From Aquitalea magnusonii (GTDB taxonomy: Bacteria; Pseudomonadota; Gammaproteobacteria; Burkholderiales; Chromobacteriaceae), in contig NZ_AP018823.1 in the NCBI RefSeq assembly GCF_002217795.2, positions 1,488,001-1,552,000 on the forward strand: 64,000 bases of DNA. The letters are read 5' to 3'. A program made the position numbers and the translations under genes. The notes under the pieces were generated by a model. It was given only the letters and a program-made list of their open reading frames with translations. It was not told the origin of the DNA and searched no databases. Positions 1 to 64,000 of the stretch are shown in pieces. Numbering within the stretch: position 1 is the stretch's first letter; every line of letters starts with the position of its first letter.

Positions 1-832
1 CGTATGGCTGCAATATCTTCTGCCCAAGCAGGCTTTAACCATTCTGGCCGGCAAGCTGGCAAGTGCCGAAGCCGGCAGCCTGACCACGGCGGTCATCCGC
101 TGGTTTGTCGGACGCTATCAGGTGAACATGGCCGAAGCGGCCAATCCGGATATCAGCAGCTACCCCAGCTTCAACCAGTTTTTTACCCGCCCGCTGCGTG
201 CCGATGCCAGGCCCTTGGCCGACAGCGCGCTGATCTGCCCGGTAGATGGTGCCATCAGTCAGTTTGGGGCGATCCGTGCCGATCAGATCTTCCAGGCCAA
301 GGGGCATGATTATTCCACTACCGCACTGGTGGGCGGCGATGCCGACATGGCGGCACGCTATCAGGACGGCCAGTTCGCCACCATTTATCTGAGCCCGCGT
401 GATTACCACCGCATCCACATGCCTTGCGATGGGCGTCTGCTCAGCATGACTTATGTGCCCGGTGCGCTGTTTTCGGTGAACCCGGCTACGGCGCGTGGTG
501 TACCCGGTCTGTTTGCCCGTAACGAGCGGGTGGTGTGTGAGTTCGAAGGCCCGCATGGCCGTTTTGTGCTGACGCTGGTGGGGGCCACCATTGTAGGCAG
601 CATGGGCACGGTCTGGCATGGCATTGTCAATCCGCCGCGTCCGGGCCGGATTCAACGCTGGGATTATCAGGACCAGCAGATCATGCTGCGCAAGGGCGAG
701 GAAATGGGCCGCTTCCAACTGGGTTCTACCGTGGTGCTGTTGTTCCCCGCGGCAGCGGGTTTGCAGTTTAATGCGGCTTGGCAGCCGGCTGGCCCGGTCA
801 GACTGGGCGAATGCATGGCCGATCTGGTCTGA
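1..832 (+). CDS. psd: Phosphatidylserine decarboxylase, 5' end cut by window
   Basis: Membrane-associated enzyme that converts phosphatidylserine to phosphatidylethanolamine. The reading frame is open from the first bases of the window, so about ten N-terminal residues lie outside; the first visible residues (VWLQYLLPK) match the N-terminal region of proteobacterial Psd. An internal ATG at 122 is not the true start. Conserved blocks include YLSPRDYHRIHMPC, FARNERVV and, near the C-terminus, MGRFQLGSTV, where LGST is the self-cleavage site whose serine becomes the pyruvoyl cofactor. The protein ends about 32 residues after LGST, so the C-terminal tail of enterobacterial Psd is absent. A strong terminator follows immediately. 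Confidence 0.95.
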   Translation, partial: VWLQYLLPKQALTILAGKLASAEAGSLTTAVIRWFVGRYQVNMAEAANPDISSYPSFNQFFTRPLRADARPLADSALICPVDGAISQFGAIRADQIFQAKGHDYSTTALVGGDADMAARYQDGQFATIYLSPRDYHRIHMPCDGRLLSMTYVPGALFSVNPATARGVPGLFARNERVVCEFEGPHGRFVLTLVGATIVGSMGTVWHGIVNPPRPGRIQRWDYQDQQIMLRKGEEMGRFQLGSTVVLLFPAAAGLQFNAAWQPAGPVRLGECMADLV

Positions 833-836
833 GGTG

Positions 837-861
837 AAAACCGCCGTTGGCGGTTTTTTTT
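837..861 (+). terminator. Rho-independent terminator of psd
   Basis: The stem AAAACCGCC / GGCGGTTTT with a GTT loop runs into a T tract, starting five bases after the psd stop. The 150 or so bases between it and the next gene hold nothing recognisable. Confidence 0.85.
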
Positions 862-1015
862 ATATCCGCCGCGAATGCATGTGCGCCATCTGCGCGCGTG
901 TTGAACTATGCTAATGTCACTGTGGCTCTGGGTTTGATTGGCGGGCCAGCGTGCTCCTCTCCGGTGGTTGATGTGGTCGGGGAGGCTTTCTTTGTGCGGT
1001 GATTCGACCCCTCTC

Positions 1016-2512
1016 ATGAATACAGACCTGTCAGGACCTTCTGCCGTGCTGCCGTTGGCCACGCCGGATGCGCTGTTGCGGCCTGCCATCATGACGCCTT
1101 GGCAGCTATGGCACATGATTTCGCGGCGTGAGCGCTGCATCCTGTTTGGTGGCTGGCTGTTCAGCCTGTTGTTGTCACTCGGGCTGGGCGTGTTGTCGGT
1201 GGCGGATAACTGGTCCGGCATGCCGCTGCAGTTTGGCGGCGTGACGGTCTACATCACCGTGTATCCGGCCTTGCTGATCAGTCTGTGGTGGAGTTTGTGC
1301 CTGGGTTGGTGGTGGGGTGCTGTGCAGGGCTATCTGACTACGCTGGCGCTGGCCCTGTATGCCGGCATGGTCTGGCAGTGGGCAGCCCTGTTTGCCTTTG
1401 CCGACCCGCTGGGCGTGGCGGTGATGGTGCTGGGTTTCCGGGCATTGCCCATGTTACGCGGGCTGCGCAGCATGGATTCGGTGCTGCACTTTGTCCAGCT
1501 ATCATTTGTTGGCAGCATTTTCAGCTCCAGCGGCGCACTGATCTGGACTTATTGCAATAATCAGCCATTTAGCGAACTGCTGCCCATCTGGCAAGGCTGG
1601 TGGCTGGGTTTTTTCCTGCAGAACCTGTTTCTGGTGGGGCCGGTTCTGTCGCAAAGCTGGCCGGCAACCGACCGCTGGCTCAGCCGCCATCTTGCATTAC
1701 AGCCTGCCGGTGAGGCCGAGTCGCGCCATTTGATCGTACTGCTGCTGGTTTTGGTCAGCGTGGGGGCGCTGGTATACGGCTATTTGTCGCTCAGCCTGGG
1801 TAGCAGTCTGCTGTTGGGGCAATTACAACATGGTCTGCCGCCGCAAATCCACCATGCCGCCATGGTGATGACCCAGACCGGCTGGGTGTTTTTCTGGGTG
1901 TTTGCCCTGCTGGTATTGTTCAACGCTTTTTTTGCCTATCGGTTGTTTCTGCATTGGCAGGGGCGTAACCAGCAATTGCTGGATGCGCTGCAGCAGAGCA
2001 ATGCCCACCTGGCGCAACTGGTGCGGCTGGATGGGCTGACCGGTCTGCTCAATCGCCGTTCCGGTGACGAGGTATTGCAGCAGGAATGGTTGCGCAGTCA
2101 GCGCTCAGGGCAGCAGGCGGTGCTGATCATGCTGGATATCGACCATTTCAAGCAGGTGAATGATGAATACGGCCACGATGTGGGCGATCAGGTGATTGTG
2201 CAGGTGGCCATGCTGTTGCAGGAGCACCTGCGCCTGCACGACACCGCCATCCGCTACGGTGGCGAAGAATTCCTGCTGGTGCTGCCGGATTCCACGCTGG
2301 AAAATGCCACGCTGCTGGCCGAAACCCTGCGCCAGCAAATGGCGGCCCGTCTGGTGCATGCCAGTCAGGCCGACATCATGGTGACCCTGAGCCTGGGGGT
2401 GGCAAGTGCCTCACTGTTGATGGCCGACAAGGCCGCCTGGCTGAAACAGGCTGACATGGCGCTGTATCAGGCCAAGCGTGCCGGGCGCAATCGGGTGGTG
2501 GTGGCTGGCTGA
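1016..2512 (+). CDS. Membrane-bound diguanylate cyclase (GGDEF)
   Basis: Predicted to make the second messenger c-di-GMP from two GTP. Residues about 40-325 form a hydrophobic multi-helix sensor region rich in Trp and Leu that resembles MASE-type integral membrane sensors but which I cannot name. Residues about 340-495 are a GGDEF domain. The A-site is GGEEF at 415-419, so the catalytic signature is intact, and an RxxD inhibitory site (RLHD, 406-409) sits exactly five residues upstream, implying product feedback inhibition. The start is uncertain: ATG 1016 lacks a clear ribosome-binding site, ATG 971 and TTG 938 are in frame, and TTG 992 follows GGAGG (981-985) at good spacing. It is a single-gene unit bounded by terminators. 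Confidence 0.88.
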   Translation: MNTDLSGPSAVLPLATPDALLRPAIMTPWQLWHMISRRERCILFGGWLFSLLLSLGLGVLSVADNWSGMPLQFGGVTVYITVYPALLISLWWSLCLGWWWGAVQGYLTTLALALYAGMVWQWAALFAFADPLGVAVMVLGFRALPMLRGLRSMDSVLHFVQLSFVGSIFSSSGALIWTYCNNQPFSELLPIWQGWWLGFFLQNLFLVGPVLSQSWPATDRWLSRHLALQPAGEAESRHLIVLLLVLVSVGALVYGYLSLSLGSSLLLGQLQHGLPPQIHHAAMVMTQTGWVFFWVFALLVLFNAFFAYRLFLHWQGRNQQLLDALQQSNAHLAQLVRLDGLTGLLNRRSGDEVLQQEWLRSQRSGQQAVLIMLDIDHFKQVNDEYGHDVGDQVIVQVAMLLQEHLRLHDTAIRYGGEEFLLVLPDSTLENATLLAETLRQQMAARLVHASQADIMVTLSLGVASASLLMADKAAWLKQADMALYQAKRAGRNRVVVAG

Positions 2513-2531
2513 GGCTGGCCATTAGCCGATG

Positions 2532-2562
2532 AAAAATGGCCACCCAAGGGTGGCCATTGTTG
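2532..2562. terminator. Bidirectional terminator between GGDEF gene and prpF
   Basis: Perfect 11-bp stem AATGGCCACCC (2535-2545) and GGGTGGCCATT (2548-2558). On the minus strand it is followed by five T residues, so it mainly ends the prp operon; the plus-strand tail (GTTGTTGG) is weaker. Confidence 0.8.
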
Positions 2563-2579
2563 TTGGCGGACTGCTGCGC

Positions 2580-3776
2580 TCAGAAGCTGTCGCCGGGAAT
2601 ACGCACCCAGCCTTCCATCAGCACGCGGGCGCTGCGGCTCATGATGGCCTTGCTGACCTGCCATTGGCCATCCACCAGCTTTGCTTCCGCGCCAACGCGC
2701 AGGGTGCCGGACGGGTGGCCAAAGCGCACCGACTGACGTTCGCCACCACCGGCGGCCAGGTTTACCAGCGTGCCAGGAATGGCGGCAGCCGTGCCGATGG
2801 CCACCGCAGCGGTGCCCATCATCGCATGGTGCAGCTTGCCCATGGACATGGCGCGCACGCGCAGGTCGATGTCTGCCGCGGTGATTTCCTTGCCGCTGGA
2901 GGCGATGTAGGCCGCAGGCGGAGCGACAAAGGCAATCTTGGGCGTGTGCTGGCGGGTGGCCGCTTCGGTGATGTCCTTGATCAGCCCCATGCGTACCGCG
3001 CCGTGTGCGCGGATGGTTTCAAAGCGGGCCAGTGCCGTCGCATCGCCATTGATGGCCTCCTGCAGTTCGCTACCGCTGTAACCCAGTTCTGCTGCGTTAA
3101 GGAAGATGGTGGGGATGCCGGCGTTGATCATGGTGGCCTGGAAACTGCCCACGCCCGGAACATCCAGCGTGTTCACCACATTGCCGGTGGGGAACATCGC
3201 GCCGCCGCCGCCATCGCCTTCGCCCTCGTCGGCCGGGTCGAGGAATTCCAGTTGTACCTCGGCCGCCGGGAAGGTAACGCCGTCCAGCTCGAAATCGCCG
3301 GTCTCCTGTACTTCACCGTTGGTGATGGGCACATGGGCGATGATGGTCTTGCTGATATTGGCCTGCCAGATGCGCACCGTGGCCACGCCATTGGCCGGGA
3401 TGCGGCTGGCGTCCACCAGCCCGCTCATGATGGCAAAGGAGCCGACGGCGGCGGACAGGTTGCCGCAGTTGCCGCTCCAGTCGACAAACGCCTTGTCGAT
3501 GGCCACCTGGCCAAACAGGTAGTCCACATCGTGATCGGGCCGGCTGCTCTTGGCCAGGATCACCGTCTTGCTGGTGCTGGAGGTGGCACCGCCCATGCCG
3601 TCGATCTGCTTGCCGTAGGGGTCGGGGCTGCCGATCACCCGCATCAGGATGGCATCACGCACTGGGCCGGGCTGCTGGGCGGCGGCAGGCAGGTCTTGCA
3701 GGCGGAAAAACACCCCCTTGCTGGTGCCGCCACGGATATAGGTGGCAGGAATGCGGATTTGTGGAGCATGGGCCAT
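2580..3776 (-). CDS. prpF: 2-methylaconitate cis-trans isomerase PrpF
   Basis: A 398-residue member of the PrpF family (diaminopimelate-epimerase-like fold). It isomerises the trans-2-methylaconitate made by AcnD to the cis form, completing the AcnD route of the 2-methylcitrate cycle. The N-terminus PATYIRGGTSKGVFF is characteristic, and the CGNLSAAVG segment carries the cysteine typical of this fold. It is the last gene of the minus-strand order prpB-prpC-acnD-prpF, after a 169-base spacer that holds two long hairpins, and is followed by a terminator. AcnD with PrpF is the known alternative to PrpD, which is not present here. Confidence 0.95.
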   Translation of the reverse strand: MAHAPQIRIPATYIRGGTSKGVFFRLQDLPAAAQQPGPVRDAILMRVIGSPDPYGKQIDGMGGATSSTSKTVILAKSSRPDHDVDYLFGQVAIDKAFVDWSGNCGNLSAAVGSFAIMSGLVDASRIPANGVATVRIWQANISKTIIAHVPITNGEVQETGDFELDGVTFPAAEVQLEFLDPADEGEGDGGGGAMFPTGNVVNTLDVPGVGSFQATMINAGIPTIFLNAAELGYSGSELQEAINGDATALARFETIRAHGAVRMGLIKDITEAATRQHTPKIAFVAPPAAYIASSGKEITAADIDLRVRAMSMGKLHHAMMGTAAVAIGTAAAIPGTLVNLAAGGGERQSVRFGHPSGTLRVGAEAKLVDGQWQVSKAIMSRSARVLMEGWVRIPGDSF

Positions 3777-3842
3777 GCAGTCTCTCCTGTCATGCTGTGG
3801 GCAAGGCCGTCAACAGGCATTGCCGGAATAGGGTGGCAAGCA

Positions 3843-3940
3843 GCAGGGCGGCTGCGAAACGGATTTCGCGCCGCCCTGCGGTTGGGGGCTGCTCTGGGTC
3901 CGGCCTGCCGGCAGGGACATACCCGCAGGCCGGGAGCAGC
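3843..3940 (-). other. Two long hairpins in the acnD-prpF spacer
   Basis: The first hairpin (3843-3879) pairs GCAGGGCGGC with GCCGCCCTGC and then GCGAAA with TTTCGC around a CGGA loop. The second (3888-3940) pairs GCTGCTC with GAGCAGC and CCGGCCTGC with GCAGGCCGG. Neither is followed by a T tract on the minus strand, so they are more likely to be mRNA-stability or processing structures than terminators. Confidence 0.65.
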
Positions 3941-3945
3941 AAAAC

Positions 3946-6546
3946 TCAAGCGGTGGTGGACTCCAGGAAGTCCTGGGCGAAGCGTTGCAGCACGCCGCCA
4001 GCCTGATACACCCGCACTTCGGCGGCGGTATCCAGACGGCAGGTGACCGGCACTTCCAGCGTCTCGCCATTGCGACGGTGAATCACCAGCGTCAGCGTGC
4101 AGCGCGGCGAGATGTCGCCCTTGACGTCGTAGCTTTCGGTACCGTCAATGGCCAGGGTTTTGCGGTTGGTGCCGGCCTTGAATTCCAGCGGCAATACGCC
4201 CATGCCCACCAGGTTGGTGCGGTGGATGCGTTCGAAGCCTTCGGCCACGATGGCTTCCACCCCGGCCAGCCGCACGCCCTTGGCTGCCCAGTCACGCGAG
4301 CTGCCCTGGCCGTAGTCGGCACCGGCAATGATGATCAGCGGCTGTTTGCGCGCCATATAGGTTTCGATGGCCTCCCACATGCGGGTGACCTTGCCTTCCG
4401 GCTCGATGCGCGCCAGCGAACCCTTCTTCACCGCGCCATCCACCACGGCCATTTCGTTCACCAGTTGCGGATTGGCAAAGGTGGCGCGCTGGGCGGTGAG
4501 GTGGTCGCCACGGTGGGTGGCGTAGGAGTTGAAGTCCTCTTCCGGCAAGCCCATCTTGGCCAGGTATTCACCGGCAGCCGAGCTGGGCAGGATGGCGTTG
4601 GACGGCGACAGGTGGTCGGTGGTGATGTTGTCCGGCAGCACCGCCAGCGGCAGCATGCCCTTGAGCGTGCGCTCGCCAGCCAGCGCGCCTTCCCAGTAGG
4701 GCGGACGACGGATGTAGGTGGACATCGGACGCCAGTCGTACAGCGGGCTCTTGGCTTCTTCCACCTGACCCAGGTCGAACATCGGGATGTACACCTGCTT
4801 GAACTGTTCCGGCTTCACGCAGCGTGCCACGATGGCGTCGATCTCATCATCGGACGGCCACAGGTCCTGCAGGCGGATTTCCTTGCCATCCACCACGCCC
4901 AGCACGTCTTTTTCGATATCAAAGCGCACGGTACCTGCAATGGCGTAAGCCACAACCAGCGGCGGCGAGGCGAGGAAGGCCTGCTTGGCATACGGGTGGA
5001 TACGGCCATCGAAGTTGCGGTTGCCCGACAGTACGGCGGCGGTGTACAGGTCGCGGTCTATGATTTCCTGCTGGATTTTCGGGTCCAGTGCGCCGGACAT
5101 GCCGTTACAGGTGGTGCAGGCATAGGCGACGATGCCAAAGCCCAGCTTTTCCAGTTCCGGCAGCAGTCCGGCCTCTTCCAGATACAGCCTGGCCACCTTG
5201 GAGCCCGGAGCAAACGAGGACTTCACCCACGGCTTGCGCAGCAGGCCCAGTTCGTTGGCTTTCTTGGCCAGCAGGCCGGCGGCCACTACATTGCGCGGGT
5301 TGCTGGTGTTGGTGCAGCTGGTGATGGCGGCAATGATGACCGCGCCATCCGGCAGCAGGCCTTCGGCTTCTTCGGCACGGGCCTTGTCCAGGTCAACCGC
5401 AATGCCGCGCTCGGCCAGTGCCGAGGTGGGCAGACGCTTGTGCGGGTTGGACGGGCCAGCCATATTGCGCACCACGCTGGACAGGTCGAATTCCAGCACA
5501 CGCTCGTATTGCGCGCTTTCCAGGCTGTCGGCCCACAGGCCGCTGACCTTGGCATAGTTTTCCACCAGCGCCACTTGCTCGGCTTCGCGGCCGGTCAGCT
5601 TGAGGTAGTCGATGGTTTGCTGGTCGATGTAGAACATGGCCGCGGTGGCGCCATATTCCGGACACATATTGGAAATGGTGGCACGGTCGCCGATGGACAG
5701 GCTGGCAGCGCCATCACCAAAGAATTCCACGTAAGCGCCCACCACACGTTCCTTGCGCAGGAACTCGGTGAGGGCCAGCACGATGTCGGTGGCGGTAATG
5801 CCGGGCTGGCGCTGGCCGGTGAGCTTGACGCCCACGATGTCCGGCAGGCGCATCATGGACGGGTGGCCCAGCATCACGGTTTCCGCTTCCAGGCCACCCA
5901 CGCCGATGGCAATCACGCCCAGCGCATCCACGTGCGGGGTGTGGCTGTCGGTGCCGACACAGGTGTCGGGGAAGGCCACGCCGTCACGCACCTGAATCAC
6001 CGGCGACATTTTTTCCAGATTGATCTGGTGCATGATGCCGTTGCCGGCAGGAATCACGTCCACGTTCTTGAAGGCAGTCTTGGTCCACTCGATGAAGTGG
6101 AAGCGGTCTTCATTGCGACGGTCTTCAATGGCGCGGTTTTTTTCGAAAGCCTGCGGGTCGAAACCACCACATTCCACGGCCAGCGAGTGGTCGACAATCA
6201 ACTGTGTCGGCACCACCGGGTTGACCAGCGAGGGGTCGCCACCCTTGTCGGCAATGGCGTCGCGCAGACCGGCCAGATCCACCAGTGCGGTCTGGCCCAG
6301 AATGTCGTGGCACACCACGCGCGCCGGATACCAGGGGAAATCCAGGTCGCGCTTGCGTTCGATCAGTTGCTTGAGCGCGTCGGTCAGCAGTTCCGGTTCG
6401 CAGCGGCGCACCAGTTGCTCGGCCAGTACGCGCGAGGTATAGGGCAGGGTGGCATAGGCGCCGGGCGCAATGGCGTCAACGGCGGCGCGGGTGTCGTAGT
6501 AGTCCAGCTGGCTGCCGGGCAATCGGGTGCGGTAGTTTTTGTTCAT
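3946..6546 (-). CDS. acnD: Fe/S-dependent 2-methylisocitrate dehydratase AcnD
   Basis: An 866-residue aconitase-superfamily enzyme that dehydrates 2-methylcitrate to 2-methylaconitate in propionyl-CoA breakdown. The N-terminus MNKNYRTRLPGSQLDYYD and the length fit AcnD rather than AcnA. The cluster cysteines appear in TSCTNTSNP and ACTTCNG, the usual three-Cys arrangement for a [4Fe-4S] centre. The C-terminal swivel domain contains the conserved YGQGSSRDWAAKG segment. Its position directly upstream of prpF and downstream of prpC supports AcnD. The long open frame on the opposite strand is a codon-bias shadow. Confidence 0.96.
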   Translation of the reverse strand: MNKNYRTRLPGSQLDYYDTRAAVDAIAPGAYATLPYTSRVLAEQLVRRCEPELLTDALKQLIERKRDLDFPWYPARVVCHDILGQTALVDLAGLRDAIADKGGDPSLVNPVVPTQLIVDHSLAVECGGFDPQAFEKNRAIEDRRNEDRFHFIEWTKTAFKNVDVIPAGNGIMHQINLEKMSPVIQVRDGVAFPDTCVGTDSHTPHVDALGVIAIGVGGLEAETVMLGHPSMMRLPDIVGVKLTGQRQPGITATDIVLALTEFLRKERVVGAYVEFFGDGAASLSIGDRATISNMCPEYGATAAMFYIDQQTIDYLKLTGREAEQVALVENYAKVSGLWADSLESAQYERVLEFDLSSVVRNMAGPSNPHKRLPTSALAERGIAVDLDKARAEEAEGLLPDGAVIIAAITSCTNTSNPRNVVAAGLLAKKANELGLLRKPWVKSSFAPGSKVARLYLEEAGLLPELEKLGFGIVAYACTTCNGMSGALDPKIQQEIIDRDLYTAAVLSGNRNFDGRIHPYAKQAFLASPPLVVAYAIAGTVRFDIEKDVLGVVDGKEIRLQDLWPSDDEIDAIVARCVKPEQFKQVYIPMFDLGQVEEAKSPLYDWRPMSTYIRRPPYWEGALAGERTLKGMLPLAVLPDNITTDHLSPSNAILPSSAAGEYLAKMGLPEEDFNSYATHRGDHLTAQRATFANPQLVNEMAVVDGAVKKGSLARIEPEGKVTRMWEAIETYMARKQPLIIIAGADYGQGSSRDWAAKGVRLAGVEAIVAEGFERIHRTNLVGMGVLPLEFKAGTNRKTLAIDGTESYDVKGDISPRCTLTLVIHRRNGETLEVPVTCRLDTAAEVRVYQAGGVLQRFAQDFLESTTA

Positions 6547-6580
6547 GGCGTCGCTAAAACTCTCAGGGTGGAAGCAAAGC

Positions 6581-6609
6581 GGGGAGCTATCCTTGCGGCT
6601 TAGCTCCCC
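6581..6609 (-). other. Intercistronic hairpin prpC-acnD
   Basis: Perfect 9-bp stem GGGGAGCTA (6581-6589) and TAGCTCCCC (6601-6609) in the 69-base spacer. No T tract follows it on the minus strand. It is probably an mRNA structure and not a full terminator. Confidence 0.55.
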
Positions 6610-6615
6610 TGACCA

Positions 6616-7764
6616 TCAGCGTTGTGCCAGCGGCACGAAGGCCTGATCGTCCGGGCCGGTGTAGTTGGCCGACGGGCGGATGATCTTGCCGTCAATGCGT
6701 TGCTCGATCACGTGTGCGCTCCAGCCGCTGGTACGGGCAATCACGAACAGCGGGGTGAACATGGCAGTCGGTACGCCCATCATGTGGTAGGACACAGCGG
6801 AGAACCAGTCCAGATTGGGGAACATCTTCTTGATGTCCCACATCACGCTTTCCAGACGCTCGGCAATGTCGAACATCTTGCTGTCGCCGGCTGCGGCGGA
6901 CAGGTTGCGCGCCACTTCCTTGATCACCTTGTTGCGCGGGTCGGAGATGGTGTACACCGGGTGGCCAAAACCAATCACCACTTCCTTGCGTTCCACGCGG
7001 GCCTTGATGTCAGCCTCGGCTTCATCCGGATTGTCGTAACGCTTCTGGATTTCAAACGCCACTTCATTGGCACCGCCGTGCTTGGGGCCGCGCAGCGCGC
7101 CAATGGCACCGGTAATGCTGGAGTACATGTCCGAACCGGTACCGGCAATCACGCGGCTGGTAAAGGTGGAGGCGTTGAATTCGTGCTCGGCGTACAGGAT
7201 CAGCGAGGTATGCATCGCCTTCACCCACAGCTCGGACGGCTTTTCACCGTGCAGCAGGTGCAGGAAATGGCCGCCGATGGAGTCGTCGTCGGTTTCCACC
7301 TCGATGCGCTTGCCGTTGTGGCTGAAGTGGTACCAGTACAGCAGCATGGAGCCGAAGGAAGCCATCAGGCGGTCGGCGATGTCACGCGCACCGGCGCTAT
7401 TGTGGTCGTCTTTTTCCGGCAGGGTGCAGCCCAGGGCGGACACGCCGCTGCGCATCACGTCCATCGGGTGGGCGGAGGCGGGCAGGGCTTCCAGCACGCT
7501 CTTCACCACTTGCGGCAGGCCGCGCAGGGCTTTCAGCTTTTGCTTGTAGCCTGTCAGCTCGGCCTTGTTCGGCAGCTTGCCGTGCACCAGCAGGTAGGCG
7601 ACTTCTTCAAATTCGCACTGATCGGCGATATCCAGAATGTCATAGCCGCGATAGCTCAGGTCGTTGCCGGTACGGCCAACCGTACACAGGGCGGTATTGC
7701 CGGCGGCCACGCCGGACAGGGCGACCGATTTCTTCGGCTTGCCAGTCAGAACCACTTCAGTCAT
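6616..7764 (-). CDS. prpC: 2-methylcitrate synthase PrpC
   Basis: Condenses propionyl-CoA with oxaloacetate to 2-methylcitrate, the first step of the 2-methylcitrate cycle. The 382-residue length fits PrpC, which is shorter than the roughly 430-residue GltA. The citrate synthase signature [13 protein letters not shown] is present, with further conserved segments [11 protein letters not shown] and [14 protein letters not shown]. It is the second gene of the prp operon. It is separated from prpB by a 163-base spacer holding a 27-bp tandem duplication of the prpB 3' end. Confidence 0.96.
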
Positions 7765-7870
7765 GCCATTTCTCCTTGGACAATTTCTCTGCTGTTACTG
7801 TTGTGCGCATGGTCAGGCTGCGCGGGGCTGCCTGACTGATTGGTTTTGCTGCCAGTCTTGCTGGTGGCAG

Positions 7871-7948
7871 ACAGTTATTTGTTTTGCCTTCGGCGGACCG
7901 TTACTTGTTTTTGCCTTCGGCGGACCGTTACTTGTTTTTGCCTTCGGC
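7871..7948 (-). repeat. 27-bp tandem duplication of the prpB 3' end
   Basis: Two identical 27-base units lie at 7886-7912 and 7913-7939. Each holds GCCTTCGGC, GGACC and GTTACTTGTTTTT. The second unit runs into the genuine prpB C-terminus at 7940, and a degenerate partial copy precedes the first. On the minus strand each copy repeats the last prpB codons (AEGKNK plus stop), so the extra copies lie beyond the stop codon. Confidence 0.85.
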
Positions 7949-8809
7949 AAAGAGCCCATCCAGCTTTTGCTCGTAGCTGTGGTAGCCCAGGTGTTCGTAC
8001 AGATCCATGCGGGTCTGCATCAGGTCCAGCACATTTTTCTGGGTGCCGTCGCGACGCAGCGCGCCGTACACATTCAGTGCGGCCTGGCTCATGGCACGGA
8101 AGGCGGACAGCGGGTACAGCACCAGCGACACACCGTTTTCGCCCAGCTCCTGCGTGGTGTAGAGCGGGGTGGAGCCAAACTCGGTGATGTTGGCCAGCAC
8201 CGGCACGCCCACGGCTTCGGCAAACTGCTTGTACATGGCCAGATCGGTCATGGCTTCCGGGAAAATCATGTCGGCACCGGCTTCCACGCAGGCCACGGCG
8301 CGTTCGATGGCGGAATCCAGTCCTTCCACGGCCAGCGCATCGGTGCGGGCCATGATGACGAAGCTGTCATCCTTGCGCGCATCGGTGGCGGCCTTGATGC
8401 GGTCTACCATTTCTTCCTGGCTGACAATCGCCTTGTTCGGGCGATGGCCGCAGCGCTTTTGCTGTACCTGGTCTTCGATATGCACGGCAGCAGCACCGGC
8501 TTTTTCCAGGCTGCGGATGGCGCGGGCGATATTGAAAGCACCACCCCAGCCGGTATCGATATCCACCAGCAGCGGCAGTTCGGTCACGTCGGTAATGCGG
8601 CGCACATCAATCAGCACGTCTTCCAGGGTGGTGATGCCCAAGTCAGGAATGCCGCAGGAGCAAGCGGCAACACCGCCACCGGACAGATAAAGGGACTTGA
8701 AGCCTGAGTGTTCGGCCAAACGTGCTGCATAGGCATTGACTGCGCCTACAACCTGCAGCGGCTTTTCTTGTTCAACGGCGCGGCGGAAGCGTTGACCGGG
8801 TGTGCTCAT
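7928..8809 (-). CDS. prpB: Methylisocitrate lyase PrpB
   Basis: Cleaves 2-methylisocitrate to succinate and pyruvate, the last step of the cycle. The 293-residue length is typical of the isocitrate-lyase/PEP-mutase superfamily. KRCGH, the active-site loop with the catalytic cysteine, lies in [14 protein letters not shown], and the metal-binding [11 protein letters not shown] segment is intact. It is the first gene of the prp operon and is transcribed away from rpoE. An AAGGAC ribosome-binding site precedes the ATG. A dyad at 8873-8895 upstream may be its operator. No prpR regulator gene is adjacent in this window. Confidence 0.96.
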
Positions 8810-8872
8810 GGCAAGGTCCTTATATTGAGTGCGGGTGATGTTGCGGTCATTCTAGCAAGTGCTTGGTTGGAG

Positions 8873-8895
8873 TGCAAATGCGCTATCGCACTGCA
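8873..8895. promoter_or_regulatory. Dyad-symmetric candidate operator of the prp operon
   Basis: TGCG-CTAT-CGCA (8879-8890) is nested within flanking TGCA boxes at 8873-8876 and 8892-8895, about 65 bases upstream of prpB. Its nested symmetry and position suggest a repressor or activator site. The regulator is unknown. Confidence 0.4.
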
Positions 8896-8958
8896 AGCAG
8901 GAGGAAAGTTTCAGCTTTTGCTGAAGGTCTGCTATGTTTCCGGGCAACAAAGCTCGGG

Positions 8959-8986
8959 GGAACTCATTGCACGTGCCACGGTCTAG
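8959..8986 (+). promoter_or_regulatory. Sigma-E type promoter of rpoE
   Basis: GGAACTC (8959-8965), 16 bases, then TCTAG (8982-8986). This is close to the extracytoplasmic sigma-E/AlgU pattern GGAACTT-N16-TCTGA, as expected for an autoregulated rpoE. It lies about 65 bases upstream of the rpoE ATG. Confidence 0.6.
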
Positions 8987-9051
8987 TGCTGTGTCCGCAC
9001 AGCCGTACATACAACTAAACCAGTGGACAATTCAGGGAGCATTACAACGAC

Positions 9052-9651
9052 ATGAGTGATCGTGAGATCGATCAACAGTTGGTGGAGCGTGCCCAGCGAG
9101 GTGAAAAAAGAGCTTTCGACCTGCTTGTTGCAAAATATCAGCGTCGTCTGGCCAGACTTTTGTCACGTTTCATTCGCGACGGCGCCGACATCGAAGATGT
9201 GACGCAAGAAGCATTCGTCAAAGCGTATCGCGCCTTGCCGTCGTTTCGCGGCGAGAGTGCGTTTTACACATGGCTGTACCGAATCGGCATCAATACTGCC
9301 AAGAATTTCCTCAGTTCCGCCGGGCGACGTCCGGTGGTCAACAGCGAGTTTGAGGACGAGGATGGCGAGAGCTTCGACCTGGCGTCGCAAGTTCCCGACA
9401 TGAACACGCCCGAAACCGAGCTGATGAACAAGGAAATCGTGACGACAGTGAACAGTGCCGTGCAGGCTCTGCCGGAGGAGCTCAGAACGGCCATTACCCT
9501 CAGGGAAATGGACGGACTGTCCTATGAAGAGATTGCACAGGTGATGAACTGTCCCATCGGCACCGTCCGTTCGCGCATTTTCCGGGCGCGGGAGGCCATT
9601 GCTGCCGAATTGAGGCCATTGCTGGATACGGCAAAGAACAGAAGGTGGTAG
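9052..9651 (+). CDS. rpoE: RNA polymerase sigma-E factor (RpoE/AlgU)
   Basis: ECF sigma factor of 199 residues that directs the envelope-stress response. Region 2 (about residues 20-95) has DIEDVTQEAFVKAYRALPSFRGESAFYTWLYRIGINTAKN; region 4 (about 130-185) has LREMDGLSYEEIAQVMNCPIGTVRSRIFRAREAI with the helix-turn-helix. It is the first gene of rpoE-rseA-rseB-mucD, whose products form the regulatory circuit that holds this sigma factor at the membrane. A sigma-E-like promoter upstream suggests positive autoregulation. Confidence 0.96.
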   Translation: MSDREIDQQLVERAQRGEKRAFDLLVAKYQRRLARLLSRFIRDGADIEDVTQEAFVKAYRALPSFRGESAFYTWLYRIGINTAKNFLSSAGRRPVVNSEFEDEDGESFDLASQVPDMNTPETELMNKEIVTTVNSAVQALPEELRTAITLREMDGLSYEEIAQVMNCPIGTVRSRIFRAREAIAAELRPLLDTAKNRRW

Positions 9652-9653
9652 GT

Positions 9654-10127
9654 ATGAAAGAAAAATTATCTGCACTGATGGATGGCGAGCTGGACGGGCA
9701 GCCCGCAGAGAGAGCCATCAAAGCCATCACGGAAGAAGAGGAGCTCAAGCAGGTGTGGGATGCCTATCACCTGATTGGTGATGCCATGCGTGCCAATACG
9801 CATGTGGCGGTCGATGTCCGCCGACAGGTGGCAGAGCGCCTGGTGGCCGAGCCCACGGTGCTGGCACCACGCCGCTGGTTTGCCCCGGTACACAGGCGGC
9901 GTGCCGGTGCGGTGGCACTGGCGGCCAGCGTCAGCTTTGCCGCCGTGGTGGGCTGGCAGCAGTTGTCGCATGGCAATGCGGCCTCCGCTGTTGCTGATCG
10001 TGGCGTTCCGGTGGCGGCGGTTCAGTCGGCACAGGAGCAGGACGACCTTTATCTGGCAGCCCATCAGGAAATGACGGCAGACCAGAGCGTGTACAAGGTC
10101 TCTTACGGAAATGGAGTCCGCCACTGA
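9654..10127 (+). CDS. rseA: Anti-sigma-E factor RseA/MucA
   Basis: A 157-residue single-pass inner-membrane anti-sigma factor. The cytoplasmic N-terminus (MKEKLSALMDGELDG, about residues 1-65) is the sigma-binding domain. A hydrophobic segment at about residues 79-96 (GAVALAASVSFAAVVGW) is the membrane anchor, and the remainder is periplasmic. ATG 9654 is preferred over the in-frame GTG 9645, which overlaps the rpoE stop, because GAAGGTGG just upstream makes a good ribosome-binding site. The stop overlaps the rseB start (TGATG), indicating translational coupling. Confidence 0.9.
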   Translation: MKEKLSALMDGELDGQPAERAIKAITEEEELKQVWDAYHLIGDAMRANTHVAVDVRRQVAERLVAEPTVLAPRRWFAPVHRRRAGAVALAASVSFAAVVGWQQLSHGNAASAVADRGVPVAAVQSAQEQDDLYLAAHQEMTADQSVYKVSYGNGVRH

Positions 10128-11083
10128 TGCGTCTGACACAGCTGTCCGGGGTCTGTCTGATGGGTGTGGCAGTGCTTGCCCATGCAGATGATGATTGGCT
10201 GGTGGTGAAAAGGGCGGCTGTTGCCGCAAGGCAGCAGCCCTTGACGGGAACCTATCTGCACCAGATGAACGGTTCACTGGAGACTTTCCGCATTGTCCGG
10301 GGAGGGGCGGGCGATAACATCCAGGAAAAACGCACTTCACTGGACGGGCCGTCACGGGAGATTATTCGCAAGGGGCAGGAATTGACCTGTTATGCCCCGG
10401 ATGCGAAATCGCTGTCGGCGGCCAAGGTCAGTGCCATGCGGCTTTTTCCTGCCATCCTGCCGGATGACATAGGCAATATCGCCCAATCCTATACGGTAAA
10501 ACGCAGTGGCAAGGACCGGGTGGCGCAGCGTGATTGCAACTGGACGGATCTCAAGCCCAAGGACAGCAAGCGTTACCTGCTGCGCCTGTGCATCGATACG
10601 GCCAGCAGCTTGCCACTGAAAGTGATGTCCCAGAATGCTGCGGGCGAAACGGTGGAGCAGTTTACCTTCACCGAGATTGAACTGCAGGGACCGAGGGAAA
10701 AGTCCGCTTTCCGGCCGCAATACAAGCAGAACTATGTTCTGCGAAGTGCCAGCGCGCCGCAGATGACTCTGGATGCGGATGCGCCGTCTGAAGTCAGCGG
10801 CATGCCCGCTGGCTTCAAGTTGCTGCGTGCGGTGCAGCGCAGCCTGCCGGGTCAGGCCGAGCGCACGGTGCGGCATATGGTGTTCAGTGACGGGCTGGTG
10901 ATGTTGTCGCTGTTCATCGAGCCGCAAGCCGAAGGTCGGCCGGAGCGGGCAGTCAACCTGCATGGTGCCGTCAATATGGCAACGGCGGTGCAGGGTGATT
11001 ACCTGGTCACTCTGGTGGGTGATCTGCCAGAGCCCACCATGCTGGCCATGATCCGTAATCTCAAGATCACACTCAAACCATGA
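10127..11083 (+). CDS. rseB: Periplasmic sigma-E regulator RseB/MucB
   Basis: A 318-residue MucB/RseB-family protein that binds the periplasmic part of RseA and shields it from proteolysis. A signal peptide of about 20 residues ends near AHADDDW. The N-terminal lipoprotein-like domain (about 25-190) and the smaller C-terminal domain (about 215-315) are both present at normal length. The start codon overlaps the rseA stop, so the two are probably made in stoichiometric amounts. Confidence 0.92.
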   Translation: MRLTQLSGVCLMGVAVLAHADDDWLVVKRAAVAARQQPLTGTYLHQMNGSLETFRIVRGGAGDNIQEKRTSLDGPSREIIRKGQELTCYAPDAKSLSAAKVSAMRLFPAILPDDIGNIAQSYTVKRSGKDRVAQRDCNWTDLKPKDSKRYLLRLCIDTASSLPLKVMSQNAAGETVEQFTFTEIELQGPREKSAFRPQYKQNYVLRSASAPQMTLDADAPSEVSGMPAGFKLLRAVQRSLPGQAERTVRHMVFSDGLVMLSLFIEPQAEGRPERAVNLHGAVNMATAVQGDYLVTLVGDLPEPTMLAMIRNLKITLKP

Positions 11084-11177
11084 TGGTGCTGGCCGGCTGT
11101 CCCGCCGTATTCGGGGGTGGCCGGCTGCTTTATTTTCCTGCTGTTTTCTGTGCAAACCACATCAAGATGGAGCGACC

Positions 11178-12593
11178 ATGTCGATCAAGAAACTGATCGT
11201 TGCTGCCATGCTGGCGGCCTCTGCATTCACCATTCAGCCGACTGTCGTATGGGCTGCTGATCTACCTGATTTTACCCGTATTGTCGAAACCGAAGGCCGC
11301 GCTGTCGTCAACGTCAGCACCACTTCCACCATCAAGCAGAATGTCAGTGCGCTACCCGATGGCATGGAGGGCGATCCCTTCTTCGAATTTTTCCGTCGCT
11401 TTGCGCCGCAGCAGCAACAGGAGCGGCAAGAACGCTCATTGGGCTCCGGCTTCATCATTTCTGCCGATGGCTATTTGCTGACCAATGCCCATGTGGTGGC
11501 GCGGGCTGATGAAATTACCGTCACGCTTACCGACAAGCGCGAGTACAAAGCCAAGGTGATCGGTTCGGATGCCCGCACCGATGTGGCCTTGCTCAAAATT
11601 GACGCCAAGAACCTGCCGGTGGTGCGGCTGGGAAACATGGCGGACGTGAAGGTTGGTGAATGGGTGCTGGCCATCGGCTCGCCCTTCGGCTTTGAGAACA
11701 CCGTCACTTCCGGCATTGTGTCGGCCAAGAACCGCCTGCTGCCGGATGAGAATTTTGTCCCCTTCCTGCAGACCGATGCCGCGGTCAATCCGGGGAATTC
11801 CGGTGGCCCGCTGTTCAATCTGAAGGGTGAAGTGATTGGCATCAACTCCCAGATCTACAGCCGCTCTGGCGGTTTCATGGGGATTTCCTTTTCCATTCCG
11901 ATTGATGTGGCGATGAATGTGGCCGATCAGCTCAAGGCCACCGGCAAGGTGAGTCGTGGTCGCATCGGCGTGGCAATTCAGGAGCTGAACAAGGATCTGG
12001 CGGCATCATTCGGACTGGCAAAACCATCCGGTGCCTTGGTCAATGATGTGGAGAAAAAGAGCCCGGCCGAGAAGGCAGGCTTGCGCACCGGTGATATCAT
12101 CCTCTCCGTTGCCGGTCAGGCGGTGGAGTCCTCATCAGACTTGCCACGTCTGATCGGTGCCATCCGGCCGGGCAAGCCGGTGGTGCTGGAAGTGTGGCGT
12201 CATCGTGCGGTGCAGAAGTTGACCGTGGTGCCGGAAGAGCTGAAAACCGAAGACGCCCGTACCGCTCAGCGGGAGTACCGTTCGCCGCAAGCGGTGCCGG
12301 ATGCGCAGAACATGAAGCAGCTGGGCCTGGCCTTGCAGGAGCTGTCGCCGCAGCAACTGGGCAAGGTGGGGGTCAAATATGGTCTGCAGGTCAAGCGTGC
12401 CACCGGCCTTGCCGCCCGTGCCGGCATCCAGCCGGGTGATGTGATTGTTGGTCTGGGTGGCGAGGCGCTGGGCAGTTTTGCTCAGTTCAAGGCGGCGGTA
12501 ACTGCTGCGCCCAAGGGCAGTACGCTGGCCTTGCAGCTTTGGCGGCAGGGCATCACCCTGTTTGTGCCGCTGACAATTGGTGGAGATGAATGA
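11178..12593 (+). CDS. mucD: Periplasmic serine protease/chaperone, DegP/MucD family
   Basis: HtrA-family protease of 471 residues that degrades misfolded envelope proteins. A signal peptide of about 26 residues ends at VVWA. The catalytic triad is visible as His105 (LTNAHVV), Asp135 (ARTDVALLK) and Ser208 (NPGNSGGP). Two PDZ domains follow, at about 265-350 and 380-465. It is the fourth gene of the sigma-E operon, matching the algU-mucABD layout. The stop overlaps the next start (ATGA). The 94-base gap from rseB contains a loose GC-rich inverted repeat and nothing else. Confidence 0.95.
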   Translation: MSIKKLIVAAMLAASAFTIQPTVVWAADLPDFTRIVETEGRAVVNVSTTSTIKQNVSALPDGMEGDPFFEFFRRFAPQQQQERQERSLGSGFIISADGYLLTNAHVVARADEITVTLTDKREYKAKVIGSDARTDVALLKIDAKNLPVVRLGNMADVKVGEWVLAIGSPFGFENTVTSGIVSAKNRLLPDENFVPFLQTDAAVNPGNSGGPLFNLKGEVIGINSQIYSRSGGFMGISFSIPIDVAMNVADQLKATGKVSRGRIGVAIQELNKDLAASFGLAKPSGALVNDVEKKSPAEKAGLRTGDIILSVAGQAVESSSDLPRLIGAIRPGKPVVLEVWRHRAVQKLTVVPEELKTEDARTAQREYRSPQAVPDAQNMKQLGLALQELSPQQLGKVGVKYGLQVKRATGLAARAGIQPGDVIVGLGGEALGSFAQFKAAVTAAPKGSTLALQLWRQGITLFVPLTIGGDE

Positions 12594-12829
12594 AACTGAC
12601 TTTGTATTTCAGGGAGTACTGCAGCCTGTGCCATCAGATGCTGGCTGAACTCAAGCCATGGCAGGACAAGCATGGCTTTGCGCTGGATGTGGTGGATGTG
12701 GATGCAGACCCCGTTCTGGAAGCCAGATTCAACGAACTGGTGCCGGTTTTGATGGATGGCGAACACGAGATTTGTCACTGGCATCTGGATATTCCTGCTT
12801 TGGCTGCACATTTGGGCGAAATCGGCTAA
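12590..12829 (+). CDS. Glutaredoxin-like thiol protein
   Basis: A 79-residue thioredoxin-fold protein of the glutaredoxin-like (DUF836) family. The N-terminal LYFREYCSLCHQM carries a CxxC (CSLC) redox motif, and the cis-proline region LVPVLMDG is conserved. It overlaps the mucD stop by four bases and is therefore coupled to the envelope-stress operon, but it has no signal peptide and should be cytoplasmic. The substrate is unknown. A terminator follows 26 bases after its stop. Confidence 0.85.
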   Translation: MKLTLYFREYCSLCHQMLAELKPWQDKHGFALDVVDVDADPVLEARFNELVPVLMDGEHEICHWHLDIPALAAHLGEIG

Positions 12830-12855
12830 AATCCGCGCCAGTGTGAGTTGTTCAA

Positions 12856-12883
12856 GGGCACGCCAGCGTGCCCTTATCTTTTT
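12856..12883 (+). terminator. Terminator between the sigma-E operon and lepA
   Basis: GGGCACGC / GCGTGCCC (12856-12863, 12866-12873) followed by TTATCTTTTT. It ends only 11 bases before the lepA ATG, leaving no room for a separate lepA promoter downstream of it. Confidence 0.8.
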
Positions 12884-12894
12884 GCTGGATACCG

Positions 12895-14688
12895 ATGAAA
12901 CATATCAGAAATTTCTCGATCATTGCCCATATCGACCATGGCAAATCGACCCTGGCCGACCGCTTTATCCAGTTTTGCGGTGGCCTCGAACTGCGTGAAA
13001 TGAGTGCCCAGGTGCTCGACTCGATGGATATCGAGAAAGAGCGCGGCATTACCATCAAGGCCCAGACGGCAGCCTTGCATTACAAGGCGCGCGACGGTCA
13101 GGTGTACAACCTGAACCTGATCGACACGCCGGGACACGTTGACTTCTCCTATGAGGTTTCCCGCTCGCTGTCCGCCTGCGAAGGCGCGCTGCTGGTGGTG
13201 GATGCCTCGCAAGGCGTGGAAGCGCAGACCGTGGCCAACTGCTACACCGCCATCGACCTGGGGGTGGAAGTGGTGCCGGTGCTGAACAAGATCGACCTGC
13301 CGGCGGCCGAGCCCGAGCGCGTGTCGCAGGAAATCGAGGACATCATCGGCATTGAAGCCATTGATGCCGTGCGTGCCTCGGCTAAGTCCGGCATCGGCAT
13401 TGAAGACATCCTGGAAACCGTGGTCAGCAAGATTCCGCCGCCGGAAGGCAATCCGGATGGCCCGCTCAAGGCACTGATCATCGACTCCTGGTTCGACAAC
13501 TATGTCGGCGTGGTGATGCTGGTGCGGGTCAAGGACGGTCAGGTACGTCCCAAGGACAAGATCAAGTTCATGGCCACCGGTGCCGAGCATCTGGTGGAGC
13601 AGGTGGGTGTGTTCTCGCCCAAGTCGGTGCAGCGCGACGTGCTGAACGCCGGTGAAGTGGGCTTCATCATTGCCGGTATCAAGGAACTGAAATCGGCCAA
13701 GGTGGGCGATACCATCACCCTGATGAAAACCCCGGCCACCGAACCGCTGCCGGGCTTCAAGGAAGTGCAGTCGCAGGTGTTTGCCGGTCTGTACCCGGTG
13801 GAAAGCCATGATTACGAAGCGCTGCGTGATGCGCTGGAAAAACTGCAGCTGAACGACGCCTCGCTCAAGTTCGAGCCGGAAGTGTCGCAGGCGCTGGGCT
13901 TTGGTTTCCGTTGTGGCTTCCTTGGCTTGTTGCATCTGGAAATCGTGCAGGAACGTCTGGAACGCGAGTTCGACATGGACCTGATCACCACGGCACCCAC
14001 CGTGGTGTACGAGCTGGTGCTCAAGGATGGCAGCATCATTCAGGTGGAAAACCCGTCGCGCCTGCCGGATCCGGGCAAGATCGAGGAAATCCGCGAACCC
14101 ATCATCACGGCGCACATCCTGGTGCCGCAGGACTATGTGGGCGCGGTGATTACCCTGTGTACCCAGAAGCGCGGCGTACAGCGCAATATGCAGTATCTTG
14201 GCCGTCAGGTGATGCTGACCTACGACATGCCGATGAACGAAGTGGTGATGGACTTCTTTGACAAGCTCAAGTCCACCAGCCGTGGTTATGCCTCGCTGGA
14301 TTACGAGTTCAAGGAATTCCAGTGCTCCGACCTGGTCAAGCTGGATGTGCTGGTAAACAGCGAGAAAGTGGATGCGCTCAGCCTGATCGTGCATCGTGCT
14401 TCCAGCATTTACCGTGGCCGCGAACTGGTATCCAAGATGCGCGAACTGATTCCGCGCCAGATGTTTGACATTGCGGTGCAGGCCGCCATCGGCGGACACA
14501 TCATTGCCCGTGAGACAGTAAAAGCATTGCGCAAGAACGTACTGGCCAAGTGCTACGGTGGCGACATTACCCGTAAGAAAAAGCTGCTGGAAAAACAAAA
14601 GGCTGGTAAGAAGCGCATGAAGCAGGTGGGTAATGTGGAAATCCCGCAAGAGGCTTTCCTGGCCATTCTTCAAGTAGGGGACAAATAA
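12895..14688 (+). CDS. lepA: Elongation factor 4 (LepA), ribosomal back-translocase GTPase
   Basis: A 597-residue translational GTPase. G1 AHIDHGKS, G3 DTPGHVDF and G4 [11 protein letters not shown] are intact, and the LepA-specific C-terminal domain (ending [26 protein letters not shown]) is complete. ATG 12895 gives the standard N-terminus [18 protein letters not shown]; a longer in-frame start at GTG 12868 would lie inside a terminator stem. The ribosome-binding site is weak (GGAT at 12887-12890). lepB starts on the next base after its stop, a conserved lepA-lepB pair. Confidence 0.97.
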
Positions 14689-15651
14689 GTGGGCGAAAAC
14701 CTGTTCTGGGTATTTACCGTGGCCGTCATTGTCGGCGGCATGCTGATTGCGTTTGGCGGGCAGCGCGAAGTCGGACAGAAGGACTGGCCGGTGCCGGTGC
14801 AATGGGGCTATCTGGCCCTGGTGATCGGTGGCTTTGGCCTGTTGTCCAATTACATGAGCTTCACCGCGGTGATGCTGGTGTTCGTGCTGGTGACAGGTGT
14901 GGTATGGGGCCTGGACAAGTTTTTGCTGGCCAAGAAACGCGCCGGAGAACCCGGACACTTTGTTGAATACTCGCGCGGGTTTTTCCCGGTCATCCTGGTG
15001 GTGTTCCTGCTGCGTTCCTTCCTGGTGGAACCGTTCCAGATTCCCAGCAGCTCGATGCGGCCGGGGCTGGTGGTGGGTGACTTCATCCTGGTCAACAAGT
15101 TTGCCTACGGCATTCGTGTGCCGGTGCTCAATAATGTGATCGTGCCGGTGGGCAAGGTCGGCCGTGGGGATGTGGTGGTGTTCAACTATCCGCCCAATCC
15201 CAAGGTCAACTACATCAAGCGTGTGATCGGTGTGGCCGGTGATGTGGTGGAGTACCGCAACAAGCGCCTCACTATCAATGGCAAGGCGGTGCCGGATGAA
15301 AAAGACGGTACCTACGACTATCTTGAACAGGGCATGGCCATGATTCACAACGACCAGTTCAAGGAAGTGATGGATGGCAAGTCTTACAAGGTGCTCAACA
15401 TTCCTGATGCGCCGGTGGTGGCGCTGGGGCAGGTTGCTGACTTCCCTTCGCGTGACCAGTGCCAGTATGATGACAACGGCTTTGTCTGCAAGGTGCCGGC
15501 GGGGCATTACTTCATGCTGGGCGACAACCGCGACAACAGTCTGGATGGTCGCTACTGGGGCTTTGTTAATGACAGGTTGATGGTGGGCAAGGCCTTCCTG
15601 ATCTGGATGAACTTCAGCGCCCTGTCGCGCATTGGCACCACCATTCGCTAA
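14689..15651 (+). CDS. lepB: Signal peptidase I
   Basis: Cleaves signal peptides on the periplasmic face of the inner membrane. GTG start immediately after the lepA stop; 320 residues. Three hydrophobic N-terminal segments (about 5-22, 38-75 and 97-113) precede the catalytic domain. The nucleophile serine is in IPSSSMRPGL, the general-base lysine in NYIKRVIGVAGD, and the C-terminal signature GDNRDNSLDGRYWG is present. Confidence 0.96.
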   Translation: MGENLFWVFTVAVIVGGMLIAFGGQREVGQKDWPVPVQWGYLALVIGGFGLLSNYMSFTAVMLVFVLVTGVVWGLDKFLLAKKRAGEPGHFVEYSRGFFPVILVVFLLRSFLVEPFQIPSSSMRPGLVVGDFILVNKFAYGIRVPVLNNVIVPVGKVGRGDVVVFNYPPNPKVNYIKRVIGVAGDVVEYRNKRLTINGKAVPDEKDGTYDYLEQGMAMIHNDQFKEVMDGKSYKVLNIPDAPVVALGQVADFPSRDQCQYDDNGFVCKVPAGHYFMLGDNRDNSLDGRYWGFVNDRLMVGKAFLIWMNFSALSRIGTTIR

Positions 15652-15672
15652 CCGTTTCACCAGGGGGCTAAC

Positions 15673-16029
15673 ATGCAGCGCCAGCAGGGTTTGTCAGTCA
15701 TTTCGGTGCTCTTCATCATGGTCATTGTCGGTGTCGGCGTGCTGCTGGCCGGCAAGGTGCTGCCGGTGTACAACGAGTATGCCGAGGTGCGCAAGGCGGT
15801 GGCTGACATGGCCAGTCAGACCGGCAAGGGTGAAACCGAATTGCGCCGCGAGTTCATGAATCACGCCATGGTGGGCGACATTTCCTCGATCAAGCCGGAA
15901 AACCTCACCATCATTACCACGGCCAACAGTGTTTTCGTGCGTGCAGCCTATCGCCGCGAAGTGCCGCTGTTTGCCAATGTCAGCCTGGCTTTCGATTTCG
16001 ACACCCAGGCTGGACAGACACCTCAGTAA
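15673..16029 (+). CDS. DUF4845 membrane-anchored protein
   Basis: A 118-residue protein with one N-terminal membrane helix (about residues 8-28) that resembles a pilin-like leader, QRQQGLSVISVLFIM. The remainder is soluble and probably periplasmic. The family is regularly found between lepB and rnc in betaproteobacteria, as here, but its function is unknown. It starts 22 bases after lepB and ends five bases before rnc, so it belongs to the same transcript. Confidence 0.85.
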   Translation: MQRQQGLSVISVLFIMVIVGVGVLLAGKVLPVYNEYAEVRKAVADMASQTGKGETELRREFMNHAMVGDISSIKPENLTIITTANSVFVRAAYRREVPLFANVSLAFDFDTQAGQTPQ

Positions 16030-16034
16030 CTACA

Positions 16035-16745
16035 GTGAACCAAGTTGATACCCGATTCCGGCGCCTGTCCGAGGCGCTGGATTATGCATTCCAGAAGCCC
16101 GACCTGTTGCGTCAGGCGCTGACACACCGCAGCTTTGCGGCCTCCAATAACGAACGCTTCGAATTCATTGGCGACAGCATTCTCAACTACACCGTGGCGC
16201 GCATGCTGTTCGACCAGTTTCCGCGCCTGAGCGAAGGCGAGCTGTCGCGCTTGCGCGCCAATCTGGTCAACCAGAACACCCTGGCGGAAATTGCCCACGA
16301 ACTGAAGCTGGGCGATTACCTGTATCTGGGTGAGGGCGAGCTGAAAAGTGGCGGTTTCAACCGGCCATCCATCCTGGCGGATGCGCTGGAGGCAACCTTT
16401 GCTGCGGTCAGTTTTGATGCCGACTTCCAGCATGCCGAACAGGTGGTGCGCCGCCTGTATGCCAGCCGCGTGGCCGCCATCGACCCCACCAAGCATGCCA
16501 AGGATGCCAAAACCCGTCTGCAGGAAGCCTTGCAGGCGCGCAAATGGCCGCTGCCCAAATACCGCATCCTCACCCAGACTGGTGAGGCACACGAACAATG
16601 GTTCAAGGTGGTGTGCGACCTGGGTGATCTGATGATCGAATCCCAGGGTGAGGGCGGCAGCCGCCGCGCAGCCGAACAGCAGGCTGCCGAAGTTGCGCTG
16701 CAGCAGCTTGAACAGAAACTGGCCACAGGCAAGAAAAACCTATGA
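16035..16745 (+). CDS. rnc: Ribonuclease III
   Basis: Double-stranded RNA endonuclease that processes the rRNA precursor and regulatory RNAs. It has 236 residues and a GTG start. The catalytic signature is NERFEFIGDSILNY (family consensus NERLEFLGDS) and the second acidic site is in LADALEATFAA. The C-terminal double-stranded RNA-binding domain (about 155-228) ends in SRRAAEQQAAEVALQQL. The stop overlaps the era start (ATGA). Confidence 0.97.
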   Translation: MNQVDTRFRRLSEALDYAFQKPDLLRQALTHRSFAASNNERFEFIGDSILNYTVARMLFDQFPRLSEGELSRLRANLVNQNTLAEIAHELKLGDYLYLGEGELKSGGFNRPSILADALEATFAAVSFDADFQHAEQVVRRLYASRVAAIDPTKHAKDAKTRLQEALQARKWPLPKYRILTQTGEAHEQWFKVVCDLGDLMIESQGEGGSRRAAEQQAAEVALQQLEQKLATGKKNL

Positions 16746-17632
16746 ACGAACACGCATATCATTGTGGCTTTGTGGCCATCGTCGGGCGTCCCAATGTGGG
16801 CAAGTCCACGCTGATGAACCATCTTATCGGCCAAAAAGTCAGCATCACCTCCAAAAAGGCGCAAACCACGCGCCACCGGGTCAACGGCATCCATACCGAA
16901 GACAATGCCCAGTTCATTTTTGTTGATACTCCGGGCTTCCAGACCTTCCACAAGGGCGCACTGAACGAAACGCTGAACAAGAGCGTGAAGGATTCGCTGG
17001 GCAGCGTGGACTGTGTGCTGTTCATTCTGGAAGCCATGCGCATCAGCGCGGCCGACCGCGAAGTGATGGCGCTGCTGCCCAAACACACGCCGGTAATCCT
17101 GGTGATCAACAAGCTGGACAAGGTCAAGGACAAGTTGCTGCTGCAGGAATTCATCGACGGTGTGCGCGCCGAATTCCCCTTTACCGATTGCGAAGTGGTC
17201 AGCGCCAAGCATGGCCAGCGTCTGTCCGAGCTGCTGGACAAAGTGCGCCCGCATTTGCCGGAATCCATGCCGCTGTATCCGGAAGACATGGTGACCGACA
17301 AGAGCGAGCGCTTCCTCTCCGCCGAAATCGTGCGCGAAAAACTGTTCCGCTATCTGGGTGAAGAACTGCCCTACGAAATGAATGTGGAAGTGGAAATGTT
17401 CGAGATGGACGGTGCGCTGCGCCGCATCCACATTGCCGTTCTGGTGGACAAGGAAAACCAGAAACCCATCGTCATTGGCAAGGGCGGGGAAAAGCTGAAA
17501 AAGATTTCTACTGAAGCGCGCCTGGACATGGAAAAACTGTTTGATGGCAAAGTCTTCCTGCAAGTGTGGGTGAAGGTGAAGTCCGGTTGGGCGGATGATG
17601 TACGTTTCCTGCGGGAATTCGGCCTGAACTGA
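16742..17632 (+). CDS. era: GTPase Era, 30S ribosome assembly factor
   Basis: A 296-residue Ras-like GTPase that binds the 3' end of 16S rRNA. G1 GRPNVGKST, the switch region KAQTTRHRVNGI, G3 DTPGFQ and G4 NKLDK are visible. The C-terminal KH domain contains VIGKGGEKLKKISTEAR. It overlaps rnc by four bases, and its stop overlaps the start of the following small gene. Confidence 0.97.
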   Translation: MNEHAYHCGFVAIVGRPNVGKSTLMNHLIGQKVSITSKKAQTTRHRVNGIHTEDNAQFIFVDTPGFQTFHKGALNETLNKSVKDSLGSVDCVLFILEAMRISAADREVMALLPKHTPVILVINKLDKVKDKLLLQEFIDGVRAEFPFTDCEVVSAKHGQRLSELLDKVRPHLPESMPLYPEDMVTDKSERFLSAEIVREKLFRYLGEELPYEMNVEVEMFEMDGALRRIHIAVLVDKENQKPIVIGKGGEKLKKISTEARLDMEKLFDGKVFLQVWVKVKSGWADDVRFLREFGLN

Positions 17633-17937
17633 TGTCGCAGCACCCGTCACGACCGCCCTGCTGGGCGGTGGTTTTTTCTGCACCCGCCGGCCCTGCCGAC
17701 ATGGCTGGCCGCATGTTGCGCCTGGCGCAGCTGCAGGCTGGCTATCTGGGCGCCGATCCGGTTCAGGACAGCAATGGCACCGCCGTTGCCCGTTGTTACT
17801 GGGACGATGTTGACGCCATCGCGGCCTGGCGTGTGCATGCCGAGCATCTGCTGGCGCGGGAAAGTGGCCGCCAGAGCCGGGTGCAGTTTTCGCTGCAGGT
17901 GGATCGTGTCGATCGCGGCAGGAGTCCCGACGCATGA
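17632..17937 (+). CDS. Small ABM-like (antibiotic biosynthesis monooxygenase fold) protein
   Basis: A 101-residue protein wedged between era and recO and overlapping both (TGATG with era, ATGA with recO), so it is very likely translated. The sequence follows the dimeric ABM ferredoxin-like pattern: WAVVFSAP strand, RMLRLAQLQAGYLG, YWDDVDAIAAWRVHAEHLLARESGR and a final strand VQFSLQVDRV. Families with this fold include quinone-type monooxygenases and haem-degrading enzymes, but many members have unknown function. No cofactor residues can be assigned. Confidence 0.65.
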   Translation: MSQHPSRPPCWAVVFSAPAGPADMAGRMLRLAQLQAGYLGADPVQDSNGTAVARCYWDDVDAIAAWRVHAEHLLARESGRQSRVQFSLQVDRVDRGRSPDA

Positions 17938-18665
17938 GCCAGCCGGGCCGGGTAGACCGTCAGCAGGCGTATCTCTTGCATGCGCAGCCCTACCGCGAAA
18001 CCAGCCTGCTGGTGGAAGTGCTGACCCCGCAGCATGGCCGTTTCACCATGGTAGCGCGCGGGGCGCGCCGACCGCGTGCCGATGTGCGCGGCGTGTTATT
18101 GCCGTTTCAGCCGCTCACCCTGTCCTGGTTTGGCAAGGGGGAAGTGCGTACCTTGCATACGGCCGAATGGAATGGCGGGGTGCCGCAACTGGCTGGCATC
18201 CGCCTGGTATGCGGTTTCTACCTGAACGAGCTGATGCTCAAGCTCACCGCCCGTGACGATGCCGAACCGCGCGCCTTCGCCGTCTATGATCAGGCAGTGC
18301 GCGCGCTGGCTGGCACCGACTCACTGGCCGCCACCTTGCGCCGCTACGAATTGCGGTTGTTGCAGGCGTTGGGCTATGCAGGCAGCTTCGCCTGCGATCA
18401 GCATGGCGAAGCCATCGAAGCCACTGCCCAGTATCTGTGCCGTGGTGGCGCGCTGGCGGAGCGCGATGCCGGTTTTGATCCGGTCGGGCCATTTTTACGG
18501 CTGCCTGGCAGCGAACTCTTGGCCATCGAGGCTGACAACTACAGTGCCATCAGCACCCGCCGGGCGGCGCGCAGCCTGCTGCGGCTGCTATTGACCGATT
18601 TGCTGGGCGAGGAACCGTTTGCCTCGCGTGAACTCTTGCAGGCCATCAGCGCCATTGCCGACTGA
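17934..18665 (+). CDS. recO: DNA repair protein RecO
   Basis: A 243-residue recombination mediator that with RecR loads RecA on SSB-coated DNA. The N-terminal OB-fold is recognisable ([38 protein letters not shown]), followed by the helical domain with [11 protein letters not shown] and [14 protein letters not shown]. It overlaps the preceding small gene by four bases and is followed 22 bases later by pdxJ, the usual recO-pdxJ-acpS order. Confidence 0.94.
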
Positions 18666-18687
18666 AGCCTGCCAACAGGAGCTGAAG

Positions 18688-19416
18688 ATGATTTTGCTTG
18701 GTGTGAATATTGACCACGTTGCCACCCTGCGCCAGGCGCGCGGCACCCGCTATCCCAGCCCGGTAGAAGCCGCGCTGGTGGCGGAAACCGCCGGTGCCGA
18801 CCTGATTACCCTGCATCTGCGTGAAGACCGCCGCCATATTCAGGACGCCGACGTGGTGGCCATGCGTCAGGTGATCAAGACCCGCATGAACCTGGAAATG
18901 GCCATGACGCCGGAAATGCTGGCCAATGCGCTGGCGGTGGCGCCGGAAGACGTATGCCTGGTGCCGGAAAAGCGTGAGGAAGTCACCACCGAAGGCGGTC
19001 TGGACGTATTGGGCCACTATGCCGATGTCTGCCATTACACCGAAACCCTGCAGCAGGCTGGCATCCGCGTGTCCATCTTCATCGACCCGGACCGCGCCCA
19101 GATCAGCAAGGCGTATGAAGCCGGTGCCCGTGTGATCGAGCTGCATACCGGTGCCTATGCCGATGCCGTGCATGCCGCCGAACGCGAAGCAGAACTGGCA
19201 CGCATCCGTGGCGCGGCTGCTTTTGCCGCCGAGCTGGGCATGGTGGTGAATGCCGGTCACGGCCTGAACTATCACAACGTCAAACCGATTGCTGCCATTG
19301 CGCAAATCAGCGAACTGAACATCGGCCACGCCATCATCGGCCAGGCGGTGTTCGTCGGGCTGGATCGTGCCGTGCGCGACATGAAGGCGCTGATGCAAGA
19401 AGCCCGTCGGGGCTGA
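18688..19416 (+). CDS. pdxJ: Pyridoxine 5'-phosphate synthase
   Basis: Condenses 1-deoxyxylulose 5-phosphate with 3-amino-1-hydroxyacetone phosphate in vitamin B6 synthesis. A 242-residue TIM barrel starting [22 protein letters not shown] 18688 with CAGGAG upstream is chosen over an earlier in-frame start inside recO. Conserved [17 protein letters not shown] and [11 protein letters not shown] blocks are present. Confidence 0.97.
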
Positions 19417-19436
19417 GGCAGGGCAGGAGCGGGCAG

Positions 19437-19817
19437 ATGATCTACGGCATTGGCACTGACATGGTGGAAATCGCCCGCATGCAGGGCCTGCTGCAGCGCT
19501 GGGGTAACAAGGCTGGCAGACGCATTCTGGCCGAGTGCGAAATGGCGGATTTCCTGCAATCCCGCGATCAGGCCCGCTTTCTGGCCAAGCGTTTTGCCGT
19601 GAAGGAAGCGCTGTCCAAGGCCGTCGGCACCGGGGTGGTGGATCCGGTGCTGCTGACTGCCATTGCTGTCAGTCATGATGAACTGGGCAAGCCGCAACTG
19701 GTCTTTGCTGCTGCCCTGCAGGAATTTCTCAGCCAGCGCGGCATTGTGCGCAGCCATGTTTCCATCACCGACGAGCGGGAGCATGCACTGGCCTTTGTAG
19801 TGCTGGAGCAGGCCTAA
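19437..19817 (+). CDS. acpS: Holo-[acyl-carrier-protein] synthase
   Basis: Transfers 4'-phosphopantetheine from CoA to acyl carrier protein. It has 126 residues. The magnesium-binding aspartate is in [10 protein letters not shown] and the second signature is [14 protein letters not shown]. It lies 20 bases after pdxJ. The 73 bases to nagZ include two short GC hairpins (CCGGG/CCCGG and GGGGG/CCCCC, the latter at 19856-19869). Confidence 0.96.
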
Positions 19818-19890
19818 GCGCCGCGCCGGGTACTGCCCGGCATGATCATCAATCAGGGGGAAAGCCCCCGCACAGTCTGGAGAGTCAGCC

Positions 19891-20973
19891 ATGCAAGCGC
19901 TCAACTTGCCGCGTGGTCCGGTAATGGTGGATGTACACGGCTTTAGCCTGACCGAGCAGGAAAAAGCCCGCTTGTCCCACCCGCTGGTGGGCGGGGTCAT
20001 CCTGTTTCGCCGCAATTTTGACAATATCGCCCAGCTCAAGGCGCTGACTGCTGAAATCCGCGCACTGCGCACGCCGGAGCTGCTGATTGCCGTGGACCAT
20101 GAAGGTGGCCGCGTACAGCGTTTTCTTGATGGCTTTACCCGTCTGCCGCCGATGAATGTGCTGGGCGAGCTGTGGCAGCAGGACGCCGCCGCCGCCGGTG
20201 CCGCTGCCGAGAATGTCGGCCTGGTGCTGGCTGGCGAATTGCGCGCCTGCGGCATCGACCTGTCCTTCACCCCGGTGCTGGACCTGGACTGGGGCCGCTG
20301 TGCCGTGATCGGCAACCGTGCCTTCCACCGTGATCCGCAGATTGTCAGCGAGCTGGCACTGGCCTTGCAGCGCGGCTTGCAACAGGGTGGCATGTCCACT
20401 TGCGGCAAGCATTTCCCCGGCCACGGCTTTGTCGCTGGCGACAGTCATTTCGTGATGCCGCAGGACGACCGCACGCTGGCCGAGCTGGAAGCGGACGATT
20501 TGATTCCGTTTGCCCGCCTGGCTGAGGCCGGCATGGGTTCGGTGATGCCGGCCCATGTGGTTTACCCGGCGGTGGATAGCCGCCCGGCGGGCTTCTCCCC
20601 GGTATGGCTGCAAGACATCCTGCGCGGCAAGCTGGCCTTTGATGGCGTCATTTTCTCCGACGACCTGGGCATGGAAGGTGCTGCTAGTGCCGGCAGCTTT
20701 GTCGAGCGAGCCGAAGCTGCATTGGCGGCAGGCTGCGACATGGTGCTGGTGTGCAATCAGCCGGAGCGCGCCGATGAAGTGCTGGCCGGCCTGCAGCCGC
20801 CGGCCCAGCCGCGTCTGGCCGAGCGGTTGCAGCGCATGGCCGGGACCGGCGACATTGCCGGCTGGCAGCAGGCAATCCTCAGCCCGGCCTTTGCCGCGCG
20901 GCAGGCGCAGGTGAAGGCGCTGGCCATTCCGCAAAACGTGTTGCAGGGGCCGGCTGTGGGTGAGGCCAGCTAA
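19891..20973 (+). CDS. nagZ: Beta-N-acetylhexosaminidase NagZ
   Basis: Cytoplasmic GH3 enzyme that removes N-acetylglucosamine from anhydromuropeptides during cell-wall recycling. It has 360 residues. The proton-transfer His lies in the mobile loop [16 protein letters not shown], and the nucleophile aspartate is in [13 protein letters not shown]. The N-terminus [16 protein letters not shown] and [10 protein letters not shown] are typical of NagZ. The start is supported by GGAGAG. A terminator follows. Confidence 0.96.
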
Positions 20974-20989
20974 GCGCGTTGATTCAAGC

Positions 20990-21015
20990 AAAAAGCCGGC
21001 AAATGCCGGCTTTTT
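20990..21015. terminator. Bidirectional terminator nagZ / HD-GYP gene
   Basis: AAAAAGCCGGCA (20990-21001) pairs with TGCCGGCTTTTT (21004-21015). It has A and T tracts on both sides, so it serves the two convergent genes. Confidence 0.88.
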
Positions 21016-21033
21016 GCTTTTGCAGCTGAAAGT

Positions 21034-22194
21034 TCAGTTGGCCTGGGTGCGCCACAGCCGCGCCAGATGCGAAGGCCGCACGCCAGCCAGGGTGGCCGGG
21101 CAGGGGGCAAGCACCTTGTGCGCTGGCAGGCTGGTATCCCGAATCAAGGCGTCAATATAAGCCGGGCCGTCCCCCCGGCGGATGGCAGCCACCTGCGGCT
21201 CGCTGGCCTTCTCGCTCCGGGCCAGTACCACGCCGATTTCGTCATTGGCCAGCTTGACGAAGCTGCCGGGCGGGTAGATGCCCAGTTCCTTGATCAGCAG
21301 CGTGGTATAAGCCGGGTCGAATTCGTGGTCCTTGCGCTGGAAGATATGCCCCAGGGCAGCGGCTGGCACCATGCCGGCACGGTAACTGCGCGGAGTGAGC
21401 TTGGCGCAGGTGATGTCCGCCATGTGCAGCATGTGGGCCAGCGATTCGATCTCGCCGCGTGCCAGGCCGTAGGGGTAGCCATTGCCCAGCCAGGATTCAT
21501 GGTGGGTTTGCACCAGCCAGTGCCACAGCTCGTCACGGACACCTGCTTCGCGCAGGATGGCGGAACTCATCAGCGGATGGCTGGCGATTTCATCTTCCTG
21601 CTGCTGGCTCAGTGCTTCTTGTTGATGGTAGAGCGCGTTTTGCAGCTCGCAGATCGACATATTCATGGTGAGCGCGGCCGACAGCATGGTGGTGCGGCGT
21701 GCTGCGCTCAGGTCGGGAATGCGGCGGCTGAGCAGTGCCAGCAAGGCGGTGGTGTGCAGGGCGTGCGCCGGGCCGTACTCGTTGAACGGCACCAGCAGCA
21801 GGCTGGCGATCACCCCGTCGGGATGTTGCTCGGTCAGGCGGATGATATCGCGCACCAGAATGCCCACCTTGCGCGGAAAGTCTTCCAGCTGCATGGCATA
21901 GCTTAACAGGGTGCGGGTACGTTGCTGCAGGAAGGCCATTTCATGCAGCACGCTTTCGCGCACCGTCATGGTGTCCGGCTGCTCGGGCAGGCTGACCGCG
22001 TCCATGCGGTTGCCATCCACCGAATAACCCATCTCCAGCAGCTTTTCGCGCTGGCGGTCGCTCAGTACGAAATGCCCCTTGCTGAGCAGCAGCAGGCCGT
22101 TGCGCGCATAGACATCCAGCGGCAGCTCCTTGCCCATGCGGATCTGTTCGGGCACGACCTTGTCGTGCAGAAGCTTTTTGAAACGGGTGGTCAT
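21034..22194 (-). CDS. HD-GYP-like protein with degenerate HD motif (paralogue 1)
   Basis: A 386-residue protein with an N-terminal region of about 95 residues (GKELPLDVYARNGLLLLSKGHFVLS) and an HD-GYP domain, the fold of c-di-GMP phosphodiesterases. The GYP part is retained (HHESWLGNGYPYGL, about 231-244; a later D in HMADITCAK; ALH at about 147), but the defining HDIG stretch reads MNMS (177-180), so two metal ligands are replaced. I infer that it is catalytically weak or a c-di-GMP-binding effector. ATG 22194 is preferred; an in-frame TTG lies at 22224. It is tandem with a paralogue of about the same size, 140 bases upstream. Confidence 0.8.
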   Translation of the reverse strand: MTTRFKKLLHDKVVPEQIRMGKELPLDVYARNGLLLLSKGHFVLSDRQREKLLEMGYSVDGNRMDAVSLPEQPDTMTVRESVLHEMAFLQQRTRTLLSYAMQLEDFPRKVGILVRDIIRLTEQHPDGVIASLLLVPFNEYGPAHALHTTALLALLSRRIPDLSAARRTTMLSAALTMNMSICELQNALYHQQEALSQQQEDEIASHPLMSSAILREAGVRDELWHWLVQTHHESWLGNGYPYGLARGEIESLAHMLHMADITCAKLTPRSYRAGMVPAAALGHIFQRKDHEFDPAYTTLLIKELGIYPPGSFVKLANDEIGVVLARSEKASEPQVAAIRRGDGPAYIDALIRDTSLPAHKVLAPCPATLAGVRPSHLARLWRTQAN

Positions 22195-22334
22195 GCTGCG
22201 GCTATCGTCGGCTTGGGGTGGCAAATGGCTGCAAGACCCATCCTGACAGCCAAGGGCGATTATAGGCCCAAGCGCCAGGCCGTGCTTGGCTTTTGCGCGT
22301 GTTTATCCGTGGCCGGCGGCCTGCCTTGGCTGGG

Positions 22335-23468
22335 TCAGCCTTTCCACAGGCTGGCGAGAAAGGAGATGCGTACGCCCGCCAGGCTGGCAGAGCAAGGTGC
22401 GGTGATCTTGTAGATGGATTGTGTGGTTTCGCGCAGCAGCACTTCGGCATAGGCCGGACCATCCGCCTTGCGCAGCGCAGCCACCTGCGGTTCGCTGGGC
22501 TTGTGACGCCGTGCCAGGACAACGGCGATTTCATTATTGGCCAGTTTGACAAAGCTGCCGGGCGGGTAAATGCCCAGTTCGCGAATCAGCATGGTGGTGA
22601 AAGCGGCATCAAAATCGACATCCTTGCGCTGGAACAGGTTGCCCAGCGCAGTGGCAGGCAGTTGTGCCGCCCGGTAGCGCCGCGGGGCCAGCTTGGCGCA
22701 AGTGATGTCGGCCAGGTGCAATAGATGCGCCGGCGGCAGGATCTGCTTGCGTTCCAGCCCGAAGGGGTAGCCGCTGCCCTGCCAGTTTTCATGGTGGGTC
22801 TGCACCAGTGCATGCCACAGCTCGTTTTCTATGCCGGCTTCGCGCAGGATGGCCGAGCTGAGCAATGGGTGTTCGCGGATGGCAGTTTTCTGCTCGGGTG
22901 CCAGCGTGCCTTGATGGCTGAACAGCTCGTTTTGCAGTTCGATCTGCGAGATGTTCATGGTGAGCGCCGCGCACAGCAACACTTCCCGATGGCCGGCGGG
23001 CAATGGCATGTGGCGGGTGATCAGCGCCAGCAGGGCTGCGGTGTGCAGGGTGTGTGCCGCGCCGTAGTCCTGAAATGGCAGCAACAGCATGGAGGCGATG
23101 AGTCCATCCGGGTGTCGCTCACTTAGCTCCAGCACTTTCTGGGCGATGGAACGCACCCTGGCTTCCAGTCCCGGTCGGCTCAATGCATGCAGCAGCATGC
23201 TGCGTACCCGCTGCTGCAGGAAGATGATTTCCTCAAACAGTGACTGGTTTTTGAGCTGGTCCGGATCCGGCTTCTCCACCGGCTTGCTTTCTTCCTGTTG
23301 CTCGGCAAAACCCAGTTTGACCAGCCGGTGCTTCATGTCCGGCGACAGCACATAATGACCACGCTTGAGCAGCAGGATGCCGTTCTTGGCGTAGACATCC
23401 ATCGGCAACTCTTTGCCGATGGAGATGGCGCTGGATTTGAGCTTGTCAGAAAGCGGATTGTCAGGCAT
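22335..23468 (-). CDS. HD-GYP-like protein with degenerate HD motif (paralogue 2)
   Basis: A 377-residue protein clearly related to its downstream neighbour along its whole length. The same substitution occurs: HDIG is MNIS (171-174), while HHENWQGSGYPFGL (225-238) and HLADITCAK are kept, as is the C-terminal GIYPPGSFVKLANNEI block. ATG 23468 is preferred to TTG 23495 because TATAAA just upstream of the TTG looks like a -10 element, which would place the TTG at or before the transcription start. A role in c-di-GMP signalling is inferred from the fold alone. Confidence 0.8.
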   Translation of the reverse strand: MPDNPLSDKLKSSAISIGKELPMDVYAKNGILLLKRGHYVLSPDMKHRLVKLGFAEQQEESKPVEKPDPDQLKNQSLFEEIIFLQQRVRSMLLHALSRPGLEARVRSIAQKVLELSERHPDGLIASMLLLPFQDYGAAHTLHTAALLALITRHMPLPAGHREVLLCAALTMNISQIELQNELFSHQGTLAPEQKTAIREHPLLSSAILREAGIENELWHALVQTHHENWQGSGYPFGLERKQILPPAHLLHLADITCAKLAPRRYRAAQLPATALGNLFQRKDVDFDAAFTTMLIRELGIYPPGSFVKLANNEIAVVLARRHKPSEPQVAALRKADGPAYAEVLLRETTQSIYKITAPCSASLAGVRISFLASLWKG

Positions 23469-23555
23469 GGCGGACTGTAGTCGGTTTGATGGCAAGATTT
23501 TATAGCCATGTCATCAGTCCGACCAGCGTTTACCTCGGTGAAATGTTGATAATGA

Positions 23556-26500
23556 TCATTGTTTAGGTAAGTCCTGCCATGCTTTTTGCAGGCGCTTTAC
23601 CGAAACCGGATAAGGCGTTTTCAACTCCTGGGCAAACAGGCTGACGCGCAGTTCTTCCAACTGCCAGCGAAAATCCAGCAAGGCGGCGGATGGCTCGCCG
23701 CGCTCACGCTCATCTGCCAGTCGGGCTTCCCACTTGTTCCACAACTCGCGGATTTCTGCCGCCCGCTGGCCATCGCGCTGCGGATTGGCCGGCTGTTTGT
23801 CCATGCGCAAGCTCATGGCCCGCATGTAGCGGGTGAGGTGCGGCAGTTGTGCCCAAGGTGTGGCCTGCAGAAAACCGGGGTAAACCAGACGGCTTAATTG
23901 CTGTTGTAGCTCATTGCCCAGCCGGTGTTTCTGCATTTTGGTATACAGCACCATGTATTCGCTGCCAATCTGGCTCAAATACTGGGTGACTGCCTGAATC
24001 ACTGCCGGCAGGCGGGTACGGGCGCGGGTTTTCTGCTCGTTGAAGGCTTTTTCGCTGCGCGGCAGTGTGTCCTCGCCAATAAAGGCGCGGTCGCAGATGC
24101 AGGTAATGGCATCAGCCAGCAGCACATCCACATTGGCCACATTACGCAGGTTCAGGCCAATCTGGGTCATGCCGGACAGGCCTTTGCCCAGTTGCTTCAT
24201 CTGTTCCTTCAATTGCAGTTGCAACAGGCGGATCACCCCGGCGCGGTGGTGGCGTTCAGCCTCGGGCTGGGTGTCGAACAGGCGGATGGCCACCTTGTCC
24301 TGTTCCAGCGTCAGCGCCGGATAGCCGGTAAGCTGCTGGCGGCCACGGGCAAACTGGATGCTTTCCGGCAGGTCGCCAAAGTCCCAGCTGCTGACATCAT
24401 CCCGTTCAAAATCGGCGCTGCTGTCGCGGAAGGTTAGTTGAGCGGCCTGGCCAAACTGTTTTTGCAGGGCCACGAGGTCGCGGCCCAGGCCGATTTCCTG
24501 CTTGCCGTCGTCGATGATGCGGAAGTTGAACAGCAGGTGTTCCGGCAATTCCTGCTTGTTGAAGTCGTCGATGTCGACCTTGACGCCACCGGTTTCGCGC
24601 AGGATGAAACGCGCCAGTTGCGGCGCAATGGGCTGCTGCAGGTCCGGATTGCTGCTGAGGAAGCGGGTGACAAAGTCCGGTACCGGCACGCAACAGCGTC
24701 GCACCTGCTTGGGCAGGCCCTTGAGCAGTTGTTGCAGCTTGTCGCGGATCATGCCCGGCACCAGCCATTCAAACGGGGCGGGTTGCAGGCGGTTGAGAAT
24801 GGCCAGCGGCACATCCATGGTGACGCCATCCAGCGGGTGCTTGGGTTCAAAGCGGTATTTCAGCCGCAGCTTGCCGTCTTCCAGCTCCAGCCATTCCGGG
24901 AACTGGTTTTCCGTCACGTGCTGGGCGGCGTGACGCATCAGTTCGTCGCGGGTCAGGTGCAGCAGCTTGGGTTCGGTTTTTTCCGCTTCCTTGCGCCAGG
25001 CTTCAAAGCTGGCGGCATCCACCACCGTGGCCGGAATGCGCTCGTGATAGAAGGCATACAGCGCTTCTTCATCTACCAGCACGTCCTGACGGCGCGCCTT
25101 GTGTTCCAGTTGCTCCACTTCGCGGATCAACTGCTGGTTGCGCTGGAAGAAGGGCGCATTGCTGACGTAATCCATGTTCACCAGCGCCCCGCGGATGAAC
25201 AGCTCGCGGGCTTCTTCCGGCGCAATGCGGCCATAGCTCACCGCCCGGCGCGGAATCAGCGTCAGGCCGTACAGGGTGACACGTTCGCTGGCCACCACTT
25301 CGCCGCGGCTCTTTTCCCAGTGCGGTTCAAAGTAGTGATACTTCACCAGATGGGGAGCCAGTTTCTCTACCCATTCCGGTTCGATCTTGGCCACGCAACG
25401 GGCGTACAGGCGGGTGGTTTCCACCAGTTCGGCCGCCACCAGCCACTTGGGCTTGCTCTTTTTCAGGCCGGAACCGGGGAAGACATGGAAGCTGACGCCG
25501 CGAGCGCCCTGGTAGTCGTCGCCTTCCAGATTCTTCATGCCGATATTGCCCACCAGGCCGGTCAGCAGCGCCTTGTGCAGGTTTTCATAGGCCACGGCAT
25601 CCAGTTGCTGGCGCTTTTTCTGCGACATCTGGGCATCGGGCTGCTCGGCATCGGCATGCGCTGCTTCGCGCTTGATCAGGCCCAGTTCGCTGGCAATTTC
25701 CGCCAGTTGGCCGTGCAGCTCGCGCCATTCGCGCAGGCGCAGATAGGACAGGAAGTGCTCGTGGCAGGTGTTCACCAGCAGGCGGTTGGACTTCTTGTGC
25801 TTGATGGCTTCGCTGAAGAAGTCCCACAGGTGCAGATAGGACAGGAAGTCGGATTTTTCATCATTGAAGCGCGCCTGGGCACGTTCTGCGGCTTCGCGTG
25901 CTTCGAAAGGGCGCTCGCGCGGGTCCTGGATGGACAGTGCCGAGGCGATGATCAGCACCTCGCGCATGCAGCCGAAGTCGCGGCCCGCCAGCAGCAGGCG
26001 GCCCACTTTCGGGTCCACCGGAATGCGCGCCAGCTCCTTGCCGATAGAGGTCAGTTCATTGCTGTCGGTCACCGCGCCCAGCTCGGTCAGCACCTGGTAG
26101 CCGTCGGCAATCAGGCGGCTGCTGGGGGCTTCCAGAAAGGGGAAGGCATCCACCCGGCCCAGGCGCAGCGCGGCCATACGCAGAATCACCGCCGCCAGGT
26201 TGGAGCGGACGATTTCCGGGTCGGTAAACGCCGGGCGGGCGTTGAAGTCTTCTTCGCTGTACAGGCGCACGCAGATACCGGCTTCCACCCGGCCGCAACG
26301 ACCGGCACGCTGGCGCGCGGCGGCCTGGGAAATCTTCTCCACCTGCAGTTGTTCCACCTTGGCGCGCGGGCTGTAGCGGTTGATGCGCGCAAGGCCGGTG
26401 TCGATCACGTACTTGATGCCCGGCACGGTAAGCGAGGTTTCCGCCACATTGGTGGCCAGCACGATGCGCCGTCCGCCGGATGGCTTGAAGATTTTCTGCT

Positions 26501-27497
26501 GGTCCTCGTTGGACAGGCGGGCGAACAAGGGCAGGATTTCATAACCGCGAATGCCGGACTTGCGCAATTTTTCCGCCGTTTCGCGGATTTCGCGCTCACC
26601 GGGCAAAAACACCAACATATCGCCAGCACCCTGGCGCGACAGCTCGTCGGCGGCATCGACAATGGCGTCTTCCATTTCCATTTCGCGCTCGTCTTCGTCG
26701 CGCTGCTTGAGCGGGCGATAGCGCACTTCCACCGGGAAGGTGCGGCCGGAGACTTCAATCACCGGTGCGCCGTCGAAATGGCGGGCAAAACGGTCGGCGT
26801 CGATGGTGGCCGAGGTGATGATGATTTTAAGGTCCGGGCGGCGCGGCAGCAGTTGCTTGAGAAAGCCCAGCAGGAAGTCGATGTTGAGGCTGCGTTCGTG
26901 CGCCTCGTCGATGATGATGGTGTCGTAGGCTTCCAGATAGCGGTCGGTCTGGGTTTCCGCCAGCATGATGCCGTCGGTCATCAGCTTGATAACCGACTTT
27001 TCCGACAGCTTGTCGGTAAAGCGCACCTTGAAGCCGACATGCTCGCCCAGTTGCGAGCCCAGCTCCTGCGCAATGCGGGTGGCCACCGAGCGTGCGGCCA
27101 GACGGCGCGGCTGGGTGTGGCCGATCAGCCCGTACACGCCACGGCCCAGCTCCAGGCAGATTTTGGGAATCTGCGTGGTTTTGCCCGAGCCGGTTTCGCC
27201 GCAGATGATCACCACCTGATGCCCGGCAATGGCGGCCTTGATGTCGTCCAGCTTCTGGTTGACCGGCAGGGCCGGGTCAAACTGCGGGCGCGGCATGTGT
27301 TGACGGCGGGCATCGGCGCGGGCGGCCGAGCGCTCCAACTGGGCACGGACATCATCCAGCAGCTTGTCGGCCGGCTGGTTTTTTTTCAGCCGTTCAGCCA
27401 CATCATTCAGCTTGCGTCGCAGGCCGTGGCGGTCGCGCAGCAGGCAATGGGCAAGGCGGGATTTCAGTTGGGACAGTTGCTGGGCTGGGGTGGTCAT
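23556..27497 (-). CDS. hrpA: ATP-dependent RNA helicase HrpA (DEAH box)
   Basis: Large 1313-residue DEAH/RHA helicase. Motif I is GETGSGKTTQIPK, motif II DEAH (IIIDEAHERSLN), motif III SATID, and motif VI QRAGRCGR. The C-terminal half (HA2, OB-fold and the HrpA-specific DUF3418 region) is complete. Bacterial HrpA has been linked to mRNA processing and resolution of stalled ribosomes. The 1058-codon open frame on the opposite strand is a shadow. Confidence 0.96.
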   Translation of the reverse strand: MTTPAQQLSQLKSRLAHCLLRDRHGLRRKLNDVAERLKKNQPADKLLDDVRAQLERSAARADARRQHMPRPQFDPALPVNQKLDDIKAAIAGHQVVIICGETGSGKTTQIPKICLELGRGVYGLIGHTQPRRLAARSVATRIAQELGSQLGEHVGFKVRFTDKLSEKSVIKLMTDGIMLAETQTDRYLEAYDTIIIDEAHERSLNIDFLLGFLKQLLPRRPDLKIIITSATIDADRFARHFDGAPVIEVSGRTFPVEVRYRPLKQRDEDEREMEMEDAIVDAADELSRQGAGDMLVFLPGEREIRETAEKLRKSGIRGYEILPLFARLSNEDQQKIFKPSGGRRIVLATNVAETSLTVPGIKYVIDTGLARINRYSPRAKVEQLQVEKISQAAARQRAGRCGRVEAGICVRLYSEEDFNARPAFTDPEIVRSNLAAVILRMAALRLGRVDAFPFLEAPSSRLIADGYQVLTELGAVTDSNELTSIGKELARIPVDPKVGRLLLAGRDFGCMREVLIIASALSIQDPRERPFEAREAAERAQARFNDEKSDFLSYLHLWDFFSEAIKHKKSNRLLVNTCHEHFLSYLRLREWRELHGQLAEIASELGLIKREAAHADAEQPDAQMSQKKRQQLDAVAYENLHKALLTGLVGNIGMKNLEGDDYQGARGVSFHVFPGSGLKKSKPKWLVAAELVETTRLYARCVAKIEPEWVEKLAPHLVKYHYFEPHWEKSRGEVVASERVTLYGLTLIPRRAVSYGRIAPEEARELFIRGALVNMDYVSNAPFFQRNQQLIREVEQLEHKARRQDVLVDEEALYAFYHERIPATVVDAASFEAWRKEAEKTEPKLLHLTRDELMRHAAQHVTENQFPEWLELEDGKLRLKYRFEPKHPLDGVTMDVPLAILNRLQPAPFEWLVPGMIRDKLQQLLKGLPKQVRRCCVPVPDFVTRFLSSNPDLQQPIAPQLARFILRETGGVKVDIDDFNKQELPEHLLFNFRIIDDGKQEIGLGRDLVALQKQFGQAAQLTFRDSSADFERDDVSSWDFGDLPESIQFARGRQQLTGYPALTLEQDKVAIRLFDTQPEAERHHRAGVIRLLQLQLKEQMKQLGKGLSGMTQIGLNLRNVANVDVLLADAITCICDRAFIGEDTLPRSEKAFNEQKTRARTRLPAVIQAVTQYLSQIGSEYMVLYTKMQKHRLGNELQQQLSRLVYPGFLQATPWAQLPHLTRYMRAMSLRMDKQPANPQRDGQRAAEIRELWNKWEARLADERERGEPSAALLDFRWQLEELRVSLFAQELKTPYPVSVKRLQKAWQDLPKQ

Positions 27498-27561
27498 CGG
27501 GCAAAGAGCACTGGTTTACACAAGCCGGGCAGTATAGCAGAGGGGGGAGGGGGACAAAATG

Positions 27562-27590
27562 CAAAAGACCGCCTGAGTGGCGGTCTGGGC
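27562..27590 (-). terminator. Terminator of the chemoreceptor gene
   Basis: AGACCGCC (27566-27573) pairs with GGCGGTCT (27579-27586). Read on the minus strand it is followed by TTTTGCATTTTG, just after the chemoreceptor stop. Confidence 0.75.
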
Positions 27591-27610
27591 ATGATGAGGC
27601 CTTGTGGCGA

Positions 27611-29086
27611 CTAGCCGGCGTACTGGGCCTGCGAGCTGCGACCCAGATCATCCAGCAACTGGTCCAGCCGCTTGATGGCATCGGCAATGGAGCGGGTTTC
27701 GGTGGATAGCGAGCGAGTGGACTCGCCCACCGCGGTGATGTCACTGGCAAACTGGGCAAAGCCCTGGTTCTGGCTGCTTTCGGCGCGGGAGACTTCCTCC
27801 AGCAGGCTGGCCAACTGGCGGGTTTCCTGAATGATGCCTTGCAGGTTCTGCTGCGCCTCCTGGGCATTGCTGCGCCCGGCCTGCATCTGGCTGTTGCCGT
27901 CGCGCATGGCGATGATGGCCTGATTGGTGCCATCCACAATCAGCTTGATCTTGGTTTCGATATCCAGCGTGGCGTTCTGGGTGCGCTCGGCCAGCTTGCG
28001 TACCTCGTCCGCCACTACGGCAAAGCCGCGTCCCATTTCGCCGGCGCGGGCGGCTTCGATGGCGGCATTGAGCGCCAGCAGGTTGGTCTGGTCGGCAATA
28101 TCACGAATCAGCTGCACGATGCCGTTGACCTCGGTACTGCGCTGGCCCAGGTCCTCCAGCTTGCTGGCGGCATGGGAGATGACTTCCCCGGCGCGGCCCA
28201 GTTGCAATACCGCTTGGTCCATCACCTGACCGCCGCTGCTGGCCGCCTGGCCCGCGGTTTGTGCCAGCCGGGTGGCGCTGTCGGACTGGGCGGCATTCTG
28301 GCTGGTGACGACCGCCATCTGCTGCGCCACCGCCATCATGTCTTCCGCACGGCTGCGCTGCTCGGCCATGGTTTGCGCCATCAGCCCAGTGCTGTCGGCA
28401 ATGTCGCGGCTGGCGCTGGAGGCAGCGCGAATGGAGCGCGCCACCTGTTCCATCATCTCGCGCATGGTGCGGCTGGCCTGTTCGGACTCGGCGCGTGCCT
28501 GTTCCAGCTTTTCCAGGCTTTTTACCTTGGCCTTGTCAAAGGCCAGGGCCAGCGACAACACCACGATGGTGAGGCCAATCAGCGACTTGGCTTGCAGTTT
28601 GGGGATTTCGGCATGGTCGATCGGCACCGGCGGCAGCGCGCCCGGAGCGGACGACAGCACAAAGAACAGCCCGATAGCCAGGATGGTCAGCACCATCCAC
28701 ACCATGCCGGAGCGGCGGGTGGATACGAAAATGGCGGTAAACGGAATGGAGGCAAACCACACCACGCTGGTGGACATGATGCCGCCGTTGACATACACCA
28801 TCCAGCACACCATCACGAACATGCAGCTGGTAATCAGCTCGGCGCAAAAGCGTAGCGCACCGGTAAGTTTCAGCAAGAGTGGCGCCAGCAACAAACCCAG
28901 CCCGCCCAGCGCAATGCCGGTGCCCATGGCCGGGTGATGCAGCATGAAATACTCGATGGAAAACAGCGGCGCAATACAACCGGCCAGCAGGCCGACGCCC
29001 ACTGTCGTGCGTGCGCCAATGGCCTGGGCGGGGGATTGGCGGATAGTTTCCGGTATGAACCAGTCGGTTACGGACTTGGCAGTCAT
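27611..29086 (-). CDS. Methyl-accepting chemotaxis protein, multi-pass sensor
   Basis: A 491-residue chemoreceptor. It lacks a large periplasmic ligand domain: residues about 25-190 are several membrane helices, so the signal is probably sensed in or near the membrane. The signalling domain has the conserved hairpin tip [44 protein letters not shown] 29086 has GGGAGAA upstream; a longer in-frame start at 29143 is less likely. GCCGATTT at 29183-29190 (minus) resembles a sigma-28 -10, but no TAAA -35 is seen. The 29144-29472 stretch upstream holds no convincing gene. Confidence 0.9.
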
Positions 29087-29472
29087 GTGGTGAGTTCTCC
29101 CTCGTTGCGTCTTGATTTGTAAGTATTGTTTTGCTTTTTTCACCCGATTACGGATGTCGGGCTAATGTAAAACAACCGTTTGAAATCGGCAATCGCGCTA
29201 TGGGCTGAGTACGTGTCAGCTGGGTGGTCAGTCAGTGACAGCTGTGTACTTTTTGCTTTGCAAGGGGCGGCAGTGTGTGTTTTATGGAGCAGCCATCTCG
29301 ATGGACAAAGCGTTGTTCGCTGGCTTGGCCGCTAGGGCGGCAGCCTGTGGCAATGGAGCATGCGGTGGCTCTGTTGGGACTCTCGCAATGTCGGAATGCG
29401 CGCAGCAAAAGATCTGAGGGGAATCGCCAGGAGGGCAGATTCGGGCTGGTGCAGTGTTTGTTTCGACGCTAA

Positions 29473-29510
29473 CAACAACCCGGCTTGCCCATTTGGCAGC
29501 CGGGTTGCTT
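29473..29510 (-). terminator. Terminator of the 92-residue unknown gene
   Basis: CAACCCGGCT (29476-29485) pairs with AGCCGGGTTG (29498-29507). On the minus strand it is followed by TTGTTGTTAG. It closes the C4-like locus on its downstream side. Confidence 0.7.
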
Positions 29511-29532
29511 TACATGGATGAATTACGCGGGT

Positions 29533-29811
29533 TTAAGCCAGCAATTGCTGTTGTTGCTGCTGCAAACCTAGCAAGCCCTGCATTAAGTGCCTGCGGTAGG
29601 CATCAGACGGGTGCAAGGCAAGCAAGGCCAATACCGCCTCCAGCGTCTGGGCCTGCTGCCGCAATGCGGATTCCAGCTGGGCAAAACCACGTGCCAAATC
29701 CTGCACCGGGCTGCGCAGTGCGGCAAAGCGGTCCTGCTGGAGCATGGTCTGCAGCAGGACGATGTGTTGGCGAATCAGGGGGAGGATGGGTGTGGTGGTT
29801 TGGTGTGTCAT
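29533..29811 (-). CDS. Unknown 92-residue helical protein, last gene of the C4-like locus
   Basis: Not recognised. ATG 29811 overlaps the stop of the preceding small frame (ATGA) and has GGGAGGG eight bases upstream, so it should be translated. The protein is predicted to be all helix with heptad-like leucines and ends LLGLQQQQQQLLA. It has no signal peptide and no membrane segment. Its position downstream of the antisense-RNA-like leader makes it the likely regulated product, comparable in place to ant after icd in phage P1, but no sequence similarity to Ant is claimed. A terminator follows the stop. Confidence 0.6.
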   Translation of the reverse strand: MTHQTTTPILPLIRQHIVLLQTMLQQDRFAALRSPVQDLARGFAQLESALRQQAQTLEAVLALLALHPSDAYRRHLMQGLLGLQQQQQQLLA

Positions 29812-29990
29812 GAGCTGCGCCCTCCCGTTGGTTGGCATAGGGCGGAGGCGGCAAGCAAGTAAACAGGGAAAATCATGAATGGTCTCCTGGAATGTTTACC
29901 TGCCGCCCGACGCCAATCGGGGGTGGCAGGCACATGGCAGGATTGGCGTACCGTAACCAGGAACGGCGCCTCGTAAGAGGCTCCCACCAT
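29808..29990 (-). CDS. Ash/Icd-like small reading frame
   Basis: One frame with three possible starts: TTG 30050, ATG 29990 (60 residues) and ATG 29876 (22 residues, MIFPVYLLAASALCQ). The last has by far the best ribosome-binding site, AGGAG at 29884-29888 seven bases upstream. The upstream part (MVGASYEAPFLVTV, then SCHVPATPDWRR) resembles from memory the phage Ash / Icd-like family, whose frames overlap P4-type immunity RNA. The GATTGGCGTCGGGCGG bases match the position where those frames encode EIGVSGG. The stop is coupled to the next gene. Confidence 0.35.
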   Translation of the reverse strand: MVGASYEAPFLVTVRQSCHVPATPDWRRAAGKHSRRPFMIFPVYLLAASALCQPTGGRSS

Positions 29991-30080
29991 GGCCCGCCAT
30001 AGAAGACGTGCAATGGTGTACGGACGCGACAAAGCATGGGCTTTGACCAAAGTCCGTCTGATTACAGGACGCCAATCCCG
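29908..30080 (-). ncRNA. C4/CI-like antisense immunity RNA locus
   Basis: Read on the minus strand: box A GGATTGGCGT (30078-30069), an intervening hairpin (30038-30055), a GCCTC-GTAA-GAGGC hairpin (29968-29981), box B ACGCCAATCC (29949-29940) and box C GATTGGCGT (29918-29910). B is the exact complement of A (10 bases) and of C (9 bases). Two target copies flanking one antisense copy in a single leader is the arrangement of phage P1/P7 C4 and P4 CI RNAs, in which the processed antisense RNA pairs with the leader and blocks translation or causes early termination. Box C lies 21 bases before a strong ribosome-binding site. The end points of any processed RNA are unknown. Confidence 0.5.
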
Positions 30081-30107
30081 ATGCCGCTATTGAACGGCAC
30101 GGTGGGG

Positions 30108-30136
30108 ATTATCTAGTGCTGCGGGTGGGAAGGCAA
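30108..30136 (-). promoter_or_regulatory. Sigma-70 promoter of the C4-like locus
   Basis: On the minus strand TTGCCT (30136-30131), 17 bases, GATAAT (30113-30108). The expected transcription start near 30101 puts box A about 23 bases into the RNA. The rest of the 30137-30245 stretch shows nothing recognisable. Confidence 0.6.
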
Positions 30137-30246
30137 GAAACATGGGCGCAAAGCTGGGCTGCCAGCTATGGCCTGTCCGGTGCTGTGGCAGGGGCTGTTG
30201 TCTTACGCGCTGAAGGGGGAAGTATCTGACCTGTATCGGCCATGGT

Positions 30247-30285
30247 AAAAAAACAGCCCGGCAAGCAAGGCTTGTCGGGCTGTTT
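30247..30285 (-). terminator. Terminator of ackA-pta
   Basis: AAACAGCCCG (30251-30260) pairs with CGGGCTGTTT (30276-30285). On the minus strand it runs into a tract of seven T residues. Confidence 0.88.
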
Positions 30286-30303
30286 GCCGGCTGATGTGCA
30301 GGG

Positions 30304-32382
30304 TTAGCGTTTGTCGGCCTGAATGGCGGTCAAGGCGATGGTGTAGACAATGTCGTCCACCAATGCGCCGCGCGACAGGTCGTTCACCGGTTTGCGCAGG
30401 CCTTGCAGCATGGGGCCGACGCTGACGACGCCTGCCGAGCGCTGTACTGCCTTGTAGGTGGTGTTGCCGGTGTTGAGGTCCGGGAACACAAACACGGTGG
30501 CGCGGCCGGCCACGGTGCTGTCCGGGGCTTTTTGGCGGCCGACCGACTCCACGCTGGCGGCGTCGTATTGCATCGGGCCGTCGATTTCCAGGTCCGGGCG
30601 CTTTTCCTTGGCGATGCGAGTGGCTTCGCGCACTTTTTCCACGTCCGAGCCGCTGCCGGAGCTGCCGGTGGAGTAGGAAATCATCGCCACGCGCGGCGGA
30701 ATGCCAAAGGCGGCGGCGGAGTCTGCCGACTGGATGGCGATGTCGGCCAGGTCTTCTGCGCTTGGGTCCGGGTTGACCGCACAGTCACCATAAACCAGCA
30801 CCTGTTCCGGCATCAGCATGAAGAACACGCTGGAAACCAGCTTGGCTTCCGGGGCGGTCTTGATCAGTTGCAGGGCGGGGCGGATGGTGTTGGCGGTGGT
30901 GTGAACCGCGCCGGATACCAGGCCGTCCACTTCGCCCAGCGCCAGCATCATGGTGCCCAGCACTACATTGTCTTCCAACTGTTGCTCGGCCATCGGTGCG
31001 TTCAGGCCCTTGCCCTTGCGCAGTTCCACCATGGGCTGGATGTAGTTGCCGCGTACTTCGTTGGGATCGAGGATTTCGATCGAAGCGGGCAGGGTGACGC
31101 CCTGGGCTTCGGCAATCTGTTCGATCTCGGCGCGGTTGCCAATCAGCACGCAATGGGCAATGCCCTTTTCCTGACAGATGGCGGCGGCCTTGACGGTGCG
31201 CGGTTCGTTGCCTTCCGGCAGCACGATGCGCTTGCCGGCGCGGCGGGCTTTTTCCATCAACTGGTAGCGGAAGGCCGGTGGCGGCATGCGGTGTTCGCGC
31301 GGCGCGCCCACATTGCGCTTGAGCTTGTCGGCATCCAGGTGCTCGGCCACAAAGTCGATCACCCGTTCCATGCGTTCCAGGTCGTCCGCCGGCACCTGAC
31401 GGCTCATATTGCTGAGGATGCTGGCGGTTTCAAAGGTGTTGTGGGTGGTGGACATCACCGGCAGGCCGCTGGTGAAGGCCTGGTGGCACAGTTGCTGGAT
31501 GCGCGGATCGGGCAGTGAATCGCAGGTCAGCAGCAGGCCGGCCAGCGGTACGCCATTCATTGCCGCCATGGAGGTGCCCAGCACGATGTCTTCGCGATCG
31601 CCGGCGGTGACAATCAGCGCGCCGGGTTTGAGCAGATGCACCACATTGGGTACGGTGCGCGCGGTCACGGCCATGCTGCGTACGCGGCGGCGGCTGATCT
31701 GCCCGGCGTGCAGCACACGCGCTTGCAGGTAGTGGGCTACATCCAGCGTACGCGGGGCCAGCAGTTCCGGCTCGGCGGGAATGGCACCGATCATCGGCAG
31801 GCGGTTCTTCTGCAGCAGATTGCCGGCCTCCTGGATTTCCATGGCCAGTTGCTGGGCGTTTTGCTCTTTGGGCAGACGGTTGAGGATGTAGCCTGCCACG
31901 TGGCCCGGCTGCGCGCCGAAGGCTTGCATGCTCAGTTCCAGTTGCTCGGCAATTTCATGGCTGGCCAGCTTGTCGGCAGCAGTCACCAGGATGGTCTGTG
32001 CTTGCAGATTGCGGGCAACCTTGGTGTTGAGGAAGGTGGAGAACACCTGTTTCTGGTCTGGCACCAGGCCTTCCACGATCATCAGGTCCACATTGTGCGA
32101 GGCCTGTTGGTAGAGCGATACCACTTCTTCCATCAACTGGTCGATTTCGCCCAGCGACAGCAGGTGTTCCACCCGTTCCATCGCCAGAGGTTCTGGCGGG
32201 TTGAGGTGGCAGATGGCGCGGGCAAAGTGGGTGGAGCGCTCGGGTGAGCTGTCCGCCCCCTGCGCGATGGGTTTGACAAAACCCACGCGCAGGCCGGATT
32301 GCTCCAGCGCGCGGATCATGCCCAGCGCTACCGAGGTGAGTCCGGCATCAAAGCCGGTCGGTGCCAGGAAAAAAGTATGCAT
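30304..32382 (-). CDS. pta: Phosphate acetyltransferase, long form
   Basis: Interconverts acetyl-CoA and acetyl phosphate. It has 692 residues in three parts: an N-terminal P-loop-type domain (MHTFFLAPTGFDAGLTSVALG), a DRTGG domain (about 220-330) and the catalytic PTA_PTB domain (about 365-690, with VLPEGNEPRTVKAA and ISYSTGSSGSGSDVEKVREA). ATG 32382 gives the standard N-terminus; a longer in-frame start is rejected. It lies 25 bases after ackA on the same strand, so ackA-pta is an operon. Confidence 0.96.
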   Translation of the reverse strand: MHTFFLAPTGFDAGLTSVALGMIRALEQSGLRVGFVKPIAQGADSSPERSTHFARAICHLNPPEPLAMERVEHLLSLGEIDQLMEEVVSLYQQASHNVDLMIVEGLVPDQKQVFSTFLNTKVARNLQAQTILVTAADKLASHEIAEQLELSMQAFGAQPGHVAGYILNRLPKEQNAQQLAMEIQEAGNLLQKNRLPMIGAIPAEPELLAPRTLDVAHYLQARVLHAGQISRRRVRSMAVTARTVPNVVHLLKPGALIVTAGDREDIVLGTSMAAMNGVPLAGLLLTCDSLPDPRIQQLCHQAFTSGLPVMSTTHNTFETASILSNMSRQVPADDLERMERVIDFVAEHLDADKLKRNVGAPREHRMPPPAFRYQLMEKARRAGKRIVLPEGNEPRTVKAAAICQEKGIAHCVLIGNRAEIEQIAEAQGVTLPASIEILDPNEVRGNYIQPMVELRKGKGLNAPMAEQQLEDNVVLGTMMLALGEVDGLVSGAVHTTANTIRPALQLIKTAPEAKLVSSVFFMLMPEQVLVYGDCAVNPDPSAEDLADIAIQSADSAAAFGIPPRVAMISYSTGSSGSGSDVEKVREATRIAKEKRPDLEIDGPMQYDAASVESVGRQKAPDSTVAGRATVFVFPDLNTGNTTYKAVQRSAGVVSVGPMLQGLRKPVNDLSRGALVDDIVYTIALTAIQADKR

Positions 32383-32407
32383 GCTTCGGACTCTTTCTTG
32401 CGCTGCC

Positions 32408-33601
32408 TCAGACGGACAAGCCCGCCAGTTGGGCGGTGTCCAGGGCAATCATCAGTTCTTCATCGGTGTTGATCACCAGGGCAGGCACGGAGTCGGCGGT
32501 GGTGATGCGGCCAGCCTTGCCGCGAATGCACTCTTCATTGGCTGCTTCATCCAGCTGCAGGCCCAGGAAGCCTAGCTGTTTGATGACACGGGCGCGCAGG
32601 TAGGACGAGTTTTCGCCAATGCCGCCGGTAAACAGCACGCCGTCCAGTCGGCCCAGTGCCACGGTGAGGGCGGCAATGTGCTTGGCCAGGCGGTAGCTGA
32701 AAATATCCAGTGCCAGAATGGCTTCTGGCTGGCCGGCCAGGGCGGCGTCTTCCAGTTCGCGGCAGTCGCTGGACAGCTCGGACAGGCCCAGCAGGCCGGA
32801 CTTCTTGTTCAGCAGATCGGTGACGCCATTCACGTCCAGGCCCAGTTCGGAAGCCAGATAGCCAAAGATGCCCGGATCGATATCGCCGGAGCGGGTACCC
32901 ATCACCAGGCCTTCCAGCGGGGTCAGGCCCATGGTGGTGTCCACGCTCTTGCCACCCTTGATGGCAGCGGCGGAGGCACCGTTGCCCAAGTGGGCGCAGA
33001 CAAAGGCGGTTTCTTCCAGCGGCTTGTTCAGCAGACGTGCCGCTTCGCCGGTGACAAAGCGGTAGCTGGTGCCGTGGAAGCCATAGCGGCGCACGCCATG
33101 CTCGCGGTATAGCTGCATGGGTACGGCATACAGATAGGCCTGTTGCGGCATGCTCTGGTGGAAGGCGGTATCGAATACGGCCACCTGGGTCAGGCCGGGG
33201 AATTGCTGCATGGCGGTGCGAATGCCCAGCAGGTGGGCCGGGTTATGCAGCGGAGCCAGTTTGGCGCATTTCTCGATTTCGGCGATGACAGTGTCGTCGA
33301 TGACTGCGGAGGCTTTGAAGTGTTCGCCGCCATGCACCACGCGATGGCCTACGGCCTTGACGCTGTCCAGCAAGTCCAGTTCACGCAGCCGCGCAATGAT
33401 GGCGTGCATGGCTGCAGCATGGTTGGCTTCGCGCAGCGCCTGGCTGTCTTTCTGGCCTGCATGCTTGAAACTGATCTGGCCTTGTTCCAGGCCCAGTTTT
33501 TCTGCCAGACCGGTCAGGACGGCTTGCTGGGTGGTGGTGTCGATCAGGGCAAATTTCAGCGAGGAACTGCCGCAGTTGATAACGAGAATGCTTGATTTCA
33601 T
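32408..33601 (-). CDS. ackA: Acetate kinase
   Basis: Makes ATP and acetate from acetyl phosphate and ADP. It has 397 residues. The N-terminal phosphate-binding signature INCGSSSLKF and the second signature VVHGGEHF are present, as are GFHGTSYRFV and MGLTPLEGLVMGTRSGDIDPG. ATG 33601 is chosen because it aligns with the family N-terminus. It is the first gene of the ackA-pta operon. Confidence 0.97.
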   Translation of the reverse strand: MKSSILVINCGSSSLKFALIDTTTQQAVLTGLAEKLGLEQGQISFKHAGQKDSQALREANHAAAMHAIIARLRELDLLDSVKAVGHRVVHGGEHFKASAVIDDTVIAEIEKCAKLAPLHNPAHLLGIRTAMQQFPGLTQVAVFDTAFHQSMPQQAYLYAVPMQLYREHGVRRYGFHGTSYRFVTGEAARLLNKPLEETAFVCAHLGNGASAAAIKGGKSVDTTMGLTPLEGLVMGTRSGDIDPGIFGYLASELGLDVNGVTDLLNKKSGLLGLSELSSDCRELEDAALAGQPEAILALDIFSYRLAKHIAALTVALGRLDGVLFTGGIGENSSYLRARVIKQLGFLGLQLDEAANEECIRGKAGRITTADSVPALVINTDEELMIALDTAQLAGLSV

Positions 33602-34113
33602 AGGCACTGGGGGGTCGTAAATGACGAAAAAGGGGTCCGTGGGGAAAATCACTGCATCAATCCGGTGGATTGGCCATATTAAGGTTATGACTGTGTCGGC
33701 CTGATGACCGGCTGTGCAGTAGACGGGCTCCTCTTGATTTTCCTTTGATCGGCATGAGCCGGCTGGCGATTATCCGGTGGGTCCCACAAGGCTGCAATAC
33801 GGGTTTTACCTTGTTGCTGCATTGCTTTGCTGGCGTGGCTTTGCACCTGCTGTCCGCCAGTGGCGGATGCGGTGTTGGCACGCCATGTGCAAGCTTGCTG
33901 TCACGTTTCAGCTAGCCTCTGGCCATTTTGCCGGTTCAACCGTGCGCCGAGTATAGCATAGCCATCATCAAGTGCTGATATTGCTGCGCACAACTTGCGC
34001 TAACGCAATGATTTTTAAGGCTGACCGTGGGGTTTTTGTGTCAAAATCCGCAAAAATACGCTTTGTAGTGGCAATGTTTCATTCTGCGGCGGCTTGTCAT
34101 CGCCAAAAATAGC
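33602..34113. other. Non-coding spacer upstream of ackA and the Rieske gene
   Basis: About 510 bases without a convincing gene; a 74-codon minus-strand frame here has no ribosome-binding site or recognisable sequence. It must hold the ackA promoter region. I see no clear FNR or other operator. Confidence 0.5.
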
Positions 34114-34142
34114 TTGCCCCCCCTTGCGGGGCGGGGCATAAT
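34114..34142 (+). promoter_or_regulatory. Candidate sigma-70 promoter of the Rieske oxygenase gene
   Basis: TTGCCC (34114-34119), 17 bases, CATAAT (34137-34142), followed by about 110 bases of leader. GGGCGGG / CCCGCCC (starting at 34130) flanks the -10 region as a hairpin-capable dyad, and CTCG-TTTAG-CGAG lies further down at 34205-34217. Confidence 0.45.
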
Positions 34143-34260
34143 CCCGCCCTCGAAAAGCAGGGGCTTTGCCTTTGTTTTCATTATCGTTTTGATGGTTCCG
34201 TAAACTCGTTTAGCGAGATTCGGCTGGTCTTATATCTTCTTCCACGGAGGTGTGGGAATA

Positions 34261-35370
34261 ATGTCTGATCTGGCTTCTTCGCAGATGCTGCAAGCATCTG
34301 CTGCTCAGCTGCCTATCTATACCTATTTTGACCCGGCTCATTACGAGCTGGAGCAAAAACAACTGTTTGCCACTGCTCCGCAGTACTACGGCCATGCGCT
34401 GATGGTGCCCAATGAGGGCGACTATCACACGCTGGAATGGCTGGGCCACGGCAAGATGCTCAAGAATGTGGGCGGTGAAATCAAGCTGATTTCCAACGTC
34501 TGTCGCCATCGTCAGGCGCTGATTTATCAGGGTCGCGGCAATGGCAACCACATGGTGTGCAATCTGCATGGCTGGACTTACGACGCCGAAGGCAAGCTGC
34601 TGGGCGCGCCGCATTTCCCGCAAACGCCTTGCCTGAACCTGAATCAGACGCAACTGACCAACTGGAACGGTTTGCTGTTTGATGCCGGTCGTGACATCGC
34701 CGCCGATCTGGCGCAGCTTGGCGTGGCCAAACACCTGGACTTCTCCGAGTTTGCCTTCCATTCGACGCATACCACCGAGTATGACTTCAACTGGAAGACT
34801 TTCATCGAAGTCTATTCCGAGGACTACCACGTCGATCCCTTCCATCCGGGTTTGGGCAATTTTGTCGATTGCGCCGAACTCAAGTGGGAGTGGGGTGCGC
34901 AGTATCACGTGCAGACGGTGGGGGTGAAAAACCAGTTGGCCCGTTCCGGCTCGCGCGTGTATGGCAAGTGGCACGAGGAAGTGCGCCGCCGCTTTGCCGA
35001 CCGTCAGCCCGAATTCGGCGCTATCTGGCTCACCTACTACCCCAACATCATGGTGGAGTGGTATCCGCATGTGCTGGTGGTCAGCGTGGTGATTCCGCGT
35101 GGCCCGGAAAAATGCACCGTCATCACCGAGTTCTACTACCCGGAAGATGTGGTGTATTTCGAGCCGGAATTCGTCGAGGCAGAGCAGGCCGCCTACTTCG
35201 AAACCGCCAAGGAAGACGACGAAATCTGCTATCGCATGCACCTGGGCCGTCGGGCTCTGTGGCTGCGGGGCGAGAGCGAAGTGGGGCCGTATCAATACCC
35301 CACCGAGGAAGGAATGCAACACTTCCACGAGTTCTATCGTCGCCTGATGGGCGATGCGATGGCTGGCTAA
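34261..35370 (+). CDS. Rieske non-haem iron oxygenase, alpha-subunit family
   Basis: A 369-residue ring-hydroxylating-type oxygenase. The Rieske [2Fe-2S] ligands are Cys81, His83, Cys100 and His103 (CRH...CNLH). The mononuclear iron site is in SEDYHVDPFHPG with His190 and His195; an acidic residue just before it (187-188) is expected to link the two centres. GGAGGTG upstream fixes ATG 34261. No ferredoxin, reductase or beta-subunit gene is adjacent, so it must use a reductase encoded elsewhere. The substrate cannot be told; related single-component alphas act on quaternary amines or aromatics. Confidence 0.88.
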   Translation: MSDLASSQMLQASAAQLPIYTYFDPAHYELEQKQLFATAPQYYGHALMVPNEGDYHTLEWLGHGKMLKNVGGEIKLISNVCRHRQALIYQGRGNGNHMVCNLHGWTYDAEGKLLGAPHFPQTPCLNLNQTQLTNWNGLLFDAGRDIAADLAQLGVAKHLDFSEFAFHSTHTTEYDFNWKTFIEVYSEDYHVDPFHPGLGNFVDCAELKWEWGAQYHVQTVGVKNQLARSGSRVYGKWHEEVRRRFADRQPEFGAIWLTYYPNIMVEWYPHVLVVSVVIPRGPEKCTVITEFYYPEDVVYFEPEFVEAEQAAYFETAKEDDEICYRMHLGRRALWLRGESEVGPYQYPTEEGMQHFHEFYRRLMGDAMAG

Positions 35371-35395
35371 GCCGGGCGTTTCAGTGCAGAATGGC

Positions 35396-35424
35396 AAAGG
35401 CGCGGGTTTCCGCGCCTTTTTCTT
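35396..35424 (+). terminator. Terminator of the Rieske gene
   Basis: AAAGGCGCGG (35396-35405) pairs with CCGCGCCTTT (35410-35419) followed by a T tract. It ends about eight bases before the next possible start codon. Confidence 0.85.
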
Positions 35425-35431
35425 TGTCTTG

Positions 35432-35965
35432 ATGACAATGCACTGGAAAAAACATCTCTATATTCTTGGCATCAGCCTGATGGCTGGGCCCGTACTGGCC
35501 GCCAGTTTTACCGATCCGGCCAGCAAGATCAGCTTTACCTTGCCGGCAGGCTGGAAAGTGCGCAGCGTGGTGCAGGAGGGCGTGCGTGTGATCAAGGTGG
35601 TGCCGCCCAAGGCAGACCAGCGCGAGCGTGCCGCCATCGAAGTGACGCTGCAGGAGTACAAGGCGGGACGAAAAGATGCGCCGGAGCGCTTGTTGCGCCG
35701 CTACCGCCAGGCAGATGGCGATCGCGAGGCCGCCTTGTATGCCCGGCTCAATTCCCACACCGGGCGGCTGGTGACCGAATATCGCGAGGGTCGTTTCGTT
35801 TCCGGGCGCTTGTGGATCGTGCGGCATAATCTGCATGTTTTCCTGCCAACGCCAGGCAAGCGCCTGCTGGAAGCGCGCTGTGCGGCCAATGCATCCGAAT
35901 TCAAAACCTACCGTCACCAGATGGAAGCCATCTGCTTGTCGGCCACCAGCTTGCGCAAGCCATGA
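35432..35965 (+). CDS. Secreted protein of unknown function
   Basis: About 177 residues (ATG 35432, or ATG 35438 two codons later). The N-terminus WKKHLYILGISLMAGPVLAA is a signal peptide with an Ala-x-Ala type cleavage site, so the protein is periplasmic or secreted. The mature part begins SFTDPASKISFTLPAGWKV, a pattern seen in PsbP-like and other small beta-rich exported proteins, and has two cysteines (in EARCAAN and AICLSA) that could form a disulfide. There is no ribosome-binding site because a terminator abuts the start. Function unknown. Confidence 0.7.
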   Translation: MTMHWKKHLYILGISLMAGPVLAASFTDPASKISFTLPAGWKVRSVVQEGVRVIKVVPPKADQRERAAIEVTLQEYKAGRKDAPERLLRRYRQADGDREAALYARLNSHTGRLVTEYREGRFVSGRLWIVRHNLHVFLPTPGKRLLEARCAANASEFKTYRHQMEAICLSATSLRKP

Positions 35966-35998
35966 TGCCGGCTGAAATGCCACGGGAGTGTTGTTTGC

Positions 35999-36868
35999 AT
36001 GGCTGAATCGCTGTTTGCCCGTCTGCGTCATGGCCGCTTGGGGGCGGGCTGGATGGTAATTGCTGCGGCTTTCTTTGCGCTGATGGGCGTGTTTGTCAAA
36101 GCCGGTGCGCAGCACTTCAATGCTATTGAGCTGCTGTTCTGGCGCACCCTGATCGGCACCGTCATTCTGGGGGCCGCCATCCGCTGGCGCGGGCTGTCGC
36201 TGTCCACGCCGCACTGGCTGGGTCATATCAAGCGCAGCTTTGTCGGCTATCTGTCCATGTCGGCGCTGTTTTATGCGCTCACCCATTTGCCGCTGTCCAC
36301 GGCGGTTACGCTCAACTACACCTCCTCGCTGTTTTTCTCGCTGATTTGCGTGGTCAAGCTCAAAGACAAGCTGTCACGCCCGGCCGCACTGGCGCTGGGG
36401 CTGGGCTTTTTGGGCATCGTGCTATTGTTGCGGCCTACCTTCAGCTCGGATCAATGGCTGGCCGGCGTGGTGGGCCTGCTGTCCGGCATCAGCGCTGGCT
36501 TTGCCGTGTTCCAGGTGCGGGAGCTGGGCCAGATGGGCGAACCATCCTGGCGGGTGGTGTTCTGGTTTTTTGCCATCGCCAGCCTGTTCGGGGCGATATG
36601 GCTGCTGCTTGGTCCGGGCTTCTCGCCGGTGCATGCTGGCAATGTATCGGCCTTGCTGGGGGTGGGAGTTTGCGGCATGTTGGGGCAGTTGGCCATGACC
36701 ATGGCTTACAAGGTGGGGCGTAAATATCTGGTGGCCAGTTTTGCCTACCTCACCGTGGTGTTCTCGGCCTTGCTGGGCGTCTTGCTGTGGGGTGATGCGC
36801 TGGGGCCGGATGCCTTGCTGGGCATGGGCCTGATTGTCGGGGCGGGTTTGCTGGCTGCACTGCGCTGA
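35999..36868 (+). CDS. EamA/DMT-family transporter
   Basis: A 289-residue inner-membrane protein with about ten hydrophobic segments in two homologous EamA halves (about 15-140 and 150-288). The drug/metabolite transporter superfamily exports metabolites, amino acids or drugs; the substrate is not predictable here. ATG 35999 is preceded by GGGAG. It lies 33 bases after the secreted protein gene. The 145-base gap that follows has no clear promoter. Confidence 0.88.
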   Translation: MAESLFARLRHGRLGAGWMVIAAAFFALMGVFVKAGAQHFNAIELLFWRTLIGTVILGAAIRWRGLSLSTPHWLGHIKRSFVGYLSMSALFYALTHLPLSTAVTLNYTSSLFFSLICVVKLKDKLSRPAALALGLGFLGIVLLLRPTFSSDQWLAGVVGLLSGISAGFAVFQVRELGQMGEPSWRVVFWFFAIASLFGAIWLLLGPGFSPVHAGNVSALLGVGVCGMLGQLAMTMAYKVGRKYLVASFAYLTVVFSALLGVLLWGDALGPDALLGMGLIVGAGLLAALR

Positions 36869-37013
36869 TTCATGCCAAAAACATGCCACTCCTTGACGGT
36901 TGTCAGCAGAATCTTCACCGCCGCGCACTAGAATACAATCATGATCACGCCATCGATGCCGGCGTGGTTTCATCAACAATAACAGGCAAAACTCACACTT
37001 TAGGAGATGCAGC

Positions 37014-37370
37014 ATGATTTCTATCCGCGAACAGGATTATGGTCTGGATGTGGCGCTGTTTAATGAATTCTCGCTGGCAGATTTCAAGCTGTTTGAAGAC
37101 GCGCTGGTCAAGCGCGTTGCCGAACAAGGCAAGCCGGATGTGCTGCTGGATCTGTCCGAGCTGGTGGACTTTACCCTTGATATGGCGCTGGAAGAGGTCA
37201 AGTTCGTGCGCGCGCACGAGCAGGATTTTGGCCGCATTGCCTTGGTAGTGAATGATGTATGGATCAAGCTGGCGGCCCACATTGCCGGCCTGCTGTCACA
37301 CAACCATCTTGAATATTTCGATACGGTGGAAGAGGCTCAGGCTTGGTTGGCAAAGCCGGTTGCTGCTTGA
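37014..37370 (+). CDS. SpoIIAA-like (STAS-type) protein
   Basis: A 118-residue cytoplasmic protein of the SpoIIAA-like family, an alpha/beta fold related to anti-sigma-factor antagonists. Characteristic stretches are PDVLLDLSELVDFTLDMALEEVKFV and IALVVNDVWIKLAAHIAGLL. Family members lack a known activity, and some bind lipids or act as partners. AGGAG precedes the ATG. It stands alone between EamA and tex. Confidence 0.82.
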   Translation: MISIREQDYGLDVALFNEFSLADFKLFEDALVKRVAEQGKPDVLLDLSELVDFTLDMALEEVKFVRAHEQDFGRIALVVNDVWIKLAAHIAGLLSHNHLEYFDTVEEAQAWLAKPVAA

Positions 37371-37429
37371 TTTTGGAGTGAATGGCGGTACAGTAGCGGT
37401 TTTTGTTCAGCACGAAAGAATAAAAACCG

Positions 37430-39748
37430 ATGTTGAAAAGCATTGCCAGTCGTCTGGCCACTGAACTCGCCGTACGTGAAAACCAGGTGGCGGCCACCAT
37501 CGAACTGATCGACGGTGGTGCCACCGTTCCCTTTATCGCCCGCTACCGCAAGGAAGTGACCGGCGGGCTGGACGACACCCAGTTGCGTACCCTGGCCGAG
37601 CGGCTGGTGTATCTGCGTGAGCTGGATGAACGTCGCGACAGCATCCTCGCCAGCATTCGCGACCAGGACAAACTCACCCCTGAGCTGACCGCTGCGCTGT
37701 ACGCTGCCGACAACAAAACGGCACTCGAAGACCTTTACCTTCCTTACAAGCCCAAGCGTCGTACCAAGGCGCAAATCGCCCGCGAAGCCGGCTTGCAGCC
37801 GCTGGCTGACAGTCTGCTTGCCGATCCCACGCAACAGCCGGAAGCATTGGCAGAAGGCTATCTCAATGCCGAGGCTGGTGTGGCTGATGTCAAGGCTGCA
37901 CTGGATGGCGCGCGTGCCATCCTGATCGAACAGTTCGCCGAAGATGCCGAGCTGCTGGGTCGCCTGCGCGAAAAGTTGTGGAACGAAGGCGAGCTGGCTG
38001 CCAGTGTGGTGGCGGGCAAGGAGCAGGAAGGTGCCAAGTTTGCCGACTACTTCGACCATCGCGAAGCCATTCGCGCCACGCCATCCCATCGTGCGCTGGC
38101 TTTGCTGCGCGGTCGCAATGAAGGCGTGCTCAGTCTGGCATTGAAATATCAGCCGGATGAAACGCCGATTACCGAGCGTTCCGCTTACGAATTGATGATC
38201 GCCCAGCGCTTTGGTGTGCAAGACAAGGGCCGCGCTGCCGACAAATGGCTGCTGGATGGTGTCCGTCTGTGCTGGCGCGCCAAGATCTTCCTGTCGCTGG
38301 AGCTGGACCTGATGGGCAAGCTGAAAGAAGCGGCAGATGGCGAGGCCATCAAGGTGTTTGCCGATAATCTGCACGACTTGCTGCTGGCGGCACCGGCGGG
38401 TCAGCGCGCCACCCTGGGCCTGGATCCGGGCTTGCGTACCGGCGTGAAAGTAGCCGTGGTGGATGGTACCGGCAAGGTGCTGGACACCACCGCCATCTAC
38501 CCGCACGAGCCACGCCGCGAATGGGACAAGTCCATCGCCATTCTGGGTGCTCTGTGTACCCGTCACCATGTTGACCTGATTTCCATTGGCAATGGTACGG
38601 CCAGCCGGGAAACCGACAGGCTGGCACAGGACCTGATCAAGGCTTACCCGCAATTGGGCATGACCAAGATCGTGGTGTCCGAGGCGGGCGCCTCGGTGTA
38701 TTCGGCTTCCGAGCTGGCAGCCAAGGAATTCCCCGATATGGACGTCAGCTTGCGCGGTGCAGTCTCCATTGCCCGCCGCTTGCAGGACCCTTTGGCCGAG
38801 CTGGTGAAGATCGACCCCAAATCCATCGGCGTGGGCCAGTATCAGCATGACGTCAACCAAAGCCAGTTGGCACGCGCGCTGGATGCTGTAGTGGAAGATT
38901 GCGTGAATGCCGTGGGTGTGGACGTGAATACCGCATCCGTCCCGCTGCTGACCCGCATCTCCGGGCTGAATGCTACCTTGGCCGCCAATATCGTGGCTTA
39001 TCGCGACCAGAACGGCGCGTTCAGGAACCGCAAGCAACTGTTGAAAGTGCCGCGCCTGGGTGAGAAAACCTTCGAGCAGGCAGCGGGCTTCCTGCGCATC
39101 AGCGGCGGTGACAATCCGCTGGATGCCTCGTCGGTACACCCGGAAGCCTACCCGGTGGTAGAAAAAATCGTTGCCAGGCTGGGCCGGGAGGTGAAGTCCT
39201 TGCTGGGGGATTCGGTGACGCTCAAGTCGGTCAAGGCAACTGACTATACCGATGAGCGTTTCGGCCTGCCCACCGTCATGGACATCCTGAAAGAGCTGGA
39301 CAAGCCGGGTCGGGACCCGCGGCCGGAGTTCAAGACTGCCACCTTCCAGGATGGTGTCGAGGACATCAAGCATCTGCAACCCGGCATGGTGCTGGAAGGG
39401 GTGGTCACCAATGTGGCCAACTTTGGTGCCTTTGTGGATATTGGCGTGCATCAGGATGGCCTGGTCCATATTTCCGCACTGTCCAGCAAATTCATCGACG
39501 ACCCGCGCAAGGTGGTGAAGGCCGGTGATGTGGTTAAGGTCAAGGTGCTGGAAGTGGACGTGGCGCGCAAGCGCATCGCCCTGACCATGCGGCTGAATGA
39601 CGAAGTGGGTGCAAACAGCCGTGCCGGCCGTTCTGACAACGCCCGCCCAGCAGGAGAGCAGCGTAACCGCCCGTCACAAGGTCGTGCGCAGCAGCCCGCT
39701 GGCGAGTCAGCCATGGCTGCGGCATTTGCCAAGCTGAAGCAGCGCTGA
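37430..39748 (+). CDS. tex: Tex-family transcription accessory / RNA-binding protein
   Basis: A 772-residue protein with the Tex architecture: an N-terminal helical domain, a YqgF-like RNase-H fold (about 325-460, [19 protein letters not shown]), helix-hairpin-helix repeats (about 500-560) and a C-terminal S1 RNA-binding domain (about 645-715, [26 protein letters not shown]). The tail after S1 is basic and low in complexity. Tex is a conserved nucleic-acid-binding protein that affects transcription and toxin expression in some species. A terminator follows. Confidence 0.95.
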
Positions 39749-39778
39749 ATACGCGCTTGCATCTATATGGAAGTCACC

Positions 39779-39802
39779 AAGCCCGGCGCAGCCGGGCTTT
39801 TT
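39779..39802 (+). terminator. Terminator of tex
   Basis: AAGCCCGGC / GCCGGGCTT with a GCA loop, then TTT. The stretch from here to the rrn promoter holds no gene. Confidence 0.88.
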
Positions 39803-40007
39803 GCTGCCTGTGCCGGTGGTGAGACCCGCTTTTTGCGCCAGTTTCCCCCGTGGGTCAGCATCAGGATGGACGCCAGTGCGCCGCTGACTGTGCATGCGCA
39901 GCAAAACAGCCATGAAACCCGTATTTCATAAAGTATTACCGTTCAGTGACTTAGCGGTCTGCGGGACGGAATTTTGGCAAATCCTGCAGATTTATTCGCA
40001 CAAAGTG

Positions 40008-40036
40008 TTGACGAGGGTGGGGCAGGGCGGTATAGT
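40008..40036 (+). promoter_or_regulatory. rRNA operon promoter
   Basis: TTGACG (40008-40013), exactly 17 bases, TATAGT (40031-40036), with an A/T-rich UP-like stretch upstream (about 39970-40005) and a C-rich discriminator (TCGCCTCC). This is the form expected of growth-rate-controlled rrn promoters. Confidence 0.85.
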
Positions 40037-40090
40037 TCGCCTCCTCAGCAGACAACGCAGCGACGGAAACGAAACGCAGCGACCTGCACC

Positions 40091-40103
40091 GCTCTTTAAA
40101 AAA
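40091..40103 (+). promoter_or_regulatory. boxA antitermination site in the rrn leader
   Basis: GCTCTTTAAAAAA matches the boxA consensus (TGCTCTTTAACAA) and lies between promoter and 16S, where Nus factors assemble. Confidence 0.7.
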
Positions 40104-40216
40104 CAGAATAACCGATAGGTGTGAGTGCTTGGCGAAAGCCAAATACTTGCACTGCAAGACAAGAAATACTTGTTATTTTCTTTGATCTTGCGTGCCAGAA
40201 AATTTGCTATGAGATT

Positions 40217-41755
<1,539 letters not shown>

Positions 41756-41816
41756 GAGAAGGCGATCGTCAAGTATTCACAGCCTATCGGTTATTCGAGA
41801 TTTTAAGGGTTTGACT

Positions 41817-41893
41817 GGGTTTGTAGCTCAGCTGGTTAGAGCACTGTGTTGATAACGCAGGGGTCGAAGGTTCGAGTCCTTCCAGACCCACCA
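41817..41893 (+). tRNA. tRNA-Ile (GAT)
   Basis: A 77-base tRNA in the 16S-23S spacer. Acceptor GGGTTTG pairs with CAGACCC, anticodon GAT at 41851-41853, CCA encoded at the 3' end. Confidence 0.97.
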
Positions 41894-41897
41894 GTTT

Positions 41898-41973
41898 GGG
41901 GGATTAGCTCAGTTGGGAGAGCACCTGCTTTGCAAGCAGGGGGTCGTCGGTTCGATCCCGTCATCCTCCACCA
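41898..41973 (+). tRNA. tRNA-Ala (TGC)
   Basis: A 76-base tRNA four bases after tRNA-Ile. Acceptor GGGGGAT pairs with ATCCTCC, anticodon TGC at 41931-41933, CCA encoded. Confidence 0.97.
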
Positions 41974-42059
41974 CCTCAACTCAAACAAAAACGCATCTGG
42001 AAACGTTGTTTCCGGGTATCTTTTTGTTTGCGTTGAATTGACCGCAAGGTCGAACGCCC

Positions 42060-42071
42060 GATCTTTAACAA
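42060..42071 (+). promoter_or_regulatory. boxA site in the 16S-23S spacer
   Basis: GATCTTTAACAA resembles boxA and sits upstream of 23S, the usual second antitermination site of rrn operons. Confidence 0.65.
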
Positions 42072-42258
42072 ACTGAAGAAGCCGAATTAATTAGACGGCG
42101 AAATGAAATGCATGAAGTTAACTCTGCATGCAGGACAAATCGTCATCTTGGGAATTTGATTGTATCTAATGTCATGTCGCCATCACAAAAGGGGCGGTGT
42201 GACATGTCGCACAAACACAATCCTGTCGGATTGGTAACTCAGGTTACTGAAATGATAG

Positions 42259-45146
<2,888 letters not shown>

Positions 45147-45289
45147 TCATTTGAGTGGCTTGGGAAACCGAGACCGGATGGATAGTGAATGTGCGACGCG
45201 ATCAAAGATCCAAGATAAGATACCTAATTAATTCAGTGATTCAGACGAAGTCTGGATGACAAAGCTTCTTCAAGTTTGTTGACAGTTTA

Positions 45290-45407
45290 TGTCTGGTGGC
45301 CATAGCGAGGTGGTCCCACGCCTTCCCATCCCGAACAGGACCGTGAAACGCCTTAGCGCCGATGATAGTGTGGCATTCGCCATGTGAAAGTAGGACACTG
45401 CCAGACT
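45290..45407 (+). rRNA. rrf: 5S ribosomal RNA
   Basis: About 118 bases. The 5' TGTCTGG end pairs with the 3' CCAGACT end, and the internal CGAACAGGACCGTGAAACG region is typical. It is the last gene of the rrn operon, followed by a terminator. The final base may differ by one or two. Confidence 0.95.
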
Positions 45408-45417
45408 CCCCTTACAG

Positions 45418-45452
45418 AAGCCCAGCTCAATCGAGCTGGGCTTTGTGCTTTT
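45418..45452 (+). terminator. rRNA operon terminator
   Basis: AAGCCCAGCTC (45418-45428) pairs with GAGCTGGGCTT (45433-45443), then TGTGCTTTT. The 45453-45634 stretch that follows contains nothing I recognise. Confidence 0.88.
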
Positions 45453-45634
45453 ATGGTCGGCTAATTCTCAATCAGTCAGAACGGACTGTACTGCCCGCCA
45501 TCTGCGGCGGTCTTCTTGCTGCTGAACTTTTCTTTGCCCGTGCTGCACGGCGCTTCCTTGTAGGGAAGGCTGCCAGCGCGCAGTCAGCCTGAAGTCCGGC
45601 TGGGCCTGCTGCGGTGCCAAACAAAAAGCCAAAC

Positions 45635-45665
45635 ATAAAGCCACCCTTGGGTGGCTTTATTGTTT
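45635..45665 (-). terminator. Terminator of the LD-carboxypeptidase gene
   Basis: ATAAAGCCACCC (45635-45646) pairs with GGGTGGCTTTAT (45649-45660). On the minus strand it lies just after the stop and is followed by a T-rich stretch. Confidence 0.8.
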
Positions 45666-45671
45666 CCGGGC

Positions 45672-46754
45672 TTAGCTTTCCGTCAGCAGCCGTTCCAGCG
45701 TGAGTCCGCTGGCAGGCTGCACCGGGTAGTGACTGAAGGTAAGCGAAAGGCCGGTTTCATTGGCAGTGAAGCGGGCAGGGTAGCCCAGCGGCAGGGTGGT
45801 TTTGTCGTGAATGTGTCCGAACGGAATGCCAGTGAAAACGGGGATGTTTAGCTGGCTGCGTATTTGTGCAATCACGGTATCCAGCGTGTAGCCTGCATCG
45901 TAGGCATCCACGATGCGGCCCATGGCGAAATCACCCAGGAAGATGGCTTTTTGCCGCTGCAAAATACCGGCCAGATAGAGTTGTTGCAGCATGCGCTCGA
46001 GGCGGTAGGGTTGCTCGCCTACATCCTCCAGAAACAACAAGCCACCGCGAATGTCCGGCAGGTATGGGCTGCCGACCAGGCTGGACAAGACGCTGAGATT
46101 GCCGCCCCAGAATATGCCCTCACCTGTTGCCGTGCTGGCTTGTGGAGTGGGGGTGGAGACGGTCCAGTTTTCCGTTGTTGTCGCCTGGATGAAGTGCTGC
46201 ATGGTCATCGGGCTGAGCTTGCGCCCGCCGAAGTCGCTGTACAGCATGGGGCCGGCAAAGCTGCCAACTCCGCCCTTGGCCAGCAAGGCAAGTTGGATGG
46301 CGGTGAAATCACTGTAGCCCATGATCTGGGTGCCGGCTTCCTTGAGCATGGGACACAGCCTGGCATAGTCGATGTATGGCAACAGGCGGCATGCACCATA
46401 ACCGCCACGTCCAGCCAGCAGCATGCGCGGCATGTCCTGGCGCTGTGTCAGGTGGTTGAGGTCCTGCAGCCGTTCTTGGTCGGTCCCGGCAAAGCGCTGG
46501 TATTGACGATCGATTGCGCTGCGGTTACTGATGTTAAAACCCGCCTGTTGCAGTCGCTCCACGCCGTGTTGGCGTTGCAGGGCGTTGGGCAATGTTCCTG
46601 AGCAGGCGAGTAGCGCGATTTCCTGGGTTTGCAGTGGCATGGTGCTATGAGCTGGTTTGACGGTGGCAGATCGCTGCAGCGCGGTGCCGCAGGCCTGCAG
46701 CAGCATGGCCCCGGCTGTGCCGAGGCCGTATTGCAGCAGCTTTCTGCGTGTCAT
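45672..46754 (-). CDS. LD-carboxypeptidase (peptidase S66), Tat/lipoprotein
   Basis: A 360-residue MccF/LdcA-type serine peptidase that would release the terminal D-Ala from tetrapeptides in murein recycling. The nucleophile serine is in IMGYSDFTAIQ, the Glu in LFLEDVGEQPYRLERML and the His in IPFGHIHDKTTLPLG. The N-terminus TRRKLLQYG resembles a twin-arginine signal and continues to LLQAC, a lipobox, so unlike cytoplasmic E. coli LdcA this form should be an exported lipoprotein. ATG 46754 is chosen because it puts the signal peptide at the N-terminus. It lies 40 bases after the GAF gene. Confidence 0.85.
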   Translation of the reverse strand: MTRRKLLQYGLGTAGAMLLQACGTALQRSATVKPAHSTMPLQTQEIALLACSGTLPNALQRQHGVERLQQAGFNISNRSAIDRQYQRFAGTDQERLQDLNHLTQRQDMPRMLLAGRGGYGACRLLPYIDYARLCPMLKEAGTQIMGYSDFTAIQLALLAKGGVGSFAGPMLYSDFGGRKLSPMTMQHFIQATTTENWTVSTPTPQASTATGEGIFWGGNLSVLSSLVGSPYLPDIRGGLLFLEDVGEQPYRLERMLQQLYLAGILQRQKAIFLGDFAMGRIVDAYDAGYTLDTVIAQIRSQLNIPVFTGIPFGHIHDKTTLPLGYPARFTANETGLSLTFSHYPVQPASGLTLERLLTES

Positions 46755-46794
46755 GATGTTGGTGGGCAAGCGGCTTTCCTGGAGGTGTACCGGT

Positions 46795-48186
46795 TCAGTT
46801 CTGCTTCTGGCGGATGGCCAGTAAAGCCTGGTTGCGCAGTGTTTTGAGCAGGTTAAGTTCGTCTGGGCGCAATGGCAGGCTGTGCGCCTGCTTTTTGTCA
46901 CCATATAGAAAGCCTATTTTCCTCTTTTCCAGCACCAGCGGAAAGATGATAAACGTCTGTGCCAGATCCAGTTGGCGGTACCACAGTGGGATATGGCTGC
47001 TGATGGCCGGGGCGCTGGCGTCTTCAATGAATATGTCGACATTGCGCTCCATGGCAATGCAGAAAGCATTGTCCTGTTGCTGCAGATCCACCTTGAACTG
47101 GCTCAGCAGCAAGGCTGTGTCTTCTCCAAAGCCGAAGCGGGCTTGCAAAATGTTTTGCCGTGCATCCCGGGTGCAGAGCAGCACATGATCGAAGCCCACC
47201 GCACGGTACATGATTTCCAGAATCATGCGCAGCAGATCGTTAAGTTGATAACTGCCCAGCAGTGTGCTGGTGATGTCCTGCACGCCACTGGAAAGCAAGG
47301 ATGTGGTTGCCGCCGGGGTATGGACATAGCTGGCTTCTAGTTCGGGTGTGGCGGGGAGGTGCTGACTGTCGGGCTGGAGGCCAAGCGAAGCCGTCTTCAG
47401 TAGCTGGGCATTGCCTTGCGTGCTGCTGTCGCCGCTCCATTCATGCAAATAACTGGCAAATTCGGCCTGGCTGGCGGCAATCAGCGCGTGCAGGGTGCTT
47501 GCTTCCACGGTGCAGGCTCGCTCGTAACGGGCCAGCAGTGGCTGAAGCTGGCTGGTGCGCAGGCTGGCCGGCCCTGTCAGCAGTTGAGTCAGTTCATTGG
47601 CCAGGTTGCCCAGCATGCGCAGCCGGGCCCCGCTGTGTTGTGGCTGGCGCACCGGGCCGGGCGGGTAGGGTTCAAGGCTGTTGACGATGCGCGCGGGAAA
47701 GCTCCACATGTCGGCAGTGCTGGCACCAAGCGTGGCATAGGACAAGCCCAGTGTATGTTGAACCGCTTGTTCGATAATGCTGGCGTGCAAGCCGAGCAGG
47801 CTGATTTGACCGTGCGAGTCGATCAGGCTGTGTTCGGCATCCAGATGTGGCAGCGCGCGCTGCTGTAATTGCAGATGCAGCAGAACCTCCAGGATGTCGC
47901 ACACCATGCCGGCCGCCTCGCTGTCGTCCACACGGCGATGGAGGGTGTCTGCCAGCAACTGCTGCTTGCCAAGCAGATAGCAAGCATAGTCCTGCGCGCC
48001 CACGGTTGCGGTGTCAGATGGTCTGGCCAGCAGACCATGCGGCGGTGTGACAGTGTCGGTCTGCTCTGTCATTGGCATGAGCAGGTATTGCTGTCCGTTG
48101 GCCTCAGCCTGCAGCAAGGTGCTGCCATCGCTGCCGTGGATGTGACGGATGGGCTGGTATTCCGCATTATTGTTGTCGCGGTTCAT
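46795..48186 (-). CDS. GAF-domain protein with kinase-like N-terminal region
   Basis: A 463-residue cytoplasmic protein. The C-terminal part (about 300-460) is a GAF domain, a small-molecule or signal-binding fold (LLRMILEIMYRAVGFDHVLLCTRDA...IIFPLVLEKRKIGFLYGD). The segment at about 95-140 (LHLQLQQRALPHLDAEHSLIDSHGQISLLGL) is spaced like the catalytic and activation-loop region of a protein kinase but lacks the catalytic residues; this is a tentative inference. GGGAGAA precedes the ATG. The gene is transcribed divergently from cysD and probably together with the downstream carboxypeptidase. Confidence 0.75.
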   Translation of the reverse strand: MNRDNNNAEYQPIRHIHGSDGSTLLQAEANGQQYLLMPMTEQTDTVTPPHGLLARPSDTATVGAQDYACYLLGKQQLLADTLHRRVDDSEAAGMVCDILEVLLHLQLQQRALPHLDAEHSLIDSHGQISLLGLHASIIEQAVQHTLGLSYATLGASTADMWSFPARIVNSLEPYPPGPVRQPQHSGARLRMLGNLANELTQLLTGPASLRTSQLQPLLARYERACTVEASTLHALIAASQAEFASYLHEWSGDSSTQGNAQLLKTASLGLQPDSQHLPATPELEASYVHTPAATTSLLSSGVQDITSTLLGSYQLNDLLRMILEIMYRAVGFDHVLLCTRDARQNILQARFGFGEDTALLLSQFKVDLQQQDNAFCIAMERNVDIFIEDASAPAISSHIPLWYRQLDLAQTFIIFPLVLEKRKIGFLYGDKKQAHSLPLRPDELNLLKTLRNQALLAIRQKQN

Positions 48187-48281
48187 GATGTTTTCTCCCT
48201 GCTTGTCACTATATGGCTAAACAGCCCGTGCGGCATGGCTTAATCGGTATTGCGTTATTGCTCTTTGGACTGAATTTTCAC

Positions 48282-48308
48282 TTGGATAGTGCATATTGAT
48301 ATATCCAA
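48282..48308. promoter_or_regulatory. Inverted repeat in the GAF/cysD divergent region
   Basis: TTGGATA (48282-48288) and TATCCAA (48302-48308) flank 13 bases. The site lies between two divergent genes, about 100 bases from each start. It could be an operator for either; the protein is unknown. Confidence 0.4.
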
Positions 48309-48410
48309 CTGGTTTTGGAAATTTGTGGCCCTTCCGGTAAATTGAGCGGCAAGCAAACTATCGTGCTGTGCTCATCAGGAGTGCAGGCAGGCCAGAAACA
48401 GGCGGGAACC

Positions 48411-49334
48411 ATGAATATCAGTCAACAGAAGCTGACTCATCTCAAGCAGCTGGAAGCCGAGTCGATTCACATCATTCGCGAAGTGGCCGCGGAATTTGAA
48501 AATCCGGTCATGCTGTACAGTATCGGCAAGGACTCTGCCGTGATGCTGCATCTGGCGCGCAAGGCTTTTGCGCCGGGCAAGCCGCCGTTCCCGCTGATGC
48601 ATGTGGACACCACCTGGAAGTTCAAGGACATGTACGCCCTGCGCGACAAGCAGGCAGCCGAAGGCTGGGACCTGATCGTGCATGTGAATGAAGAGGGCGT
48701 GAAGGCTAACGTCAACCCGTTCACCGTAGGCAGTGCCAAGCACACCGACGTGATGAAGACCGAAGGCCTGAAGCAGGCACTGAACAAATACGGTTTTGAC
48801 GCGGCCTTTGGTGGCGCGCGTCGTGACGAAGAGAAATCCCGCGCCAAGGAGCGCGTGTATTCCTTCCGCGACAAGAACCACCGCTGGGACCCGAAAAACC
48901 AGCGTCCGGAACTCTGGAACATCTACAACAGCAAGATCGACAAGGGCGAGAGCATCCGCGTGTTCCCGCTGTCCAACTGGACCGAGCTGGATATCTGGCA
49001 GTACATCTACCTGGAAAACATCGACATCGTGCCGCTGTATTTCGCCGCCGAGCGTGAAGTGGTCAACCTCAATGGCACGCTGGTGATGATTGATGACGAC
49101 CGCATCCTGCAATACCTGACGCCCGAGCAAAAAGCCAGCATCACCAAGAAGCAGGTGCGCTTCCGCACGCTGGGCTGTTACCCGCTGACCGGCGCGGTGG
49201 AATCCACTGCCGCCACGCTGCCGGAGGTGATCCAGGAAATGCTGCTGACCACCACCAGCGAGCGTCAGGGCCGTCTGATCGACCATGATCAGGCAGGTTC
49301 GATGGAAAAGAAGAAGATGGAAGGCTATTTCTAA
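48411..49334 (+). CDS. cysD: Sulfate adenylyltransferase subunit 2
   Basis: A 307-residue PP-loop enzyme that with CysN makes adenosine 5'-phosphosulfate from sulfate and ATP. The loop is [18 protein letters not shown]. The characteristic CysD segment [21 protein letters not shown] is complete. ATG 48411 gives the usual N-terminus; a longer frame from 48315 is rejected. cysN follows after 78 bases. Confidence 0.96.
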
Positions 49335-49412
49335 GCCCGGCTCCATCCAGTCACCACTCTGAAGAATTGATGCTCATCGCCCTGGCGGTGGGCTACAGCG
49401 GAAAGAACGATC

Positions 49413-50843
49413 ATGTCTCACCAGTCCGAGCTGATTGCCAGCGATATCCTGGAATACCTGAAACAGCATGAAAACAAGGACATGCTGCGCTTCATCACCT
49501 GTGGCAATGTCGATGACGGCAAATCCACCCTGATTGGCCGCCTGCTGCACGACTCCAAGCTGATTTTCGAAGACCAGTTGGCGGCAATCGAGCGCGATTC
49601 GAAAAAGTACAACACCACCGACCAGGAAATCGACCTGGCCTTGCTGGTGGATGGTTTGCAGGCCGAACGCGAGCAAGGCATTACCATTGACGTGGCCTAC
49701 CGCTACTTCAGCACCGAAAAGCGCAAGTTCATCATTGCCGACTGCCCGGGCCACGAGCAGTACACCCGCAACATGGCTACCGGCGCGTCTACCTGCAACC
49801 TGGCGGTCATCCTGATTGACGCGCGCCGTGGTGTGCAAACCCAGACCCGTCGTCACAGCTACATTGTCAGCCTGCTGGGCATCAAGCACGTGATTGTGGC
49901 CATCAACAAGATGGACCTGGTGGAGCACAGCCAGGCAGTGTATGACCGTATCCGTGAAGAATACCTAGCCTTTTCCGAGCACCTGACCATCCCGGATATC
50001 CGCTTTGTGCCGATTTCCGCCCTGCGTGGCGATAACGTGGTGACCCGCAGCGAAAACATGGGCTGGTATCAGGGTGCCACCCTGATGGAGCTGCTGGAGA
50101 GCGTGCAAGTCAGCCACGATGTGGCGCTGGAAGCCTTCCGTCTGCCGGTGCAGTATGTCAATCGCCCGAATCTGGATTTCCGCGGCTTCTGCGGCACCGT
50201 GGTGGCGGGCGAAGTCAAGCCGGGCGACGCGATTGTGGCCCTGCCGTCCGGTAAGCGCAGCAAGGTGAAGGAAGTGGTTACCTTTGAAGGCAATCAACCC
50301 TCAGCTTTTGTCGGTCAGGCCATTACCCTGACGTTGGAAGATGAAATCGACATTTCCCGCGGCGACATGATTGTGCGTGCTGGCGAGCAGCAACCCAATG
50401 TGGCGCAGGCGTTTGATGCCCATGTGGTGTGGATGGCCGAGGCGCCGCTGGTGGTGGCCAAGGAATACGGTTTCAAGCTGGCGGGCAAGGTGGTGAGCGG
50501 ACGTGTGTCTGCCATTGAGCACCGTGTTGATGTCAACTCGCTGCAACAGTTTGACGCGCAAGAGCTGGCGCTGAACGAAATCGCCCTGTGCCGCGTGGAG
50601 CTGAACGCCCCGGTAGTGTTTGATGCCTATGCTCAGTGCCGTGGCACTGGCAGCTTCATCATCATTGACCGCCTGAGCAATGCCACTGCTGCTGCGGGCA
50701 TGGTGACGGCTGCGGCCGAATCCAGCGCCGAGCCGGTGAGCGACGAGCTGGCCCGCCTGCGTGCTTTCGAGCTGGAATTCAACCAACTGGTGCGCAAGCA
50801 CTTCCCGCACTGGGAAGCCAAGGATATTTCCAAGTTGTTTTAA
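49413..50843 (+). CDS. cysN: Sulfate adenylyltransferase subunit 1 (GTPase)
   Basis: A 476-residue EF-Tu-like GTPase that drives APS synthesis by CysD. G1 [10 protein letters not shown]3 [11 protein letters not shown] and G4 NKMDL are present. It ends at the normal CysN length, so no CysC (APS kinase) domain is fused; with no cysC nearby, the next step may go through APS reductase. A terminator lies about 100 bases downstream. Confidence 0.96.
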
Positions 50844-50941
50844 ATAGGGGCTGACGCTGCGTATGGCCTTGCACGCAGCGCCATAACCGCAGTCCCTGGC
50901 GGCGCACAGTGCCAAGCCATTGTGCTACACGCCTGAAAACC

Positions 50942-50993
50942 GACCCTCATTTGTTTTCCTTGCCCTGGCATGGAAAGCGGATGAGGGTTTTTG
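50942..50993 (+). terminator. Terminator downstream of cysDN
   Basis: ACCCTCAT (50943-50950) pairs with ATGAGGGT (50981-50988) around an inner TTTTCC/GGAAAG stem, then TTTTTG. A smaller hairpin CGCTGCGT / ACGCAGCG lies at 50855-50880. Confidence 0.7.
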
Positions 50994-52240
50994 TTTGTGC
51001 TCGCCATGCATCATGGTTGACGCCGCGGCTCCTGGCTCAGTCTGTTGTCGTGGCGAGTCGGCTTGATCTCCCTCGCCTGAGCCACTGTCCCGGCCGAGGG
51101 TAGGGCGAGCAGCATGCAAGCCACATGCACCACACCCGCAGGCGGCCCGGATGGCGCAGTGCTCTGCCTTGCGGCTTCTCCTTTCGGCACTTGCTGCTGC
51201 CGCCTTGTCTTGTTGTTCCCGCTGTGCCACCTGCTTGGCGATGGAGTGAACCTGCTGGCTGGGCCAGCAAGTCGGGGTCGCGTCTGCGGACATGCTGGTA
51301 TTGCTCTGCTTTATACCGTTATTTGATGTCAAGGCTTTATTTTGTGGTGATATCTGCGCTGTAAATTTCAATGTCATCGATTTTTATGAATTAACTACGC
51401 AATTGGTTTAATGCGAGTGAGTCTCGCTATATTTGGATATAGGGCAAGCATGGCTATATTCATCAGGGAATAAGACTAAAGTAGTAGGTATTTATCGGGG
51501 CTGCTTATGGGAATATCTCTGCCATGTATTATTCTTTATTCGTGTGATCTTTATTTCGGCTTTGCGGCGTTTTATCTGTAGCAATGCAATGCCGGATATC
51601 AATTTTCTACGCGTTTATTGCGGCTGCATGCTTGATGCGAAATGAACTGCCGCCTGCATTCTGCGTTTTTGCTTCGGGTGCTTGTTGTAAATAGTTATCG
51701 CATTCGATTTAAAGCGCCATGTTGCTGGCGTAAAACAATAGTTTGTCACTGCAAACTTAAAGTGCAGCAACTTGATATTTGTCATCTGAGGGCTGCGGCT
51801 TTGTATGGAAACTGAGGTGAAGTTGCTCAAGCTGCCTATTGCTGGCCCGGCTTCTTGGCCAATCGTCCATTCTGGCCTGAGGCTGCTGGTCTGTATCTGG
51901 TCTGTGCCGCGCTATCGGCTTTGAATCTTGATTCGCTACCGGGCTGAGGAATATACAGCATGACTTGAGTTTGATGCCGCTCGGATCACCTTGTGCCAAG
52001 GAATACTATTGCCGATTTCTGGGTTTGCAACCCGCTTGGATGTTGCTGGATGCGCGGTAGCTTATCTGCATTTGCTTGCTGTGTGCTGCTGCGCGGGATG
52101 GGTTTATGTTTTGTTAGTTTCAAATGCAGGTACTGCTGGGTAAAAAACAGGGTGGACAGGGCTGCGTCGGTTACTGGTGAATGGCCATGATCCGAGGCGG
52201 CAGTATCTTGGCTTTCTGTCGCTCTGCCGGGGATATTTAA
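50994..52240. other. Gene-poor, partly A/T-rich spacer
   Basis: About 1.25 kb with no convincing coding sequence on either strand. Small frames exist but lack ribosome-binding sites, start mostly at TTG or GTG and have no recognisable domain. From about 51,300 to 51,760 the sequence is visibly richer in A and T than its neighbours. I see no transposase or terminal repeats. It must hold the promoter of the downstream chemoreceptor. Confidence 0.5.
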
Positions 52241-52255
52241 TAACAGGGAGTTGGT

Positions 52256-54439
52256 ATGAAAATAACAAAAGAAAAAATCAAAGCGGTGGGCTTGAAGTCA
52301 GTTCAGGGCCGCATCGCGGTCGCGGCTGGTACGGCCCTGGTCATCAGTTCCGTAGTGTTGCTAACGATCAATGTCGGTTCGTCGATGATGACCCAAAGCA
52401 TGGTCAATGGGCGCATGAATGAATTGATCCGGACGGAAACCGAGGCCAAGTTGAGCAATCTTGCCTCCGCCCAGGCCGGTGCCATCCAGGCGCGCTTCGA
52501 TCTGGCACTGGATGCGGCACGTACCATGGCGCACACCTTTGCCTTGTCAAAAAGCAGCCTGCCGATGGGACGTCAGCAACTGAATGCGATTCTGCATAAC
52601 GTGTTGCTGAGCAATCCGGAATTTAACGGCACCTATTCGTGCTGGGAGCCTAATGCGGTTGACGGCGGGGATGCGCAGAACGCAACGGCAGGCAATGGCA
52701 ACAATCCCCAGACCGGCCGGTTCACGCCGTACTGGACCCGTAGCGAGAGTGGTGCCATCGCGGTGCAGCCGCTGGTGGAGTACGACTCGGATGCCTTGCA
52801 TCCGAACGGCGTGCCCAAGGGCGGCTGGTATGCCGGGCCGAAGGCTAGCAGTAAGGAAAGCGTGCTGGGACCATTGCCATACATCGTGCAAGGCAAGAGT
52901 GTCTTCCTGGCGACCATGTCGGTGCCCATCATCATCAATGGCAAATTCATGGGGGTGGCCGGGGCCGACTACAACCTCGACTTTGTGCAGAAAATCAGCC
53001 AGGAAACCAATAAGACACTGTATGAGGGCAAGGGCAAGCTGCTGATCCTGAGTGATCGTGGCCTGGTGGTGGCCGATAGTGCCCATCCGGACCTGATTGG
53101 CAAGCTTTTCACCCCCGAGGTGGGCGAGTCCAATGCGCAGGGCCTGCTTGCCGACATTCAGGCCGGCAAGTCCAAGACCTGGACCGATGACGCAGCGAAT
53201 ACCATGAATGCACTGGCCCCCATCCCGCTGGGGAAAACCGGCAAGCCATGGGCGGTGTTGATTCAGGTGCCGAAGGACGTGGTGCTGGAGCAGGTGAACA
53301 CCCTGAATCATGACATTACCAGCCGTTCTGTCTTTACCACCATGCTGCAGATCGGTATCGGGCTGGCCATCATTGTGCTGGCCAGCCTGTTCCTGTGGCG
53401 TATGTCAGCGCGCATTGCCAAACCAATCCGCGATGCCGCCGACATGGCGCAGAAAATCGAAGATGGCATTTTTGATACCCGGCTGAGCGTGGCTTCTGCT
53501 GATGAGGTGGGCAAACTGGCCTCCGCCCTGAACAGCATGTCCGACAGCCTGCAGGAAAAGGTGAATCTGGCCGAGCAGATCAGCCAGGGGAATCTGGATT
53601 GCGACGTCAAGCTGACTTCGCAATCCGACCAGTTGGGCAGGGCGCTGCAGAAGATGGTGGAAAACCTGAACCGGATGATAGGCAATTTGCAGAATGAAGC
53701 CCGGGCCATCGATAGGAACGCTAAAGACATGTCCGCCCTCAGCCAGGAGTTGTCCGAGGGGGCTGGCAGTTCCGCGGCTTCGATCGAGCAGATCAGTACC
53801 GCCATGGCGGAGATCAGTTCCCAGACAAAAAGCAATGCCGACAATGCTGTGCGCGCCAGAAGCATTTCCCAGACCTCGCATGCGGCTGCGTTGAATGGTG
53901 CGCGTGAAATGGGTGAAATGCTGGCGGCAATGCAGGAAATAAAAGCCTCTGGTGACAATATTACCTCGATCATTCAGGCCATCAACGACATTACCGAACA
54001 GACCAATTTGCTGGCCTTGAATGCGGCGATTGAAGCTGCCCGTGCCGGGGAGTCCGGACGTGGTTTTGCCGTGGTGGCCGACGAGGTGCGCTCACTAGCG
54101 ATTCGCAGCGCCAATGCCGCCCAGCAGGTGGCCAAGCTGGTGCAGTCTTCCAGTGCCAAGACTGCGGTTGGTGTTAATGTGGCGAATAAAACGTCCGACT
54201 CGCTGCGGCAGATTGTCTCCAGTGCCGAAGAGTTGTCTGCACTGGTGGAGAGCATTTCCATGGCATCGCAGGAGCAGGTAAGCGGTATCGAGGAGATCAC
54301 CCAGGGCTTGCACCAGATCGACAATGCCACACAGGCAGTCAGCACACATGCCGAGCAGTGCGCGTCCACCGCGGTGCAGCTTACTTCGCAGGCCAAGCTG
54401 GTACATGATCTGATCAAGGACTATCGTGTGAAAACCTAA
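52256..54439 (+). CDS. Methyl-accepting chemotaxis protein with double Cache sensor
   Basis: A 727-residue chemoreceptor. TM1 is at about 20-42 and the periplasmic double-Cache domain at about 50-355; TM2 is at about 362-382, HAMP at about 383-435 and the signalling domain follows, with the tip [38 protein letters not shown]. The WY pair in GGWYAGPK, the Y in LPYI and the D in GADYNLDF match parts of the pattern known for amino-acid-binding dCache sensors, although the arginine of that pattern is not evident. GGGAG precedes the ATG. It is a single-gene unit. Confidence 0.93.
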
Positions 54440-54456
54440 GCGCAGCCAGGCGCGTA

Positions 54457-54490
54457 GCAACAGCCCCCGGTCAAGGCCGGGGGCTGTTGC
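54457..54490 (+). terminator. Hairpin terminator after the Cache chemoreceptor
   Basis: Perfect 14-bp stem GCAACAGCCCCCGG (54457-54470) and CCGGGGGCTGTTGC (54477-54490). There is no T tract, so termination efficiency is uncertain. The 54491-54602 stretch beyond it holds nothing I recognise. Confidence 0.65.
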
Positions 54491-54602
54491 ATGTGGGCTG
54501 TAGCGTTGTGCTGTTAGCGCTGGTGTTGGATTGGCCCGGTGTGACGCCATGCGCGACTGCTAGTCGTGCAAAGCCGCAGTGCGCGCCGGTCTGATGCGCC
54601 AT

Positions 54603-55250
54603 TCAGTCATCCCAACTGGCGTCGAGGGCCAGTAGCACGCGCGGTGGCTGAGCGACCGGCGGGGAGCGATGCACAATGCCGCCGCCGGCATTGCCTTGCC
54701 ACAGGCTTCCCTTGAGCAGGGCGACGCTGAAGGGCGGGATGCTTTCAATCCGGTGGCCGGGGTTAAGCAGGCCCGAGCTTTCGTCTGGCTTGCCGGCACC
54801 CGCCGCGCCAAGAAAGCGCCGATCCACGCTGCTGCTGTCAACCCATTGCGTGCCATCGCCGCGATAGGTACATAGCAGCCGGATGCCGACATGATCAACG
54901 TGCAGGCGCGGACACATGGCTTGCCTGATGACTTCCAGCCGGATGCCGATGGTGGGGGCATCCAGCAGTTCGCCCAGCATGTCGGCCAGCAAGGCAATAT
55001 CTGTGGCAAGGGCCGTGCGGCCTGCTCCGTCTGGCAGGCGGCTGAGATCCGGTATCTGACCGGCTGGCAGAATCTGGCGAAAGCCAGTGCCGAGCGCTGT
55101 CGCGTGTTGTTCCAGCCATCCTGCGATGTGCTCATCCACGGCGCGGCGCCATATGGCCAGCTGGATGTCTGCGTCAAAGATCTGTGTCAGCGCCAGCGCA
55201 TCATCTGCGATGAAGGCGCAGCCTGCTGCGTGTGCGAGGGGGGCTTGCAT
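54603..55250 (-). CDS. DUF1826 protein of the zinc-starvation operon
   Basis: A 215-residue DUF1826 protein (LLADMLGELLDAPTIGIRLEVI, CPRLHVDHVGIRLLCTYRGDGTQWV, VALLKGSLWQGNAGGGIVHRSPP). The function is unknown. The residues HVD, a distal H in GGGIVHRSPP and an R ten residues later follow the HxD...H...R layout of Fe(II)/2-oxoglutarate oxygenases; this is my inference. ATG 55250 is chosen because an earlier ATG (55319) lies inside a strong hairpin. It is downstream of the CobW GTPase gene on the same strand and probably shares its Zur-controlled promoter. Confidence 0.82.
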   Translation of the reverse strand: MQAPLAHAAGCAFIADDALALTQIFDADIQLAIWRRAVDEHIAGWLEQHATALGTGFRQILPAGQIPDLSRLPDGAGRTALATDIALLADMLGELLDAPTIGIRLEVIRQAMCPRLHVDHVGIRLLCTYRGDGTQWVDSSSVDRRFLGAAGAGKPDESSGLLNPGHRIESIPPFSVALLKGSLWQGNAGGGIVHRSPPVAQPPRVLLALDASWDD

Positions 55251-55296
55251 GTTCTGCTTTCGATCAGCAAACAAATGGAATGGGCGACGGCCGGCT

Positions 55297-55326
55297 GAGA
55301 TGGATGCGGCGGGACGCATCCATCTC
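55297..55326 (-). other. Strong hairpin between the CobW and DUF1826 genes
   Basis: Perfect 12-bp stem GAGATGGATGCG (55297-55308) and CGCATCCATCTC (55315-55326). There is no T tract on the minus strand. It may reduce expression or stabilise the upstream mRNA segment. Confidence 0.6.
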
Positions 55327-55367
55327 GGGATGCCGTATGGCTGGGGGCGGGTAAGTCTGAGCGGTGC

Positions 55368-56600
55368 TCAGTCTGCTGCCGCGCTGCCGATGGCCCAGTC
55401 CGGGAAGGGATCTGGATATTTGGCCCAGGCTTGGGGGCCGGCAGCCAGTTCCTCCTCTGTCAGCAGGCAGGCATCAAATCCCTGGCGCAGCGCGTGCTGG
55501 TCCATATTGATGCCGATGAGCACCAACTCCTGCTGCGCATCGCCGTAGGGTTCTACCCAGCGCTGGTGGATGATGCGGCGGCTTTCCTCATCTTGCGGCC
55601 AGTCCTCGCGCGCGACGGCTGCCCACCACAGGCCGCCCAGTTCATGGCGGATCATGGGGCCGGCCTGCGACCAGCTACCGGCCAGGCCGGGCCGGCTGGC
55701 CAGCCAGAAATAGCCTTTGGAACGGATCACCCCAGACCAGCCCTGCTGGATCCACTGATGGAAGCGGGCAGGATGAAAGGGCCGCCGCGCCTGATAGACA
55801 AAGCTGGAAATGCCATATTCTTCGGTTTCGGGGATATGTTCGCCACGCAGTTCCTGCAGCCAGCCCGGCGCTTCGGCCGCTTGTTCAAAATCGAAGCGGC
55901 CGGTATTCAGAATCCGCTCCAGCTTTACCTTGCCAAAGCTGGCATGCAGGATGTCCGCTCGCGGGTTGAGCGCGCGCAGGATGGCTTCCAGCCGTGTGAC
56001 ATCGGCGGCTGACAGCAGATCGGTTTTGTTGAGCACGATGACGTCACAAAATTCAACCTGCTCGATCAGCAAGCTGACCACGGTGCGCTGGTCATCCTCG
56101 CCCAGGCTTTCGCCCCGATCGCTGAGGTAGTCCTGGGAGCTGTAGTCGCGCAGGAAGTTATAAGCATCCACCACCGTCACCATGGTATCCAGGCGCGCGA
56201 TGTCGGACAGGCTGGTGCCGTCTTCGTCGCGGAAGGTAAAGGTTTCGGCCACGGGCAGCGGTTCGGCAATGCCGGTGGACTCGATCAGCAAATAGTCAAA
56301 ACGCTGTTCCCGGGCCAGCCTGGCGATCTCGATCAGCAAATCCTCGCGCAGGGTACAGCAAATGCAGCCATTGCTCATTTCAACCATTTTTTCGTCGGCG
56401 CGCGACAAGGCTGCGCTGCCTTCGGCAATGAGCCGGGCGTCAATATTGATCTCGGACATGTCGTTGACGATGACGGCAACGCGCAGGCCTTGCCGATTGT
56501 TCAGCACATGATTGAGCAAGGTTGTCTTGCCTGCGCCGAGAAAACCGGACAGTACAGTGACCGGCAGGCGGGCGTCTTGGCTGTTGTTTGGCTGTGTCAT
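55368..56600 (-). CDS. CobW/COG0523 GTPase, zinc metallochaperone type
   Basis: A 410-residue G3E-family GTPase. The P-loop is GAGKTT (22-27), the metal-binding CxCC motif is CICC (79-82, in [11 protein letters not shown]) and G4 is NKTD. The C-terminal CobW domain has [17 protein letters not shown]. Members of this family hand zinc to client proteins when zinc is scarce and are commonly Zur-repressed; a Zur-type palindrome lies upstream here. ATG 56600 is used because a longer frame would start inside that operator. It is the first gene of a two-gene unit with DUF1826. Confidence 0.9.
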
Positions 56601-56735
56601 GCTTTGTCCTGCTATATGTTGTGGCGGTGAGCGGCAGGCATTTTCATGTGCTTGCCGGCGTAGTGCGTGCTCCTGCTGCGCGCTGCGTTGGTGGTGCTTG
56701 CGTGCCGGCAGGGGCTGCTGGTGTGTGATGAAAAT

Positions 56736-56754
56736 AATGTTATAACGTAACATT
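56736..56754 (-). promoter_or_regulatory. Zur box upstream of the CobW operon
   Basis: AATGTTA-TAACG-TAACATT is a near-perfect palindrome matching the proteobacterial Zur consensus (TGTTATAATATAACA-like). It is about 135 bases upstream of the CobW start. Zur would repress the operon when zinc is plentiful. The rest of the 56755-56998 stretch up to the lysO stop contains nothing I recognise. Confidence 0.8.
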
Positions 56755-56998
56755 TATCTCTGCAAGAGGCATGCATGCCGCGCGGGGTGGATCCGTCGTG
56801 GGAAAATCGGGGTGTAGGCGGTCGCCTTTGCGGCGGCGCGGCGCTGTCAGCCAGCACGGCAGTGCGGTGGCCGGATGGCTGATCTGCCCGGCGCGCAAGC
56901 GGCGTGTTCTGTGCCGGGGCAGTGGCGTTGCACCGCGGCAGGTGATGCTGCGCGACCGTCCCCATGTCTCAGGGCGGCTCAGCCGCGCGGGGTCAGGA

Positions 56999-57913
56999 TC
57001 AGGCGCTGGCCAGCGCAATCATGATCAGCACCGGGCTGGTCAGGGTCAGGACAAAGCCACTGATCAAGGCCAGGGTGACGTGGCTGGTACCACATTTAAG
57101 CCGGATCAGCGGCAGCGTGGCATCCAGCGCGGTGGCGCCGCAGATGCCGATGGCCTCACGGCTGCAGCGTGCGCCCAGCAAATAAAGCATCATGATGGCC
57201 ATCAGTTCGCGAAACAGGTCGGTCAGCATGGCAATGGCACCATAAGTGCTGCCCAGCTTGCTGCTGACCAGGATGCTGGACAGGGTGACCCAGCCAAAAC
57301 CGCTGGAGAGCGCCAGCGATGTCCAGATGCCTTCTCCGGTGCAAACAGCCGCCACCAGCCCGCCGGCCATCGAGCCCAGGATGACCAGGATCGGGATCAT
57401 CACCACGTCTGGCGCACGCCAGGCTTTGCCAATGTTCACTTCCACCAGTTCGCTGCCGACCAGCGCAATCAGCAGGTAGAGCAACTGCGTTGTCGAGATG
57501 GTGTCCAGCCAGTTCCAGCCCCAGCGTGAGACCACCGCGCCCGCGCCAACCATGCCCAGAGCCAGCAGGCAGTCGCGCAGCGCATGCAGCAAATGGGGGG
57601 CGTCCGTTGGGCTGTCATCGCTTGGCGGCGCTGCTGCCGCGGGTTGCCGCATGAAAAGTACAATCAGGCCCCAGGGCAGCATGGTGGTGAAGCTGGCGTA
57701 GACCAGGGCGGTGAGCAGGGTATTGCCCAGTGCTGCGCCATCATCAAGAACATGGCCAAACTCTTTGCCGCAGTAAAACAGCAGCAGCCAGATCAGTGGT
57801 GTCAGCAAGCGGCTGCCATGCCGGATGTGCCGGTGTGGCAGTACCAGGCCAAGCGCATAACCGGCTGACAGGGACAGCAGAAGGGGCAAGATTGAACTGA
57901 GGATCTGGTGCAT
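56999..57913 (-). CDS. lysO: LysO-like lysine exporter (DUF340)
   Basis: A 304-residue inner-membrane protein with about eight hydrophobic segments. LTPLIWLLLFYCGKEFGH, ALVGSELVEVNIGKAWRAPDVVMIPILVILGSMAGG and SLALSSGFGWVTLSSILV match the LysO/YbjE family of L-lysine exporters. ATG 57913 (MHQILSSILPLLLSLSAGYALG) puts the first membrane helix at the N-terminus. The gene is divergent from a LysR regulator, a typical exporter-regulator pair. Substrate assignment rests on family membership. Confidence 0.82.
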   Translation of the reverse strand: MHQILSSILPLLLSLSAGYALGLVLPHRHIRHGSRLLTPLIWLLLFYCGKEFGHVLDDGAALGNTLLTALVYASFTTMLPWGLIVLFMRQPAAAAPPSDDSPTDAPHLLHALRDCLLALGMVGAGAVVSRWGWNWLDTISTTQLLYLLIALVGSELVEVNIGKAWRAPDVVMIPILVILGSMAGGLVAAVCTGEGIWTSLALSSGFGWVTLSSILVSSKLGSTYGAIAMLTDLFRELMAIMMLYLLGARCSREAIGICGATALDATLPLIRLKCGTSHVTLALISGFVLTLTSPVLIMIALASA

Positions 57914-58197
57914 GGTGATTCGTCTTTGATTGCCGCAGAGGCGCTGCAGCCTGCCTTGCTTGTGGAGTTGGAGGGTGTAAAAACGGCTGAGCCAGCAAGC
58001 CTGTGCGCCAGCGGAAGCTTGACGGCATGGCCCCACTAGCGCCGGCTGCGGCGTGGTGGCGGCAATGGCGGATGTTGCGCAGCCCAAATCGGGTGGCGCT
58101 GCTGCGCTGTCTGGTCTTGCATGGCGGCTCCTGATTGCTGTGCTGCATGGAGTATTACTTTTTCCATGATTCGCATAAATGGATGAAATATCCTTTC

Positions 58198-58220
58198 AGT
58201 ATTCCGTAAACGGGAATACT
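58198..58220. promoter_or_regulatory. Palindromic LysR-type operator
   Basis: AGTATTCC (58198-58205), seven bases, GGAATACT (58213-58220) form a perfect inverted repeat containing a T-N11-A core, the mark of LysR-type sites. It is 28 bases before the LysR start, in the lysO-LysR divergent region. Confidence 0.75.
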
Positions 58221-58248
58221 CTGACTGGATCAAGGCCGGAGTTCTTAC

Positions 58249-59160
58249 ATGCTTAATCGACTGGAAATGCTGCGCATCTTCTGTACCGCCGCCGAGGCGC
58301 GCAACTTCAAGGAGGCGGCCCAGCAACTGGGCATTTCACCGCAGGTGGTCACCCGAGCCATCCGGGAGCTGGAAAGCCAGTTCGGCGAGCTGTTGTTCCA
58401 CCGCAATACCCGCCAATGCCGCGTGACGCGTGAAGGTGAACGGCTGGCGCAACTGGCAAGAAAAGGGGTGGAGGGGATTGACTGCCTGTTTCAGCAGGCG
58501 GAGGAGGCCGGAGCCCAACTGGAAGGCACGGTACGGCTTACCGCCCCGGATGCCATCGGCCAGAGCAGTCTGGTCACCAGCCTTGCCCGCTTGCGGCAAC
58601 GCTATCCGGGATTGCGCTTTGAGCTGCACCTGGAGGATGACGAAACCAATGTGATCGACGAGCAGATCGATATTGGCATTCGCCACGGCTTGATCAGGGA
58701 TAGTCGCTTTGTTGCCAGACAGGTTGCCGAAGTGCCGTTCTTCATTGTTGCGGCTCCGGCCTTGCTTGCCGAGCTTGGCATGCCTGCCAGCCTGGCAGAA
58801 TTGCAGCAATATGCGGTGGTCAGCACCATCGATCAGCGCACCGGCAAGCCATGGCCCTGGTTTTTCCGTCAGGAGGCCCAGTGGACCCCGCGCGATCTGG
58901 CCTTCATCAGCAACAGCACCCAGTCCGAATGTGCTGCTGTGCTGGCCGGTTTTGGTTTTGCCCAATTGCCCGGTTTTATTGCCATTCCCCACCTGCGCAG
59001 CGGGGCGCTGGTTGAAATATTGCCGACGCTGGCCCCTGCGCCGTGGGCGCTGAGCGTATACCGACCGCAACGCAGCCCGGTGCCTGCGCGTGTCCGGGTG
59101 GTATACGACGCGCTGGTCAGTGATTTTTCCAATCCGGCGTTTTTCCCGACCGTCGCATGA
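58249..59160 (+). CDS. LysR-family transcriptional regulator
   Basis: A 303-residue LTTR. The winged helix-turn-helix is at residues 1-60 (MLNRLEMLRIFCTAAEARNFKEAAQQLGISPQVVTRAIRELE), and the effector-binding domain of two periplasmic-binding-like lobes at about 90-295 (LEGTVRLTAPDAIGQ). It probably controls its own promoter and the divergent lysO-like gene through the palindrome at 58198-58220. The effector is unknown; lysine or a related amino acid is a guess from context. Confidence 0.92.
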   Translation: MLNRLEMLRIFCTAAEARNFKEAAQQLGISPQVVTRAIRELESQFGELLFHRNTRQCRVTREGERLAQLARKGVEGIDCLFQQAEEAGAQLEGTVRLTAPDAIGQSSLVTSLARLRQRYPGLRFELHLEDDETNVIDEQIDIGIRHGLIRDSRFVARQVAEVPFFIVAAPALLAELGMPASLAELQQYAVVSTIDQRTGKPWPWFFRQEAQWTPRDLAFISNSTQSECAAVLAGFGFAQLPGFIAIPHLRSGALVEILPTLAPAPWALSVYRPQRSPVPARVRVVYDALVSDFSNPAFFPTVA

Positions 59161-59398
59161 AGCCGGCCAGGCCGGTTTGCCCGACACAACCGGCGCTGCC
59201 GCCGATATGGTGCGATGGCCTGAAATGGCGATGGGTCTGGTATTGCTGATCGGCTGGCGGACTGCCGGTATTTCAGGGTGTGCTGGTCAATGGCCTTGCG
59301 CCTTCACCGGCCGCAGCCCGGACCGGCTGATATATCCCCCATTATTCTGCGCGAGCCCAAACCAGGATTTGGTAATACCGCAAACCGTGAATCACGCA

Positions 59399-59424
59399 TG
59401 CCGCCTCTTGTCAGGCGGTTTTTT
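59399..59424 (+). terminator. Terminator upstream of the 54-bp repeats
   Basis: CCGCCT (59401-59406) pairs with AGGCGG (59413-59418), then six T residues. It lies 240 bases after the LysR stop; the 59161-59398 stretch between has a CCGGCC/GGCCGG dyad just after the stop and no convincing gene. Confidence 0.7.
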
Positions 59425-59449
59425 AATGGCCATTTGATGCTGCGGGCTA

Positions 59450-59630
59450 TTGCGACAATCTGTCGCATGGCGGCAAGCCTTGTAAACCAGGCATGTCTGC
59501 ACCTTGCGACAATCTGTCGCATGGCGGCAAGCCTTGTAAACCAGGCATGTCTGCACCTTGCGACAATCTGTCGCATGGCGGCAAGCCTTGTAAACCAGGC
59601 ATGTCTGCACCTTGCGACATTTGGTCGCAT
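59450..59630. repeat. 54-bp tandem repeat with internal palindromes
   Basis: Three identical 54-base units (59450-59503, 59504-59557, 59558-59611) and the first part of a fourth (59612-59630, slightly diverged). Each begins with the dyad TGCGACA-ATC-TGTCGCA, and the fourth retains TGCGAC-ATTTG-GTCGCA. Because 54 is a multiple of three, several frames stay open across it and produce spurious 18-residue repeat ORFs. It ends about 250 bases before the TonB receptor start and may be a multi-site operator. Confidence 0.9.
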
Positions 59631-59876
59631 TCTTGCGCCGCAGTTTGTCTGGCATGGTGGCGCTGTTTTCCAGCCCCCGCGTTACCGGCCATGCAATACA
59701 GCGCCAGCAGCAAGGGATGATTGTGCGGTTCTGGCTGACGGCATTGATGCTGTTTGTCCTGTTGGCGATATGAATGGCGGGCATGGAAGGCAACTGCTGC
59801 ATAAAAACAGGCTGCCGATAAGGCTTATTACCATTTCTGCGGTATCCGTGCTGAATACATTAAATAAAGAAACAAA

Positions 59877-62246
59877 ATGAAGACAACCAAGCAAGGCGCT
59901 CGCCTGGTCCTCCTGCTCTGTGCATTCTATTCGGCAACTGTGCTGGCACAGAATCCGCACCTCAATATCCCTGCGCAAAGCCTGGCTGCGGCCTTGCATG
60001 GGCTGGCCGCTCAGACCGGTTTGCGCTTGCAGTTTGACCGCGCTGATCTGCACGGTCTGGCAAGCACCGGGCTTAACGGCACCATGTCGGCTGAGGTGGC
60101 CTTGGTGACATTGTTGCAGGGCAGTGGCCTGCAAGCCCGGAAAACCCCCGCCGGGGTTTATCTCATCGTCAAGTCTGCCAAGGCAGGCGATACACAGCTA
60201 ATGCCGGAAGTGGTGGTGACCGCCACTGCACTGGACAGCTACAAGGCCGACAAGGCTGCCATCTTTGGCAAGACACCGCTGGCGCTGCGTGAAATTGCCA
60301 ACTCGGTATCGGTGCTGGGCAAGCAGCAAATGGAAGACCAGCACATGACCACGGTGGCCGATGCCATGCAGCAGGCTACCGGTGTCACGGTGATTGCCAA
60401 TGATACGCTGAGCAGCCAGTACCTGATTCGCGGCTACAACTCGGTGGGGGTGATGTATGACGGGGTGACGTCCTATAACGGCCTGTCGCCTTCACACCAG
60501 TTTGACCTGCCCTTGTATGAAAGCATCGAAGTGCTGCGCGGCCCGGCCGGGCTGCTGCGCGGGGTGGGCGAGCCCGGTGGCATTGTCAATCTGGTGAAGA
60601 AAAAGCCGCAGAAGGACTTTGCCGCCAGTTGGGAAGCTAGTACCGGCTCGTGGAGCAATAACCGTCTGGTGGGCGATGTCACCGGTGCCATGAACGAAAG
60701 CGGCAGCGTGCAGGGGCGGCTGATTGCCAGCAGCGAAGACCGCGACTTTTTTTACGACCACACCCATAGCAACAAGTGGCTGCTGTCCGGCATGCTGCGT
60801 GTGGAACTGAGCCCGCAAACCACTGTTGACCTCAGCTATACCGGGCAGAATCAGACCGTGAAAGACCCGTGGTCCGGCCTGCCCACTTACACCAGCACCG
60901 ACAGCAGCGGTCACTACCAGTTACTGAAGGTATCACCCTCCACCTTCAATGCCCCGGACTGGGGGCGTAGCAGCTACAACACCCAGGAGCTGTCCGCCGC
61001 GCTGGCGCACAAGTTTGGCAATGCCTGGACCGCCAAACTGAATGTGAACCACCGGGTGCAGGAGCTGTACTACAAATATGCCTACACCTCGTCCGGCCTT
61101 AATCCGCGGACCAATACCATCAACTACAGCACCATGCGCGGTGACTACACCTATACCCGCGACGGCATGGACGTAAGCCTGGCCGGGCCGCTGGACATGT
61201 GGGGTCGCAAGCATGACATGCTGCTGGGTTTCAATGTGGACGAATACAATAGCAAGGGCCGTTCCGGTCGCGGGCCTACTTATTCAGGGGTGAACTACGC
61301 CAGCGGCAGCAGCCTGGCCGAACCGGTGATCAACTACACCGCGGGCAGCGAAAGCAATACCCGGCAAAGCGGCTTCTACACCCAGGGCCGCCTGCAGCTG
61401 AGCGATGCCACCACGCTGGTGCTGGGGGGGCGCACCACCACCTTCCTGGCCAAGTCGCACAATATTGCCCCGTCCACCTTTACCGACTGGAAAGACGGGG
61501 CCAAGGCCAGCAATCGCGTCACCCCCTATGCCGGACTGCTGTACGACATCAGCCAGCAACTGACGCTGTACGCCAGCTATGCCAGCATTTTTGTGCCGCA
61601 AACCCAGCAAAAGGCCGATGGTTCCACGCTGGACCCGCGCCTGGGCAGGCAGTATGAGGTGGGTGCCAAGGGAGATTTTCTGGATTCCAGGCTGGGTGCA
61701 ACCCTGGCCCTGTTCAATATCCGCGACAAGAACCGCGCCTATGCCGATCCGGCCTATCCCAGCTCCAACTACTACCTGAATGCCGGGAAAGTTGAATCGC
61801 AAGGGGTGGAGCTGGAGGTGCAGGGCAAGCTGAACAGCCGCTTTGACATCAGCGCCGGCTACACCTATCTGACCACCACCTATCTGTCCGATCCGAGCAA
61901 TCAGGGCAAAACCTATTCCATCCAGAGTCCGCGTCATCAGTTCAAGCTGTGGAGCAACTACAGCTTTGCCGATAGCGGCTGGCTCAAGGGTTATTCGCTG
62001 GGTGGCGGGCTGATTGCCCAAAGCCGGACGCAAAGCTCGCGCGGCTGGTCGGACGAGGTGGTGAACAGCGGCTACGTGGTGGCCAATGCCCGTATCGGCT
62101 ACCAGTTCAACAAGAACTACAGCCTGGCGCTGAATATCAACAACTTGTTTGATACCCGCTACTACGCCTCGGTGGGTACGCCGAATATCTACAACTTCTA
62201 TGGCGAACCGCGCAATATCATGCTGACCATGCGTGGCCAATACTAG
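59877..62246 (+). CDS. TonB-dependent siderophore-type receptor with STN domain
   Basis: A 789-residue outer-membrane receptor. The signal peptide ends near VLAQ (residue 25), the secretin/TonB N-terminal (STN) signalling domain is at about 28-95, and a TonB-box-like PEVVVTATA lies near 108. The plug is at about 120-235 (IRGYNSVGVMYDGV, IEVLRGPAGLLRGVGEPGGIVNLVKKKP), and the 22-strand barrel ends in the aromatic residue of MRGQY. FpvA/FecA-type receptors with an STN domain signal to an anti-sigma/ECF pair, but none is adjacent. The ligand is likely a ferric siderophore. The ribosome-binding site is weak (AAAGAAA). The downstream 62247-62358 spacer is empty. Confidence 0.93.
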   Translation: MKTTKQGARLVLLLCAFYSATVLAQNPHLNIPAQSLAAALHGLAAQTGLRLQFDRADLHGLASTGLNGTMSAEVALVTLLQGSGLQARKTPAGVYLIVKSAKAGDTQLMPEVVVTATALDSYKADKAAIFGKTPLALREIANSVSVLGKQQMEDQHMTTVADAMQQATGVTVIANDTLSSQYLIRGYNSVGVMYDGVTSYNGLSPSHQFDLPLYESIEVLRGPAGLLRGVGEPGGIVNLVKKKPQKDFAASWEASTGSWSNNRLVGDVTGAMNESGSVQGRLIASSEDRDFFYDHTHSNKWLLSGMLRVELSPQTTVDLSYTGQNQTVKDPWSGLPTYTSTDSSGHYQLLKVSPSTFNAPDWGRSSYNTQELSAALAHKFGNAWTAKLNVNHRVQELYYKYAYTSSGLNPRTNTINYSTMRGDYTYTRDGMDVSLAGPLDMWGRKHDMLLGFNVDEYNSKGRSGRGPTYSGVNYASGSSLAEPVINYTAGSESNTRQSGFYTQGRLQLSDATTLVLGGRTTTFLAKSHNIAPSTFTDWKDGAKASNRVTPYAGLLYDISQQLTLYASYASIFVPQTQQKADGSTLDPRLGRQYEVGAKGDFLDSRLGATLALFNIRDKNRAYADPAYPSSNYYLNAGKVESQGVELEVQGKLNSRFDISAGYTYLTTTYLSDPSNQGKTYSIQSPRHQFKLWSNYSFADSGWLKGYSLGGGLIAQSRTQSSRGWSDEVVNSGYVVANARIGYQFNKNYSLALNINNLFDTRYYASVGTPNIYNFYGEPRNIMLTMRGQY

Positions 62247-62358
62247 CGCCACCCCAGGCCGGATGCGGCGGCAGCCCGGCCTGCGCCAGACTCCTGTCGG
62301 TGAGTAGGCCGCGGTCGCCAGCGGCAGGGCAGCCGGCTGCTGATGCGCCTCATGCAAT

Positions 62359-62386
62359 GAAAATGCCACCGCAAGCGGTGGCATGA
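62359..62386 (-). terminator. Terminator of rlmJ
   Basis: ATGCCACCGC (62363-62372) pairs with GCGGTGGCAT (62375-62384). On the minus strand TTTTCATTG follows. Confidence 0.75.
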
Positions 62387-62407
62387 TGTTGGGGCATGGC
62401 CGGTGAC

Positions 62408-63256
62408 TTACAGATCGCCGCCGGTTTCCAGAATGAAGCTGGCCTTGGCATCCTGGCCCAGTTGTTCAACCAAATAGGGCAGGACTTCCTTCAGCATGGC
62501 CGGCAGGGTCCATGGCGGGTTCAGCAGGAACATGCCGCTGCCGTACATGCCAAAGCCGTCTGCCGACGGTGCCTGCACATGCAATTCGGCGCGCAGCCAG
62601 CTCTTGGCCGGCAGCTTTTTCAGTTCCTTGGGCAGTTCTTTCATTTCGGCGCGTTGCAGGCAGGGGTACCACACTGCGTAAATGCCGGTGGCAAAGCGCT
62701 TCAGGCCTTCTTTGAGCGCGGTGACTACGTGCTGGTAGTCGCGCTTGTCTTCATAAGGCGGGTCGATCAGCACCAGTCCGCGGCGCGGCGGTGGCGGCAG
62801 GATGGCCTTGATGCCTTCAAAGCCATTGGCCTGCTGCAACTGGGTGCGGCGTGGATGACCGCCGAAATTCTGTTCCAGCAACTGAAAGTCAGTCGGGTGC
62901 AGCTCGAACAGGCGCAGCTTGTCGCTTGGCGGCATCACGGCGGCGGCGCACCAGGGCGAGCCGGGGTAGTAGCGCAGTTCGCCATCCGGGTTCATCTCGC
63001 GTACCACGTCCACATAGGCCGCCACGGCGGGGGGCAGGTCGCTACGGTCCCACAGGCGGGCAATGCCGCTCAGGTATTCGGCATTCTTGGCCGCATAGCC
63101 TTCCTGCAGCGCATAGCCACCGGCACCGGCATGGGTGTCGATATACCAGTAGGGTTTGTCTTTCTGGCCCAGGTAGTCCAGTACGGCAATTTCAATCAGG
63201 TGCTTGAGCACGTCGGCATGGTTGCCGGCGTGAAAGGCGTGGCGATAACTCAGCAT
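62408..63256 (-). CDS. rlmJ: 23S rRNA (adenine2030-N6)-methyltransferase RlmJ
   Basis: A 282-residue SAM-dependent methyltransferase. The N-terminus MLSYRHAFHAGNHADVLKH and the YIDTHAGAGGY SAM-binding segment are diagnostic. The N6-adenine catalytic motif is DPPY (LVLIDPPYEDKRDY). It modifies A2030 of 23S rRNA during ribosome assembly. It lies 50 bases downstream of truC on the same strand. Confidence 0.96.
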   Translation of the reverse strand: MLSYRHAFHAGNHADVLKHLIEIAVLDYLGQKDKPYWYIDTHAGAGGYALQEGYAAKNAEYLSGIARLWDRSDLPPAVAAYVDVVREMNPDGELRYYPGSPWCAAAVMPPSDKLRLFELHPTDFQLLEQNFGGHPRRTQLQQANGFEGIKAILPPPPRRGLVLIDPPYEDKRDYQHVVTALKEGLKRFATGIYAVWYPCLQRAEMKELPKELKKLPAKSWLRAELHVQAPSADGFGMYGSGMFLLNPPWTLPAMLKEVLPYLVEQLGQDAKASFILETGGDL

Positions 63257-63306
63257 GCATCAGCTTTCTAAGACAATGGCGGCATTGTAGCGGATTTGAC
63301 CGCGCT

Positions 63307-64000
63307 TCAGACGCTGGGCAGCCAGTGGGCGGGCAGGGCGCTTTGCCAGCCCAATGCGCGCACCACGCTGGCAAAGTCCTCCGCCAGCGGGCAGTTCAGG
63401 GTGATGGCGGCACCGGTCAGCGGGTGGGTAATCTGCATTTCCATGCAGGCCAGCAGCAGGCGCTGGCTGCCAAAGTGCTCGGCAAGCATGCGGTTGTGTA
63501 CGCCTTTGCCGTGGGTGGCATCGCCAATGATGGGGTGGGCGATGTGCTTCATGTGGCGGCGCAACTGGTGGCGGCGGCCGGTGAGCGGCGATAACTCCAG
63601 CAGTGCATAGCGGCTGCTGGGGTAGCGGTCCACCGCGATGGGCAGCTCCACCGTGGCCAGGCGGCGGTAGTCGGTTTGTGCTTCCTGCGGGCCGGGCTGC
63701 ACCTTTTCGCCCAGCCAGGCCAGATCGTCCACGCGGCGGCTGAGGGCGTGATCGATATGGCCGGATTCGGCCGGATGGCCGCGGACCACCGCCAGATAGC
63801 GCTTGCTGACTTCCTGGCGCTCGAACTGCCAGCTCATTTCGCGCGCGCTGTCCTTGTCCAGCGCAAACAGCAAGACGCCGGAAGTGCCTTTGTCCAGCCG
63901 GTGTACCGGATAAACCCGCTGGCCGATCTGATCGCGCAGCAACTGGATGGCAAAACGGGTTTCATGGCGGTCCAGCTCGGAGCGGTGGACCAGCAAGTTG
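63307..64000 (-). CDS. truC: tRNA pseudouridine(65) synthase TruC, N-terminus cut by window
   Basis: RluA-family pseudouridine synthase. The frame stays open to the end of the window, so about 20 N-terminal residues lie outside. LVHRSELDRHE, VHRLDKGTSGVLLFAL (the catalytic aspartate is in HRLD) and LLELSPLTGRRHQLRRHMKHIAHPIIGD closely follow E. coli TruC, which modifies U65 in tRNA-Ile and tRNA-Asp. It is the first of two RNA-modification genes (truC, rlmJ) on this strand. Confidence 0.9.
   Translation of the reverse strand, partial: NLLVHRSELDRHETRFAIQLLRDQIGQRVYPVHRLDKGTSGVLLFALDKDSAREMSWQFERQEVSKRYLAVVRGHPAESGHIDHALSRRVDDLAWLGEKVQPGPQEAQTDYRRLATVELPIAVDRYPSSRYALLELSPLTGRRHQLRRHMKHIAHPIIGDATHGKGVHNRMLAEHFGSQRLLLACMEMQITHPLTGAAITLNCPLAEDFASVVRALGWQSALPAHWLPSV

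Follow-up and report, generated by a model that had tools for sequence, protein, structure and literature searches.

On the minus strand of the 64,000-nucleotide stretch of the Aquitalea magnusonii chromosome analysed here (the window), a C4-type antisense RNA lies between two sets of target boxes, upstream of a gene for a 92-amino-acid (92-aa) protein that is under purifying selection. C4 RNAs are textbook elements of phage immunity. Those described here stand alone on the chromosome, in several copies, before genes under selection, one of which, to judge by primer matches, is vioS. We consider it reasonably probable that the window locus is a C4-type immunity switch of a satellite or prophage, reduced to a chromosomal cassette of ~640 nt from promoter to terminator, which silences a small protein.

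Anatomy of the locus

A reading made from the sequence alone had proposed a promoter, three boxes (A, B and C), an AGGAG ribosome-binding site, a small frame and a coupled 92-aa frame, and all of these were found on the minus strand where that reading had placed them. It also had the 92-aa gene closed by a terminator, and a terminator-like repeat is indeed present, just beyond the range that it gave. In the direction of the minus strand the promoter is followed by a1, b1, C4, a2, b2 over the ribosome-binding site, the leader, the 92-aa frame and the terminator-like repeat, so that the proposed target-antisense-target order holds (a1/b1, C4, a2/b2). The features are as follows.

30108..30136, minus strand: sigma-70-type promoter, TTGCCT-N17-GATAAT (-35 TTGCCT at 30136-30131, -10 GATAAT at 30113-30108)
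30061..30111, minus strand: leader hairpin GTGCCG..CGGCAT with the a1/b1 region, weakly like Rfam c4-a1b1
30069..30078, minus strand: target box a1 (box A), GGATTGGCGT, a 10-nt exact complement of loop a'
30058..30064, minus strand: target box b1, which pairs with b' at 7 positions, including one G-U
29919..30004, minus strand: C4 antisense RNA (Rfam RF01695, 60.4 bits, E 5.1e-10, gathering cut-off 45)
29954..29963, minus strand: loop b' of the C4 RNA, from the RF01695 alignment, complementary to b2
29940..29949, minus strand: loop a' of the C4 RNA (box B), ACGCCAATCC, exact complement of box A
29910..29918, minus strand: target box a2 (box C), GATTGGCGT, a 9-nt exact complement of a'
29884..29890, minus strand: target box b2 over the leader ribosome-binding site (CCAGGAG), a 6-nt exact complement of b' (29890-29885)
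29888-29884, minus strand: AGGAG ribosome-binding site of the leader
29808..29876, minus strand: leader frame, 22 aa, its stop overlapping the 92-aa start (TCATGA)
29533..29811, minus strand: 92-aa frame, predicted helical protein, its ATG overlapping the leader stop
29471..29507, minus strand: terminator-like inverted repeat, then TTGTT

The proposed C4 type was borne out by the covariance-model search, and C4 is the sole RNA family above its Infernal cut-off in the window besides one rRNA operon with two tRNAs. That operon is complete (window positions 40217-45406), and its tRNAs lie between the 16S and 23S genes. Base-by-base shuffling of the flanks of the C4 RNA (110 nt on the upstream side, 30 nt downstream) never gave both the 10-nt box A and the 9-nt box C in 20,000 trials. 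There is also a second box pair that the earlier reading did not contain, in which loop b' pairs with b2 and b1. The b2/b' duplex has an energy of -10.7 kcal/mol; exact complementarity alone finds nothing at the b1 site, the longest exact run (4 nt) being elsewhere.

Upstream of the C4 RNA, the c4-a1b1 model gave 18.6 bits (gathering cut-off 46.7), and the isrK model (RF01394) at 30029-30100 stayed below its cut-off. Of 117 C4 loci, 48 have a loose promoter pattern within 150 nt upstream, compared with 22 of 575 control blocks, and the motif CAATAGC precedes the C4 RNA at 50 of the 117.

C4 loci in this genome and its relatives

The window locus is not unique, as it is one of nine C4 loci above the cut-off in this genome (one contig, 4.85 Mb). 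Across 61 genomes, C4 RNAs above the cut-off were found in 35, the source genome included; the set used below consists of the 117 listed loci in these 35 genomes with at least 45 bits, all of which were collected. Up to 37 matches occur in a single genome (G036), where tandem C4 copies, two or three and about 360 bases apart, were also seen at G036:C58:28068-28874, G036:C33:16971-17418 and G036:C97:36828-37286, some of these copies being under the cut-off.

The genes that follow the C4 RNAs of this genome are diverse. Besides the 92-aa gene of the window locus and a paralogue of 95 aa, two loci encode DUF1484 proteins of 114 aa (7e-10 and 8.5e-9), one has a gene of 132 aa, one a gene of 182 aa, and two have antirepressor-like proteins, one barely above the Bro-N cut-off and the other weakly similar. 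One more (L004, genome positions 2355802-2355886) has boxes a1 and a2 and no clear coupled gene. A conserved leader protein of ~58 aa (..STLPxxAEARALAALLVAQG..GFxVxEV..) follows 17 of the 117 C4 RNAs by a loose motif, with examples at L002, L043, L044, L045 and L062 among others. The isrK model is above its cut-off (52.7 bits) in one distant genome, G341, at L207:2161-2236 on the minus strand, where a C4 RNA and a DUF1484 gene follow closely downstream.

Covariation of loops and boxes

Whether the boxes change together across relatives was the refutation test named in the sequence-only reading itself, and C4 RNAs were found to fit their own boxes better than those of loci with a different loop. 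A script extracted a' and b' from each C4 RNA and searched 150 nt upstream and 75 nt downstream for their longest exact complements; this covered 116 of the 117 loci, G055:C18 being left out as the script found no stem motif there. For own versus foreign targets, the latter being those of loci with a different loop, the AUC was 0.895 (a1), 0.814 (a2), 0.817 (b1) and 0.876 (b2), with related loci counted many times in these and the following figures. Complementary runs of at least 7 nt were present in 87% (a1), 74% (a2), 66% (b1) and 71% (b2) of own pairs, compared with 14.7%, 10.5%, 7.1% and 4.4% of foreign pairs.

Duplex energies discriminate less well than exact boxes, in part owing to box types that recur at many loci. 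The means for own targets are -15.3 (b') and -15.9 (a'), against -11.1 and -11.5 for foreign ones, and the own target is best or tied at 23 of 116 loci for b' and 33 of 116 for a'. For the window locus, b' gives -11.5 with its own target and -11.8 with that of locus 2829599 in the same genome, so by this measure it is not specific within the genome.

These results bear on another explanation, that the C4 RNA is itself the functional part, acting in trans on incoming phages or other chromosomal targets, with the 92-aa gene secondary. The many copies per genome (nine here, up to 37 in G036), the locus at 2355802 with no clear coupled gene and the ability of the window b' to pair with another locus's target agree with it, as do 21 similar C4-related small RNAs of Acinetobacter baumannii, for which phage or host mRNA targets have been suggested (PMC5320573). 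But the boxes follow local targets, each C4 RNA tending to track those of its own operon with no common target among them, and the downstream gene is under selection, so we regard action in trans as decidedly unlikely.

The 92-aa gene and its cassette

Full-length copies of the 92-aa gene number nine, in 6 of the 10 genomes of the genus, with one further fragment; one related protein carries the label Aquitalea sp. A profile search with the 92-aa alignment returned 17 proteins, all but two of which had already been found with the single sequence. By a simple counting method, dN/dS is 0.10-0.49 in all 36 pairs of the nine copies (0.13-0.38 for the window copy); the gene is under purifying selection, a point in favour of the sequence-only reading. 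Seven of the nine copies have a C4 RNA above the cut-off before them, that of G002 scoring 42.8 bits, below it. By eye, the stop/start overlap between leader and 92-aa frame is kept in 8 of the 9, and a similar repeat lies 3' of the gene in other copies.

Seven copies, compared together with 4 kb of flanking sequence to either side, occupy two sites. Between the sites, homology is limited to the ~640 nt from about 140 nt before the C4 RNA to the terminator, and leader and box types are swapped between them. Copies at the same site also have flanking homology, most of it upstream, where it extends as far as the 4 kb examined (not as far in G003); in several pairs little or none is seen downstream. 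The genes flanking the window locus match MCP, PTA_PTB, acetate kinase and a DUF3418 helicase that we take to be HrpA. The cassette lies downstream of pta in G000 and G001, and in five genomes pta is followed directly by an MCP gene with no cassette between. Other genes follow pta in G003 and G005, the G003 cassette lying 2.1 kb further on; no pta match was obtained in G008.

Could the cassette simply be decaying, a functionless relic of the immunity region of a satellite or prophage that has since been lost? Some features would agree with this: relatives of the cassette lie near integrases, box b1 is weak in the window, and in the G006 copy (L198, G006:C9:89424-89699) a deletion has taken away the -10, the leader start and the C4 region, the 92-aa frame still being open. 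The dN/dS values and the retained stop/start overlap argue against decay. So does the pairing of b2 with b': the G001 relative at this site has exact fits of b' to b1 over 8 nt and to b2 over 9 nt, and the window locus differs from it in both b' and b2, which nevertheless still fit each other exactly over 6 nt. A decaying remnant is, in our judgement, unlikely.

Mobile-element context

The locus itself stands apart from mobile genes, as the sequence-only reading had held. The nearest integrase (PF00589) match is 203 kb distant, and no phage-type Pfam match was obtained among the 9 neighbouring frames, 7 of which had a Pfam match at 1e-10. Among the 50 C4 loci of the genus above the cut-off, nine have a PF00589 match no more than 5 kb away; 21 are on contigs with no integrase match, which is weak evidence of absence as many of the assemblies are drafts. 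At least one of the nine C4 loci of this genome is inside an integrase-bearing element: at locus 4397727, beside a gene that is presumably mnmE, the C4 RNA lies between an integrase and a DUF927 protein, with a small gene. In G032 and G023 the order is C4, a DUF1484 gene and a Toprim primase-type protein. A search of phage records and viral contigs with the 92-aa protein, a 114-aa protein and VioS gave no relative and thus no known phage carrier. Because relatives lie in such satellite-type contexts, the free-standing cassettes would best be read as the immunity part of a satellite or prophage left alone.

Nature of the 92-aa protein

The earlier reading supposed that the leader frame was Ash/Icd-like and that the 92-aa product was a toxin, phage-exclusion or defence protein, and this part of it did not stand, while its C4 type, box order, prophage-free setting and covariation did. 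The Ash/Icd-like leader is not supported, as there was no family match for the 22-aa leader in Pfam and for two 58-aa leaders of relatives in Pfam and NCBIfam. The 92-aa protein matched no Pfam family at E<=1, so the DUF1484 (PF07363) gathering cut-off was not reached either, and it had no match in PHROGs or PADLOC; its only two NCBIfam rows (E 0.035 and 0.16) are far under the cut-off. A defence product was rejected on the PADLOC result.

Profile comparison gives a different direction. Aligned by hhalign with DUF1484 (58 sequences), the 92-aa family scored 30.2 (probability 53.5%; only 20% in an earlier run with shallower alignments), and none of 200 column shuffles equalled this, their maximum being 20.0. 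Six other effector families reached at most 15.8 with the 92-aa protein and the 132-aa family 26.1; the 132-aa family itself matched DUF1484 at 94.5%. Two other helical effector families scored 23.0 and 24.1 with DUF1484, above the shuffle maximum; similarity between helices can by itself raise such scores, and the shuffles therefore overstate the margin over chance. On these alignments, DUF1484/VioS is the nearest of the profiles compared.

AlphaFold2 predicts three helices for the 92-aa protein (9-23, 27-64 and 70-91; pLDDT 85) and for VioS (36-55, 60-105 and 113-137; pLDDT 63). The helix layout of the two models is the same, but simple helical bundles resemble each other, and searches of the PDB with both models gave no fold at E<=0.001. 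VioS of Chromobacterium subtsugae gave two weak coiled-coil-type rows in PADLOC (E 0.0053 and 0.018), which were not taken as meaningful. Profiles and models together make the 92-aa product, small and helical, a probable remote relative of DUF1484/VioS, and by analogy with VioS it probably works by binding a regulator. LuxI had no match in the 10 genomes of the genus, the same search being positive in G032 and G028, and this genome has one LuxR-type protein, at genome position 3657455; with no LuxI match in the genus, a quorum-sensing role is not simply transferable from VioS.

P4 Kil is the product of such an operon. By analogy only, this and the reported inhibition of cell division by P1 Icd (PMC8198154) would fit a C4 RNA that holds down a toxin, exclusion or defence product. 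We think this very improbable for the window locus, given the empty Pfam, PHROGs and PADLOC searches, the NCBIfam values and DUF1484/VioS as the nearest profile.

Association with DUF1484 and VioS

The association of C4 RNAs with DUF1484 is new in this analysis. DUF1484 is the domain reported for VioS, a repressor of violacein (PMC5339254), which inhibits the quorum-sensing receptor CviR and binds it in the yeast two-hybrid system (PMC11019928; reviewed in PMC13043044). In the 61 genomes, 22 of 26 Pfam DUF1484 matches have a C4 RNA on the same strand within 1.7 kb upstream. Four of the 22 are at 0.8-1.3 kb, behind another DUF1484 gene, one has an internal stop, and two rest on C4 matches below the cut-off (39.9 and 40.4 bits). 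An order-wide search gave DUF1484 matches in 7 of 399 genomes, and in the distant G341 both full-length matches have a C4 RNA upstream. No C4 RNA was found near the three weakest, partial matches of this wider search (L204-L206).

VioS-like genes were found at 16 loci. A C4 RNA lies 46-52 nt upstream at eight and 0.8 kb upstream at two; six have no upstream C4 RNA above the cut-off, one of these having one downstream. By eye, VioS-like genes with no C4 leader (L041; L182, L183, L185, L186, L189 and L190) share a different upstream region, joined at the ribosome-binding site. It seems that their C4 leader was exchanged for a protein-controlled promoter, that of VitR in the literature, where vioS of C. 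violaceum is described as under this repressor (PMC11019928). We take L041 as CV_1055, which is of the kind with no C4 leader.

The authors who named vioS called for further investigation of its control (PMC5339254). All six published vioS primers for strain ATCC 31532, now C. subtsugae (PMC13043044), match locus L188 of C. subtsugae PRAA4-1 with zero mismatches, and the two promoter primers have no other match among 17 loci within one mismatch. By primer match, the published vioS is one of the eight VioS-like genes with a close C4 leader. The box fits at L188 are 12 nt (a1), 7 (a2), 9 (b2) and 5 (b1). Its promoter fragment spans 5585-5779 and box a1 begins at 5790, so that the fragment ends 10 nt before a1 and the published vioS promoter reporter carries none of the C4 region. 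In the open-access literature searched, we found no paper joining Chromobacterium with C4 antisense RNA, or VioS/CviR with antisense.

Proposed mechanism and significance

The cis elements for silencing of both the P1/P7 and the P4 type are all present in the window. One promoter would give one RNA carrying the C4 RNA, the leader and the 92-aa frame. The C4 part may then be cut out, as described for phages P1 and P7, in which RNase P releases C4 and the b' loop partly covers ribosome-binding sites (PMC5320573). Loops a' and b' would pair with a2 and b2, either within the transcript or on a sister one, and mask the leader ribosome-binding site, so that the leader would stay untranslated and the overlapping 92-aa start would not be reached. 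Transcription would probably also stop early, as with P4, where pairing of CI RNA with seqA and seqC is reported to lead to transcription termination (PMC4825925). Only while C4 falls short of its target RNA would the 92-aa product be synthesised.

More tentatively, we propose as a possibility that C4 cassettes form a chromosomal class of antisense-silenced anti-activators, satellite switches adopted by the host, of which VioS would be the one characterised product. If this is true, an RNA switch of phage type decides the release of a small protein that disarms a LuxR-type or similar regulator. A fall in vioS mRNA under translation inhibitors is reported, and it occurs in an airR mutant as well (PMC7240160). 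A link between leader translation and mRNA survival would explain how inhibitors lower vioS mRNA independently of AirR and turn on violacein; other causes fit this drop too. As the existing vioS promoter construct lies outside the C4 region, the switch could be tested in an established and visibly coloured system.

Comparison with known systems

In Salmonella Gifsy-1, IsrK-orf45-anrP is described as a leader RNA, a short frame and a downstream gene in a prophage operon (PMC4825925). This arrangement is similar to that of the window locus, where, unlike in Gifsy-1, the isrK model reaches only 28.3 bits against a cut-off of 50. The C4-like Group 1 small RNAs of A. baumannii are likewise reported as many per genome, with variable a' loops; phage or host targets have been proposed for them (PMC5320573), whereas the C4 RNAs here tend to track the boxes of their own operon.

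In the P4 CI system (seqA-CI-seqC), too, an antisense RNA is flanked by two targets that belong to the same transcript, and some C4 relatives here are upstream of primase-type genes. Unlike a P4-like satellite, the window locus has no integrase near it and no primase among the neighbours scanned. With immI of P1/P7 (c4-icd-ant) the locus shares the C4 fold, the a' and b' loops, the a1b1 and a2b2 targets, and a short frame with a coupled downstream gene. It differs in being outside a phage, with no Icd or Ant match, and its effector is a predicted small helical protein. On the protein side, VioS/DUF1484 differs in that the 92-aa protein has no Pfam DUF1484 match and the genus no LuxI match; what they have in common is a small protein predicted to form three helices and a position just after a C4 RNA, found for VioS at half of the loci.
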